Assembly: GCA_030374765.1 (NCBI GenBank)
Contig: JARGXX010000116.1
Span: 682,001-746,000 of the forward strand
Direction: 5' to 3'
Origin: Agarophyton chilense
Lineage: Eukaryota > Rhodophyta > Florideophyceae > Gracilariales > Gracilariaceae
Length of the DNA: 64,000 nucleotides
Shown here: piece after piece, positions 1 to 64,000 of the stretch
Layout: the number at the start of each line of letters is the position of its first letter
Position numbering within the stretch: position 1 is the stretch's first letter
Notes under the pieces: generated by a model
Told to the model about the DNA's origin: nothing
What the model saw: only the letters and a program-made list of their open reading frames with translations
The model's database searches: none
Program-made: the position numbers and the translations under genes

Positions 1-622
1 TCGAAAATGGCGTATCGTAGGTTCTGTACCGCTTTCTTCGCTTACGGGAGACTCTTCTCTTCTCCATAGAGACCGACTGAATACAAATGAGGAACAGCAA
101 CCGGTGGAACATTGTCGGGAAGTCGGTCGCGAATGGAGCCCGGCTTTTGCTCGCCATCTTTCGGGTTGTATCCAGACCTTTGAAGAACTCTGTCAAAGTG
201 ACATTCTTCGGGATGCCTTTGAACTCCACCGCCTCGTACGCGTTCCAAAAGTCCCTCACGCGCCTATCTGGGTCCCCATCCCTTATATCCAGCAACCTCG
301 CCGAGAAATAAATCTGACAGTTCGAGCCCCTCATTCCTACAACTCGGAGCTCATTTTCTGTGTAATTGGTGTGGTCGGGACCTAGGAGAGTATAAAAAAA
401 CTTCGCGGTCTCCGGTAGGATGTGGTGATTGGCAATTGCGAAATCGATGAATACAGTGTGCCCCACTTTTCGCGGCTCATCTTCCTCCCGCCTCGTTAAT
501 GCGTACCGATCACGCAAATCCAGACACGCCCTGATAAGTTCATCCCCCGTACCAAACAGTTTACCCATTTCGAAGGTGTCTGCCGCAGGCGATGAAGAAG
601 TTCTCGTGGGTTCTGGAGCCAT
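1..622 (-). CDS. Unrecognised protein, N-terminal 207 residues (runs off the window)
   Basis: From the ATG at 620-622 the minus strand stays open through base 1 with no stop, giving 207 residues of an incomplete protein. I do not recognise it. It starts with a Ser/Pro-rich segment. A mixed, globular-looking region follows (about residues 20-165), including FYTLLGPDHTNY and a stretch rich in Arg/Asp (DIRDGDPDRRVRDFWNAYEA). The last 40 residues turn hydrophobic and then very basic (KRRVSRKRRKRYR). The basic end could be a nuclear-localisation or nucleic-acid-binding segment, or could already be intron sequence. The start lies about 170 bp from the palindromic array and the gene is transcribed away from the ParB/dioxygenase gene. 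Its length without a stop and its clean codon use support real coding sequence. A mobile-element protein is possible but I see no diagnostic motif. Confidence 0.55.
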   Translation of the reverse strand, partial: MAPEPTRTSSSPAADTFEMGKLFGTGDELIRACLDLRDRYALTRREEDEPRKVGHTVFIDFAIANHHILPETAKFFYTLLGPDHTNYTENELRVVGMRGSNCQIYFSARLLDIRDGDPDRRVRDFWNAYEAVEFKGIPKNVTLTEFFKGLDTTRKMASKSRAPFATDFPTMFHRLLFLICIQSVSMEKRRVSRKRRKRYRTYDTPFS

Positions 623-794
623 TTATGTACATGTTCAAACAACCTCACGGGCGGTCGTCACGAGAGCCTGAGTAAAAGAGAGCAGCGGGTGCGGCTGGGG
701 GCGGCTGGGTACGGAAAAATTGTGAGTACAGTTGAGGAGCGCGCACGGAAGAACGGTTGTTGCGGAACGACTTCGCAGCTATCCTGGTTGCATT
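623..794. other. Short spacer between partial gene and palindromic array
   Basis: It presumably contains the promoter and 5' UTR of the partial minus-strand gene. I see no clear TATA box. The outer end of the palindromic array begins at 795. Confidence 0.3.
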
Positions 795-2107
795 CTGTCG
801 GCCGTCAGAGGTGCGCTCCGACTTCATCGGGGGTCCCGATGAAGTCCCCACGCACCTCTGTCGGCCGACATAATACATATAATTTTGTAATTTTTAGGAC
901 GCCCAGGTGTACACGGTGCATTCTGTCGGCCGACAGAGGTGCGCTCCAACTTCATTGGGGGTCCCGATGAAGTCCCCGCGCACCTCTGTCGGCCGACATA
1001 ATACATATAATTTTGGTATTTTTGGAATGCTCAGGTGTACACGGTGCACTCTGTCGGCCGACAGAGGTGCGCTCCGACATCATTGGGGGTCCCGATGAAG
1101 TCCCCGCGCACCTCTGTCGGCCGACATAATACATATAATTTTGTAATTTTTGGAACGCCCAGGTGTACACGGTGCACTCTGTCGGCCGACATAATACATA
1201 TAATTTTGTAATTTTTGGAACGCCCAGGTGTACACGGTGCCTTCTGTCGGCCGACAGAGGTGCGCGGGGACTTCATCGGGACCCCCGATGAAGTCGGAGC
1301 GCACCTCTGTCGGCCGACAGTCGACCAACATCTCAGAAACGCATCATGCGTGATGTTATGGCGTATTTGTCGGCCGACAGGGGTGCCGTGCGACTTCATC
1401 GGTCCACCGATGAAGTCGCAGCACACCCCTGGCGGCCCACAAATGGCCCGAATGGTGTCCCTACAACATGCTAGTGAATTGTCGGCCGACAGGGGTGTGC
1501 TGCGACTTCATCGGTGGACCGATGAAGTCGCAAGGCACCCCTGTCGGCCGATAAATACGCCATAACATCACGCATGATGCGTTCCTGAGATGTTGGTCGA
1601 CTGTCGGCAGACAGAGGTGCGCTCCGACTTCATCGGGGGTCCTGATGAAGTCCCCGCGGCTCTCTGTCGGCCGACAGAGTGCACCGTGTACACCTGAGCT
1701 TTCCAAAAATTACAAAATTATATGTATTTTGTCGGCCGACAGAGGTGCGCGGGGACTTCATCGGGACCCCCGATGAAGTCGGAGCGCACCTCTGTCGGCC
1801 GACAGAGTGCACCGTGTACACCCGAACGTTCCAAGAATTACAAAATTATATGTATTATGTCGGCCGACAGAGTGCACCGTGTACACCTGGGCGTTCCAAA
1901 AATTACAAAATTATACGTCACCGTGTACACCTGAGCGTTCTAAAAATTACAAAATTATATGTATTATGTCGGCCGACAGAGTGCACCGTGTACACCTGGG
2001 CGTCCTAAAAATTACAAAATTATATGTATTATGTCGGCCGACAGAGGTGCGCGGGGACTTCATCGGGAGTCCCGATGAAGTCGGAGCGCACCTCTGTCGG
2101 CCGTCAG
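795..2107. repeat. Array of hairpin modules forming one giant inverted repeat
   Basis: Each full module is a 76-bp imperfect palindrome. It is bounded by the 14-bp self-complementary CTGTCGGCCGACAG and contains the inverted arms GACTTCATCGGG / CCCGATGAAGTC. Full modules start at 795, 923, 1051, 1244, 1601, 1730 and 2032. Reduced copies with only the 14-bp core lie at about 1179, 1859 and 1969. AT-rich spacers of 52 bp carry TGTAATTTTTGGAACGC and GTGTACACGG. In the left half the period is exactly 128 bp (795, 923, 1051, 1179). Modules are not perfectly symmetric: three bases read TCC on one arm and oppose CCC on the other, which gives each module a direction. Direction flips across the centre (about 1460), so the whole 1.3 kb folds back on itself. 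This suggests a palindromic (MITE-like or Helitron-like) element amplified in tandem. I could not assign it to a known family. Confidence 0.85.
1317..1605. repeat. Inner inverted repeat at the centre of the array
   Basis: Two arms of about 125 bp face each other around a non-repeated loop of about 36 bp (1442-1476). Each arm holds CGACCAACATCTC, an inner palindrome GCATCATGCGTGATG, and a variant hairpin module with GACTTCATCGGT/ACCGATGAAGTC arms and GGGGTG where the outer modules have GAGGTG. The inner modules are thus a distinct subfamily sitting inside the outer one, as if one palindromic element had inserted in another. Confidence 0.75.
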
Positions 2108-2422
2108 GATATTTTTAATTTTTTAATTTTATTTTCTTGTATCGCCTACCAAGCCAATAGGCGTGTTTGTGATGGAAAGAGACAAGGAGTTTCTTGAGTT
2201 TGAAACTAAGCGGACGTAGCTCAGGTTGAAACTAAGCGGACGTAGCTCAGGTTGAAACTAAGCGGACGTAGTTCAGGCTGATTGCAACGAACTGCTCTCG
2301 GGAGTGTTCCGGATAGTCGCCACCAAAGGAGCTCGATCTAATACGTCTTAGTCTGTATACCATAAAAGGCTCAAAGCGCTCTGCGACCATTTGCAACCTC
2401 GACCGACTACGATCCGATTAAA
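2108..2422 (+). promoter_or_regulatory. Upstream region of the ParB/dioxygenase gene
   Basis: This 315-bp stretch starts with an AT-rich run (2110-2140), contains three tandem 26-bp repeats (2200-2277), and has an AT-rich TATACCATAAAAG segment about 65 bp before the start codon that could serve as a TATA-like element. Promoter function is an inference. Confidence 0.35.
2200..2277. repeat. Three tandem 26-bp repeats
   Basis: Three head-to-tail copies at 2200-2225, 2226-2251 and 2252-2277 each begin TTGAAACTAAGCGGACGTAG. The first two are identical, and the third differs at one base (gctc to gttc). They lie 146 bp upstream of the ATG at 2423. They could be binding sites for a regulator, or a minisatellite. 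They are too few and unspaced to be a CRISPR array. Confidence 0.9.
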
Positions 2423-5400
2423 ATGATGACTCGAGGCAAAGCGAAAGCGAGGGGTACTCCGCGGGGTACTCCACGCGCCACTCCGCGAAAAGCTACATCG
2501 GGAAACAATCTGGCTGGTGGGGATAGGGTGGCGTTGTTCCTGGCGGATGGGACTGGGAAGAAGAAGGGTACTATGGTTGGCACTGCGGAGTTGAGAGGTG
2601 TTGGGGGCAGTGGAGCGGCCGGGAAGGCGCTTTGCCGAGCGATGCATGGCCATTCGTTGCGCGAGTCTGCGAAGCCGGGAGAGGACTTGGTGGCCATCTG
2701 TAGGACTGAAATTAAGGAGGGGATCAACTCCAAGTATCCGTACTCCTTCAAGGGAGCAGAGGAGCCGCCGGAGTTGCTGAAGGATATGGTGTCGGCAGGT
2801 ATATACACATGGGATACCTCGATGATGACACGCGCCTCCTCTGTGCTGACTCCAGGGCCTTCTCGGCTGGAGACTCCCAAAAGCGCGACCCCCTCGAAGG
2901 AGTCTGGTACGCCTTTGAGGGGGAAGAGGGCACAGCCAACAACAGTGCCGCCGGCCATGAAGCAACCCGTCAAGCCGAAAAAGAGGGTGACGATAGTGGA
3001 TGATTCTGATGAAGAAGTTGTGGAGGTGGGGTCAGCGGTGAATGTACGCGGGGATTTGCACACCGGTCCCGACTTGGAGTTGTTCGATGACGGCGATGCC
3101 GTTCCTTCGCAGGAAGTGGATAGGACTCTCGTGGAAAAGAAGATCTCTGCTTCAGATTATGACCAGTGCCGCTTGATTGTGGACATAGATGACATACAAA
3201 TCCCCGAGAAGACTGTCAGAAGTGTGAATGCGGAACACAAGGCGGCGACGATGGCAAAGTGCAAAACGTTTGGCTGGCTTGCGTCAGCAGGGTCGATTGC
3301 TGTTGCCATCGTCGGGGGAATGGAATTAGATTTCAGTGAAATTGTTCACAATGGGAGGGTAGTGGTGCCTGTCATACTCATTGACGGTCATCACCGCGTC
3401 TTGGTTCTGCGAGATCTGAAGAATGATCCATCTGAAGGGAGAAAGTGGTTGGAAATTGTGCGGTCTCTTGATGTCGTTCTTTGGAGACGAAAGGACCGGA
3501 AGCCTTTATCGCTGAACGAAGTGCTCGGTCTTGGTAATGTACTCAATGAAATGAGTTCAAATGTGTTGAAGATGAGTTTCGCCGACAAGGTTCATTCGAC
3601 AGTGTCCTTCATTTGCAACTTGATTGACGATAAGAGAACCAAGTTGGCTGACCTTACTCCGACACGGATAGCTGGGGCGCTGAAGACGAGCGAAGCTATA
3701 GGAATCTACAGCTTGCGCCACTTGAATCGCTATGCGACTCTTGGGTTGAAATTCGTCAGGAGCGAAGGTCTCCTGGAGTTCTTTGAGAACGTATGCAAGG
3801 AGGGTCCAGTGCTAACGCTTGCGCATGTGTCGAGTGACTTGTTGTTAGGACTCGAAGACGAAATATTCCGTTTCGCAATCCGTTGTTTGCAGCTACATGT
3901 GAGGGTGAGGATGGGTTCTACAGGGAATATGGGACGTTTCCAGGAGACGCGAAAGCAGTTCTTCCAATGCGCCATAGGAATGTTCCAACTATGCGAAAGG
4001 GCGGGAAAGGAGAAGGGTCTGACGGCGGGGAAGGTTCTAGACAGCACAATTGTGATGGGAAAGAACGAGGTGTCTTTAAGGGAGTACCATTGCATGCAAA
4101 CGGCGAAGATGGAGCTCAGTGGTCCGAAGCGGTTGTGGCCGGGGTTGGTGTCGAAGAGGATGAAAATCGCACAAAGGCGGATTGAAGGCGGTCTGAAAGT
4201 GAGTCTGGCGTCCCCAAGTGCGGAGAAGGATGTGGTGGAGGTGCCACCTTCTGTGAATGTTCCTTCGTCTGGTGCTGGGGAGTCTGTACCCCACCAGGAA
4301 ACCGTGGTTCCCAGACGCATCACACAAACTAGAAAAGGTACTGAGCGCGTGCTGGATGCTGCGGGTGAGAGGGTGATGGAACCTAGACAGAGAAAGGGGA
4401 AGAGAAAGGCTGTGGTCATTAGTGATGATGAACGCGAGTATGAACAGCCTTTAAAGCGGAAGAGGAAGAGGAGAAAGACGGTGGGCACATCTGCGGCTCA
4501 AATACCGGCTGATGTGGTGGATGTGTTCAAGAAGATGAGCAGGAAAGAGCTGAAGCGCTTCTTGAAGGAACATGTACTCAATGTTTCCTCACCGAGTGAG
4601 GATGAACTGGATGATGACGGGGGGCAGGGTGCATTTGTAGGGGACGAAGAGGAGGAAGGTGTGCAAATGCGTGGCTTCGAAGACAATAATCCAGAGGGTG
4701 TTTCGAAGGGGCTGAAGAGGGCGGGACCGTATGCGGGGGGGTCGGGTATGGCGTGGGTGTACTTGGTGAATGCACTTCCAAGCGAGTGGCCGGCGGGTGA
4801 AAATGGAGTGAAGCATCAGCACCTCTGGATGCAGATGATTTACCTACGGAACAAGCACAGGGCGGAGTGCTTGAGGGTAGAAGACTTGAAAAGTGTGCAC
4901 CATGCGATTTATTGGCGTGCTGCTCATAACAGGCACAAGGAACTGGGTTCCACGAAAGAACCGGTTCTTGGGGTGATTCTACCGACGAAGAACCACCCTG
5001 TGAATGAAGAGCAGGCGATATGGATGGCAGCAATGGAGAGGGATGACTTGGCCCGCGAGTACCTCGCGACTAAGAGAAGTGAGCTGATGGAGAAAGGATT
5101 TTGTGTGCTGGAAGAGTTTGCCACGGACGAGGGGATGGCGGATGAGGCGAAGAAGAGGGGGGTGAACTTCGATGGGGATGTGACTGGGACTTTGCTAGAG
5201 TTCTTCCAGACGGATTTCTTGAACCAGCCGGACTGGACGATTGAAGGGAATAGAAAGAAATGGGACCCTATAATCAACGCTGGTGAGGACAGAGATGCTG
5301 GAGATAGAATGGAGGGAGTTGGGCGGTACATTACGACGAAGGTGGGGATTGTGGATTCTGTGGAGGGGGACGAGAACAACGTTTTAATGGTGAGGAAAAG

Positions 5401-6085
5401 GGCATTGTTGGATGCGAGGTTTGGACAGATTGCGGCCGCTCTTCGGTTGTGCAACAACCGGTCGGGGAAGAAGAGGATGTATGCCCCTGAAACAGGGGGG
5501 CGAGTGCTGTGTACAGTGGAGGGCTGTCCAAGGCAGGTGTTACATACGGACTTTGGAGGACTGACCGATGCCGAGAAGAACGTCGGAGAGGTTCCAGGGT
5601 TCCTCATGATGGCGTCGGGAGCGAGTTCGTTTATGCTTTGGGTTTGTGAGAGGTCACACAACATGTACGTGCCCGACGACAGGAGCTTGAAGCGGGTATC
5701 TCGGACGATGGTAGTGAGGAAGTTCAGGATTCCGCCGTACTCCATTTTCATTGGAAGAGGAGATGTGTTTCATGCTGGTGCTGGATACGAGGATGCATTG
5801 GTTAAGGAAGTTTGCATGAGGTATCACATGTACTTGGTACCGGATGGGTACAAGCTACCGGACGCAGTGCATAGGCAACCAGCATTTCGGCCTAAGTTCG
5901 AAGAGGATGATTCCAACAAGGGTGATGATGAAGACGTCCAGGTAGATGAGGATGAGGAGTTGGATGAAGATTATAAATGGAAGTTGTTGAAAGTGGGGAA
6001 GAGGAGTATGAAGAAGAGGATGATGAACCTGGGATGGGTCTCAACTCGGCTAACACAGATGGAGAATATGAAGACGGCGGTATGA
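2423..6085 (+). CDS. ParB/sulfiredoxin-like domain fused to a 2-oxoglutarate/Fe(II) dioxygenase-like domain
   Basis: Single-exon gene of 1,220 codons. Residues 1-210 are basic, then Ser/Pro-rich and acidic. Residues 250-390 resemble the ParB/Srx fold: a 'preferred value' strand (LIVDIDDIQIPE), then VPVILIDGHHRVLVLRDL, where DGHHR (321-325) matches the nucleotide-binding GxHR-type box of the family. Residues 600-710 are low-complexity and very basic (NLS-like KRKRKRRK). The C-terminal third looks like a phytanoyl-CoA/TET-JBP type oxygenase: EKGFCVLEEF as the entry strand, H1041-T-D1043 as the iron HxD pair, H1117 in GDVFHAGAGY as the distal histidine, and R1133 as a possible 2-oxoglutarate contact. 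The family would hydroxylate protein or nucleic acid, and a nuclear chromatin or DNA role is inferred. The double ATG (2423/2426) fixes the start. The C-terminal tail is probably frameshifted. Confidence 0.75.
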   Translation: MMTRGKAKARGTPRGTPRATPRKATSGNNLAGGDRVALFLADGTGKKKGTMVGTAELRGVGGSGAAGKALCRAMHGHSLRESAKPGEDLVAICRTEIKEGINSKYPYSFKGAEEPPELLKDMVSAGIYTWDTSMMTRASSVLTPGPSRLETPKSATPSKESGTPLRGKRAQPTTVPPAMKQPVKPKKRVTIVDDSDEEVVEVGSAVNVRGDLHTGPDLELFDDGDAVPSQEVDRTLVEKKISASDYDQCRLIVDIDDIQIPEKTVRSVNAEHKAATMAKCKTFGWLASAGSIAVAIVGGMELDFSEIVHNGRVVVPVILIDGHHRVLVLRDLKNDPSEGRKWLEIVRSLDVVLWRRKDRKPLSLNEVLGLGNVLNEMSSNVLKMSFADKVHSTVSFICNLIDDKRTKLADLTPTRIAGALKTSEAIGIYSLRHLNRYATLGLKFVRSEGLLEFFENVCKEGPVLTLAHVSSDLLLGLEDEIFRFAIRCLQLHVRVRMGSTGNMGRFQETRKQFFQCAIGMFQLCERAGKEKGLTAGKVLDSTIVMGKNEVSLREYHCMQTAKMELSGPKRLWPGLVSKRMKIAQRRIEGGLKVSLASPSAEKDVVEVPPSVNVPSSGAGESVPHQETVVPRRITQTRKGTERVLDAAGERVMEPRQRKGKRKAVVISDDEREYEQPLKRKRKRRKTVGTSAAQIPADVVDVFKKMSRKELKRFLKEHVLNVSSPSEDELDDDGGQGAFVGDEEEEGVQMRGFEDNNPEGVSKGLKRAGPYAGGSGMAWVYLVNALPSEWPAGENGVKHQHLWMQMIYLRNKHRAECLRVEDLKSVHHAIYWRAAHNRHKELGSTKEPVLGVILPTKNHPVNEEQAIWMAAMERDDLAREYLATKRSELMEKGFCVLEEFATDEGMADEAKKRGVNFDGDVTGTLLEFFQTDFLNQPDWTIEGNRKKWDPIINAGEDRDAGDRMEGVGRYITTKVGIVDSVEGDENNVLMVRKRALLDARFGQIAAALRLCNNRSGKKRMYAPETGGRVLCTVEGCPRQVLHTDFGGLTDAEKNVGEVPGFLMMASGASSFMLWVCERSHNMYVPDDRSLKRVSRTMVVRKFRIPPYSIFIGRGDVFHAGAGYEDALVKEVCMRYHMYLVPDGYKLPDAVHRQPAFRPKFEEDDSNKGDDEDVQVDEDEELDEDYKWKLLKVGKRSMKKRMMNLGWVSTRLTQMENMKTAV

Positions 6086-6108
6086 TAGTGGATGACGACG
6101 ACGACTAG
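5977..6108 (+). other. Alternative acidic C-terminus in the next frame
   Basis: The main frame ends at 6085 with a basic tail that breaks an acidic run. The adjacent frame, open from 5977 to a TAG at 6106-6108, instead encodes a strongly acidic continuation (EEEYEEEDDEPG, ending DDDDD). It joins naturally to the acidic DEDEELDEDY that precedes it. The simplest reading is a 1-nt indel near 5971-5990, either in this allele or in the assembly. Confidence 0.6.
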
Positions 6109-6131
6109 ATAGTATCTGTTACCTATTGAAC

Positions 6132-6137
6132 AATAAA
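6132..6137 (+). terminator. Polyadenylation signal AATAAA
   Basis: A canonical AATAAA lies 24 nt after the TAG at 6108 and 47 nt after the TGA of the main frame. It is the right distance for the 3' end of the ParB/dioxygenase gene. Confidence 0.5.
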
Positions 6138-6189
6138 GAGTACAATTTGAGGTAATATGTGGAGTAGTCCCCTTTTCTTGTAATAGTGA

Positions 6190-7017
6190 TCAGTCGTCTT
6201 TCAATAAAAACTCCTGAACAACTGGATTGAAACGCGTGAGAGCAGCACTTGCTTTCACTTTCTCATAGTGAATGACAACTGTCGAAGATATCAAGATTAC
6301 GACATCCACTGTGTTACCAAGCAGTATAGGAACACCAGGGCACTGAATGCGAGAGGTGGAGAAGGCGGTTGAAGAGAGTGCAGCGAAAGTGCATGCCGAC
6401 AGCCTCATACCGAGAAGTCGGAAGGTTACAGCCGGACTGGATATGAATAAAGCCTGTTGAAAAGAGTGGGAGAGGGCGCCAAGCACGAGGTTCATAAAAG
6501 AGGTTCTCCGTGGTTCCGCGGTCATTGTGAACTTTGTGTTAAGATAGGACTCTGGAAAGAAGGATATAAAAACAAGCTGGAGAAGATATGCCAAAGCGCC
6601 AACTGCGGCCCCTCCTGTGGAGAAGGCCATACAATTTGTCTTCACGTCTGATGAAAGGGTACCGCTGACTGGAATGAAGCGGTGAACGAGGAAAAGTATG
6701 GCGTTGAGGGGGATGAGTAGAGTAAGGAGTAGAGCCCCGAATTCCAGAAAGGCTCGTTTCTTCCAGGTATATCGCTGGTTTGGATTGAACGGCGTAGTTT
6801 GTAGAGACCCGTATAACGCGTTTATACATTGTACGCCTCCTTCGATTATGAGAATGTGTAGCAGGCTTTGGATAGAACACCTCAATAGCGTTATGAGAAT
6901 GAACCGAAGGAGAGAGTTGAATCTGAATGGAAGCGTATATTGCAGAGCTGGGTCTATAATTCCGAAGAGTGTAGTTAGTGTGATTGTGAACGTTAAGGTC
7001 GATGTGAAGAGTGTTTG
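6190..7017 (-). CDS. Multi-spanning membrane protein, unrecognised (5' end not fixed)
   Basis: The minus frame is open from just below a TAG at 7018-7020 down to the TGA at 6190-6192. It encodes about 275 residues with at least five hydrophobic segments, for example FGALLLTLLIPLNAILFLV, GALAYLLQLVFISFF and VDVVILISSTVV, separated by short loops with Lys/Arg. There is no good ATG at the upstream end, so the first exon or start is missing. The open frame at 7034-7375 immediately upstream may be its 5' part, joined by a short intron or lost through a frameshift; an AG acceptor at 7018-7019 would keep this frame. No transporter family is recognisable. Its 3' end converges on the ParB/dioxygenase gene only 82 bp away. 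Confidence 0.5.
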   Translation of the reverse strand, partial: QTLFTSTLTFTITLTTLFGIIDPALQYTLPFRFNSLLRFILITLLRCSIQSLLHILIIEGGVQCINALYGSLQTTPFNPNQRYTWKKRAFLEFGALLLTLLIPLNAILFLVHRFIPVSGTLSSDVKTNCMAFSTGGAAVGALAYLLQLVFISFFPESYLNTKFTMTAEPRRTSFMNLVLGALSHSFQQALFISSPAVTFRLLGMRLSACTFAALSSTAFSTSRIQCPGVPILLGNTVDVVILISSTVVIHYEKVKASAALTRFNPVVQEFLLKDD

Positions 7018-7033
7018 CTAACTGAACATCTTA

Positions 7034-7375
7034 TTAAAGGCGTTCCGGTTTGCTAGTCTTCCTTGTAGGCTGCACATAGGTAACGATATGATACCGCTCT
7101 TTGAACAGTTGTTTCAGAGTATCTTGGTGCTGTAGGGAGTTGCGAGTGGGGAGCCTCCTGGTGGTCGTACAAATGTCACGAATCTCGTCCATGAGCTCGT
7201 CGGTGATATGATTCTGGAACCCTCTGACTTCGACCACATTCTGGGTGGTTGGAAGTTTGATTTGAAGGACTCCGTCGATCGTGATAACCGTTCGTTGTGG
7301 AAGAATATCCACAGCTGCTGAGCGTTGGACAGAAGAACAAGGGCGTAGGGAAAGACGTGCTTCGTAGCGCTGCAT
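7034..7375 (-). CDS. Soluble N-terminal part of the adjacent gene, or separate small protein
   Basis: From the ATG at 7373-7375 this frame gives 113 residues. They look like a soluble domain: alternating strands (TVITIDGVLQIKLP) and a helix (HITDELMDEIRDICTTTRR). It ends in a basic tail 14 bp before the open frame of the membrane protein begins. I infer that the two belong to one gene, with this as the N-terminal region, because neither is convincing alone and they sit in the same orientation with almost no spacer. The function is unknown. The open frame extends upstream of the ATG without another ATG until about 7447. Confidence 0.35.
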   Translation of the reverse strand: MQRYEARLSLRPCSSVQRSAAVDILPQRTVITIDGVLQIKLPTTQNVVEVRGFQNHITDELMDEIRDICTTTRRLPTRNSLQHQDTLKQLFKERYHIVTYVQPTRKTSKPERL

Positions 7376-7797
7376 GCTTGAGAAGGTGAGGAGAGTGTTG
7401 TCTAGAAAGGTATTTGTGAGGGACTGGATACAGTATGTTGAGCACAATGAAGTAGGGTGGTCATCGGTGGATATATATATGTAGTGATCAAATTAGTTGT
7501 TAGGTTGTTGCCGTATCTCTGTCGCGGAGTATGAATAATTGTTATGAATGAAAACCTTTGATAGGCTGTAGGAGCGGTTATTGGGTACAGACTTAATTGC
7601 AAAGTTGAAAGATTTATGAAGAGTGGTTGGTGGTTGTAGTGATGATTTGTGATGTACGAAGCAATTCTTAATATCGTTTCATATATTCTGACGTGGTGTC
7701 GTGCGGATAGCAGTCTTTATCGAGGCAGCGAAGGAGATGGACATATGCTTTAGAAAGGAGGACTTGTTTTTATTGGAAGGGGTATATGAATGAAGTA
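7376..7797. other. Intergenic, nothing recognised
   Basis: AT-rich sequence between the putative upstream part of the membrane-protein gene and the stop of the Rossmann-fold gene. No repeat or RNA gene was seen. Confidence 0.4.
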
Positions 7798-8622
7798 CTA
7801 CCCATTGAGGAGGACGTTCAAGAAGTTCGTATGGAAAGGGGCGGGGTCACGGTTTCCAATGGATTTTTGGGCGTTAGAAACGTTGTAGAAGTAGACGTTC
7901 CGGAACTCAAAGTCTGAGAACGAGGTGGTGAACTGTGTAAGTGTTTTTCCGTGGGCCAGAAGTTTTTGGAGTGTTTCTGTTGTATTGCAGGCGATTCCTG
8001 TTTCGGATGTGACGATGGCGAGGAGCTCTTTCATTATGGTTGAAACGACTGTGCGGTGTTGTACTGCAACTTCGTGCATTGTGATAAAGCCATAAGAGGA
8101 GCCGACGAGATTAAAAGCTGATATCCATACGAGTTTTTCGTAGTAAGCTTTAGAGAAGGAGGGCTGGTCGACGACATGACAAGTGAGGCCTGCGGTACTG
8201 AGGCGATTGGCGAGTACGGGAGCCCATTTGCCGGTGGCAGTTGTGAGACCATGGGGACTGAGGAGGGTGACACCGTCCTCGGGGGGTGCGTTAAGGGAGG
8301 GGACGGCGAGGAAGAGAACGGCTTTGGTGCAGTTTTGGAGCCCATAGGTTGAAAGAAGTGGGAGAATGTTTCCGTTCTGAAGGAAGACCAGATCCTCTCT
8401 GCGGGAGGAAGGGCAGAATTGAATGACGTCTTCGAGTGAATGATTTCTGCCGCAGAAGAAAATGGGGCCGTCGGGGATGTATTGCGCAGAGATGAATTCT
8501 TGAGTTGAAAGAAAAGCATCTTGTGGGGTGCCGTTGTTGCGAAGCAAAGTGCCGATTCGGCCTCTGCCGACAATAACGGCTGGGTCGGAGGTGCAAGGGA
8601 TGGCAGTGAGAGAGTCGGTCAT
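7798..8622 (-). CDS. Rossmann-fold NAD(P)-binding protein, ketopantoate-reductase-like
   Basis: Intron-free gene of 274 codons with a clean ATG at 8620-8622. The N-terminus reads PAVIVGRGRIGTLLRNNG, a GxGxxG dinucleotide-binding loop at residues 19-24 after a first beta strand. A second half containing KAYYEKLVWISAFNLVG resembles the start of the helical C-terminal domain of ketopantoate reductase/6-phosphogluconate-dehydrogenase-type oxidoreductases, where a conserved Lys precedes an Asn. The length fits the family (about 290-310 residues). The reaction cannot be fixed from sequence. Similar plastid-lineage proteins are annotated only as 'ketopantoate reductase-like', so a role in pantothenate synthesis should not be assumed. 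It lies alone between AT-rich spacers. Confidence 0.6.
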   Translation of the reverse strand: MTDSLTAIPCTSDPAVIVGRGRIGTLLRNNGTPQDAFLSTQEFISAQYIPDGPIFFCGRNHSLEDVIQFCPSSRREDLVFLQNGNILPLLSTYGLQNCTKAVLFLAVPSLNAPPEDGVTLLSPHGLTTATGKWAPVLANRLSTAGLTCHVVDQPSFSKAYYEKLVWISAFNLVGSSYGFITMHEVAVQHRTVVSTIMKELLAIVTSETGIACNTTETLQKLLAHGKTLTQFTTSFSDFEFRNVYFYNVSNAQKSIGNRDPAPFHTNFLNVLLNG

Positions 8623-9234
8623 GTTGATTGCGAAAGGTGTCTGGAGTGCGGTGTGCTTGGAATTGAAGAAGTGGTGGGGTGTGGCGAGTGTGGAGATATG
8701 ATTACATAGAGAAGGAGTATGGTTGTGGAGGAATGGGTGTTAGGGGTTTTTGGGAAGGAGTTTAAATTTATGATATTGAATGGTGTTTATTGTGTTAAAA
8801 GTGTAGTAGTGTGTGTTGTTATGGAAGTCATAACGGGAAAGAGGGCTTATGAGTAATCGGCGGTTTGTGTTACGAATGAGTGTGATTTATTATAAATGAG
8901 AAGGCTATGAAATTGGGAGTAGTGAGGGAGTGCTGAACATGATAGAAGGTGTAGGAATATGGATGGGAGTGTGTGAGTGAGCAATGAGTGGGGTGAAGGG
9001 CATCCGGAGCGTAGATGCAGGGGTGTACGAGGTTACTGAAATTGGGCGAGCGCGCGCGAAAAGCGGGTCAAAAAAAGGAGATAAAAGGCCGGAGGTGGGC
9101 GAGAGGATTTTCGAGGGGGGGTGCTGTGTGGGAGGCTGCGGGTACTACTGGCCGCACTAAGGTGAGTGCGCTTGCGCTTGCGGTGGCTCTTGTCGATAGC
9201 TTTCGCGGGCGTTGGCGATGTCGAGCGGATCCCT
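8623..9234. other. Intergenic, G/T-rich on the plus strand
   Basis: A 0.6-kb spacer containing the presumed promoter of the minus-strand reductase-like gene. An in-frame ATG at 9015 opens a short basic frame that ends in a good donor (AAG|GTGAGT at 9161), so a 5' exon of the next gene is possible but not established. Confidence 0.3.
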
Positions 9235-9666
9235 ATGGGGCTGGAGATGGGGAAGCTGTGGAGGGCGAATGAGGAACTGAAGAGGCGTGTGAAGGTGTTG
9301 GAAGTGCACATGGAAGGGGTGGGGGAGATTTGGGGTGCGCGGAAGGTGTTGAAGGAGGTGGGAGAGGAGAGGGGGAGAGCGAAAGGGTCGCCGGTGACGC
9401 CAGGGAGACGCGGGGAGTCCACTGAGATGAAGAAGGGGAGAGAGGAATGGAAAGGGGGAGGAGTTGGAGAGAGTCGGCTGAAGAAGAGGAGGGTTGGTAA
9501 GGATGTGGAGAAGAAGGGTGGGAATGTTTGTGTGGTGGGGCAGCCGGGTGTGAGGAACTTGAGCAGTGGGGAGGTGGACGAGGTTAAGAATGCGGTGGTG
9601 GACTTCTTCAACCTCAAATACCCTCCCGGTGGAACGCTGGAGCCTAGTAAGCAAAAGGGCCAGTAA
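9235..9666 (+). CDS. Doubtful small basic coiled-coil protein
   Basis: An open frame from the ATG at 9235 to the TAA at 9664-9666 encodes about 143 residues. A helical, heptad-like start (MGKLWRANEELKRRVKVLEV) is followed by a low-complexity Lys/Arg/Gly/Glu segment and a more ordered end (SSGEVDEVKNAVVDFFNLKY). Base composition is unusual, with long G-rich runs. No family is recognised. The frame may extend upstream by an intron (donor at 9161). It could also be the remains of a transposon capsid-like protein at the edge of the graveyard that starts here. Confidence 0.3.
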   Translation: MGLEMGKLWRANEELKRRVKVLEVHMEGVGEIWGARKVLKEVGEERGRAKGSPVTPGRRGESTEMKKGREEWKGGGVGESRLKKRRVGKDVEKKGGNVCVVGQPGVRNLSSGEVDEVKNAVVDFFNLKYPPGGTLEPSKQKGQ

Positions 9667-10169
9667 TGAGGTAGAAGGTACTGACGACTGCCTTGGTATG
9701 GATCTCCACCTAGAGCGGTCAAAAGTGACCAGTAAACAGCAAATGCAGATTAAACTGCATTAAGTGGTCAAAACACTAAGATGCATGGAGTTCTTATTTC
9801 CAAAATTTTTTTTTCCAGGTGCGGAACTAGCGCAATCTGCAAAATTCTTAGATTTTTTGGCTTTTTATTTACAAAACTAGCTATCTAGCACACTTATCTA
9901 GCATTCCGAGAACACAGACGCAGTGTTGGACGGAGCCCCAGAAGGCACATCCTCAGAGGAGGGCTGAAACGGGTTGGACCCGGCGTTCGGATTCATCGCG
10001 AGAGATCGAGCTGAAGAGCGGTGAGGAACAGAATGCTGTTGAGAACTGTAAGAGTTGGTCAGGCGGCCTGGATTTCGTGATGACGATGAGTACCCGGAAC
10101 ACCGGTCCGACTGCGTATAAACGCTTCTTGCGTCCCCCATGGTTCGCGCTTAACAAGGGGGGTATGTAG
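9667..10169. other. Decayed sequence, nothing certain
   Basis: Contains a short open frame on the minus strand (9898-10140, Ser/Asn-rich) of no recognisable family. It looks like the left edge of the transposon-derived region. Confidence 0.3.
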
Positions 10170-10840
10170 TATTATACTATGTCGGGGAATCCGATGGGTT
10201 CGTTTTTCGCGAAGTCGCGGTTGGAACTCATAAGTGAGTGACGTCATCAAACTTGTGATATGAAACGGCACACCGCGCAGGATGCCAGGAGGCAGGGTAC
10301 AGTGTCGGGACACGTGGTATCACGAGTGGAGTGGCTTGCAACGGCGCATGTAGTGGCGATCCACTTGGCTGGTTTTACTACCCTTTGTAGCTAGACGCCC
10401 ATTAGGGACCATACCCATACAGTGGTTTGGCTAAGTGGCTGACCAATGGGTATTATTTATATATTTATTTGGGCACTCACCCTGGCACACAGTATATAGT
10501 GTACCAGAGGTGAGCACCGACTCCAAGTAAAGGAGACAACATGGGCATCATGACTATTCTGTTCCTCGCTTAGGATTCCTTAACCGGAGATCCGGACGAC
10601 CTATAATAGATAGTCAGCCCCCAACCCCTTCACGAGCCGTCTTGTACCTACGTCCCATCAACGTTTTACAGTTGCACTGTTCACCCTCGCTGGCGAGTAG
10701 TGGCCTTACACCCCACTTCCAGCTCGCTGGTGTTGTAGCTCTACCACCCCTTTTACTTCGCCGCAAGCGACCCATCGGCAGTCCGAACGCTGTCGCAGGT
10801 GTCTGCTCTCTCCGTTACAGCGGACACGACACAGCGAGCA
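10170..10840. repeat. LTR-like dispersed repeat, copy 1 of family R1
   Basis: This stretch shares a series of collinear blocks with 12,010-12,625. They include AAAGGAGACAAC, GGATTCCTTAACCGGAGATC, GGCGAGT.GTGGCCTTACA, CAGCTCGCTGGTGTT and GTCGCAGGTGTCTGCTCTC. The blocks are separated by diverged sequence with several indels. Length (about 0.6-0.7 kb) and lack of coding content suggest a solo LTR, but I could not define exact ends or a target duplication. Confidence 0.55.
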
Positions 10841-11144
10841 ATGGCCACACATCTCCTTTCCTGTTCTTGAAAGCTTGTAATCCATCTGTAGACACCATTA
10901 TAAACAGGTAGAGACTTATGTCCTCTTCTCTGAAAAGACGCTTGGAGAGATCCTGATATAGAGATCCATTATAGTGGTCACGGAATAAGCCAGGAGCACT
11001 CTTTCGATTGGCGAAATACTTATGCAGCTGCAAACACTGTCTCTCATTAGCCACTATTGAACGAATTCGAGGAGTTAGCGGGATGTATTTGTAATTACCA
11101 TGCCTTTCATCTCCTGTTGCTGGCCTTCGTTTCCCACATACCAC
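10815..11144 (-). pseudogene. Fragment of a TNP2-type (CACTA/Plavaka-like) transposase
   Basis: A 109-residue open frame contains YKYIPLTPRIRSIVANERQ, an HYNGSLYQDL segment and VSTDGLQAFKNRKGDVWPLL. This is the conserved order of the TNP2/'transposase family tnp2' N-terminal region: zinc-like CG motif, YIPL.PRL, the 'STDG.Q.FK' box, then a VWP box. It ends abruptly where repeat R1 copy 1 begins, as if the repeat had cut the gene. No catalytic domain follows, so the fragment is dead. Upstream on the same strand (11,358-11,651) there is an acidic open frame that may be a further N-terminal remnant. Confidence 0.55.
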
Positions 11145-12009
11145 ACATCACAACATTGTTTCCGCTTCCCAGAGACTGGCGAAGCAGAAATAACCGCTAC
11201 AAGTATCATATTTCTCTACTGAAGACGTTAACCCAACTCCCCTTCCCATAATATCAACAACTGTGTTCCACTTTTTCATTGGTGCACCGATCACTTTTAA
11301 TATGTTGCCCATGACAGAATTCGAGAGCGCGTGCTTATAGAACAGATCAACCCATGGTTAATTACGCCGTTTACAAATCAGATTCACTGACTCCGGCTCT
11401 TCTAGGAAAACATATCCATTATATGCGTCTTCACCATCAGAACCAATCCCAAGTTCTGAACTTCCGTCAACGGACTCAAGTCCAAACGGCTCGGGAATAG
11501 TGTCATTTCCTTCTTCGAACTGAATTGGCCTACTTGTATTCCAGTTCACCCTCTCAGTGGCCAAAACAGCGCCTTGTTCAATAGCCATGTAGGATGCGTC
11601 CCGTGATGAGGTTTGAATAGCGCTTGAATATTGAAGGAGTGGCCTATTCAAAGCTTCTTGGTTGTACTGAACTGTGGTGGCAGGTTGAGGGAAATGTCGT
11701 AATTCTTGGATTGATGCTCCTGACGGAACTACGAAATTATCAGAATTGTTTGGTACTGGAACAGATCGTGAACCTCATCAACGATACATTTCATAAGGAC
11801 TAGATTCTCCATCTGCATCATGCTCCTGTAGAGATTAGTAGACTTCAAAATGGTACTATTGAGTAAACGCATGCAACTTTGGACCCCACTTAAAGCGGCC
11901 GCGTCCCATATCAGCCCGCCTCTTATTGGCATTTATTCTGTGCGCAAGCATTGTAGTCCTACTAACAGGGGTTCCGAGAGGGCAACGACAGTCAAATAAT
12001 GGTGGACAT
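11145..12009. other. Transposon-derived spacer
   Basis: Holds an acidic open frame on the minus strand at 11,358-11,651 (97 residues, ending in a basic KRRN), possibly linked to the TNP2 fragment, and otherwise no supported feature. Confidence 0.3.
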
Positions 12010-12625
12010 TGTAGTATTCTGCACTGTCGGAATGCCGATGGAAGATTTTTTTGCCTAAGTATAATGATACTCATAAGTCAGTGCAACGACTAGGATGAAG
12101 TTATGGAGAGGCACCACGCAGATAGTCCTTGAGGTGGTATGTTATACGTGGAATCTCGCTCTGCCACGGCGCAGCGGATTCGACTCTTTGTAGGGAAACA
12201 CTGGATTGGCAACGGCGCATATACTATAGTGAGTAGCCACGTGGCAACCATTATCCCGTACTTTGGAGGGGTTAATCGGCTAACCAAGTTTATATCTAGA
12301 TATTATTATGAGCAGCGCTCACCCCTGTGCACTGTACTTAGGCACAGAAGGGAGCGCCCACTCCAAAGTAAAGGAGACAACAAACGGGTTCACAACTCAC
12401 TTGTTCCTTGCTCGGGATTCCTTAACCGGAGATCCGGACAAGCTACAACAAGTAGTTGTCCGTTCAATTGTACCAACCACCCTCATTGGCGAGTGGGGCC
12501 TTACAACCCCCATTCTAGCTCGCTAGTGTTCTGCTCTACCACGCCTTCCCCTTAGCCGAAAGCACCCATTCGGCAGTCCCGATCACTGTCGCAGGTGTCT
12601 GCTCTCCCCGTAGAACAGATAATAC
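12010..12625. repeat. LTR-like dispersed repeat, copy 2 of family R1
   Basis: Second copy of the R1 repeat, in the same orientation as the copy at 10,170-10,840. It shares CGGAGATCCGGACAAGCTA, CTCATTGGCGAGTGGGGCC and the GCAGGTGTCTGCTC end. Both copies are too diverged to be the recent LTR pair of one element. Confidence 0.55.
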
Positions 12626-13564
12626 AGACATGCATATCGCGGCTGCTCCTCCATCATGAGGCACTGTCTGTTCTTCATCAATTTCCGGACACTCGTAGAA
12701 GATATAAATTTCGACATCAGATGATGTTCCGTTTCAAGGCTGAAACTGAATTCAGAAATAGCACGTGATTCACTCATTTAAAGGAGAAAAATTGACAGTT
12801 TTTTACGGGCTTCTACCACGCAAACATCTTCGGACATCGTTGGAATCGTGAATGCATCCAGTTGAATATTTTCTGGTTCTTCCAAAATTGGGTGATGAGT
12901 TCCGCGCTGGAAAGAAATGATGAAGTGCTGGAGATACTTAACCAGCACAAAACACTCATCATTGGTCTAAAAGACCTACTTCGAGAGGTATCAGGGAGTT
13001 TGCGAGCGCTTCTGCCTCAAACGTACCTGCACAGAATTCCAAATCCCAAGCAGGGGACCGATTTATGAAGAACACTGAGCGTTGCTGCTTGGATGCGGAA
13101 AGAAATAGATGCATACAATTCAAAGAGGGCTCCAAATGAAGCTAAATGTATGCAGTTTCCAACTCATATTGAAAGTGAACGCTTCAATTGCGATGCACTC
13201 CGATGCATACAAAGGATTCTCCACTACGATCTTGGACCCGATCTTGTCGGCGCAATGATCTAAGAGCACGAATATTCAAAGAATCCCAAAACCTGTGAGA
13301 TGATTGTTCACGAGGCCGCAAAGACAATTGGCTTGGTGGTTTTTTGCTCAGGCTGAAGTGCAACCCTCGTGAGGGCCGTTTTCCAGGACTTGGTTGTTTT
13401 TCCGCCTCGGGCGATACTTGTGAGATCTATGAGTAATACCGCTACTAGCGGGCTGGCGTAGCCAGGTGTATACGCGTTGTACGCGAAGTGTACCGGCGGC
13501 CGTGCGCCGTGGCCCCGATTCGGGTGTGACTTACCCACGTGTAGCACGGGTGGCCAAGGAGAGG
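12626..13564. other. Decayed sequence between LTR-like repeats
   Basis: A helical, heptad-like frame on the plus strand at 12,862-13,068 (SSALERNDEVLEILNQ, then LKDLLREVSGSLRAL) resembles the coiled coil of a capsid or transposase remnant. Nothing else is identifiable. Confidence 0.25.
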
Positions 13565-14190
13565 CTGGCACAGCATTGCTGGGTATGTTCTCTATTTATT
13601 TAGATTTATTACACTAGGTTAGGGAGTTTTCTACAGTACTCTACACTATATAGTGCCAGGGCGATCTCGCCCTGACACTCAGTAAACTTCCCCAACCAGG
13701 GGTTCTTGGCTCTAAGTATTTTTCCGCTTTCGAGAGTTTTCCACACTCTACGGAGGTGAAGCCGCGTTACTAACGGTAGACTTATCCACCCTGCGTCAAC
13801 AGGAGACTCACCGCTGTTAGCGTGTATATCTTTCATACCACTGCCGTGTTCTCGCCCCAGTATTGGGTTTGCTACATATTTCTTTTGGCTCTGGTGGCCC
13901 ATGCCCCCGATCGCCCCCACTGGGTGGTCCCTCCTTTATCACTTGCCCACTCCCGTGGAATACAGCTCATACCTGGTCTGCTCCCTTCTAGCATCACGCA
14001 CTCTCCCCGCTTGGCGTGCCGGTGAACCTCGGCCTTACACCCCGACTTAGTCGTGTTCACTCCGGAGAGGCTCCGTCGCCGTGCTACACTCCTTGGAGGA
14101 AGACTCGGACATCTTCGTGTGTTTCCGCCGCCCTTGGCATTGCTCTACACAGGATTCTGTTCAGTGGGCAGGCCGGATGCTACTCGCTGA
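13565..14190 (-). repeat. LTR-like dispersed repeat, copy 1 of family R2
   Basis: Read on the minus strand, this stretch aligns with 43,771-44,370 and 53,745-54,290. Shared blocks are GTCTTCCTCC, GGAGCCTCTCCGG, CCAGAGCCAAAAGAAA, the TACTGGGGCGAGAA block, GACGCAGGGTGGATAAGTCT, GGGGAAGTTTACT and a CCCAGCAATGCTGTGCC end. The length of about 0.6 kb, absence of coding sequence and isolated position fit a solo LTR of the chromovirus-like element described at 43.8-54.3 kb. Confidence 0.6.
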
Positions 14191-16447
14191 CAAAATGAAA
14201 TCAAAGAAGAGAACTGCAAGCAGAGCTGCGACGGCCTCAAATGCTGTTGGTGCCATAAATTCAATACGCTGAGTACAACTGCTAGCTTACCTTCAATGAT
14301 GATAAATAATAATGCGGTGGGATCACAGTCCGAATCACTTTCTGTTTCAAATCGAACAGATCAGGCTTAATAACGGACACTGCCCAACTCTTCATCTATG
14401 CATGTATGTCTCCACCATACACAGTCAGCAGCATTATCTGTTTCAAATCGCGCAGCTCATGCTGAGACACGGAGCTTTTCAAATTCTTCATCTCCGCATG
14501 CACTTCTTCACCATCCAGGGTTGGATGAACGTGCTGAATATCAACAAAACTATCCATTACAGTTAGAACCCTACGATACACTAGTGTCACAGGATGGCAT
14601 TACTCACCTGATGAGAGGGCTCTCTCAGTCCTATCAACGGGATGCCTTTTCTCAGAGGAATGGACGTAACGTGGTCAATCTCGCCAATGGCCTTCAAGCA
14701 GTTCTATCAGTTCCACATCAGGGTCATAATGTCCGTGAAAGTCGCCAAAACAGTTCCGGTATGTTTAAGTACGGCCTGAGAGATTCTGATTTGGAAGGAA
14801 AGCCGGTAACATTTGTAACGCAATGACTAGTATGTCAGAGTACTGGTCTCAATCTGGAGTGGCGTGGTATAGCGGGTCCTATGGTTCTTATCCTTGACGG
14901 CAGCACTCCTAGAGTACTTGGTGCAATGAACTAACGTCTACTGCGTAGTCCTACAGGTCGGTGCTACGGAAAAGATGGCTTGAAAACCAATTGGTGGAAG
15001 TAATGTACCCAAAGGGGCAGTTTAGCATGCAAACGGTGCCTACCTTACTCTAAGAGAGAATCATTACTTGAGCCAATTAAATAGCAATTGCCACAGGCTG
15101 GGATCTCCCTGGCACTATAATGCTAATCTATTACACTAATTAAAAAAAATTATTTAAATGAGTCCAGCTGAGGTCGGCCGGTCCGCTTGGCGTCTGTAAG
15201 GTACCTCAGACCCTGGCAGTTTACAAGACTCATCCTTAATCGTTGATCCTTTACACGTACTTAAACATTATGGGTCCTTTTGCGAACGGGGTGCTCTCTT
15301 CCGTTGCAATCGGATTGATCCTCCCTTGCAACTGGGGTGTGATGATTGTAATTATCGGGCTGTATAATTGATTCAGTGTCAAAAGGCTTTGCCACTTTTC
15401 TTTAAGGTCCTACAATGTGTATTGTACGATGCAAATATGCGATTGACATTTTTTATAACTAATTTAATTGATATCCAACTATAGCCATAATCTCGTAACA
15501 GTACAGTTCTTGTTGCGCCTAAAAAGTGTGCCATGGCATTTCTCTATGAAAATGAAAGGATTCGGCAGCGCCGGAGGATAGGAGTTCTCAGTTAAAGTTT
15601 ACTCTCGTCCTTTCCTGCCCTCCGCCTCTCCGCCCTTGCTAGTTGCCATTCTACGCTGCCTTAAGTAGTCTACCGTTCTTTTTTTGACTCTGCGTATTCG
15701 CCCGTTCGCCGTTGTCGTCTTTTTATATCTTTGTCTAGCTTTGCATATGTTTTATGGCCTGCATTCTGTTTGCATTTGCACTTGCTTCGCCTTTTTGTGT
15801 TCCCTCTTTTGGGAGTTGCCTTTTGTTTCTTTTGCGTTCGGTCGCCCTCGGCATTCCTCCGTCCGTGTCTGTTCTCAACTTATGCTTGTATTCATACATT
15901 TGCCCTTTCGACGACTGGATTCCTTGCATTCGCCTAATTAATAATGCTTAGCCATTTTTGTTGTTTTACAACAGTAGCGTGTGGCTATATATGAAATGAT
16001 CAAGCTACAAACGGATCGAGAAAATGGAAAAACATGGTGGTGTTCTATTCTAATTTCGGTCACTGTACTGTGCAAAATGCCGAATGAAACGCTAAGGTCA
16101 CTGACAGCTAGAGTGATCTGCTACCAATGAGAAAGACCACTGGTGCCTAAGAGCCGTAACATAGAATAGATAGATCGACACAAAAAAAGTTTAAAACAAA
16201 ACTTTTTGGCTTGGTGATTTTTGAAAGTTTATGAGAATTTCATCTGCAGAGCTCCAAAGAAATTTACTTCACTCTCTCGACTTGGGCTGTCATGGATCTT
16301 TCGTCTTAAGCCAATTCAAGGCCAACCTCTGTGACGTTCGGAACATCGTAATCGTATGTCATTCTTCCGACGATTCCAGTTTCCTAATTCTCCTTGAGAT
16401 ATCTTCTAAAAACAAGTCTCATTAATTGTAGCGATCGAAGTTCCGAT
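14191..16447. other. Intergenic with a short tandem duplication, otherwise nothing recognised
   Basis: An open frame at 14,398-14,826 (plus, 142 codons, Ser/His/Gln-rich) crosses the duplication at 14,342-14,520 and could be a fragment of a regulatory or transposon protein. Beyond 14,830 the sequence has no long frame. A pyrimidine-rich stretch at 15,600-15,950 gives three overlapping frames that I regard as compositional artefacts. The promoter of the small three-exon gene must lie near 16,200-16,440. Confidence 0.35.
14342..14520. repeat. Tandem duplication with a 96-bp period
   Basis: CTGTTTCAAATCG occurs at 14,342 and 14,438, and the following sequence (AACTCTTCATCT... / AATTCTTCATCT..., then CACCAT) stays alignable for about 80 bp. 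The period equals 32 codons, so the duplication leaves the plus frame intact. The copies are clearly diverged. Confidence 0.7.
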
Positions 16448-16941
16448 ATGGTAGGCGGTAGCACATCATCTGGCGCAACTGCGGCAGGGTTTTATGCTGC
16501 GGCCGCAGCTAGTGAGACCGATGGAGACACTTTTGATGGCGATGCAGAATTTGATGAGTATGACGATTGGGATTATGCTGAAATACTGTCCACTGTGTAA
16601 GTTTCTGATTGAAGTGACGATCGCTAGAAGACGCTGTAGAGGTTAGTACCTGGAAGTACTAACTGTATCCTATCTCTCCTCTAGGTCGAAGAATGTGAAG
16701 ACATATGTGTTGCAACCTCTTGTGGTTGGTGCTGCTGCGGCGTTTGGAATGTCAGTCGGTACGTAACAAAATCAAATTTAAAGTGCACCTCTTGTGCGAC
16801 ATGGATAAACGATACTAACCTGAAAATATGAACTACCAACTCTCTGATGCAGGATTCGCCATTTTCGATGCAACAGCGTCTGTCTTTACACGAAAATCAC
16901 CGAAAGTAACCACTCAGCCATCTCTGAGCAAAAGTAATTGA
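16448..16941 (+). CDS. Small single-span membrane protein, acidic N-terminus, three exons
   Basis: Spliced as 16448-16596, 16685-16758 and 16853-16941, this gives 103 residues. Both introns (88 and 94 nt) have GT-AG ends (GTAAGT and GTACGT donors) and a perfect TACTAAC branch site (16657-16663 and 16813-16819) 21 and 33 nt before their acceptors, which makes the model strong. The protein has an Ala-rich start, an acidic stretch (DGDAEFDEYDDWDYAE), one hydrophobic segment of about 20 residues (LQPLVVGAAAAFGMSVGFAIF) and a short basic tail (TRKSPK). The acidic cytosolic face with a single central anchor recalls small organelle outer-membrane or translocase subunits (Tom22/TOM9 type), but no family motif is visible, so the role is open. 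The next gene, CHD1, ends tail-to-tail 255 bp away. Confidence 0.7.
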
Positions 16942-17196
16942 ATCGCATTCACTTTGTGCGGCTCAGTCAAGCATCGTTCTTCGCATCCCAGCTTCGATAA
17001 TAGACTGGCTTGGAACGACTAGACTTGTGGACTGGTGTGATGTACACGTGATGCCAATGATCTCAGAAAAATAGGATAAGCTTTTAACTGAAGCTGCCGT
17101 AATCGGACGATCTTGCTCAACTCTCAAAACATACGCCGCACAATTTTCTCGGACCTCTAAAACGAGAGCCGAAAAGAATTCTAACCCCGATCTTAC

Positions 17197-20100
17197 CTAT
17201 ACTTGACTCGGGCTGTTTGCCTCCACCGTGGACGCAAGCTTCTCGTAAATGGTCTGCAATCGCTCACCCTGCAAGCTTGTTTTGCAGACCTCGTGAACAT
17301 AAGTCCAAAGATCCGCCCTCGCCGTCTTCGACTTCCCAACGTTGTCAATGGACCTCCCGAGCTTGAGAAGACATTGCTTCGTTCTCGAGATACGCTCAGC
17401 GGCTTCAAGCTTATTGCTCTGCTTAGAGAGAGAACGCAACTCACGCAAAGTGGCTAAATTGCATCTCTTGATTTCCAACCGCATAGACTCCTTCTTACTT
17501 TTGTCTGGGCGGCCAGGTTTCGAACGTTTGGCTGTGTCCGCGGACCCCTTCGCTGACGGGCCTCTTTGCCTCTTCTGGCCCTTTCGCGATTTGCCTCTGC
17601 GATCAACAGCCCGCAAACGAGACTCTCGCTCTAGCTCTCGAAGCAAAGCCGTAATTCGACGTGCCAGTTTTGTCGTATCAGGCGCTCCTGGCTGAGCTGA
17701 AGTCCCCGCCACACTCATCTTGTCTCCTAGATCCAGCTGTTCGTCCCTGGCGATCTGCGTCCAATTTCCAAAGCCGTGCCTATAAATACCAACCAACAGC
17801 ATTGCATCATGATACTGTTTCCATCGGATGTTAAACGATGGAGGCTTGATCACCCCGCGCAACCTGAACTTCAAATCCGAATCAAAGGATCCTATTGCAT
17901 CTCGAAGCATCCTAAGGTCACGGCATCGCTTCAATAGGTCGTGCGCATCCACTCCGCTCTCACCAAGAACGTCAATTTGCACACGCGCTGCCTTAGATTT
18001 AGAATCCTTACCGTTCGTCATTCTGTGTCCATTGTATTCCGGATCGTCGTTCGCATGCCGTGCTTTCTTCTTCGACCCATCTACAGCACCTTGAGCTTGA
18101 GAAAGACAATCATCTAGAAGTGACTTCGCAAGATCTTCTTCGATACGATCCTGCAGCCCAGCGTCTTTCACAATTACCGAAACCAACGTCGGATCCCCAA
18201 ACTTTCGTAAAGATCGCAAGAGACTTCGTTGTTCCTTGGCAGATAGCTCCTCAACGTCAGATACTTTTCCATTCTCATAGCGACCAGATCTCCCAGTCCG
18301 CCTCCGTTTCCCTTCCTGAGCAGAATCGCTTCCAAACGTCTTTGGTCGCTTCCTTCGTCTAGTTCCAACCACAGTTTCATTCGCAATAGCTTGTTTCTTG
18401 AGATCTTCAGGAATGACTCTGTCCCAAAATTCGGCATCTCCTTCTCTAGCGTGTTTGACTTTCTCCAGTTCCTCGCGTTCTTTTGCCCTGGAAACGTCCT
18501 GGTCGATGGCAATCATTCTACTTGAGGCTTCTTTCGCCATTCTCTTTGCGTCTGTATCATCGTCACTCTTTTCAAGATCTTCATCATCTTCAACGGTGAT
18601 GAAGTCGTTCCACTTAAAGGCATTAAGAAGAGAATCCCCGACACTTGGCTGCGCCGCACCAACCTGGGAGGCCTCATCTGTTGGCGCTCTAGCGAGTAAT
18701 TCATCAATATCGTCTGCATCGAGAACACGACGGTCCTCTGCATTCTCGTCCTTTTCTTCTTTCTTTGTGTCGCTTGCAGTTGGTTCGGAGCCATTCGCTA
18801 CCACATTTTTCATTTCTCCGGCATCTTTTAGCTTAGGATCGTCTCCGCCGTTCTCAGCAAGAACCTCTTTCGCAAAAAGCTTCTCGGCACCAAACCGAAG
18901 GATTGCCGATAGTTCCTCTTTCTTGAAGGCAATGTCTGGTTCCTTCCCGTCTGCCTTGCTCCCACCTTCCACGCCATGTATAACAACATGCTCGAGAACA
19001 CGCTTTCGCTTCGCTCTTTCGAGAATGTCTTCCTCAACAGTCTCTCTGCTCAACAATCGAAAGACTTTCACGTCCTTAGTTTGTCCGATCCGGTGGGCGC
19101 GACTTTCAGCCTGCAAATCGTTTTGAGGATTCCAATCAGAGTCGAATATAATTACTGTGTCTGCAGTGGCTAAATTGATACCCAGTCCCCCAGCCCTGGT
19201 TGACAACAAAAAGATAAAATCAGTTGAGTCTGGCGCGTTGAAGTGATCCACAGCACGTTGGCGAACCTGGTTTGCAACGCTCCCGTCAAGGCGCTGGAAT
19301 GGAAATTGGCGCATTCGGCAATAATCTTGAAGTATGTCCAACATCTTAACCATTTGAGAAAAAATAAGCACACGATGTCCCCTTTCTTTCAGACGCAGTA
19401 GAAGTTTGTCCAAGAGGATCATTTTTCCTGAGGCACGAATCAACTCTTCGACAGCAGTTGGGGTAGATGTGTCTTCATAGTTAGGAAAAAGATACGGATG
19501 GTTGCAACATTTCTTCAGTTCCATGAGAAGGTTTCGGATACTAGATGTGTTTCCGATGCCTCTTGCCTTCCCAGCTTCGTTTAGCTTTGTTAGATTCTTA
19601 GTTAGTAACCAGCGATAGTATTGTTGCTGTGCTGAAGTCATTCCTACCCGCAGGACGGCATAGGTTTTCTTCGGCAAAGATTTCTCAACATCACTCTTTT
19701 GGCGGCGAATAATGTAAGGGCGTAGTGCGTTGTGAAGCTCGCTCACACGTTCTGGATCCCTCAATGCAGAAAAAGAAAATCTTTCTTCAAATGCTTCAGC
19801 ACTTGGGAACTTAGTTGGGTTCAAGAAGTGTAACAGTGCCCACAATTCGCGAACAGAATTCTGGAGAGGTGTTCCAGTGACCAGCAGGCGGTTGGCGGAT
19901 CGCAAACTAGCAAGAGTTATATGCAAAGCACTGGTTTCATTCTTCAAACGGTGTGCTTCGTCCACGGCAATCATGGACCATCTGAATTCACCAAGGTAGT
20001 CAACATCCTGCATTAGAAGTTCTGGTGTAGTCAGAAGGGTGTGAAATTTCTCAGTCCCGCCTTTGGTAGACGAAAAAAACTCATATTCGCGAATCATGGC

Positions 20101-22097
20101 TCTCGATTTGGAGTTTCCGACGTAACAGATGACATTCATGTCCGGTAGCCATCGCGCAAATTCTCGAACCCATCCTGCTATTGTACTCAACGGAACGACG
20201 ACGAGAAACAAACCGGGAATACTTCGAGCATACATTAGCCAACCAAGAAAGGATATAGTTTGTAGGGTCTTCCCTAGACCCATTTCATCGGCGAGAATCA
20301 CGTTATTGCGCTTCGTCCACGCAAACGCGAGGAAGTTAAGACCGTTAAGTTGATAAGGTCGGAGAGTTCGGCCTTCTCCGTGAAGAAACTTGGGCTGTTC
20401 AGCCATACGCTTCATTTTAGGTCTATCATCCTTCACATTGAAGGGGTTGAAACGCTTCTTATTTGTAACGGTTAAGACAGCTTGTTCCCTGTCACTAAAC
20501 GCATCAACTGCTTTCATGTCAGCTTCGGTGCTAAGATCGGATCGGTGTTCCCAAGTACAGTCTTCATAAGAAAGGATGCACCACTTGACGAGATACTCTG
20601 TCCCAATTTCCTCAGTTTCTCTCTGGGCTATAATGCGGTCGACAACCTCATAGCTTCGGAAGAGTTCTCTGTTCTCTTCAATATTTACCCGCAGATCCTC
20701 AATTTCTTCTGGAGTCGCCTGGCTCAAGACGTACTTTTTAACCTCTTCGACAGACTTCACAAAGTTACTGACCTTCTTCGCACCTTTCAAATACTGAAGC
20801 GTCTCCCATGTTGCCCAAGTGCACTTCCGGAATGATGTGTTTGTCCATTTGATCTTAAACTCTATGCTGGAGACGACAAAATCGGTATAAGGTCCTTCGC
20901 CTTCAGAAGCTTTGGGTTTCCCTTCTATTACACGATAGTCCAAAACTTGGTCAACGCCAGGAATGTTGGCATCTGCAGCCTCTTCGGCCCGCTTCGCTGC
21001 AAGAATAGCAGCCTCTTCCTCTGATAGATCATCGCCCTCAAAGTAGTTCACTGTACCGCCAGTTCTACTATTGACACGCGTAGAGCGTAATGCCTCATCA
21101 TCGATAGGGCTGGAATGTGTTCGCCGCCGTTTCCTGGCATGTCGGGAAGACTTGCCTTTGCGTTTCATAGTATGCTTTCCGGGCGTTCCATCCATGAGCC
21201 AATCACCGTCAGAGTCAGATGGCGATGCCTTAACATCTTGGAAACGCTCATCGGCGTCGCTGGCATCTGATCGAGTGACGAGGCGCGCATGACGGGATGG
21301 AGAACGCTTTCTGCGAGGTCTGGTCTTCCGAGAAGGACGTAAAGTAAAATCATCGTCATCTAGGTCTTCATACACCTCTTCTTCCTCATCTTCTTTGTCG
21401 GCTGCGTAACATAACAAAAGGCAAACACAGAAGCGGAAAGGCATGTGTCAGAAGAAATAAGAGAGAAAACGTAATGGCGCAATGGTTAAATGAAGAAATT
21501 GGACGTACCATCGTCTTCCTTATAGTCTGAGTCGCTACCAACGCTAGAGGCACCAGGAGAGTCAGGAGGAGATATTGAGAGGCGTTCCGGAGCCTGTCTT
21601 GGGCGAGAGGAACGGCGAAAATAGCGTGTATCGTCACGCATGTCTTCTGGGATGACGAGCTTTTGTTGGGAGCGACGTCTCCTTTGGACCATGTTCGATT
21701 GATCGTCACTGTCACTTTCGGGGTTGTCACCGTTTGTTAGCGCCTGCTGATGATTTCCTTTTAGCTCTGAAGAGGATTCTCCGCCATCTTCATGTTGTTC
21801 AATCTCATCCTCAAGTTCAACTTGAACATCAGCATCGTCGTCGCCATCATCTTCCATGACATTTTCGTCCTGATGATACGAAGAAGAAGAGTCATTGGGG
21901 TCTGGAGAGCTTGAGTATTGTTCGCGGGAGGACAAGTGTTTATGAGGAGAAGAGTTTGGATTAGACGGAGCGTTGTTAGGTGAGTTATGTATAGAGGAAG
22001 ATGGAGATGATCCTCTTGATTGAAAATCGTCAGAAGAAAGGGCAGGTTCTTCTGGGTGTGACGAGGCATGAGCCCTGGATGAAGAAGGGGATGGCAT
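17197..22097 (-). CDS. CHD1: CHD1-type chromodomain helicase DNA-binding protein
   Basis: Two exons: 22097-21509 and 21401-17197, with a 107-nt intron (GTACGT...CGCAG), giving 1,597 residues. Order: Ser-rich acidic N-terminus (1-340, KKR-rich patches); chromodomain 1 at about 350-417 with KIKWTNTSFRKCTWATWE; chromodomain 2 at about 446-490 with YLVKWCILSYEDCTWE; SNF2 ATPase with Walker A DEMGLGKT (568-575) and box II DEAH (677-680); helicase C lobe with LSTRAGGLGINLATADTVII and the arginine-finger motif QAESRAHRIGQT; a SANT/SLIDE-like part (HDAMLLVGIYRHGFGNWTQIA); and the CHD1 helical C-terminal domain (LEIKRCNLATLRELRSLS onward). The family uses ATP to space and slide nucleosomes and is coupled to transcription elongation; chromodomains read H3K4 methylation in animals. 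All catalytic motifs are present. Length and order match CHD1, not CHD3/4 (no PHD fingers). Confidence 0.95.
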
Positions 22098-24418
22098 GGA
22101 GAGGAAATAAGAGGTAGGCTAGAGCGAAAGAGAGGGGGGTGAACGACGGGAGATACAGACGAGATATAGAAGTTAGATGGGATATAAAAGAGAAGAGATG
22201 AGTAGATGTGGGATGAAAATGGGCAAAGTGGAAAGAAGGGAGGAGCGACTTCAGGGGGATGGGGGTAATGTGAGCGGAGAAGAGGAGGGGGAGAGAGGGG
22301 AAGGAGAGGAATGGTGAAAGGGGAGACGAGGAGTGGCTGAGAAACACCGAAAGTGTGAGAGAATGAGCTGCGAAGACTTTGGTCGACGACTTGGCGGTGG
22401 AGCGCGTTCAGCGGGCTGAGGCTGCAGTGTAGCAGACAAGCAGCTGAATAACGCACTCGAACGAGTCGCGCAGAGCGCGATTTTTCAATTTGAGTAGCGC
22501 TGCGATTCACATGCGTTGTGGCCACCGCGCGACTTCGCAATTGCATTCTGTAAGGCGTCCCTGAAATTTTCAGTTTCGAGCGCTTATCGGCTTCTGTGCC
22601 TCTGCGCTTCAGCGCCTCCGCTCTTCTGCGCGTAGATACCTACGTCTTTCTCTGTTGTGGAGTGTATTGGTTGAGGTAGATCTACGAGGAACAGCCTCAA
22701 AGACCTTCCTCTCCTCGTCCCACTGTTCCCAATATTCTTCCAAAACCGCCTCCGGCAACGCTTCGTCGGTAGTGCCTCATGAGAGGCTTCGTTGGGCGTT
22801 TTTGCAGAGGTACCGCATCATGGATAGACATAGATCTCAATCGGTATATTCACAAGTTGAAACAGCACTCTTTTTTTGCATGGGTCGCGGGGACGGTGAA
22901 TGTGCGTTTCCAAAGGCGTTCATCGTCACATGATGTGGCTCAGTATTGTATTACGTGTAAGCCCCTCATCATTAGAGGTTGCTCACAATTCAAATAGGGC
23001 TTAGTAGTCCCCTCTGCATTGTATTTGACTAAGTTACCGAAGACGTAGTGACAAGGATTGGCAGGTACTCACAAAAAGCAACGGGATGTACAACAAAGTC
23101 TGGTACAAACACCAGAAGCCAATAGATACTGAACATAAGCTTAGAAGCGTCTCGAAAATCCAATCAGGGCGACAAAAGGTTTGCAGAACGAATGGGTCAC
23201 GACGACGTCTACTTATTCTCCCGAAAGCACTTCACAAGCAGCTATACGTATTGTCCACAGCCTTGGTGCAGGACAAGCGATATGATACAGAGGTGCAGTT
23301 GACTATCGTCACCTTGTTTAAGTGATGTATTGTTCGTTTATCGCACGTATTTGCATCACGAGAGTACGATGCAGTTTTCGCTTTGTGATACCAATGGAAG
23401 GCGTTACAACACCGCAACATAGCAATATTATATCTATATAGAGTTGTGATGACGTTATACTTCAGCGCGCTGGCGAACCAAAGTAATTTGAAACCCATGA
23501 TCAAAGTCACAGGCTACAGAACATGACCCGTCTTAAATGACAGAGACTGTGCTCAACTTCAGTTGAAAATGATCGCTCACAATGAGGCCTCTATTGTACA
23601 CCCCAACGAAAGAATGCTCTCGTCCAAGTGCCCTCACCTGGCGACCCCGCGACAATCTGGCCCGAGCGCTGCCGCGCACGCTGGCAAGATAAATACTGGA
23701 GCATCCACGCAACAGTGTACGTGCGGTGATGCGGAGGAGGAGGGGAAGAGCGCATGCGGTGTAGATACCGAACTTGTGCGCGGCTGCTACGCGAGGGATG
23801 TCCAGCTTTGCTTCAAGTGCTTTTGCGTTATTTGCAGCACGAAGATGAGATAATCAGTGATTTAGGGCTAGGAGGGCTAGCTAGCCTACTGCTGAAGAGA
23901 AAGAACATTCCTTCGAAACTTACCTGTAGGAACTGTGCCATTGGTGCCCCTTTTGCGCAGATCTCAGAAATTGGATCTGCGCATTACCGCAGACATGCAT
24001 TTTACAGGAAATTCGGCACTTGTGTTTGTGAAACGAGAGGCCTCAACAGCGCCCCGTGCGTGCGCCGTTTGCACCTGACTGACATGCGTGAAGGTTTTCT
24101 TCATTTGCCGCGCCTTTCCCTACGCCTTACTACCGTCCGTTCATTTCCTTGATTTCCCGTGTCCCTCCATCTGCACCTCCCGGGGTGCTAAGTCACCCAT
24201 CGCTTTTCTAACCGACCGCCCCCGCGTCCGACACCTCGTGCTCCTGAGTCCTTTACCGTGGAGAAGTTTATCACATCGAGAGTTGTCAATACCCTCGTAA
24301 GTAGCGTGCCCTCCCGTACCAGCAGTGAGTCCTATCTTTCTAGAAAGAAGGGCGACCAAATGAGCCCTATTCCGTGACCTTTATCTACCCGCATTGCCTC
24401 TCATCTCGCTCCAACTTC
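22098..24418. promoter_or_regulatory. 2.3-kb divergent promoter region of CHD1 and photolyase
   Basis: The two start codons face away from each other across this region. Short open frames at 22,655-22,997 and 23,563-24,152 have no homologue I recognise and no codon bias like the flanking genes. A C/T-rich leader (24,100-24,420) probably forms the 5' UTR of the photolyase gene. A purine-rich stretch before 22,097 is the CHD1 leader. Confidence 0.4.
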
Positions 24419-27400
24419 ATGCCAAGCGCCACAGACCGGTCTCCCTCCGTTCAGCGGCAGCCTTCCCATCACCGCCCGCGTACTCAGTCCCCCCCACCCA
24501 AGCGTCTCCGAACAACACCGCCCCCTTCCATATCTGAATCCCCATCCCCGCCATGCTCTATCCCCACAAAACCGCTTTCCGTGCGGTCGGAACCTCACCC
24601 CGCCTCGTCTACAAAGTGGTTTCGGAAGCCCAGCGTGGTATGGTATCGCGGCAACGACCTACGCGTTGAGGACCACCCAGCGCTCTTCACCGCCGCGCAA
24701 AGAGGCGGCCCGGTGATACCCCTTTTTGTTTGGGATCCTTCCGATGGATTTGGAGCCGGTATTGGAACTGTCAAACAATGGTGGCTCCGCCAATCTCTTC
24801 AACAACTGCAAAACGACCTGCGCCGATTAGGAGTACAGCTTTACACGCGCAAGGGCAAAAGTACCGAAGAGCTACGACGCTTTCTCACTGATACTGGCGC
24901 CGATGCGGTGTTCTGGAACAGATGCTATGAACCACTACTACTGAAGCGCGATGAAGAGCTGCGCGAAGAGCTAGCCCATGAAGGTTTCACAGCAGAGAGC
25001 TTCAAAGCTGAAGTCCTCGTCGAACCTTGGGAGCTGGCCAGCTCTGAAACTTCTCCTCGATACGAGACCTTCCACGCCTACATGACTGCGTGGATGACTG
25101 TTGCCCCTCCTCCCCATCCACTTCCATCTCCATCGAGGCTGCAACCGATATCCAGAATTGTGCATTCTGTTGGTTTGGATCTCCTGGGTTTCGAAATTTC
25201 TGATGATGTAAGTGACAAGCTTGGGAAGATATGGAAACCAGGGAGTGCACAAGCAAAGCGGCAGCTTGACCGCTTTCTAAACGAAGTATTTCCTACTTTC
25301 GGTGAAAGTAGATGTAGACGCCACTATGATGGTACAAGTCGGTTGAGTCCTCACATTCGCTTTGGGGAAATAAGTCCGCGCAGAATGTACCACGCCACAA
25401 AATTGCGAGTTTCGCGATGGGATCTGGCATCAATATCGAGATCCTTCCGACAAGGCCCGAAAGCTCGAGAGCATCATCCTGTCGGTACCGATAAGCCAGG
25501 GAATGGTGATAATCATAAAATCCGCAAACTTGGAAATGACTCCCTTTCGACTCGACACACTTTGGCCGCAAATAATCTGACTCCAAGAGGTGGACGTTCG
25601 GGATCGCATCGAAAACTAGGTACATCGAAAGACCATGTAGAACAGGAATACGTCCTTTCGGGCAAGGCACAAGCCCTTCTTTCTCAAATATCTCAGTCGG
25701 CTAGGGCATTCCTTAAGAATCTTTGCCTTAGAGATTTCTCGTTTCACGTACTCTATCATTTTCCCGACATGAACACGAAGCCGCTGATTCCCGAATTTTC
25801 CAAATATCCTTGGGGCGAAGATAATGGCTTATTCGATCGTTGGCGCAATGGGGTCACGGGATATCCTATTGTAGACGCAGCAATGCGACAATTGAATGAA
25901 TCGGGATGGGTTCACAATGGTCTGAGATTTCTCCTTGCATGTTTCCTGACGAAATATTTGTCGCTGCCATGGTCAAAAGGCTTGCGACTATTTTACAAGC
26001 TTCTCGTCGACGGAGATCACTCATCGAACGCTCTTGGTTGGCAATGGACGGCAGGTAGTAATACTGATGCGTTTCCTGTGACAAGTCTTGTCAATCCCAT
26101 TAGGCTTGCTTACAAACATGACCCAAACGGTGACTATGTTCGTCGTTGGCTTCCGGAATTGGCGAAGCTGCCAGCGAAGTATATTCACCGGCCATGGAAA
26201 GCACCACAAGATCTGCTGAGGAAGTGCGGTGTTATCATCGGAAGCACTTATCCCGATCGCATTGTTCATGCACTACATGCAAGGCAAAGAGCTCTCGAGG
26301 CCGTGACAGTAATGAAGCAAATATTCGCTGCCAATACTCTGTGGAAGAGAAGATTTCAGGAAGAAGAAGAGAAACTGGTGGTGGAATGGCCTGAAGGCGG
26401 TAGTGAGGCATTGAAACACGACGAGTTAAGCAACGGTCCCGGAAAATGTTTTTTGCTTCCATCGATATGGGCCCTATTGCAAGGTGAACAATCTCCGTGC
26501 TATTTCCCCAGTTCCTCAGGAAGTGGGAACTCTCTTATACCAATGGATACAACTGCATGTTTAGTAGATGGAGCTTTAGCAATCCCGATGGATGATCAAC
26601 CTGAGTCAATTGAGCAAGCTTTAATATCAACGCGCGGTTATGTTGATGCTGACTCGCGCCTATCGTCAGAAGCTCTTTTATCTCCCGAGAATCGTGGCGG
26701 TGAAACTCAATGTATGACACAGGCAGGTGGTACTGAGCCGTCTTGTGGATTGTATATAGGGGTCAATGACAAGTGCGAAGATGTAGAACAAATTGGAGAG
26801 CATTTGAAATACTCTGCAGTGGAGCCAAACTCGTACACGGAAGAAGAAAAGCCTCAAGATCATTTTGACGAAGAGTGCACTCTAGCTGGAAGTAAGATTA
26901 AGAATGAAAAACCAAAAAACCAGCCTCCAGCCGGGTACAACGGCAATGATTGTGATATGAACTCGCCTGCAACAGCATCAAATCAAGAAATGGCGGACCC
27001 CCGACCAATACCATCGTCGTTTCGCAAAGTTCCAACTGGAACATCTAACAAAAGTGAGCCAGTTGCAGCGAACTACCAGAACGCGGAGCTTCAACAGTTT
27101 GTCAAGTCACAAAACCCTGATGGTGATATAAATCCTCCTCAGAATGCTGCACGAAGTAATTTTCTTTCGACTAGTTCGGCTCATCCATCTCAACCTCGAA
27201 GCTCTGTGTCGTCACAGCCAATTGATCATTTTACAGGGACGAATGACATTCAGCGTTCTGCGGAAATGCCACAACAGTTACGAGGAACTGGTCAGCATCC
27301 ATCGCTCACAGATGGTGTTCATCACGTAGCCTCTGACTTTGCAGAGGTCCCTCTGACCTCACAACACATACAAGTGACTGCTGCGCAACATGCAAACATT

Positions 27401-28810
27401 TCCTCTGTTCAGCATGTTTCCCAACAGCACTTTCCAACTTCAATGGCTGTAGAAATGGACTCTATGTACGCTCCCCGAGTTTCAGCCACCGCCGTTCACG
27501 TGAGTCACATGCCTGGGACAACTGTTTTGAACCCAAACGACATGGGGTCTGCCCACGTTTTTGCCGAGGGTGAAGGGGCGAACCCAACACAACCCTATCA
27601 TGTTCGACCTCATCAGTTCTACGGCCTTCGGCAATTTGTTCCGGTTATGAGTGCTCAGCCTATGAATCCTGGGGAGCAGCCGAGCTCGATTCATCTATCT
27701 GCTGCTCACTCTCAGAAAATTGCAGTTCCAAGGATGTTCCCGCTACCATATGGCATGTACGGGAACGCCGTCGTCGACCACAACATGTTTACAGGACATA
27801 TGAACCAAGCACGGTTTTCAGCGAATGTGTACCCTGCGCAGCCTCAGGCAACAGCTCCGCTACAAACTCGGGCTCAAGAAATTTCTCCACACCCTATGCC
27901 GTTCCAAATAGGGCTTCATACAGATGTGCACCAGCCTCAGTCAAGTGCGAATTTTCAACATGGTCATCAAAACCCAGGCTTCCCTGTGGAAAACATTAAT
28001 GGAGGAATCAGTATGCACGCGTCTGCTGTGCCAACGAATGGTTCTAGTCTTCGCGCTACTGGTCACATTCTGCAACAGTCTGGATCTTCACACCATGCTG
28101 GAGGTCAGGTGCAGGATATTGCGAAGGCACCCCAAATCCCGTCCAACCGCTTTCCTGAGGCATCTAGACAAGGATCGATACCAACTGAATCAAGTCCTGC
28201 TACCCCTTACGAGTACATGAATTCATATGGAAACAAAAACGCCACTTCACGAACTGGTGCTTTACAACGAACACGTTCAAGCGCCAAGTCAAGCTCGAAA
28301 CCCAGAAATACTCGTGCTAAACGACTAGGGAAAAACCAAGTCTCTAGCTCCCGTGGTAAGAATGAAGGGAGAAAGGGTTCCAGGAACCGTGTCGGCGGAA
28401 GCGGGTCGGACACTATTTCTACTCGGGGGGGTACTACACCTATTGACACTGGAACAACACCGAAGAATCGACAGAAAATTCTTGAATCCGTCCTAGGATC
28501 TGAAGATAATGAGTACCGGGGATTCGCACAGTACCTGTCCGAAACTTACGAATTCACCGGCAACACAAATCGCCAAACATCAAGAGATTATGTTCGTCTG
28601 TGTAATTTAAAGGATGACTATCACAAGAAATGTAGAACTGAGAAGGATAAACTGAAGATATACCGCATTAAGGACTTTTTTTCGAAGGTTCTAAAGCTTG
28701 AGGTAACAGGCGAGTGGGATCGACATAACCATGGAGGAGTTCGGGGGCCATATGTGTATGGAATCAGGCTAAAACAGCAAACTAACTCAAAATTGAATTT
28801 GATCATGTAG
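24419..28810 (+). CDS. Photolyase/cryptochrome-family flavoprotein with an extra-long C-terminus
   Basis: Intron-free, 1,463 residues from the ATG at 24419; an upstream in-frame GTG is not a plausible eukaryotic start. After a Ser/Pro-rich leader, residues 72-235 form the photolyase N-terminal domain (VVWYRGNDLRVEDHPAL). Residues 285-630 form the FAD-binding domain: TSRLSPHIRFGEISPRRMYH, TGYPIVDAAMRQL, WVHNGLRF and ALGWQW. W518 and W541 match two tryptophans of the photoreduction triad. The residue facing flavin N5 is N537, as in DNA photolyases, where plant cryptochromes have Asp. A 70-residue insert (about 338-410) splits the FAD domain. Residues 640-1330 are Gln/His/Ser-rich and disordered-looking, then come a basic NLS-like stretch and a compact terminal domain (about 1350-1463). 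DNA repair, light sensing or both are possible. Confidence 0.85.
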   Translation: MPSATDRSPSVQRQPSHHRPRTQSPPPKRLRTTPPPSISESPSPPCSIPTKPLSVRSEPHPASSTKWFRKPSVVWYRGNDLRVEDHPALFTAAQRGGPVIPLFVWDPSDGFGAGIGTVKQWWLRQSLQQLQNDLRRLGVQLYTRKGKSTEELRRFLTDTGADAVFWNRCYEPLLLKRDEELREELAHEGFTAESFKAEVLVEPWELASSETSPRYETFHAYMTAWMTVAPPPHPLPSPSRLQPISRIVHSVGLDLLGFEISDDVSDKLGKIWKPGSAQAKRQLDRFLNEVFPTFGESRCRRHYDGTSRLSPHIRFGEISPRRMYHATKLRVSRWDLASISRSFRQGPKAREHHPVGTDKPGNGDNHKIRKLGNDSLSTRHTLAANNLTPRGGRSGSHRKLGTSKDHVEQEYVLSGKAQALLSQISQSARAFLKNLCLRDFSFHVLYHFPDMNTKPLIPEFSKYPWGEDNGLFDRWRNGVTGYPIVDAAMRQLNESGWVHNGLRFLLACFLTKYLSLPWSKGLRLFYKLLVDGDHSSNALGWQWTAGSNTDAFPVTSLVNPIRLAYKHDPNGDYVRRWLPELAKLPAKYIHRPWKAPQDLLRKCGVIIGSTYPDRIVHALHARQRALEAVTVMKQIFAANTLWKRRFQEEEEKLVVEWPEGGSEALKHDELSNGPGKCFLLPSIWALLQGEQSPCYFPSSSGSGNSLIPMDTTACLVDGALAIPMDDQPESIEQALISTRGYVDADSRLSSEALLSPENRGGETQCMTQAGGTEPSCGLYIGVNDKCEDVEQIGEHLKYSAVEPNSYTEEEKPQDHFDEECTLAGSKIKNEKPKNQPPAGYNGNDCDMNSPATASNQEMADPRPIPSSFRKVPTGTSNKSEPVAANYQNAELQQFVKSQNPDGDINPPQNAARSNFLSTSSAHPSQPRSSVSSQPIDHFTGTNDIQRSAEMPQQLRGTGQHPSLTDGVHHVASDFAEVPLTSQHIQVTAAQHANISSVQHVSQQHFPTSMAVEMDSMYAPRVSATAVHVSHMPGTTVLNPNDMGSAHVFAEGEGANPTQPYHVRPHQFYGLRQFVPVMSAQPMNPGEQPSSIHLSAAHSQKIAVPRMFPLPYGMYGNAVVDHNMFTGHMNQARFSANVYPAQPQATAPLQTRAQEISPHPMPFQIGLHTDVHQPQSSANFQHGHQNPGFPVENINGGISMHASAVPTNGSSLRATGHILQQSGSSHHAGGQVQDIAKAPQIPSNRFPEASRQGSIPTESSPATPYEYMNSYGNKNATSRTGALQRTRSSAKSSSKPRNTRAKRLGKNQVSSSRGKNEGRKGSRNRVGGSGSDTISTRGGTTPIDTGTTPKNRQKILESVLGSEDNEYRGFAQYLSETYEFTGNTNRQTSRDYVRLCNLKDDYHKKCRTEKDKLKIYRIKDFFSKVLKLEVTGEWDRHNHGGVRGPYVYGIRLKQQTNSKLNLIM

Positions 28811-28986
28811 TGCTGAGTTTTATACGAAACTCACTATTACAAACTCGGTAATCATGCAGGCACCCGCGGAGTGACTGTGTCTGTTGACCTTTCATATGAG
28901 AACTAGCAACACTGCAAGCAGTTTTGTTTGTCGCGTCTACGTCCTAAATCTGCACATATATACGCATCCAATCTGTACATATTCTT

Positions 28987-28992
28987 TTTATT
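28987..28992 (-). terminator. AATAAA on the minus strand, likely carB 3' end
   Basis: Reads AATAAA on the minus strand about 110 nt beyond the carB stop, inside the 291-bp tail-to-tail spacer shared with the photolyase gene. Confidence 0.35.
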
Positions 28993-29101
28993 CAGACGCA
29001 ACGTTCTTTCTCTCGTTTCTCCAGCCAAAAAAAGCTTCAGCTGCAAACAAGCATTGCCCCATCCTGACTGACAAGGTGATATCGTCGGTTCACCGAATTA
29101 T

Positions 29102-32100
29102 TCATTTCGGCACAGTCACCTGCTTGGGTTTCAGCCCAGGAAGGTTAACAGGCGGTGCAGTTTTGTGGTAGTCCTGCATGGCCCTCACAGTGATTTTTTG
29201 CGTCTGCAATACACGAATTGCCTGTGCTAAGGCTCGTGCAGCTGCGACCGTCGTTACATACGGAACGTTTGATGACAGAGCTGCGATGCGAACTGCACGA
29301 GTGCTCTCCGCGTCGTCAGCCCTGCGACCTGGCGAGCATATGAACAGATCAACTTCTTTGTTTTTGATCTTATCCAGAACATGCGGTCTGCCTTCATTAA
29401 CCTTCAGAACCATTTCTACATCTGCTGGATTCAGTCCACCAGCAATCAAAGCAACATACGTTCCTCGCGTGGCGAAAATCTTGAAGCCCATTGCAACGAG
29501 ATCGAACGCAATAGGCACAGCTGAGTCCTTGTCCTTATCCCCAAGGCTCATGAACACTCGCCCAGATGTGGGAATAACAAGACCCGAGGCCAGTTCGGCT
29601 TTCGCATAGGCCATGGCAAAGGAATCATCAATACCCATAACTTCTCCAGTAGACCTCATTTCTGGAGACAACAAAATATCTGCTCCCGGGAATTTCTTGA
29701 AAGGCAGAACAGCTTCCTTGACACAAGTGTACCTGGGTATGATTTCCTTCTCCAAACCAAGGTCCGCTAACTTATTTCCCATCATGGCTAGCGATGCGAG
29801 CTTTGCCAGAGGTTGTCCAATGGCCTTCGAAACAAACGGCACAGTCCTCGATGCGCGTGGATTGGCTTCCAAGATGTACACTGTTTCTCCCTGAACCGCC
29901 CACTGAATGTTCATGAGTCCAATCACACCCAGACGCTTTGCAAGAGCAATTGTCCATGAACGTATCGTCACCATGGCGTTGTATGGAATAGATAAAGTTG
30001 GAAGAGAGCAGGCTGAATCTCCGGAATGTATACCAGCGGCTTCGATGTGTTCCATAATTCCCCCGATAACTACATTCCCGTGCATATCTGCGATAGCGTC
30101 TACATCAACTTCGATCGCATTATCTAGAAAGTGATCGATCAAAACAGGGTGCTCGGATTCTACAATGACATCCGCCGACATGTACTTTTGAAGTTCTTTC
30201 TCATCATAAACAATGTCCATACCGCGCCCTCCGAGAACGTAACTCGGTCGCACGACAACAGGATATTCAACACGGGTAGCGATATTAGCCGCTTCCTCGT
30301 ATGACCTGGCAATGCCATTCTCTGGCTGCCTAATCCCAAGCTCCTGAAGAATGGCGATGAAACGATCACGATCCTCAGCAGCGTCTATAGAATCTGGTGG
30401 AGTTCCCAGAATCCGACAGTTGACTCCCGCTTCTTTAGCTTCATTTGACGCAAGATACTTCTCCAAAGGCACTGCAAGTTTCAGGGGTGTCTGACCTCCG
30501 AACTGAACGAGAATGCCGTCTGGTTTCTCAGCTTCGATGATTGCGATTACGTCTTCGAGAGTTAATGGTTCAAAGTATAGCCTATCAGCCGTATCATAAT
30601 CTGTAGAAACAGTTTCCGGGTTAGAATTGATCATAACTGTTTCATACCCTGCATCGCGAAGCGCAAAACACGCGTGAACACAGCAATAGTCAAACTCAAT
30701 ACCTTGCCCGATTCGATTGGGCCCTTGGCCAAGAATAACAATCTTCTCTTTCCCTGTTGGAGGTGGAGTCTCCGATTCGGTCTCAAAATCATCTCCCCAA
30801 GTCATAAGTGTGTCATATGAACTGTACATGTAAGGCGTGTAGGCTTCGAACTCAGCAGAACATGTATCTACAGTCTTGAAAACGGGCAAAACCCCCAAAG
30901 CTTTTCTTCTCAAACGAACTACTTCTTCGTTTGTGTTCAAACAGTGGGCTATTTGCTTGTCACTATAGCCTGCAGATTTATACCGATACATTGCCGCAAT
31001 ATCAATATCAGTCGCCGATCCATGCTTTTGTATCTCCTCTCCAATATCATATATTTCCTTCATTTTCCACAGGAACCATTGGTCATATTTTGAGAGATTA
31101 AAGATTTGGTCGATGGACATTCCAAGGTCGAATGCGTTTCTAACAAAAAATATCCTTTCCGGGGAAGGTTGCCTGAGAATCGCTTCCAATCTCAATTCAC
31201 TTTCAACCAGCTTATCCTTTCCGTCTAATCCCCAGCCAGAGCGCCCAGTCTCTAGGCTTCGAAGGGCTTTCTGGAAGGATTCAATAAAAGTGCGACCGAT
31301 GGCCATTGCCTCCCCAACAGCTCTCATTTGAGTGGAAAGGGTATTGTTGGAGCCCGTGAATTTTTCAAATGCGAAGCGTGGAACCTTCGTCACGATATAG
31401 TCAAGAGAAGGTTCAAAGGCTGCGGGGGTTTCTCTGGTAATATCATTTTGAATTTCAGTAAGCGTTCGTCCAATAGATAGCTTGGCAGCCAGTTTTGCGA
31501 TCGGGAACCCAGTTGCTTTAGAGGCGAGTGCTGATGAACGAGAAACACGAGGGTTCATTTCAATTACTATAATGTCTCCATTTTGGGGGTTCACTGAGAA
31601 CTGAATGTTAGACCCGCCAGTTTCTACTCCGATCTCACGAATGATGTCAATAGCCATATCGCGGAGATTCTGATATTCTTTGTCAGTTAGAGTCTGGGTG
31701 GGTGCGACTGTTATACTATCTCCGGTATGAACACCCATGGGGTCAATATTTTCAATGCTGCAAACGATAACTACATTATCCTGTCCATCTCGCATCACTT
31801 CAAGTTCGTATTCTTTCCAGCCCAACAAGGACTGCTCAACGAGAATTTGGTTGACTGGAGAAGCTTCCATGCCAATCTCTGCCATTTCAAGATATTCTGG
31901 CTTGTTGTACGCAATACCACCCCCCGTTCCTCCCAGCGTAAAAGCTGGGCGAATAATCAGTGGAAAAGATCCAATTTCCTCGGCGACTTTTTCAGCCATA
32001 TCCATGTTCTCGGCAATTCCTGAGCGGCAACAGTGGACACCGATCTTCTCCATAGCCTTCCTAAATAGCAATCGATCTTCACCTTTCTCAATAGCGTCTA

Positions 32101-32884
32101 ACTTGGCGCCAATAAGCTCGACTCCGTAGCGGTCAAGAACACCGGTCGTGGCAAGAGTGGTGGCCAGATTGAGTCCAGTTTGGCCTCCCATGGTGGGTAG
32201 TAGAGCATCTGGACGCTCAACATCAATAATTCTCTCCAACATATCAGGGGTTAATGGCTCAATATAGACCCTATCGGCAGTCTCCGGATCTGTCATGATG
32301 GTTGCAGGATTTGAGTTGACAAGAACGACGGTGTACCCTTCTGCCTTGAGAGCCTTGCAAGCTTGAGTTCCACTATAGTCAAACTCTGCACCTTGACCAA
32401 TGACAATGGCCCCAGCTCCTATGAGCAGGATCTTTTTGATATCCGTACGTTTGACGAGGGGAGTGGTAACTTCTCCAAAGATATCAGCCCATATGGGGGC
32501 CATATCAATCTCCGGGGCGGGTCGCGGCTCAGAGCTTTCGGAGACATCAGCTACCATGCGAGGAATTACCTTGCGGGGCTTGAGCGGCTTGGGGACGGCA
32601 TTGCGGGCTGTCACTAAAAAGGTGGTGGAGAACAGCGGAACATGACGCTTGACCAGCGACTGAGACGTGGTGAAGGCGGTGGTCAGGTTGTTATCCATCT
32701 TTGCGGAATGTGCGACAAACGCAGTGGGACACTGGAAGACACGGAGGAAAGCGAAATGATGGGGGAGAGCAGCTTCGGCGGAGGGAATCGCCAAGAATGA
32801 CTTAGGTAGTGCGGATCTCGAAGGCGCGAATACCTGTTGCAACGATGCCTCGGCGGTGCGGTGCGTTTGAATTAATGCTGTCAT
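29102..32884 (-). CDS. carB: Carbamoyl-phosphate synthase large subunit, probably plastid-targeted
   Basis: Intron-free, 1,260 codons. Makes carbamoyl phosphate from bicarbonate, ATP and ammonia delivered by the small (glutaminase) subunit, feeding pyrimidine and arginine synthesis. The mature enzyme starts near residue 145 ([20 protein letters not shown]). Two homologous ATP-grasp halves follow, each with a GQ(G/T)-type N-lobe and the [16 protein letters not shown] metal-binding motif. An MGS-like allosteric domain closes the protein ([20 protein letters not shown] to the end). The N-terminal 144 residues have no counterpart in bacterial CarB, are Ser/Thr/Ala-rich with few acids, and fit a plastid transit peptide. 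An ATG at 32698 ([15 protein letters not shown]) is an equally good start with an early Phe. In red algae the partner carA is commonly plastid-encoded, which fits a separate nuclear large subunit. Confidence 0.95.
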
Positions 32885-34728
32885 CCGCTGCGATCACAGG
32901 TGCTAGCTGCGAGCTGCGAACTGCAAACGAGATCGGCGTCATGCTTCGTGGACACGCGTACCACTTTGGTTGGACATTCGCATCCCAACTGCTACATTGG
33001 ATGGCTTCACCTCTTCTCGCGCGCGCTCCTGTCAAACGTTGCTGTAGATCATCAGACGATGCTATGCGATCGAAAAATGGCGCAACTTTTCATGAATGAA
33101 TTCGCCATGCGCCACCAAAAAATCCACCTGATGAATCGTCGTCGAGGATCTCCGTGACAGGTCACGATCCCTGGCCCCGGTGGGCCTCATATGCCTCAGG
33201 CTACGGGCCGTAGCCCATGATGCGCGAGTACTTACTTTCTTCTCTATGCTCTCGGTAACTGTTTGTCCCCGAACAGTGTTGAAGTAGGCGCTACCTGAGC
33301 TTTACTTGGTGCTTCTCGTCATCGTGATGAGTGCTGCGTTTCCATTGAAAGGCTGTTTGACATGTGAAAAGAAACACAATGCAGCAGTGATCACGCGTCT
33401 TCTGTTTGATAGTCCTCGGTTTTTGTGTGGCGTTTTCATGTGGGTGGGGTTTGATTAGAATTAGTTTGCAAAATCCTTCACATATGTGTCTATTGAATGG
33501 TTTCGCAACATTTTCTACGCATGATGGCAAACTCCGCAAAAATAACGACCATCATTCGAAGTATAAGCCTCTAGAAAATCTTGTAATTGTACGGCAAGTG
33601 GCGGCTGGTAAGATGCACATGGCGGCTCATGGACAAACGCGCTTTCGTCGAAAAACAGTAGCTATGCGCGACAATTTTATCACCAACATGACTTGTTGGG
33701 TCATTTAAAAACAGTTCCATGATCGCTACACACGTTTTTAAAACGCTGCTGTGAAAAAAAAGGGATCACACATTTGTGTTCTGTAATAGGTTGGGTGAAC
33801 CCAGCAATCTCAACGGGCTTTTATGCAAATTCGTGACGCTGAAAGAATATCGAGCCAGCTAAGAGTAAGATGAAAAAGAAGATTGCCAAAATCGAGGAAC
33901 AGAAAAATCATCTGAGAAAGTAACATATCGCCGAATCCATGTCTCGCAACAGTGAGCTCTAACCCGATTAAAAGAGTAATGATAAAATTTCAGGCTGCGG
34001 TTTGGCGCTAGTTCTAAAAACCGCAAAAAGCACAAGAAAATACGACGTAGTGGTATGAGAAAAAAGCTTGTGTGGTTTGTGGACTCATTTTAAGAGACTT
34101 ATATGGTTCTCAATGATTTGGAACATGATTAGCTGAAGTTCAAAATTAAGAAGTTTGATGTGGAGAAAGAAGAATGAGGTGAAGACCGAAAAAAGCGTCG
34201 ATTGGAGCGTCAGAAGAACATCAAGCTTACATTCATGAAACGAAAATCTTTACCAGGCTCTTTCCAGTCTCATCATAAAAAAAAATTTCATGCATTTTGG
34301 CGGTTTTTTAACGCTTGGGGTTTATAGAAACGTTACAGAGAAGCACAATTTTCTCCTAGCGAGGCTCGTAGCTTGCAAGCTCTCATTTTTGCACTTGTTC
34401 CTCGCAATCTTTGCTCAGGTATTTAAATGTTCTGCGTATATGACCAAGTATACTTCAAGTAATGGAGGCAGGTACCGAAAGTATTTCGATATCTGGTTAG
34501 CATAAGTGCAATTTGGACAGTTGCTCAAGAATATCCAGCAGAGAAAAAGTAATTTAACTGGGTTCTGCAATATTTTCATCTTACCCTTCAAATCCACGAA
34601 AGTATAATGCATTTTGATCTCTATAAATATCCACCGTAATGTTTGTCAATAACATGTACTTGTTAAACGTGTTTAAGCCATGTTTAACGATTTTTTTTGG
34701 AAAAAGGCGGCTTACTACAAACGGCTAG
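32885..34728. other. Intergenic, decayed sequence
   Basis: The first 200-300 bp must hold the carB promoter. From about 33,840 to 34,260 the plus strand shows a Lys/Glu-rich, helix-like frame broken by many stops (KSKMKKKIAKIEEQ), which may be an old coding remnant. No RNA gene, repeat pair or intact frame is seen. Confidence 0.35.
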
Positions 34729-34733
34729 TGTAT

Positions 34734-35327
34734 TGTAACCGTCATGTCCGTAGATCAGAAAAGGACACAACGCGGGTGCCAAAAACCCAAGGGGACACAA
34801 GTAAATAGTAATGCTCTCGAGAGTACCAGCCCTACGGAGGGCAGAAATAGTGTGTCAAAGACGCGGCAAGAGAAGAAACAAATGCAATTGATAGGTAGAA
34901 CGTGAACCCAAATAGATGACGACAAGGTGGCGGGCAAAAACAAAAATATAAAAGTGATACGAGGATATAAAAGGTAAAGGCCTACGCCACAGGTTGAAAC
35001 TTTTATTGATGAGGTGGGGTGAGTCGAGGTGACTTTTTCAGAGTTGGTCGGAGCCGACCGGAGGCCGCCTTTTATAGACGATTTCCCGGCCGGCCGGCGC
35101 GTGAATTCGCGCGCCGCCCGATACACGGCTATGTTCTGGAACCTTATCGACGCAGAACGCACTTGCGTTGCGCAACAAGCGTGCTGTATCTAATAATTTG
35201 TATTTCTACTCTGTAATAAACAGATTATTTCTTTATACCCATTCTTCCATTCAGCCTACGTGCAACGCGCTTTAATTTGCCAGCGATGTTGCACGTGCCA
35301 CGCACCCGCGCCAAAACTGCCACAACA
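34734..35327 (-). repeat. 3' LTR of the Ty3/gypsy element
   Basis: 594 bp, TG...CA on the plus strand and therefore TG...CA on the element strand too. It pairs with 41481-42074. It is preceded on the left by TGTAT. It carries a GAATTC-containing GC-rich palindrome (CCGGCCGGCCGG at about 35088-35099) and CTCTCGAGAG at 34814-34823. Confidence 0.93.
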
Positions 35328-35338
35328 CACCCCCGGAC

Positions 35339-38300
35339 TCACCGATCGCTACGCTGGGCGATCGGCATTGGTGCGTCAGAGGCCGATCCCGGGTCGTGCT
35401 CCATGAGAAACACGAAAGGGATTTCCATACGGTCGATATGAGGAGTGTAGGTGATCCTGGACACCGGAACACGAGGGATCAGAAATATCTTCGTTTCTTC
35501 TAGATACAACTGAGAATCGGGGAGGTGCCCATACTGCGCGACTGCATAATGGTACAGAAATACCGTAAAGCGGATGTCTAAAACGGTTCCTATTCCGGGG
35601 TGAACCCTGTCAGCCATTTCCATAGGAAGATTTCCATGAGAGCCAATGAGGTACGGCCAATATATCCTGAACTGTGCGACGTATAGATGGAACAGATTCC
35701 AAACGACTCTCTCTAACTGAGGTGGTGGGAGACGAAGTGAAGCCATCCAATCTTGTATATTTGAGCCGGGGACGATGTGTTGACTGAGGTTATGCCTTGA
35801 GACCAGCTGATCAAAATCGACTCTTATAGGAAGCAACGTAATATTTTGCTGCACTGGATGGTTCTCTGCATACTCGTCCTCGTCCAATGTCATGACAACA
35901 TGATCAAGAAGATGTCCAGGTCTCCTAGTGTAAGGCTTGAGGCGTCTGATGTGCACACCCTGTCGAGTGTATCGTTGGTTCGGTGAGACCAGAACATATT
36001 TAGGATGCATGGCCTTTACCACGCGGCACGGCCCATAGAATTTGGACTCGAAAGCAAGCCACTTCACATTCGGATTCAAGGCTTCTCCATGGATAACCAA
36101 AACTTCATCTCCTATCTTGAAATGATGGTTATATTTTGTATCATCTTCTCTTTGCGGCTGCTTGTCAACTCTCGCTGCACGAGTGATATTCCCAGCCATA
36201 ACTTCATGTCTCCGACTGTCTGGCGTGGAGTGGTCGATGAGTGGAAGCGGGTCTTCAATATGCATTCTAGGCGGTATTCCATACAAAAGCTCAAACGGTG
36301 AAGCTCCTCCAATCATCTTGCGGCGCCTGTGGCCAAATAACATCCTCCAAAACCTCGTCCCAATCCTTTTTCTTGTCAAATACCGTCTTACCAATTGCTT
36401 TCTTGATTGTACCCACCATGCGCTCCGCCCTACCATTCGACATAGGGGCGTATGCCAGAACTGGTCGAAGAGAGATTCCCTTTTGCTGCATGAATTTCTT
36501 GACAATTTCTGCTTTGAACGCAGTGAAATTATCCGATACTATGGTCAACGGTGGTCCAAATGGAGCAACAATTTAAGACTGAACTAAATCCAACACGACT
36601 GAAGCCGTTTGAGACTTGGTAGCTATGGCAATCGGCCATCCAGTTAGGTGTTCGACGCCAATCAATATGAAACGGTTTCCGAGTTTAGACCGAGGCAGTG
36701 GACCAGCAAAGTCTATGGAAAACGTTGCGAAAAGACTTGTCAGTGGAGCCCTCTGATTCGATCGATAATGAAGCAATGGAGAAATTCGCTGGCAGCCTTC
36801 ACAACTTCGAACGTATCCAACTATATCAAAGAACATCTGGGGCCACCAAAACCGATCACGAATAAAGTTCTTAGTAGATTCGAGACCCCAGTGCCCAATA
36901 TCATCATGAAATGATTTCAGAATCCCTCGACGCTCGTCTTCAGGGGGGACAATTCGTAGTCCATTCTTCGTGCGGCGAAAGAGCTGAGATTCCCAGACAT
37001 AGAAGTTTTTGGCGTTTCTCTTCACAGTAGCTCGCTATTTCGGATCACGCTTCCCCAAAGACAGGTTGGTGAGATAGCGCCCAATGTCCGCACAAAAAGG
37101 ATCAAGATTGCCGAAAATGTTTTCTTCACTATTGTTTTCAGCAAAATTGCAGTCCAACATGTCCGGCGCGTCTCCTTTCGCATATCTTGAGAGATAATCT
37201 GCCGCTGCATTGTCTTTTCCGGGCCGATAGACGATCTCAAACTCATACTCGGCCAAAAGATCGAGCCATCGGGCCAGGCGTCCATGAATATCTTTCTTCT
37301 TGAACGCGTAGCTAAGTCCCTGGTGATCCGTAACGAGCTGGAATGGCTTTGCTCTAAGAAGGTAGAAACGAAACTTTTTCAAAGCAAGAACAACTGCCAG
37401 AGCCTCTTTCTCACATACAGAATAGTTTCGCTCAGCTGCATTCTTGGTTCGGCTGGCATACTGAATTGGGTGAAACATCCCGTCTTCCTTCTTCTATGCC
37501 AATACGGCTCCAAGGGCCAAGCAGGATGCGTCCGTCTCCACTCTAAATGGAGATTCAAAGTCCGGAAAGGCCAGCACTGGCGGTGATGCGAGCTTCTTTT
37601 TCAATGCCAAGAAAGCTTCCATCATTTCTGGGGTGAAGGCCAAATTTTGCTTCCCGGATGTAGCAGCATGGAGTGGGGCGGAGGTCTTCGCAAAGTCTTT
37701 GATGAACCGGCGGTAGTAGCTGGCCAATCCAAGGAATCTTCGGAGTTCTGTGGTCGTGGTCGGGACTTGAGCTTCTTGGATCAAAGAAATCTTGTTCATA
37801 TCCACTGAGACTCCTGACTCATCAATGATGTGACCCAAAAGCGAGATACGAGGGCGTGCAAACTCACACTTCGAAATCTTGATCTTCAAGCCATAGCTGG
37901 AAATGATCTTGATTACTTCAGAGACGTGCTGAACATGTTCCCCCAATGTTCTAGAGAATATTACAACATCATCAATATAAACCCGAGCGAAGGGGATTTT
38001 CCCGAGAACCGAGTCCATCATTCTCTGAAACGTGGCTGGGGCAATCATCAATCCAAAAGGCATGACTTCAAACTGAAAAGTTCCCTGGCAGCAGATGAAA
38101 GAGGTCATTTCTTTGCATTTTGCTTACATTCGAATCTGCCAATAACCCGAAAACAAGTCCAATGTAGTAAAGAAGCAACATCCACCTAAATCGTCAAAGA
38201 TCTGATCCATATGTGGGAGTGGCCAGCGGTCCGGCTTCATGTTCTCGTTCAGAGTGCGATAGTCCACGCAAAACCTCGGGTTCCCATCCTTCTACATGGC

Positions 38301-40286
38301 TATTACGACCGGAAAGGCCCATGCAGAAGAGCAGCGGCGGATGATCCCGGCTTCCAACATGCGGTCCACTTCCTTTCGAACCGCGTCATTGTACTTTGGC
38401 GGCAACCTTCTGACGCGAAATTGAATGGGCTTATCAATTGTTACTTCGAAATTATGCATAATCGGAACGTCAGAAGGGCGCAAGTCGTGCAAAGACCATG
38501 CGATCACATTTGAGTCCAAAAGAATATCGGCAATTTTCATCTGAGGGGACTCGGTGATATGAATCAACTTCGACAGGACTTTATCACGCGATCCAATTGT
38601 GGAGAGTGCGCGATCCAATAAGCGGCCAACTGATTCTGATTCGCTCTGATTGCTTCTGTCAGCTGACTTCTGCAAATGTGAAGATCTACAAAAGGGTTCG
38701 TGGGGAATACGATTGCAACTAAGACAGTGGTGTACGAAGCCATGAGAGTCTACTTCTTCTACGTCTGTCTCCTCCCCGTTTTCCTGTTGTCCATTCTGTC
38801 TGTTCTCTTCATCGATTTGCGGGTTTGAACCTTCTAAAAATGCTTCATTTCCAATATCTGGTGGCTCTTGAACAACGTATTCATCTTGCGGGAGCTCTTC
38901 CTCGAACTCAAGAAGATATCCTCCGTCTTCGTCGTCATTAATAAGTCCCCTACGTCCTGGTGTTAGTATCTAAGGGTCGATCGGGGGTCCATATTCGTGC
39001 CGCCTAAGGCGGACTCTAATGTCAACATATTCTCTTCCGGCTGTTTCATCTTGAGCATGAAGCACAATGATCTCGTCGCGTATAGGGATTGTGAGGATAG
39101 GGTTGCGGTAAAGCGGGATTCCAACTTCTCCAGCCTCCTCTTCATCTTCACCATCTTCATCGTCTTCATCATCATCTTCATCTTCATCTTCATCATCCGA
39201 CTGACTGTCGTCACTTGCTTCGACTACTTCTCGTTCAGGGCTGACGCTGACTGCCGTCTGCGCACTTTGGAAAGAGGACGTATTGGGGCCGCTATCCTCG
39301 TCACTAGAGGCGTTTTCCTCGGCATCTTAAAATCTGCGGTCATAATCTCGAACGGGTGACTGAACCTGGGAGGCTACTTCGTAACTATCATCCGACTGGA
39401 CTCGAAAAGCCGGACCATTCGGGGCCATATCTCCTATGGGGACTCTGACGAGGATGGGGCCTGTGACGTCATCATTTTGAGGCTCTGCCACACCGTCATG
39501 GTCTTCACCTGTACTCTCTTCTGGATCGGGAGGGTTGTCCTGTGTGGGCGCATCTTCATCAACTGCAACGAGGGTGACATCTGCGTTTATTTCCGCTGAT
39601 TGGTCCATGATTATCTCGACAAAGTCTGCGTCTCCCACCTCCACCGAATCGGATGGAACCGTATCTGAGTCAGATGTGAAGTCTATGCTATCAGTGTCAG
39701 AAAGTGGGGCGTAGGATTCCAGCCCAGCGCGATCGAGGTCTACTCCCAGTGTAATTGACTTGTCATCGTAATTCATTGAAACTTCTTGCGCGCCAAGATC
39801 GATGCATGCATGTAACTTCTCTGATGTTGGACAGCCAATTATGACGTCAAATGGCGGCTTCTGAATGACAAGAAAGTCAAGTGGAACCCTCACGTTGTCA
39901 AATCGAACGGGCACCTCAGTCAACATGCCGACCACGACAGCTATGCTTCCGTCGGCGACTTTGATCTTTCTGTCGGTCGCTTTCGGCTCCAAGGACAACA
40001 CATCAGCTCATTCTGCGGATATAATGTTAGGTATGGCTCCAGAGTCTAATAATGCTTGGGTTGTAGTGCCATAGACCTTGATTGACACCACCTTTAGTCT
40101 GCGCTCGTCCTTGGGTACCTGGGCTGCCTTAACCCTTCGACGAGAATGTTTTCCTGAAATAATTTTACGGAGGTCTTTCTTCGCCACGTCAGCATCTCCG
40201 CGGATCAGTTGTCCAAAGGTCAGTCCAGATGGCGCATTGGCTGATTCTTCCAGAACGTTGTACTTCTCTGTGCGCTCCTCATGCAT
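35339..40286 (-). pseudogene. pol: pol (protease, RT, RNase H, integrase) of the Ty3/gypsy element
   Basis: Same frame as gag down to about 36,300, then a 1-nt shift. Domains in order: aspartic protease with the DSGA site (TQALLDSGAIPNII, about 40,030-40,065); an acidic linker rich in Asp/Glu (38,690-39,330); reverse transcriptase with RVYIDDVVIF (37,950-38,000); RNase H starting at RVETDASCLALGAV; integrase with its HHCC zinc part (HDDIGHWGLES... CEGC), the DDE residues in SIDFAGPL, IVSDNFTAF and NGRAERMVGT, and a C-terminal SH3-like region. A further 170 residues at the end show no chromodomain. In-frame stops lie near 40,008, 39,327, 38,963, 38,292, 38,111, 37,494, 37,035 and 36,573. Confidence 0.9.
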
Positions 40287-40307
40287 CGCTTTACTCGAGG
40301 GCTTCTT

Positions 40308-41492
40308 TTAAGACGTTTTCCTTGCTTTCTCTGAGCGCTTGCCTCTACCAGTGACGTCACCCTGGGGCCTGACTGCCCTAGACTGTGGGTTGGAATTCAG
40401 AAGGGAGCGGATTCCCATCCGATCTTCCGTTCTGATCTGTTTCGGGAGGGGAGCCCCCTCCGCGTTTCTCTTTGTCACCGTAACTGGTTCTTCTTGCTCC
40501 AGATCGCCCACGGTGACAACTGACACTTGACTCTGTTTCTGTTGCTCTTCTATAGCGGCCTCCAGGGTCCTATCCCTCCAACGTTCTTCTTGCTGAGATT
40601 CACTCTTTGCTCCATCGAATCCAGCTCGCTTGTCCTGGTTAGGGTTTCGGACCCAACAGTTTACAATTGAATGACCATTCTTGCCGCAGCGTCCGCACCT
40701 TGTGTCGCGGTGTGGATTGAGTAGACAACGGGTGGAATAATGGCCAGGCTTCTGGCAATACGTGCAGAGTCGCTGTTCGTCTTTATTGGCTTGGGAAGCG
40801 GGCGTCTGCGACTTCTTCACAAATAATGCCAGCTTGGAAAGCTGTTCTGCAAGCTGGTCTACCTTCTCTTCCATCTGAGGGGCTTCCGGAGTTTTGCTTC
40901 TAGAGATAACTTTCTTCGGTGGGGGACTCATGTTGAATGGGTGATGATCTCCCAGGATCTTCTTTCCAGAAACAAATTCTTTCACAAGCGACTTCAGAGT
41001 TCTATAATCGGAAGCTCCACGGAACACCACGAATTGAGCGAGATCCGCGTACTGCATGACAGCGTTTCTCAGCAGTCCAAATCAAGCCTTCTCGTTGAAT
41101 CCGGCTCTCTCGAACGAATCGTCCATGCTTTTCATCGATCGCAACAGATCATCGTATGACAAGCGTACACTAACTGCTTTTCTGATATGTTCCTCGGGCT
41201 CTTCCGGTACTCCAAATCGATCCAAGAACACTTTCTTCACGATCCCATAGTCTCTTGCATCCTCCGTCAAGTCTCCCTCCGAGGCAAACGTCTCATAGTA
41301 GAACTCAAATGCAGCACCCTCCAGGAATCCGAGAAATTCAAGAGCGCGGTCTTCGTCAGATTTTCCACGAGTTGCGACATTCTCATAAAAGAAAAGAAAC
41401 TTGCGAATATCAACGCCAGATCCATCAAAGTGGCTCAATCCAGGAACATCAGAGGAGCTCGGGCCTCCTCGAGAGTACCATGTGAACGTCAT
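40308..41492 (-). pseudogene. gag: gag (capsid/nucleocapsid) of the Ty3/gypsy element
   Basis: One frame runs from the ATG at 41490-41492 to the TAA at 40308, interrupted by a TGA at 41082. The capsid part contains FDGSGVDIRKFLFFYENVA and ALEFLGFLEGAAFEFYYETF, which fit a retrotransposon capsid helix pattern. The nucleocapsid has two CCHC zinc knuckles (CTYCQKPGHYSTRC and CGRCGKNGHSIVNC, each Cx2Cx4Hx4C), which package RNA. The start codon lies within the last 12 bases of the 5' LTR, so the primer-binding site is read as Trp-Tyr-Ser-Arg-Gly-Gly. The frame continues into pol without a shift. Confidence 0.8.
41461..41480 (-). other. Candidate primer-binding site
   Basis: On the element strand the first bases after the LTR read TGGTACTCTCGAGGAGGCCC. 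TGG next to the LTR end is the hallmark of a tRNA primer site (complement of the 3' CCA). I cannot name the tRNA. The first 13 bases also occur inside both LTRs in the same orientation. Confidence 0.55.
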
Positions 41493-42074
41493 CTCCGGAG
41501 ATCAGAAAAGGACACAACGCGGGTGGCAACAACCCAAGGGGACACAAGTAAATAGTAATGCTCTCGAGAGTACCAGCCCTACAGAGGGCAGAAATAGTGT
41601 GTCAAAGACGCGGCAAGAGAAGAAACAAATGCAATTGATGGTTAAAACGTGAACCCAAATAGATGACGACAAGGTGGTGGGCAAAAACAAAGACATAAAA
41701 TTGATACGAGGATAGAAAAGGTAAAGGCCTACGCCACAGGTTGAAACTTTTATTGATGAGGTGGGGTGAGTCGAGGTGACTTTTCCAGAGTTGGTCGGAG
41801 CCGACCGGAGGCCCCCTTTTATAGACGATTTCCCGGCCGGCCGGCGCGCGAATTCGCACGCCGCCCGATACACGGCTATGTTCTGGAACCTTATCGACGC
41901 AGAACGCACTTGCGTTGCGCAACAAGCGTGCGGTATCTAATAATTTGTATTTCTACCCTGAAATAAACAGATTATTTCTTTATACCCATCCTTCCATTCA
42001 GCCTATGTGCAACGCGCTTCAATTTGCCAGCGATCTTGCACGTGCCACGCACCCGCGCCAAAACCGCCACCACA
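41481..42074 (-). repeat. 5' LTR of the Ty3/gypsy element
   Basis: 594 bp, about 95% identical to the 3' LTR. It is followed on the right by the TGTAT duplication (42075-42079). On the element strand its last 12 bases are ATGACGTTCACA, and they directly abut a TGG that begins the primer-binding site. The ATG in these 12 bases opens the gag frame. Confidence 0.93.
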
Positions 42075-42079
42075 TGTAT

Positions 42080-43770
42080 CTTGAATCTCCATCGGGAAAA
42101 TGCTTCATGTTTCCAGCCTGCGGTATAGAATACAGTACCTCTTTGAAGTCATTTTTAGCTTACACCGCCGAATCGTGCCAACGACCTTCTATTGGACCGA
42201 AATCATGTATATTTACCTTTTCAGGGGTATCTAAAGCCTGTTATTTGAGAGCATGTTTGCCTTTATGCCCGTTCTACGTAATATACTGTGGCCTACGTCC
42301 TTTCGGGCAAGCATTTTCGATCACCGTCCCATCTTTGAATGCAACTCAGTTAGAAAGTGTAATTTTTTTGTCGTAGATTGCACGCGCGTACTTAGCCGCA
42401 TGTTCCTGCATAAAATTTATCGATATGCTGCGAACCACCACTTTAATAGTATCCCACATCAACTACAGTGCCTACCGGTATATCTTTGATAATTGAGGAC
42501 TTCTCTTTCCAAACATTAGCTCCAGGTTCGCCCACCTTGCAGGGGAGAACATGCGGCGAGGCATGAGGACGATCGCTAGGATTGGTGTTAAGCTCTATTG
42601 GTTACGGCTCGTTTGATTCTTGGCCCATGGCCGAGCTACTGCTCGCACCATTCGCTCGACATCGAGACGCGTGGAGTGAAAGTTGTAGGAACACTCCTGG
42701 TTCCGACAACTTTTGAATTCAAACTCGAAGTCGTTGTTTGAAATGCGGTTACTGTGGGCAAGGACTCGATCGTGCTCGTCTAAATTGTGGTGAACTTGTT
42801 CAGAGAGAAACATCAAGACGGGTGGAGCCGGGGAAGTGGACATGGATGCGTTGGGACTCCATTTTTAAAGTGACCCTACAACTACTCAAATTGAGTACGT
42901 GCGACCGCGGCAGATCGTGTGCGTATAGTCGTATTGCGACGCCATGGTGGTCTCTGATTGTTGTACCGTAACCATTGTGAGAGTAACATTCTCGACTACA
43001 CACCAAGTATCGCAGATGTACGAGTCTGAAAACTTGTGCATAGATGAAATATGCTGTGAACTTTTGTATTAGCAGACCTCCCAAATACTAACCAATTTCC
43101 CGCATATGTGGGGGCCGTATGTTCTCAAACATATTCTGGTTCTGTAGTCTAAATGTAATTACTTTCTATTGTCTTGACAGCCAATATATGGGTGTGTCTT
43201 CGAACGAATGCATGTTACATAAAATAGATTTTAGGTTTTTGGCATTGCTGTGGGTGTTTTCCTGGTTGTTTGAAAGAAAAAGCCGTGGGATTTTGTTCCT
43301 TAAACGTATCGAGAAAAGCCTTTATGGGTCTGCCAATGGCTCATTTTTGGAGCCCCCATGTGTTGAGCAAGACTGTTGGTGGCGTTAGTGAGGTCTGGAC
43401 TTTTACTGTTTCTTAGGAGGTGAATGTTCCCGAGATTCTCGCGGTAGAGATGGGCTTGAGATGGTAAAACGGGAAGTGATGTGCGTCTGCTGTGTACGGT
43501 GTAGAGGACAGGTTGCAGTCTTTAATATGGTTTATTTTGAGTACTACACAGATTGAATCTGGAGTTTGCAGCAAGAACGATGCCGCCTTCATCGTATATG
43601 ATGGTCTACGTTAAAATAAGTAAAGATTTTTTCCAAGTTTCTTTATCTTAAATTTGTGAAGGAGTTGTTAATGAAACTGTTTCAAGAGTTTCTTATAGGA
43701 AGCGAGTATGACCAATTCATCTATGGTTGTGCTTACTTGCTTTATACTTTTGTCTGTTATGTTTATATAC
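42080..43770. other. Intergenic, nothing recognised
   Basis: Flank of the Ty3/gypsy insertion. The pre-insertion site would have joined ...CGGCTAGTGTAT to CTTGAATCTCC. Only short frames occur (42,253-42,489 and 42,738-43,084), with no family resemblance. Confidence 0.35.
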
Positions 43771-44370
43771 AGACGAGTTTCGCAAGCCCAAAAGAGCAAA
43801 CGACACGAAAACGTTCGGTATCTTCCTCCCTGGGAGGTAGAACAGCAATGTAGCCTCTTCGGGAATGCACGAAGAATGCTGGTTGGAAACCTGAGACAAT
43901 TCGGCACTGCAAGAGGGGAGAGTGTATTGGAACAGATTTGGGAAAGCGTATTGGAGAAAACAGGGAAGTCAGCCACGAGAATGAAGGAGTAAAAACAGAT
44001 CTCACGAAGTGGAGCGAATGGGGCGTAGGGCACGAGAGCCAAAAGAAAATAAATAGAAAGAACCCTGTACTGGGGCGGGAATACGAAAGTAGTAAATAGA
44101 GACGACAACCGCGATAGGTGTTCTCTGGAAGACGCAGGGTGGTTAGGTCTACCGTGTCTAGGGCGACCCAGCCTCCCAGGAGAAGCGTAGCAGGCGAAAG
44201 AAGAAAAGAATTAGTGCCAAAATATTCCGGTTAGGGAAGATTTACTAAGCGGAAAAGCGAGGTTGGCGAGTCTCTATGTTGAGTAGATTACAAAAGTGAA
44301 CTCTCTACCTTAATAGAAATAATACAAATGAAATATGTAAACTAACCAGCAGTGCTCGGGGCACACATCT
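43771..44370 (-). repeat. LTR-like dispersed repeat, copy 2 of family R2
   Basis: Aligned with 13,565-14,190 (inverted) and 53,745-54,290 (direct). It contains CGGTATCTTCCTCCCTGGGA, AGTCAGCCACGAGAA, CGAGAGCCAAAAGAAA, TACTGGGGCGGGAATACGAA and the CAGCAGTGCTCGGGGCAC end. Candidate 3' LTR of the chromovirus remnant. Confidence 0.6.
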
Positions 44371-46099
44371 ACAGCTCGCGTGCACGACCAGTCCGATGGG
44401 CAATGATGCTCTCTATTAGGGGTAAGACTCATGACAACGCGCTAGAGACAAAAACGCCTCAGTCTCAGAAAACTACCTTCATGAAGACTGCACTCCATAT
44501 CCCCCTCCTCAGCTGCGTGTAGGACATTCGTGATGGCGCGTACAGCAGCGAATATTGTGCATACAAGAAAATCCGTGTCGCCGGTCATTCCTTCCAGACA
44601 TAGTATCAAACACGCGACAGCGAAACTCAAGTCTTCTAGCAATGAACATTCCCAAACTTTGGTGTCCACGCCGTAAATGACTTTGCGGTCAACTTTTCCA
44701 ATACCTTGACTTCCACCAACGTTCCCCCGTTCTACCATCCAGAAAATTCGGTCATCATCTCATCAGATAGAAAAAAATAAGAACCACCACGACCGCTATA
44801 ACAACACCCCAAGGGGGTGTTTCTCATGATTCGGTTCCAAAGGGTTTCGTTCTGTACTTTTGTCGCAGAGCAGTGCGACACCGGCAGCGCCGAATGCGTC
44901 AGTCACAAACTCGAGAGTCGCTTTTGTGAGAAGATACACACCTGTGATGTAGTCTTCGTATAACCGGCTCGTCGATCTTCACTCTACTTCAGACGCCTCT
45001 ATCCTCTGGCTGACGCCGTCGTTTCGTCCGACCACGGTGTTTAACGATGGGCTTTTGGCAATGTACACCTATGGAAGTGGATTGCTCCCAGGAGATATTC
45101 CAGTCCTTGAATCCGCTTCGTGTTGTTGGCGAAGCAGTGTGGCAGTTTCTGTTCATACAATAAATCGTCGCGGGAGCGAGTCAGTACGTTCCGTTCATGC
45201 CGCTCTTGTCCTCACTTGTCCTCATCGGTTCCGCCAGGCACCTTTCAAATATCCCAACCTCGATTGTCTGGGCTCGGATTTAAGGCTGCACCACACCCGT
45301 GGTGAAATTGGGTATCCCGACGGTCTCGCAGGTTTGGAACTTTTCTCGTGGAGGGGGTTTTCTCTTGTGCTGCAAAAAGCCGTCTGCTGGATCTGTCCAT
45401 TCAATGGGGCTAACTTTCGCATCATGCGACGACTCGGGCGAACAATCGTCTCGGCTATGATTCACTTAAAGCGGCAAGCTCAATCCCGGTTCGGGTATAT
45501 GGTCCCGTACCGAGACATAGTCATCGAAGGCATTCGCGCGGTCACCCCACGCGGTTGGTGTATTCCCATTTTATCTTGGAGGCCCTATCTCGAAGTTTCA
45601 TGAGACTGTAACATCGAGTTACCTCCGTTCATCATTTATTTCGGATCATACGTCCTGGAGGATCATCAGTCCAGGCTCTTGTCTATTATCGTCTCCGGGT
45701 GGGCTATCTGCACGGCGGTTTTAATCCTCTGGGAGGTTTACAACTAGTACCGACTGTGATTCCTTTCATTGCTAGTTCGCGTCTATATTCTTCACTTGGA
45801 CTTGCGCATCCCAATAGGTTGGAAGATCAACTTCCACGAGGTGCTGATAGTTCTCGCTTTCATCGACCAAGCTGAATGGGCCCCAATTCTTCTTGCAAAG
45901 AGTGCGCTGGCAACAGATGGTCAGGCGCTGGACCTGTCGACAGCACGCCAAACGGCACTCGCGGATGACTTCAATTATTTAAAGTGACGAAAGAGACATG
46001 AGACCTCTTCGAAGGAGGCTAGCGCACTTCAGTTTGCTCCACGGTATACCCCGGAAAGCCATCCAACCAGATTCGTGGCAGCCGAAGAATACAGACACA
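44371..46099. other. Decayed sequence, presumably the 3' part of the chromovirus remnant
   Basis: Contains open frames of 98 codons (minus, 44,442-44,738), 188 codons (plus, 45,037-45,603) and 72 codons (plus, 45,769-45,987). None shows recognisable motifs, and the plus-strand ones run against the element's orientation. I do not support them as genes. Confidence 0.35.
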
Positions 46100-46101
46100 T
46101 A

Positions 46102-47401
46102 AAGACTGTTTCAAAATCATATCCCTCGCGCAAATTTTCCAAAAATCGACGTTTTGGCTACAGTAAAACTAACAAAATCAGTGTGAAAAAGTTTTCAAGT
46201 AAAATAACTGTTTCAAAAACATAACCTTTATTGCATCTTTTTATTCTAACGCGAGTTGAGTAGTTTATTTTTGCTCCTTTAGCCTGTATAACACTTATAA
46301 AACGCTTTGGCATTGATTCTATAAAAGGATTGATAGAATTACAGTCAATCTCTTCCCAGGAATCTTTGATACAATTTTTTTAATCAAAAACTGTATCAAA
46401 ATGCCTTCCTCGCCCATAAACCATTCTAGCCAACATTCCCCAAATGTTTTCGATAGGGTTAAGGTCAGGAGAGCCCGCAGGCCATTCCATAACCGACATA
46501 TTTAGACTATTGAACCACTGTTTCATAAAATTGGACTTATGCACAGGTGCATTATCTTGCTGAAAAATGAATTCTCCTCCGTGCATAAAGTATGCAAAAG
46601 GTAAAAGATAGTTTTCTAGAACCTCAGCATACTTCTCAGAGTTCATTGTAGTTTCAACAAAAGCCATATTAGTTGCTCCTTTCGTAGAAATTCCAGCCCA
46701 AACTATTACTGATGCGCCTCCTGAATGCCTGGTCACAAATTCTTTCTTATCTTTTCGTAGATCATGCCAATAAAATTTATAGCAATCTCGACAATCAAGG
46801 TTAAACTTTTTTTTCGTGGGAAAAGATAATATAATTCCATTCCGTTTTCCACTAAGCCTTTTGAGCACACCTTTCAACTCAATTCTTCTTGTGAATATCT
46901 TTTAAAAGAAAAGTTTTCTTCATTTTTGTGTACTTGAACAAATTTTGAGGGTTGACTTCACGCCATATTGTAGATCTTGATAGAGGCAAATTTAGATTTT
47001 TGAAAATTTTTCCGCAAGATGAAGTGTTACGGCATAGTTCTCGCTTAATTCCACGCTTATCGGCCAGAGATAGTGACGTAGGACGGCCGGTTGAACGTTT
47101 TTCTGCGTATGTAGCGGGGTTTTTGATGAAGTTGCTGATTGTTTTTGGGCTGCGCTTGAGTATTCGGGCTATATCTGCTGGAATAATACCCTGACCTACT
47201 AATTCCATGATTTCCAGCTGTTCAGAGCGTTTCAGAGGTGCGCCACGAGCCATAATTGAGCTAATGATTGTATAAAGGATATTCTTTTGAAACAGTGTTA
47301 TTGACTTGGTGGTTTCTATTTGTTGTGCAATGTGCTCTACAGTACGGGAAATGCCTTTTTGCCGCAGTTTTTGTAAAGGGATACGTTTTTGAAACGCACT
47401 G
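46102..47401 (-). mobile_element. Tc1-like DNA transposon (DD34E), degenerate, copy 1
   Basis: A 1,300-bp element with TA on both sides (46100-46101 and 47402-47403). The terminal inverted repeats match at 17 of the first 24 positions: GTTTCAAAA followed by an A/T-rich TATCCC is conserved. A second pair of related repeats lies about 95-115 bp inside (ACTGTTTCAAAAACATAACC near 46,206 and its inverted partner near 47,285), an IR/DR arrangement like that of Sleeping Beauty-type elements. The transposase is on the minus strand and is dead. Confidence 0.85.
46380..47253 (-). pseudogene. Tc1-type transposase with stops, frameshift and a lost catalytic Asp
   Basis: The start is the ATG at 47251-47253. 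The N-terminal part is a paired helix-turn-helix (EIMELVGQGIIPADIARIL, then STIWREVNP). The catalytic part shows HSGGASVIVWAGIS, FQQDNAPVHKS and GSPDLNPIENIWG. The second Asp and the final Glu are 34 residues apart (DD34E). The frame has a TGA at about 46,879, a further stop, and an extra A in an A-run at about 46,808-46,815. In the restored order the first catalytic Asp of the usual SDEKKF box is His. A final stop at 46,380 cuts the last 60 residues. Confidence 0.85.
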
Positions 47402-47403
47402 TA

Positions 47404-47992
47404 TACGACGGTGAGGACCCGATGTTCGGTAATGAACCCAATAATGGGGCTGTGTCCGCTGGAGCAATTGATCCCCAAGCTATTTACAAGTCATAAAACG
47501 AAAGGAACCCTTTCGTGCCATACGTGGACGCGGATAACCTTGCGGGTGCTACTCCTGATGTTGCAGGAGGTGGTGAACCTCTGGTTCGACAAATAGGCGT
47601 TCTAAAATTTGGTGCCTTTATTTAAGGCCAATCACGTGCCGCTTCGGTGGTCAGGTTAACGTTATATTCTAGTTTCTCTGCGAGTTGAGGCTGGGAAATT
47701 GGGGTACTAGTGGTGACGTTGCCTAGATGCGCGTGGCTTTGGTTTCCCGATGTCCAGAAAACAATTCAGACAATAGCCATCTCAATCTGTAAAGGGGTGA
47801 TGATCCCGAAACGGGCGTAAAGCTTCGCAACGTACGGTAGTTTCCGACTTTTATTTTCAATATCGATATATTCTTGTAAGTACCAAGGTGTTTGTGATTC
47901 CTTCCTGCTTCTTATTTTAACCATTCAAAATAATGCTACTATCTTCTCTCTTCTCTTCTTTTTCTTCCGCCTCTTCCAACGCGGTGTATGAA
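47404..47992. other. Spacer with no supported gene
   Basis: Lies between Tc1 copy 1 and the chromodomain remnant and is probably part of the 3' region of the chromovirus remnant. The only open frames are short. Confidence 0.3.
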
Positions 47993-48265
47993 CTATCCCA
48001 CCTTTTGGTTAACGATCGTCGCAGGAAACCCTATCTCCGTTCTACAGTGATATGAAACAAATTTTGGACTTGGTAGATGCCCATTCGGTTCATGCGAGTC
48101 GGCCTTAGATCCATAGCCATACCAACGAACAAGATGTTGTACGTTCTCATCCGGATGGTGTTTCACAATGAGATCGATAACAAATTCCTGCTTGTAGACC
48201 TTCTGGTTGGGCCGTGTTTGTGCCGCAGACTGCTTTCCAGGATGAGTTTTTGGGTCCCGTTTCAC
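47993..48265 (-). pseudogene. Chromodomain remnant of a chromovirus integrase
   Basis: The minus frame reads FVIDLIVKHHPDENVQHLVR, then WYGYGSKADSHEPNGHLP. This matches the chromodomain pattern of Ty3/gypsy chromovirus integrases: an I..H-type first strand, LV.W.GY, then a shortened EP.HLP motif. In chromoviruses this domain steers integration to particular chromatin. A Lys/Pro-rich linker precedes it, with further minus-strand frames up to about 48,607. The open reading ends at a TAG just after the domain. Confidence 0.65.
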
Positions 48266-48622
48266 AAATTTAAATGCTAATCTCCTTTACAACGCTAAGG
48301 AAGTTGACGACGGAGGTGGCTGTGCCTGTGGGCGCCTGGCCTCGGATATTGGACAACGTCTTATGTTGACCGGTCTATCTCCCGATTTGGGGGCGGTTCT
48401 GCCACGTGCGCGTTTCAACTGATGTATGAGAGCACTCCGCGTCGTGGCGTGTTCAGCCTCCTTACGTGAAGGCTTGTACGACAGCGTTGTCGATGAGTTC
48501 GAACGTTTCGCCGTTACAGTACCATTTCCGCCTTTTTTTCGAAGCCTCGACATTTCTTTTGACCAAGTTTCTGGAATTTGGGTCGGTATAATCTGCCTTG
48601 GTAACATTGGCGCGACGGAAAA

Positions 48623-49912
48623 CAGTGCGTTTCAAATACATATCCCTTCCTAAAACCGGGCCGAAAAAAGCGTTTTCTGTACTGTAGAGCCAATTTCTCA
48701 CCGAATAAAACCTTTTTAAGTCAAAAAACTTGTTTCTTAAACATATCCTTTATACAATAAAGAGCTCCATTATGACTTCTGTACCGCCTTTATCGTGCCA
48801 AAAATATATAAAAATTATTAGATTGGACCACAAAGGCATGATCCCAAGTTTTATAGCGCAAAAACAAATAAAAATCCCAAGAACAAACAATTATTACAGA
48901 AAACTCTGTTCGGTATGAAATCAGGCGATGTTTGAGCCATACCGCATTCTTTCTAACACAAAAACGCGTGGAAGTAAGCTTTATCTGTTCTGTGATACGT
49001 CATCGTGAAAAACCAATTGAAACAAAACAGTGTTTGAATGTAAAATGTCCTTAAATATGACGCAAAATAAAAAGTCAACACTGGTTAAACTATACAACAA
49101 CAAAAGAATCTTCTTTTGAAAACGCACCATAAACGCAAACGTGCGTTTTGTTCTTCAGAAAATCCTCATTATCAAAAAGTATGAAAAAAAGAAAAGTTTT
49201 TGTTCGAAAACTGTGAATATGGACCAACCATGTTTCTACAAATTCTATTAGCATGATAATTGCAAATCAAATTTGAGTTTTGTAAGAAAGTTCTTTGGTT
49301 ATACATCTGAGATGGTTTTAAATGGCATATTTAAAGTAACACCAATTAAAATAGCGATTTTAAAAGCTTAAATGGCTTAAAAACGTTATGATAAAGTGTT
49401 AGGAAGTTAAATGCTACTTTATTCCTACTTTACGTATGAATTAAATTATGATTTTTAGCAGGATAGTGCGCTTGTAAAACAGTCAAATGTTTAGAAACAG
49501 TACATGACTGGTTTAAATATGACTGATACGGATCTTTCATGACGAATTTACGATGTACACTTTACTGAAAACACCAATGGAGTGCTAGATCAGATGATTT
49601 ATGGGCAAATTAGACAGTTCAGTACAGTTTTTTATTCGAAAGTTTGTATCACAAATTACTATGACAAAATAACGTTTAATTTAATTCATTTTTTAATAAA
49701 TGATAACACTCTCTGTAAGTTTCAGTAGGGTTAAAGAGGCGAAAAAAAACTACTAAAAGCGCGCTGTAGAGAATATGACTGACGATAGGATATGTTTTTG
49801 AAACAGTATTTTGACTTGATATTTTTCATGTGTTGTTTTCATTGAGTGTACTGTAGTCGAAAAGGTAATTTACGAAATATTTGTGGAAGGGATATGTTTT
49901 TGAAACAGACTT
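48623..49912 (+). mobile_element. Tc1-like DNA transposon, heavily decayed, copy 2
   Basis: The ends CAGTGCGTTTCAAATACATA (left) and, inverted, GTTTCAAAAACATATCCCTT (right) match copy 1. Inner repeats of the same sequence lie at about 48,727 and 49,786, again giving two repeats per end. A TA flanks the right end; the left flank is mutated. The orientation is opposite to copy 1, and the copy is about 1.29 kb, the same length as copy 1. Confidence 0.75.
48772..48918 (+). pseudogene. N-terminal remnant of a Tc1-type transposase
   Basis: The start MTSVPPLSCQKYIKII followed by GMIPSFIAQKQIKIPRTNN lines up with the helix-turn-helix of copy 1 (GIIPADIARILKRSPKTISN). The frame stops at 48,918, and the rest of the 1.3 kb is AT-rich with no long frame. 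Confidence 0.6.
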
Positions 49913-50199
49913 TACTACTTTGAGGGTCACAACTTTACTTGGTATTGATTTAATTCTACTCTAAGCCTATAAATTGTCCGTGACTGGCGTTACTTTAACA
50001 ACGTTGTCACGGTCTACGTTAATATCCTCCTGCACCTATCAAATGGAGCGGCAAGGGTAGTTCTAGGGACGTCCAAGCAGTGACAGTAGACACCACGCGG
50101 CGGCGTGAAAGAGGCACCCGTCTGGAAAGTTTACGAAACGAGTGGTAAACCGGAGAGTTCACGAGCAGGGTGTAACAAGGGAGAAGGGCTTGAAACCAT
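49913..50199. other. Linker of the chromovirus remnant, nothing recognised
   Basis: Lies between Tc1 copy 2 and the integrase remnant. No open frame or repeat is identifiable. Confidence 0.3.
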
Positions 50200-51628
50200 T
50201 AAATTGGGCTGAGTTACTGAGGTGGGCCGCGGAACAATATCCACAGTTGTGTATTATGCTCCACCAGCGGGTACTTTTAAGGGCGGTGTTAGGGCGATAA
50301 CAACGCGGTCGCAAGATATGCGCTCTGGAGCGTGGGCGATTTCCACCTCGATTTCATCGCCTCATACAGATTTTTTATACGGTCCGCCCGCAATAGGACA
50401 GAGTTTGTGGCGTTTACCCTTATCGGGATTCCAGTACTTCTTACGGACGAAGATTTAGTCACTCGATTTTATTTGTGGCGCCGAACCGCGAATGCAAGAG
50501 TCAAAATCACGCTTATAGGTTTCTTGAGCGCAGTCCATTTATCTGCGAGCAGCTAGAATCAGCTTGGTCACCCATGGCCACCAATTGCGGCTGTAATCTT
50601 TCGCGGAAGGAAATCCATACAGCATAAGCTGAGGTTTACAACACGATAGCAGGTGAAGTGCGGGACAAGACCCATTCGAATGGAGGAAAACCCGATACAC
50701 GTTTTACTTGCGTATTCTACGCGAAAGTCAAGGCGTCAATAAACAGATCCCAATGTTTGAAGTTATCGGCCACATAAGAACAAAGAGATGTGGATAGCGA
50801 TCAGACTAACCGCTAAGTTTGTCCATTACACTGGAGATGGTAGATAGTTGTGAAGAGGTTCTTTATATGGAAAATCCGACGCATGTCCCCAATGAATCAC
50901 GATGCGAATTGCTTTCCGATATCGAACAGAACTCAACCGGTGGGCCGTAGATAAATACCCAGTAACTTACAAAGACTTTTGCCACCGTGAAAGCGGATAT
51001 TTTCATTATAGGTACCGTCCCAACAAAAGCTCGAGAAACGATCCATAATAATGGGTACAAATTTGTGTCAACGTTGGGTGGTGAGTGGCGGACCGAGAAT
51101 TTCGATTGCGACAAACTAAAAAGCAGCCTGTGCAGGTAAAAGCTTCACCTTTTTATGTTTTTGCTTTGTTTCACGCAATTCTTAGCACATTCGGTGCAAA
51201 AATTGCACTGATTCGTAGCAATCCTCAACCATGACGGGCCAATAAAAGTTCCTTCGCAGAGTCAGGTAGGGCTACCTACTACCCGCGTTTCCAAAAAGTT
51301 TCGCACAGTGCGATAGATGTAATACTCTAGGATGCAGAGTACGCCGAATCACTACTAGTGGGGATAACTGAACCTTTTCGACGAGGTATCCAATGTCATT
51401 TATCTCGAAAAGAATTTGTGCGCCACCGTTAAAATAGACGCTTATCTTCGGCTTGCAGTTCTTAAACCATCTCCTTCGAGGGTGTAGGTACAAATCTACC
51501 CTTTGGGGGCTTCTCAGTTTCGTCGGCGACGAGAAATTTGTCGCATTCAGTGTCACATTCAGTGTCACATTCAGTGTCTTCACGCCACGTATCGTGTATC
51601 TAATCCATTTCGTTCGGTGCACCATCAC
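50200..51628 (-). pseudogene. pol: Integrase remnant of the chromovirus
   Basis: Read on the minus strand with many stops and shifts. The zinc domain is LHPRVLHLSHCAKLFGNAGS followed by a NFYWPVMVEDCYESV segment. The catalytic core is FVAIEILGPPLTTQR, FVPIIMDRFSS and TVAKVFVSYWVFIYGPP. A C-terminal stretch has YKRDFDSCIR, GGPYK and CDRVVIA, the GPY/F-type module that precedes chromodomains in chromoviruses. The match in order and spacing is convincing although no segment longer than about 120 residues is open. Upstream (51,500-51,570) there is a small tandem repeat of CATTCAGTGTCA. Confidence 0.7.
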
Positions 51629-51949
51629 TTACGATAAAGAAAGATACCTCCTCGTCATCGGGGACCAGGGCTTCTTCATTCGTGTGTGAACGTAGCTAAT
51701 TTTCTCAATGTGAGAATAAAATCTGGAGAAATATGACCCTATTCAATAACATATTCGGCATATGATTCCAGAGCGTGGGGGCGACAAACCGGAACGCACA
51801 CCCGGGAACTTCATGGCAAGAAAGGTATCTCTCCATATAGAACGACTCTGTCAAATATTCGGGCTCTCATATGAAATTTGATACCCTTAGACACGGTGTA
51901 GAGCTGCATAAATCAGAGGTTCTTCCTAAGCCGTGTCATAAGAGGCATC

Positions 51950-53570
51950 TGTAGTGGACGAGAGATCTATTGTAGTAACAGATAGGATATCGCTGCGACC
52001 AAATTGAACGTTATCGTAATTTTTCGGGGGTACTCACTCGCGACCAACGATAAGAATGGCGGATTCATTCGCATCATCAACGACTTTGCAGAACGGTCTT
52101 TCTCACTAAGGATACGAGCTAGGAGGGCATAGCCTTCCCTTTGAGCGGTTTATACTTACTCCAAATACGTGTACTTCTTTCGGTGTTCATTATATCTTGC
52201 CACCGGTGCACGGAATGAGGGATCTATTGCATCGATGGACATGATGAAGCGCTCTTCATCGGGGTATACAATACCAAAAAGGTTGAGAGATTCGTTCAAA
52301 AGTACCGAACAATCGCTTTATGTTACTGGTGGATGTCACGAAGAACGATGATAGCCGACTGAATCGGTTGATTAATTACGTAGGACCTCAAAAGGTATGG
52401 CAAAGCATTCGATCAAGCACGTAAGTTCTCCTTCAAAGGCTCGAGATGAACCTCTTACAGAGTTGTACTGATCCTCAGCGAGGCCACGTAGAAACTACGG
52501 TATCGCAAAATATACCTGACTCTCATTCATATCAAGTATGTTGGCTTCCGCAAACAAAGCGTGCATTAAAATCCAATACGAAGATGGCGTCATCTCCAGC
52601 GAAGGAATAATTATGGAGGGAAAGCGGTACACAGTTTATGTATTCCTTGAACTTATCCATGCCTCGGTGTATAAGATCAAATGAAGAGTCCTCCAGCCTA
52701 TAATATCGTTATGATACCAGTGTCATTCATAGGAGGTTGGTGCACTTCAGTCCCTTCAAACCAGTTTGCCTACTTCCATTAGTATGTGTACGAACTACAA
52801 ATTGGGTGGCAGATGGTTGTTTGAAACGAGAGGATTGCTTTCAATAAGCGCCATTAGATGTGGAATATGAAAAGATCGACGCATTCAAATGTTAACAACT
52901 CCATGAAGACCAGGGGGTATCGGAGGAATCGAAATCGTATTTTTCTTGCTTCTTACGTCTTTGGCTGTTTAATCCTTTTTATTCTGCGTCGTGTTTTTCG
53001 AGACAGTAACCTACTCCTCTGGGACATCATCGTTCATCAAGATGGTTTGCTGTAACGCCTGTAGATGGGAACTAAGACGTTTTATTCGGATTTCCACGTT
53101 ATACACTTAAACTGCAGGACCACTGAAACATTTCAACAAGTGTGTTGACATCCGCCCGGAAATACGGAGGACTTCGAAGAAATCCTTCTTGTTAGAGGTC
53201 ATGAACCTGTCATGCAGGATTTCAATGCCCTATACGAGGGCATTATGAGCTTTGCACATCTCAGCGAACTGCTTTCGGAGGTCCACATCATCATCAATAT
53301 GAAATGCTCTGCCCTGGGGCATCGCGGAATATGCTGGGACCTCCGCGTTCGCGGCAGGATCCGGTGCCTCACAAGTAATCAGACCTATATTTGACGCCTT
53401 CGGAAATGGAATTCGACTCTTTGCAGATCCCTGGCCATTACCTTCGGGATTAGACTTAACCTCACCAGGAGGGCCAGTAACTTTTTTTTGAAGAACGGAC
53501 ACCTACAGCGGGGGTCTCGTTGGGGACGGGACGGCTTAGCGTTAGGGTGGGGTCGGCATTCAACGGCCAT
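51950..53570 (-). pseudogene. gag: gag remnant of the chromovirus
   Basis: Several short minus-strand frames line up as a retrotransposon capsid. These are a Pro/Arg-rich start at the ATG 53,568-53,570, then (one frameshift at an A-run) a segment with VDLRKQFAEMCKAHNALV, and later FAEANILDMNESQVYFAIP, FLRGLAEDQYNSVRGSS and ERFIMSIDAIDPSFRAPV. The FL.GLA..QYNSV box is typical of gag in this type of element. Stops and shifts are frequent. No zinc knuckle is visible. Confidence 0.5.
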
Positions 53571-53744
53571 CGTAGTATATTAGAACCATTCCACTTGTAT
53601 TCGGGTTAACGAAATAATTCCACAAATGGCTAAAAATCCTCGAAATCAGGAATGAATCTTTTAGAGACCTAACACACAACTGTGCAGACCACGTTGTAAA
53701 CCAAAAACCAAAGATGGGCTAAACTCTTTCTAAGTCATGAGACC

Positions 53745-54290
53745 ACTTTGTGGTTAAAGGACCAGAATCAATGCAACAGGAAGAAGTTCGTTATCTTCCT
53801 CTCTGGGGGGTATCACAGTAAACGAGCCTCTCCAAAAAACCACGAAGTAGTCGGGTTTAAGCCCGAGGCAGACCCGGCATGACAAGCAGGGACAGTTGAG
53901 TGGAAGGAACAAGTCCAATTGTATTGGTGCAAAAAAGTAGTCAGCCACAAGAGTGGGAAAAATGTAAAAGGAGATCACGCAGTTAAGCGAGTGGGCCGTA
54001 GGAAACTGAAGCCAAATTACACGAAATACATGAATCCTACACAGGGGCAAGAATACCAAAGTAATATTTTAGTTCAGAGCCTGCGTAGAGATTAATATTT
54101 CCGGAGATTTGATGAAAAATGGACGCCTCTGCGTTTGGGCAACTAAAGCTTTACATCACCCCCTCGTGGTGTCAACTGAGCAGCGTAAGCTGGCTAACGG
54201 AGTAGGTCAGGGAGGGATACCTGTTGGAGAGGGAAATTATCAAGCCTCCGCAGGCTAGTGATACCTATTATGTTGATGGGTTTTTAAAAA
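53745..54290 (-). repeat. LTR-like dispersed repeat, copy 3 of family R2
   Basis: Shares GTTATCTTCCTCTCTGGG, AGTCAGCCACAAGAG, the GAAGCCAAATTACACGAAA block and CAGGGGCAAGAATACCAAAG with the other R2 copies. It lies just upstream, in element orientation, of the gag remnant, as a 5' LTR would. Confidence 0.55.
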
Positions 54291-55140
54291 TTCTTGGGAC
54301 CTGTTTCAATTATCTGAGAAAATGAAACGACCGGTGTTTCAAGGCCTGGCATTGCCGTATGATGGTGACATTTTTTTTCTAAGTTCGACGAAAAGCAGAG
54401 CTTAACTGGGTTCTCGTATTGGATGTCGATCATTGGGCTTTATTGGCATTGCTTTTCCTAGAGACCGGAAACGAAATTGTGTAAGGTATTTCCTTAATTG
54501 GGTGACCAGGGATTTTTCCCACTTTCCCAAGTTTATCTTCACTGCAATCCGGGAGGTCGCATGAGCGTCGTATCCGGCTGGAGGTTTTGCGTGTTTTCTA
54601 ATCGACTTTTATAAGGTTTTTTGAAGTTGCATATCGAAATTGAAGGTTTTGTGTGATATTAGTGTTGGGCTTTAAAATCGTTTCATGAAAAGCAATTGTT
54701 TAAATTTCTGTATTATGCGCCCTACGAAACGACGCAGAGTGGAGGTGTTTAACGCATCAACGTATTTCTAGTAGTAACTATGGGTATTGATGTCGAGGCA
54801 CGAATCTCAGGGACCTGGTGGATACGAGGACAGGACCTAGTTCCACTTTTATGGACGTCGGGTGTCAGCTGGTCTCATTTAAGTCGCGCGCTCAGCCTGG
54901 AGCAGCCCTCCTAAAATCGGAAGTCTGCACTACGGGTTAAAGAAGTCCCGAAAACGGAATGGGTTAACCGTTCTTGGAGGTGATGGACTTTCTACAAATA
55001 AAATTCGAAATTGCAGGGCTCTTGGGCAGAAAAACGAAGTCATGGGGGAGGATGCGTTGGGCATCGTAAGAGAAGATTTTTAAGGTAGGCTTTTGGGTTA
55101 GCTTGGAGAAAAGTCGCAGAGCAAAAATGGTCTCCTTCGT
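54291..55140. other. Intergenic, nothing recognised
   Basis: Sequence between the chromovirus remnant and the tyrosine-recombinase element. No long frame and no obvious repeat. Confidence 0.35.
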
Positions 55141-55551
55141 GTGATTAGGAATGAGATACGGGGGATCCATAAAGAGAGTTTAGTGGATGTCTTATTCCAT
55201 TGCATTGAAGATAAAACATATTCACAAAGGGTCGGAAGAAGTGCGTTTAAGGCGGGGTCTTCTAAGAGAGTAGCGAGAACTGGAAGTGTAACCGTCTTGG
55301 ATCAACAACCCCGAGGGCGTTCAAAACGCAAAAAATGGGGCAAAGACGGTGAATCCTCTAGTGATTACGAGTTTGAGACCGCTCCGGATTCCGACTCTGA
55401 GAAAGAGGCTACTACACGCCCCAGTGAAATGCAGAAAATTCTTTCTTTTAGGGAGGGGTTGGAAGAAGCGCAGAAGCGCATGACTAAGGGCAATAAAGAA
55501 TTGAAGGAGTCGCAGAATAGTTCGAAGAAAAAAAGGGGGAGGATTTTCTAA
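55141..55551 (+). pseudogene. Charged N-terminal frame of the DIRS-like element, possibly gag
   Basis: 136 residues, basic and acidic by turns (GRSKRKKWGKDGESSSDYEF, then EGLEEAQKRMTKGNKELKES), ending KKKRGRIF. No conserved motif is visible. Assignment to the element rests on position and strand only. A further frame at 55,798-56,061 (87 codons) is also unrecognised. Confidence 0.3.
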
Positions 55552-56509
55552 GCGACGTCAGACAGGGGATGGAAGAGGTTCTTGTCGATTTCGGTAATGA
55601 CTCTGGCTAAGAGTCCGACGAAAGCGATGAGTAAATATCGAGCCTTTCGAGGAAGGCTTTGAATTCGAAGCGGTATAAGGCGAACAAAAAGTCCTGGTTT
55701 GCTTTCGCTAACAAACCGTTATCTGAATGGTATTTTTCTGTTGACAGTCTTGAGGCAGAAGATATTTTTTACAAAGCCTTCAAGAGTTAATTAACCGATG
55801 GTCTCTGTGAGGGTTGACGCTTGTCACTTGATCGGCACTCGGAACCGCCGGGGAGCTGCAACGTTCGCTCGGGTTATTGACAGTTTCATCAGCTCGTTGA
55901 CCGTTATGAGATCCGAAAATGAGTTGGCGGTGGAGTTGCCAACTCGTGAGTTGGTGGCAGTGACAGTGGTTGCTAAGACTGGCCACTGGAAAGCGGCCAG
56001 AAAACTCGAAGAAGAGCACGACAATTTGACAAGTGAGTCAATGAAGCGCATACTCTACTAGTCGCCGAAACTTCGTACGTAGTCTAAAAATGGTAAGTCT
56101 GTTTTTCGCAATCAAGGAAATGGGAACGAAAATTAATACAAAACTAACGACAAAAATAACGACAGTTTTTAATTCGGTGGACAGGCGGGACGTGCTTCCA
56201 ATTGAAGGGACCTTCTAAATACAAGACGGGGATACAATGAAACCAAGCGCACGAAAACGACAAAAATGGAGACGCAAGAAAAGAATTCCAAGCATACTTG
56301 AAGGACTTCGATGCTGGCTTAGTTGCTAGTACGCAGGGTATTTCTATTTCTCTCTACCGGTACAAGAGAGAATCGCTGTCCAAAGCCTTGCGAGGAGTAT
56401 CTTGCAAGGCATTGGCGAGGACTCATTTCCTCGAAATTATTTCGTTGCGGAGGAGTTCGTAGAAGAGATTGAGTCTACGTTCGAATAAAGTGAGCCACAT
56501 CAATGGGTC

Positions 56510-57414
56510 TTGCTGAATCTGGATCCAGTATCATTTCCAGAAGATGATGTGGCAACCTCGGTTGATAATATCTCATTACTGCCGGGGGATATAGAGCCAC
56601 TATACATGACGAAAGAAAGCATTCGGAAAGATGAACATGTTAAAAGAACTAAGAAGCCATTTTGCGGAGTGAAGGCTAAGAATTATCGTACTTCTATGAG
56701 AGAACTTGTTAAAAGCAGACTAGAAGATCTGATGGAGAGAAAACCGGAAGTTGTGAATCAGGTTTTCGCGGTCTCTAAAAAAGGGGTAAGACAAAGGCTC
56801 ATAAACCATGCTCGGAACGCTAATCTTCTGTTTATTGACCCACCAAAGCTAGAGCTTCTCTATTCAGGACATTTAGCAAGATTACGCATTCCAGCAAGAC
56901 AAACGCTTAATGCTGAAAAATCAGATATCGATCACCAATATCATCAAATGAAATTACCGAGATGGATGAATACGTATTTTGGTTTGCCACTAATCGAAGT
57001 CGGCAGGAAAAAGTTGTTCCCGTTATTCTTTCAATGCCCATGGGGTGGTCACACTCTGCTTTTGTGGCTATGAAAACTTTTTTAGAAATTATAGCTCGCG
57101 CTAAACTCTCTACGGACGACGGGGTAAAGGGTTCAATATCTGTTAGCAAATACAAATTGGGAGCGGACGTGGATAAGTATTTCTCGTTCGCAACGAGCAA
57201 GTAGATGTCGTAAAGATATTTGCGTGCCATGATAAAGGTGTCCAAGAGTGGCTTTTTGCGTTCGCCGACCACAAAAGTATCACGGCCTGCTAAAGAATGG
57301 ATTGCAAAAGTTTTGGGAAATAAAGTCGGGGAGAAAGACAAGTGGATTCCGTATCGCGAAAAAATGAGAATGCTGATAACAAATATAGAGAACCTGCTGA
57401 AAATGAAGATTTGA
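56510..57414 (+). pseudogene. Reverse transcriptase remnant of the DIRS-like element
   Basis: Early motifs appear as FAVSKKGVRQRLINHARNAN followed by DPPKLELLYSGHLARLRI. This is the 'K.. .RRLI.D.R..N' region with the PP..EL spacing typical of this RT clade. After a shift, QYHQMKLPRWMNTYFGLPL (motif A region, with the catalytic Asp in KSDIDHQYHQ) is followed by SMPMGWSHSAFVAM (motif B). A further shift leads to AKEWIAKVLGNKVGEKDK. The YxDD box is not recognisable. The gene is broken into at least three frames. Confidence 0.65.
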
Positions 57415-57789
57415 AATTTTCAAAAAGTACAAAGCATATTTGGAAAATGGGCCTGGTTTATGTTTTTGTGAAGGCCGCTTTTTTCACTCTTCGAAAAGAT
57501 ATATACCGTTACGTCCTCAACCAGAGATTATGTTGGCGGCAATGTGGTTAGCCGGAAGAAGCTGTAATTAATATTAAAACTAGCGCCGTTGATCTGGATA
57601 AATAGGGCAACGGCGTTTAACAAAACAACTATATGTACAGATGCATGCTTAATTGGTGAAGGAGTAGTATAGACCGAGTGAAAAGATCCATTACAAATTT
57701 GTGAGTGGTTAGATGGGATTGAATGGATTAGAGAACAGAAGTGAAAATTTGCAATACGACATCAATGGAAGAAATAAAAGCCGATACAT

Positions 57790-57978
57790 CTTCTAGATGG
57801 CGAGGCAGTCAATCTTGGGCTGCACTGGCTTCTTAGGAATCGGAATAAATATCAAACACGGGTAATTACGTTTCTTGACGATCAATCGCTTCTTGGTTCT
57901 TTGGTAAAGGATTGTGGCAATAAACGAAGCTTCAACCGGATTTGCAAGCGCGTTGCCCCCTTAGTGCTCGTGTGGTGA
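57790..57978 (+). pseudogene. RNase H remnant of the DIRS-like element
   Basis: A 62-residue open segment reads LLDGEAVNLGLHWLLRNRNK, then RVITFLDDQSLLGSLVKDCG and NRICKRVAPLVL. It matches the second half of the RNase H used by tyrosine-recombinase elements: 'E..A...AL.W', 'D.Q..LG...KG', then the R-rich helix. It ends at a TGA. Confidence 0.5.
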
Positions 57979-58183
57979 CCTGGAAGTGGTTTTTTTATGT
58001 CCTTAGTGGGCCAAATCCAGCTGATGAAACCGTCACGGGCTTTTCGATCTAGCTCACCGATGTGTAGAAGCGGCAACGATGCAACGATACCGTAAGAACC
58101 TTTATTAGTTCGTGAAGGGGCTGGCCCAACAACAAATCTCTCCCGGTCGACATGGAAACGCAGAAGAAGTCGATTAATTTTTC

Positions 58184-58980
58184 ATGAGGTATCGCGTTGA
58201 AATCTTTCATGGTAATCAGCAACTGAAGGCAGGTGGTATAGCTCAGACAAAATCAGAGTTGGAATGTTTTCTCCCCGAATTCAGCGGAAAATTAGTACTA
58301 GCTAATCAAAGCATACAAGAATTGACAGCATCGCGCCCTAACCATCACTTTGGCTTATGTTCGGAAATATATATGTACGGATTGGCACTAGATCTTTTCA
58401 AACATGGAGATCCGGATCTTGGGATTGGAATGTTGCTGCTGTTTACCTGGTATCTGAGACTAGGGGGATTATTGCCGTTAAAATTATCGGATGTCGCCAT
58501 GTTGCCGCAATCCGAAAAGCGGCTGCATTAAGTCATACTAAATAATGCGATAGAAAAACGTGGCTGAAACTAGTCCGTGACGATAAGGACTTATTTTTTG
58601 GCGATTTTGGTTAACAAATTGGTTAGAGGATAGAAGTTGGCCCAAGCAGAGGTGCTTTTCACGTTTCAAACGGGCGGTTTTCGAGTCGGTCTCCGAAGAG
58701 CCGTCGAACGTCTAGGTATTTCGTTCCCAATTACTCCACATATGCTTAGATACGCCGGGGCGACTACAGAAAAGCTTTTTCATGGCCTCTCCAACCAGAA
58801 AATTAAAAGCCGAGAACGTTCGAAAAGCGATAAGAGTTAAAAGAGATATATTCAACCACATGAACTATACCAAGGCTTCAACTAGTTACTTCCGGCCCCA
58901 GCTTGGTCATTCGAAACGGTTTACACCAGTTCAGACACATTTTCCAACGTGCTGCTGCCAGATTGGTCTAAGGATTTGAA
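58184..58980 (+). pseudogene. Tyrosine recombinase remnant of the DIRS-like element
   Basis: The core-binding and catalytic parts are visible: LTASRPNHHFGLCSEIYMYG, LLLFTWYLRLGGLLPLKLSD with the first catalytic Arg, and (after a stop and shift) FRVGLRRAVERLGISFPITP followed by HMLRYAGATTEKLF, the HxxR box. The tyrosine is probably in the broken stretch after 58,840. The order R, HxxR and the spacing fit a retroelement integrase of the tyrosine-recombinase type. Confidence 0.65.
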
Positions 58981-61324
58981 TCATCATGTAGATAATTAAG
59001 CCGAAAATCGTTTAAATCAGTTCGCCAGAATTATTCATCGGACCCTCAGAATTCTGACACTCGGTATCAGTTTTCTAAAAAATCATTGTAACAGAAAACT
59101 GTCTCCTGGAATATAAAGTTAGAGCTTGAAACCTATATCAGAAGATGAAGTTTAGTTTGGGTAGGAGTAGTGGACCTGACTGTGGGAATTCAATGTGTTT
59201 TCGGTCTAGGATTCGTTTGTGGGGAGTGGAGGTGAGCTGAATGGGACTTAAACTATTCTTACCTTGCCAATATTAGTGAATTAGAATGCAAAGCGTTACA
59301 GCACGAGCGGATCGAGCTGTCACTGTCGTCAATGGAAGGAAATGACATATTTGATAAATTATGAAAGAATGGAGTGTAGATAATGTTTTGTAAAGGTTGT
59401 GGACTATTATTCATCATTTTTGATGTGAACACCAGAGAAAAAGATAGTTTTGAAAACGGCTACGGACAAAAAGTTAAGGAAAATTTACCAAGTTTACATA
59501 ATCGATGTTGTGATTCTGGCGTCATACGATTCCAGTGGTCGTATACACTCTAGGGCCCAGATAGCTCGCTGTTCGCCCAATAGTACATAGACATATTATG
59601 TCAAATACTAAACGGCGGCGGATAAAATTTCATGCTCAAATAATTACGTCAGTGGGTGCCTACAATAGAATTCATCGACAGCATTGAACTACAAAAGTGT
59701 CGCGGTAAACAAAGATGAGCTGCAAAACTTCTCCTTCTTTTCTTACTACCTAGCCCAGTCAAACGGAGAGACTGCAAATTGATGACTCGACCGCATCTAA
59801 TTGCTAACGCAAAAAAAACGCGCGTAGAAGGAGGTGACCTCTACAAAAGAAGTTCCCATTTGAGGCAGGGCTCTTCCAGAGGACGTAGAAAGGTCTGAGT
59901 GCCAATTGTTGTGTTTTTGTGCCGATTTATGAACGTGAGTTGTCACAATAACTACCTTTTTCAAAATGACCGCGTATCCAGCGCTGTGTTTACATCAATA
60001 AGAATCAAGATGCTTCCGGTGGCAGTAACGTTCCCCATACCATTTTTTTCACATTGAAGCTCCGAAGCTACAAGTTGTCTTTTCCCGGAACTTAACGACA
60101 TTTCTCAATGAACGAAAGCTGTATGAGATACAGATGTAATAAAACAAATCGTGAGTCAAAAACCAAATATCGATTTACGTTTTACAAAGCGTCCACTGAC
60201 GACTTCTACGTTCAGGAATTATTGATTTCCAGATAGACTAAGGATGCGTCTGTCAGTACCTTCATTGAAGATCAGATAAAATATTGCCTTCAAAAGGAAA
60301 CCAGCTTTGAACCGAAAAGAAATTACCGAGACTCTAGTGATGATACCGTTAAGAATATGAAGATAAACATGTTGTTAAGAAAAGCTATTGGGAAATCCTG
60401 GGGTCTTTACACTGAACAGCTCAAAAAGCTTCAAGTTTATGGCATAGAAGACCTGGCTGAGAAGAAGCCTTATATTTTAAATAAGAACTTTTCGAGGCTG
60501 ATTGAACCCTCCAAACTGCATGCGAGTGTGAAATAAATCATGGAATGGAAAAGAGAAAAAAGACTTCGGTGACTTCATATATTAATATTGGCTAAACCGG
60601 CTAAGATCGTACAGGAGAAGCAAAACACCGCTTTGTCAAAAAACAGTAAGCCATATGGATATTTCTTCGACTTTTCAGATCCACCTATTGTGAGACTCGG
60701 AAAGGTAATCGTTTGAATAAGAACAAGAAGAAGAGCAAGAAACTAACCGTGACATTAACGCTGATTCTGAAAATCGTAATAACAGTACAAAAAAGAAGAA
60801 ATGAAAAGGCTAGCCAGCTTGCCGGAATCCAGGTTGCGACAAGAATCACTACATCTCAAAGTGTAATATCACCGACAATGTAGACAAAAAGCGTTAAAGA
60901 AAAGAATATTTGGCTCACAAGGGAAATGATAGACGTCAAAAGTCCTCCGGATAGACTAAAGGAACGTCTGTATTCTCGGAACGCTAGGCTAGGCGTCCCA
61001 AACGGTCGAATCAGAATAAATAGAAAACCAATGATTTCTTACATTTTTGCAGTTCCATATTTTCTCAACATAACTTCACTCATTCGAAGTTTCAAGTTTT
61101 TAGGGAAATTGAACTAGCACAAAAGTGCCCAATCCGAATTTTGTACGAACCCCAATCAGATGTGCATACCAAAGCACTGTGCATGTATTTCAAAAACTTT
61201 CTACCCTAACTCATGTTCGCGTAGTAGAAACTGCAGCCTGGCAATAGCTATAAATACCGATAGAGGAATAGAAATCTGGCACACTGGCAGCACCCAGCCA
61301 AACTCTCATTTTACCACACCGTAG
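58981..61324. other. AT-rich tract, nothing certain
   Basis: There is a frame around 60,340-60,535 (plus) with helical character (LLRKAIGKSWGLYTEQLKKL) and Lys-rich frames at 60,700-60,820. No motif is recognisable. It could be old transposon sequence. Confidence 0.35.
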
Positions 61325-63796
61325 GTGTCAGAGCCCGCAGTCCGTCTCTACTCCCCCCCAGAGCCCTGCATCAAGCGAACTGCATGCCCCAAAACTCTCT
61401 CCATAAAATTAACAACGCAGTCCATGGGCCATAACCTTTACAACCCTCTGCTTCTTTTCCATTCTTTTGCTTTAACGCGCCCACCGCATTCCACACCTTG
61501 CCTTGCTGCTACTTCTTTCTTTGCTCCTTCTTTGCCTGCACCACACCTGCCCTACAGTGCTACCAACGAAGGCGTCCTCACCGGCTCTCCCTCACAAAAC
61601 GCACGCATCCACCAGCCATCAACCGTATTTCTCTGCGCAGCGAGCGCCACAAGTCTACTCTTCAACTCGACGCCCCCCTCACTCCCTCTAACCGCCCCTC
61701 CTCTAAAGCCCTCCTCGCAAACGAGGACTTTTACTACCACCAGTAACATCCCTTCTCCCTCCACATCGCAGACGCACGCCACATCTTTGACACTCCTCTC
61801 TGCTCCGTCACATCCTCCGCCCTTCTTCCCCACCCCCCTTCACCCCATCTCCCATCACCCACAAGTAGACCAGCTCTTTCCCTACCTCTTTTCCATCGCC
61901 TCTAACCTCCTCCACTGAAAAGCAGACAAGCTCACCGTCTTTCTTGACGACCCAAGCTTCTCCAAGTCAACGTTCCAGCAAACCGACTCCTGCTCCCGCC
62001 AATGCATCGATCTCCTGGAAAACACCGTCAAACACCGCATGAGATCCTTTGGTTTCGTCTCACGCTCCCTGAACGACACTGCCAACGGCTTCTCCGCCAT
62101 CGTCTAATTCAAAAACCCCGTCGATATCCTCAAGCATCAGCTCTCCCTCGCACAACACCGCAACACCTTTTTCCACCACCTTTTTCCACCCCATCTTCCA
62201 AGAGTCACAATCAGGTTCTCCTCCTTCGCTTATCTCATGGCCGCTTTCTTCGGACACAACGCCTTGTCCGCACTCCAATCCGCCAACATGCAGTCCAGGA
62301 ACGACAAAATCATATTGCACGGCCCCCACACAACCGTAATAAGCTCCTTCATCGGCTTGATCCAGCTCTACTCGGACAGGATTTCCTTCTCTCTCAATGC
62401 CTCTTCCGTCACCTATGTCTCCTCTACATCACATTCCTCAACTTCTCGGACTGCTTCAGACGAAATTGCATCCCTCAAAACCTCACACTCGTCGGGTACT
62501 TCCCAATCTCCTTCCCACCCACCGCTTCTGCCCCAAATCAGACGCTATTTCACGCTCGTCTGCAGTTATCCATCGGGAAACAAAAATGGAACTCACACAA
62601 GCCGCCATCAAATCTATCCTAAAGCCGCTTCCCTCTTCCGGTCTCCTTTGCCTCCCTTTCCGCAACGCTCAAAACGCCCTCCATAAATGTCACCCGTTTC
62701 TCGCGAGCCACTGCGCAGGGATCCCCGAGATCAAGGATATCCTCGCCATATCCCATGGCACACGCCCCAAGAGTCCCTGCCACCGATGTGTCCTCACTCA
62801 GTCCCTCCTCCAGGAACCCTTCCACAACGCTCTCTCCCACACCCCCCAACACACCACCAACACTCTACAGCTGCACGTTCCTCTCCTTCATGACTACGAA
62901 CAGGCGCTCCTCTCCCGAAAACCAAGAGTCACGTGCACCAAGAAATGGAATGCACTCTAAGCCCTCCAAGAAGTATCCCTCGTAAAATACAGCTCTATTC
63001 TCGAATCATACCTGCTCCGCACTATCTCCCAAAAGCTCACCTTCTACAAAATATTTGCATTCGAACCCCTTCACAAAATTACCTCAGAGACTCCAAGGTC
63101 ATCAAACTCAAAGCCATCGTAAGGCTCAAGTCCAAATCTCTTTTCACCACCATCGGATCCTGCAACACCTCCAAATCTTTCATGTCCGTCCTCATCTCCG
63201 TACTCAACCACCTAAATTTTATTTTCGCCGCGATCGAAGCTCAGTACCCCGCCCGAGGCCTTCGCATGAACTTCTCCACCTCCAACAGCGCTTGTAATTA
63301 CAACGGATTCTTCACTCCGAAAGGCATACGAGGCATGCACTAAGCAAAAGACTCCCGCGCTCTCGACATGGTCTTCCTGTTCATCGGCGCTTTCTTCGAC
63401 AAATGCTGCTACACAATAAAAACAGCCCCCATCACCACCCTCGTCACCAAGCACACCGACCTCCTTCTCAAGGCCATGCGCTACAACATCGTCCCAGAAA
63501 GGACAGAAGATACACTGACAACACTCGAGGACCACATTCCTTCCTTCAAACTCACCGAAGTCACCATCCTCGGCCCTCACCACACCTCCTACCTCGACAC
63601 CCTCAAGTTCCACCTCCTCGACCACATTTTCGAATACATTAGATTATACCTCTGCCTCTACTGCAACGACGCTGGCATCTACGAACACGCCCACACCCTC
63701 TTCAAAGACCATTACCGCCACACCTTCGAGCCACGATTCACCACCCACACCGAAACCATCCGCGCCATCGACCGGTTGCTCGCACTCCAGCACTAG
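61325..63796 (+). pseudogene. Broken, coding-like C-rich tract of unknown identity
   Basis: Composition changes sharply at 61.3 kb to the C-rich coding style of a conserved gene (codons ending in C, few Gs). Convincing protein-like stretches occur in the plus strand: DDPSFSKSTFQQTDSCSRQC, LLENTVKHRMRSFGFVSRSL, SALQSANMQSRNDKIILHG, LYITFLNFSDCFRRNCIP, ETKMELTQAAIKSILKPLP, FTPKGIRGMH and a final 143-codon segment from the ATG at 63,368 to the TAG at 63,796. These lie in two or three different frames, with in-frame stops at 61,916, 62,104 and 63,341. The protein looks all-helical and soluble, like a tethering or scaffold subunit, but I cannot name it. It is either a pseudogene or a gene with several undetected introns. 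Confidence 0.4.
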
Positions 63797-64000
63797 AACC
63801 ACATCCCTTCTCACTCTTCCCTCTCCTCATTCTCCTCCCAAACTGCTTTCATAACCAGTCAGCCTCCCTTTTCTCTGTTACAGCAGAATCATACCACTCT
63901 CAGATATCATCTTAACACACAGGCTCCTCCACCTCAACCCCCTCTCCAACCCATCCTCCCTCAACGACCTCTTCTCTCCAGAAACAATTTCTATCTTCAC
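63797..64000. other. 3' flank of the broken gene
   Basis: C/T-rich sequence to the end of the window, with no further frame. Confidence 0.3.

Follow-up and report, generated by a model that had tools for sequence, protein, structure and literature searches.

We found that a red algal gene encoding a ParB-like domain together with a 2OG-Fe(II) oxygenase-like domain is carried as cargo by a Plavaka-type DNA transposon of 19,278 bp. The element starts 9,358 bases before the window (the 64,000-nucleotide stretch of an Agarophyton chilense contig analysed here) and ends at position 9920 within it. A reading of the sequence alone had suspected that the gene belongs to a mobile unit, and this is now strongly supported: the element is multicopy, it has inverted termini and target duplications, and the palindromic array noticed next to the gene lies inside it. 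The explanation to which we give about half of our confidence is that this Plavaka transposon carries a chromatin-modification cassette, in which the ParB part would target the oxygenase to the element and counter silencing. The features are listed below in window coordinates, apart from the first one.

G000:C116:672643-682000, the part of the transposon outside the window, 9,358 bp
1..9920, no strand given, the in-window part of the Plavaka-type DNA transposon, delimited by comparison with the copies on C117 and C2
2..622, minus strand, DNA methyltransferase-SET gene, N-terminal part (the gene extends beyond the window)
789..2107, no strand given, array of palindromic units with the core TGTCGGCCGACA, 16 exact cores
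2423..6085, plus strand, ParB-like / 2OG-Fe(II) oxygenase-like protein, 1,220 aa
3164..3631, plus strand, ParB/sulfiredoxin-like domain, residues about 248-403
3383-3397, plus strand, DGHHR box, residues 321-325
4871..5851, plus strand, 2OG-Fe(II) oxygenase-like domain, residues about 817-1143
5543-5551 (HTD), 5771-5773 (H) and 5819-5821 (R), plus strand, oxygenase motif residues
5975..6085, plus strand, out-of-frame tail of the window copy (1-bp difference from other copies)
9898..9920, minus strand, right terminal inverted repeat, CGTCTGTGTTCTCGGAATGCTAG on that strand
9921-9922, target duplication CA beside the right terminus

The extent of the element was set by similarity to sister copies on contigs C117 and C2, which spans the genes on both sides of the variable array; the left end was defined against C2 and the right end against both C117 and C2. 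Likewise, in the 20 copies that we fetched, the likeness extends past the ParB-oxygenase gene on either side. The termini are inverted over 23 bp and read CGTC[A/T]GTGTTCTCGGAATGCTAG. Allowing up to 2 mismatches, this terminal pattern has 402 matches genome-wide (205 + 197), compared to 0 for the reversed control. Identical 2-bp flanks, that is target duplications, were found in 11 of 12 chosen end pairs (the exception being C2:1231604), and a thirteenth pair, L057, also has a 2-bp duplication, giving 12 of 13. From the ends listed on contigs C1 to C27 we obtained 21 end pairs, which are 3.0 to 18.9 kb apart except for one of 39.7 kb.

Left of the window, the element carries a transposase ORF of 1,045 aa, compared to 1,137 in C117. 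The C117 copy has a Plavaka transposase domain (PF18759, E 1.4e-22, 80.8 bits for a cut-off of 26.3); the match was made on that copy, and the window copy is 97.8% identical to it over the transposase stretch. A genome search with PF18759 gave at least 123 matches (123 of 123 scored, of 235 candidates). We place the element in Plavaka on this transposase domain (C117 copy), the inverted termini and the 2-bp target duplications. As described in the available part of a study of fungal Plavaka (PMC12730594), short target duplications are also found there (2 bp in PlavakaA, 2 or 3 bp in PlavakaB), whereas the fungal terminal bases, TGT..ACA (PlavakaA) or CATCA..TGATG (PlavakaB), are absent here. 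Because its termini are CGTC[A/T]GTG, we assign the algal element to neither fungal subgroup.

The ParB-oxygenase frame is uninterrupted from an ATG at 2423 to a stop at 6085. On the translated sequence, HTD (1041-1043), H1117 and R1133 occupy the positions that had been given for them. The 18-residue string containing DGHHR is also present, but it covers residues 315-332 and not 316-333, that is one less. Over residues 1-1190, the window copy is one base shorter than all 19 other copies in the alignment, and looking up the position against one copy, L010, sited this 1-bp difference near the 3' end. Because of this missing base, the last ~36 residues of the window copy are out of frame; in L010, the one copy read for this, an acidic tail stands in place of the window copy's ending. 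Both motif regions are upstream of the difference. The protein also has basic, acidic and low-complexity stretches, as found in nuclear proteins.

A single-sequence fold of the protein had a pLDDT of 33. By comparing an AlphaFold2 model built from a 12-sequence alignment with Foldseek and VIA, we found that its first part resembles ParB, Noc and sulfiredoxin and its last part, more weakly, 2OG-Fe(II) oxygenases. The ten best Foldseek matches were ParB or Noc, and 21 of 50 VIA rows were of ParB/Srx type. The helices 3' of the ParB/Srx-like domain, to about position 3990, could also be aligned with some ParB and KorB chains. The first part is thus predicted to be a ParB/Srx fold with a DGxHR-type box, and the proposal that DGHHR marks such a module is well supported by structure comparison as well as by conservation. 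While ParB boxes are of the GERR type, the box is DGxHR here, and the algal protein further differs from the partition and occlusion proteins ParB, Noc and KorB in being eukaryotic, transposon-borne and fused to an oxygenase. The oxygenase domain, also proposed from sequence, has the expected HxD...H and later R and is borne out by conservation, while structure argues for it moderately: 2OG oxygenases or their kin account for 27 of the 50 VIA rows, yet this part has no credible Foldseek match of its own. The oxygenases matched were KanJ, HalB/HalA, a BesD-like hydroxylase, SnoN and similar enzymes, and, going by their titles, we take all 27 rows to be small-molecule or amino-acid enzymes. TET/JBP enzymes were absent among the Foldseek and VIA rows listed, from which no exclusion follows. 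The ParB-like part may act as a DNA-binding module, and it is plausible that it guides the oxygenase to act on DNA or chromatin.

With residues 760-1165 as query we found 8 homologues (E 6.6e-128 to 1.2e-47, with 33-49% identity in that region), and residues 230-620 alone returned none. When a rearranged six-row alignment served as query in a third search, 8 proteins were listed, four of them new. Among the relatives, P0006 is a hypothetical protein of Gracilaria domingensis. The HxD...H...R motif is conserved in all 12 sequences covering the region (11 rows of alignment A4 and P0015); the truncated P0003 retains only HSD of it. DGxHR is conserved in 10 of the 11 rows having that part (P0006, which does not have it, being left out of the count), and the exception, P0013, has DGRNR. 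In P0015, the oxygenase part is downstream of a Ulp1-type protease domain (PF02902) and DGxHR is absent. This conservation in divergent homologues rules out a chance pair of motifs in an unrelated ORF. Searches with the ParB-oxygenase protein gave no match in PHROGs or NCBIfam, a sub-threshold chance match in Pfam, and two weak matches in the PDB sequence search (E 0.33 and 0.42), which are mRNA export factors; running these searches with relatives of the protein was no more informative about it. A viral gene is not supported: none of 17 IMG/VR pattern matches was confirmed as a relative, and no virus family was found for the eight element ORFs that were scanned.

Full or partial copies of the gene occur at 38 or more places in its own genome of 79.8 Mb and 135 contigs (38 of 38 scored, of 371 candidates), which rules out a host gene of the ordinary single-copy kind. 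Leaving aside the window's own copy, identity is 92-97%, with some copies partial; 12 of the 38 matched copies have no internal stop. We aligned 20 copies over residues 1-1190, leaving out L028, which is alignable only in part; seven of them, including the window copy, are stop-free. The eight residues of DGxHR and HxD...H...R are intact in 19 of the 20 copies, L017 having D1043E. Pooled pN/pS among these copies is 0.63 in a simple count uncorrected for mutation bias, with 0.55 for residues 1-230, 0.64 for the ParB part, 0.74 for the linker and 0.62 for the oxygenase part. This crude count points to past constraint on the gene.

The 1.8 kb that harbor the array separate the ParB-oxygenase gene from a divergent methyltransferase-SET gene. 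In the C117 copy, the latter has an open frame of 1,043 residues that encodes a DNA methylase domain (PF01555, E 3.4e-18) as well as a SET domain (PF00856, E 8.2e-5; 23.4 bits, close to the cut-off of 22.4); in the window copy, an in-frame stop lies between the two domains. Its translation contains DPPYN, then DLFAGTFST. In beta-class N6-adenine DNA methyltransferases, a DPPY motif comes before the SAM-binding motif; the usage of DPPY and SPPY is described in PMC8885841. Among solved structures, the six top matches are DpnA (two sequences), CcrM, RsrI (two) and MboIIA, while PvuII, an N4-cytosine enzyme, comes further down the list (E 0.0033). Together, DPPYN and the best structure matches point to a putative beta-class N6-adenine enzyme.

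A 21-bp unit of the array occurs 243 + 241 times in the genome with at most 1 mismatch, and 98 of the first 100 places listed are within 20 kb of an element end, on its inner side. The number of exact cores varies: the window copy has 16, and the 20 other fetched copies have 0-10 (two having none). L057, a 3-kb internally deleted derivative and the one read in this way, retains 5 cores and both ends (~686 bp of the right end and 228 bp of the left end) as well as a piece of the transposase gene. The array is possibly a cis-acting site, and it is also possible that its hairpins are deletion breakpoints.

Related systems have been described. Fungal Plavaka and KDZ DNA transposons carry TET/JBP genes (Kojima 2025, PMC12730594), and the available part of that study proposes that such genes, found in several transposon groups including Plavaka, allow escape from methylation-based silencing. 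The algal element is likewise a Plavaka-group DNA transposon with a 2OG-Fe(II) oxygenase gene. Unlike those fungal elements, it resides in another host lineage, its oxygenase resembles the KanJ/HalB type and is fused to a ParB-like module, and it adds a DNA methyltransferase-SET gene. "ParB" is not mentioned in the main text of PMC12730594, and a "ParB" match in a Microbotryum paper (PMC4469406) was a false match. Oomycete HarbingerS and MuDR transposons also bear SET, but a fusion with a DNA methyltransferase is not mentioned where PMC12730594, in its available part, refers to them. Giant repeats of Plavaka occur in Amoebidium, with red algal matches noted, and the genes named in the available part of that paper are tyrosine recombinases, with no ParB-oxygenase or methyltransferase-SET among them (PMC11244446). 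Finally, N4CMT of bdelloid rotifers is, like the algal enzyme, a bacterial-type amino-methyltransferase in a eukaryote, tied to histone marks and transposons; according to the available part of its description, however, it is encoded by the host, carries SPPY and a chromodomain and contributes to transposon silencing, whereas the algal enzyme has DPPY, is fused to SET and is transposon-encoded (PMC8885841).

In the explanation that we prefer, the ParB-like module and its helical partner would keep the protein at the element, perhaps at the palindromic array. The oxygenase would there remove or alter a methyl mark on DNA or histones, and the element would thereby remain expressed and mobile. 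We infer the substrate (methyl groups, on DNA or histones), the targeting to the array and the anti-silencing role from the parts described above. It seems unlikely to us that the element both writes and clears marks, with the methyltransferase-SET protein setting the element's own marks on DNA and histones and a ParB-type clamp, loaded on a parS-like array between the two genes, carrying an oxygenase that clears silencing marks of the host; if true, a ParB-parS-like targeting device would be operating in a eukaryotic nucleus. Alternatively, the methyltransferase-SET protein could serve to repress competing copies or to label the element as self.

Other roles have to be weighed against counter-silencing. 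ParB proteins function as DNA clamps and partition factors, and the ParB-like module could bind the palindromes or nucleotides and assemble or segregate element DNA during transposition, with the oxygenase modifying that DNA or a partner protein. That a single 3-kb derivative, L057, kept the array and both ends, as a cis-acting site might be kept, fits such a role, but hairpins acting as deletion breakpoints could explain this retention as well. Moreover, according to the available part of PMC12730594, fungal Plavaka families exist with and without a TET/JBP gene, so an oxygenase is dispensable for transposition of fungal Plavaka. We consider a part in the transposition machinery rather doubtful. 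The captured genes might also have no present role for the element and be decaying by drift, as suggested by the stops in 13 of the 20 aligned copies, by D1043E in one copy, and by the window copy itself, with its stop in methyltransferase-SET and its frame change in the ParB-oxygenase gene. Since catalytic residues persist in relatives at 21-38% identity, which is unexpected for passive cargo, and since the pN/pS value, crude and uncorrected as it is, suggests past constraint, we hold this to be quite improbable. We judge it similarly improbable that the oxygenase has no role in chromatin and takes a small molecule or free amino acid as its substrate. Its nearest structural matches (KanJ, HalB, the BesD-like hydroxylase and SnoN) are what such a substrate would predict, but the match list depends on which folds have been solved. 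The fusion to a ParB-like module, the DNA methyltransferase-SET fusion as partner gene and the nuclear-type stretches of the protein all argue against it.

In the literature searched, we found neither a ParB-oxygenase fusion, in a transposon or otherwise, nor a Plavaka element bearing a methyltransferase-SET gene described. An oxygenase gene in a DNA transposon is known, while its combination as ParB-oxygenase with methyltransferase-SET is new within that literature. Demethylase-type enzymes borne by transposons are known from fungi, and this element adds, in a distant lineage, an apparently different type of oxygenase, a targeting module of bacterial type and a fusion of DNA methyltransferase with SET, all within one mobile unit. 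The ParB-oxygenase protein may help the element evade host silencing. If the parts of the element cooperate, it would offer a direct test of how mobile DNA withstands silencing by chromatin in lineages other than animals, plants and fungi, and it may be the route by which a eukaryote acquired adenine methylation or targeting of the ParB kind.

The element contains further ORFs. One of up to 923 aa, next after the transposase gene, belongs to no firm family, and five that lie to the right of the ParB-oxygenase gene, among them a pair that overlaps on opposite strands, matched no family above cut-off. They include the following.

6190..7017, minus strand, 275 aa stop to stop, with hydrophobic stretches and no family match
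7034..7492, minus strand, 152 aa between stops, without a family match
7798..8622, minus strand, 274 aa from an ATG
9033..9749, minus strand, 238 aa between stops (C117 and C2 copies: 300 aa)

The ORF at 7798..8622 is weakly like the C-terminus of ketopantoate reductase (ApbA_C, E 0.025, below cut-off).

In the homologue P0015, an oxygenase domain like that of the ParB-oxygenase protein is paired with a Ulp1/C48 protease domain, and the DGxHR part (the ParB-like box) is absent. Another homologue, P0013, carries an N-terminal, cysteine-rich segment at residues about 70-125; judged by eye from the sequence, this segment looks like a PHD-like, zinc-binding finger, and it gave no match in Pfam. 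Within the genome itself, we noticed that one copy (L017) has the metal-ligand aspartate replaced by glutamate (HxE), with the reading frame still open across residues 1-1190.

Directly upstream of the ParB-oxygenase gene, a 26-bp unit is repeated in tandem about three times (2200-2281); these repeats are possibly promoter elements. The divergent methyltransferase-SET gene of the window copy is interrupted by an in-frame stop between its methylase and SET parts (outside the window, near position 7920 of sequence L029, minus strand), a site that the C117 and C2 copies of the element read through without a stop.

We also identified an internally deleted, 3-kb derivative of the element (L057, G000:C25:1014683-1017744) that keeps both element ends together with the palindromic array, here with 5 exact cores. 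The element's cargo includes a dehydrogenase-like ORF (7798-8622) with weak similarity to ApbA_C, which is an odd passenger for a transposon. Elsewhere in the window, the ORF at 35339-36436 resembles, by eye, the end of a retrotransposon polyprotein.
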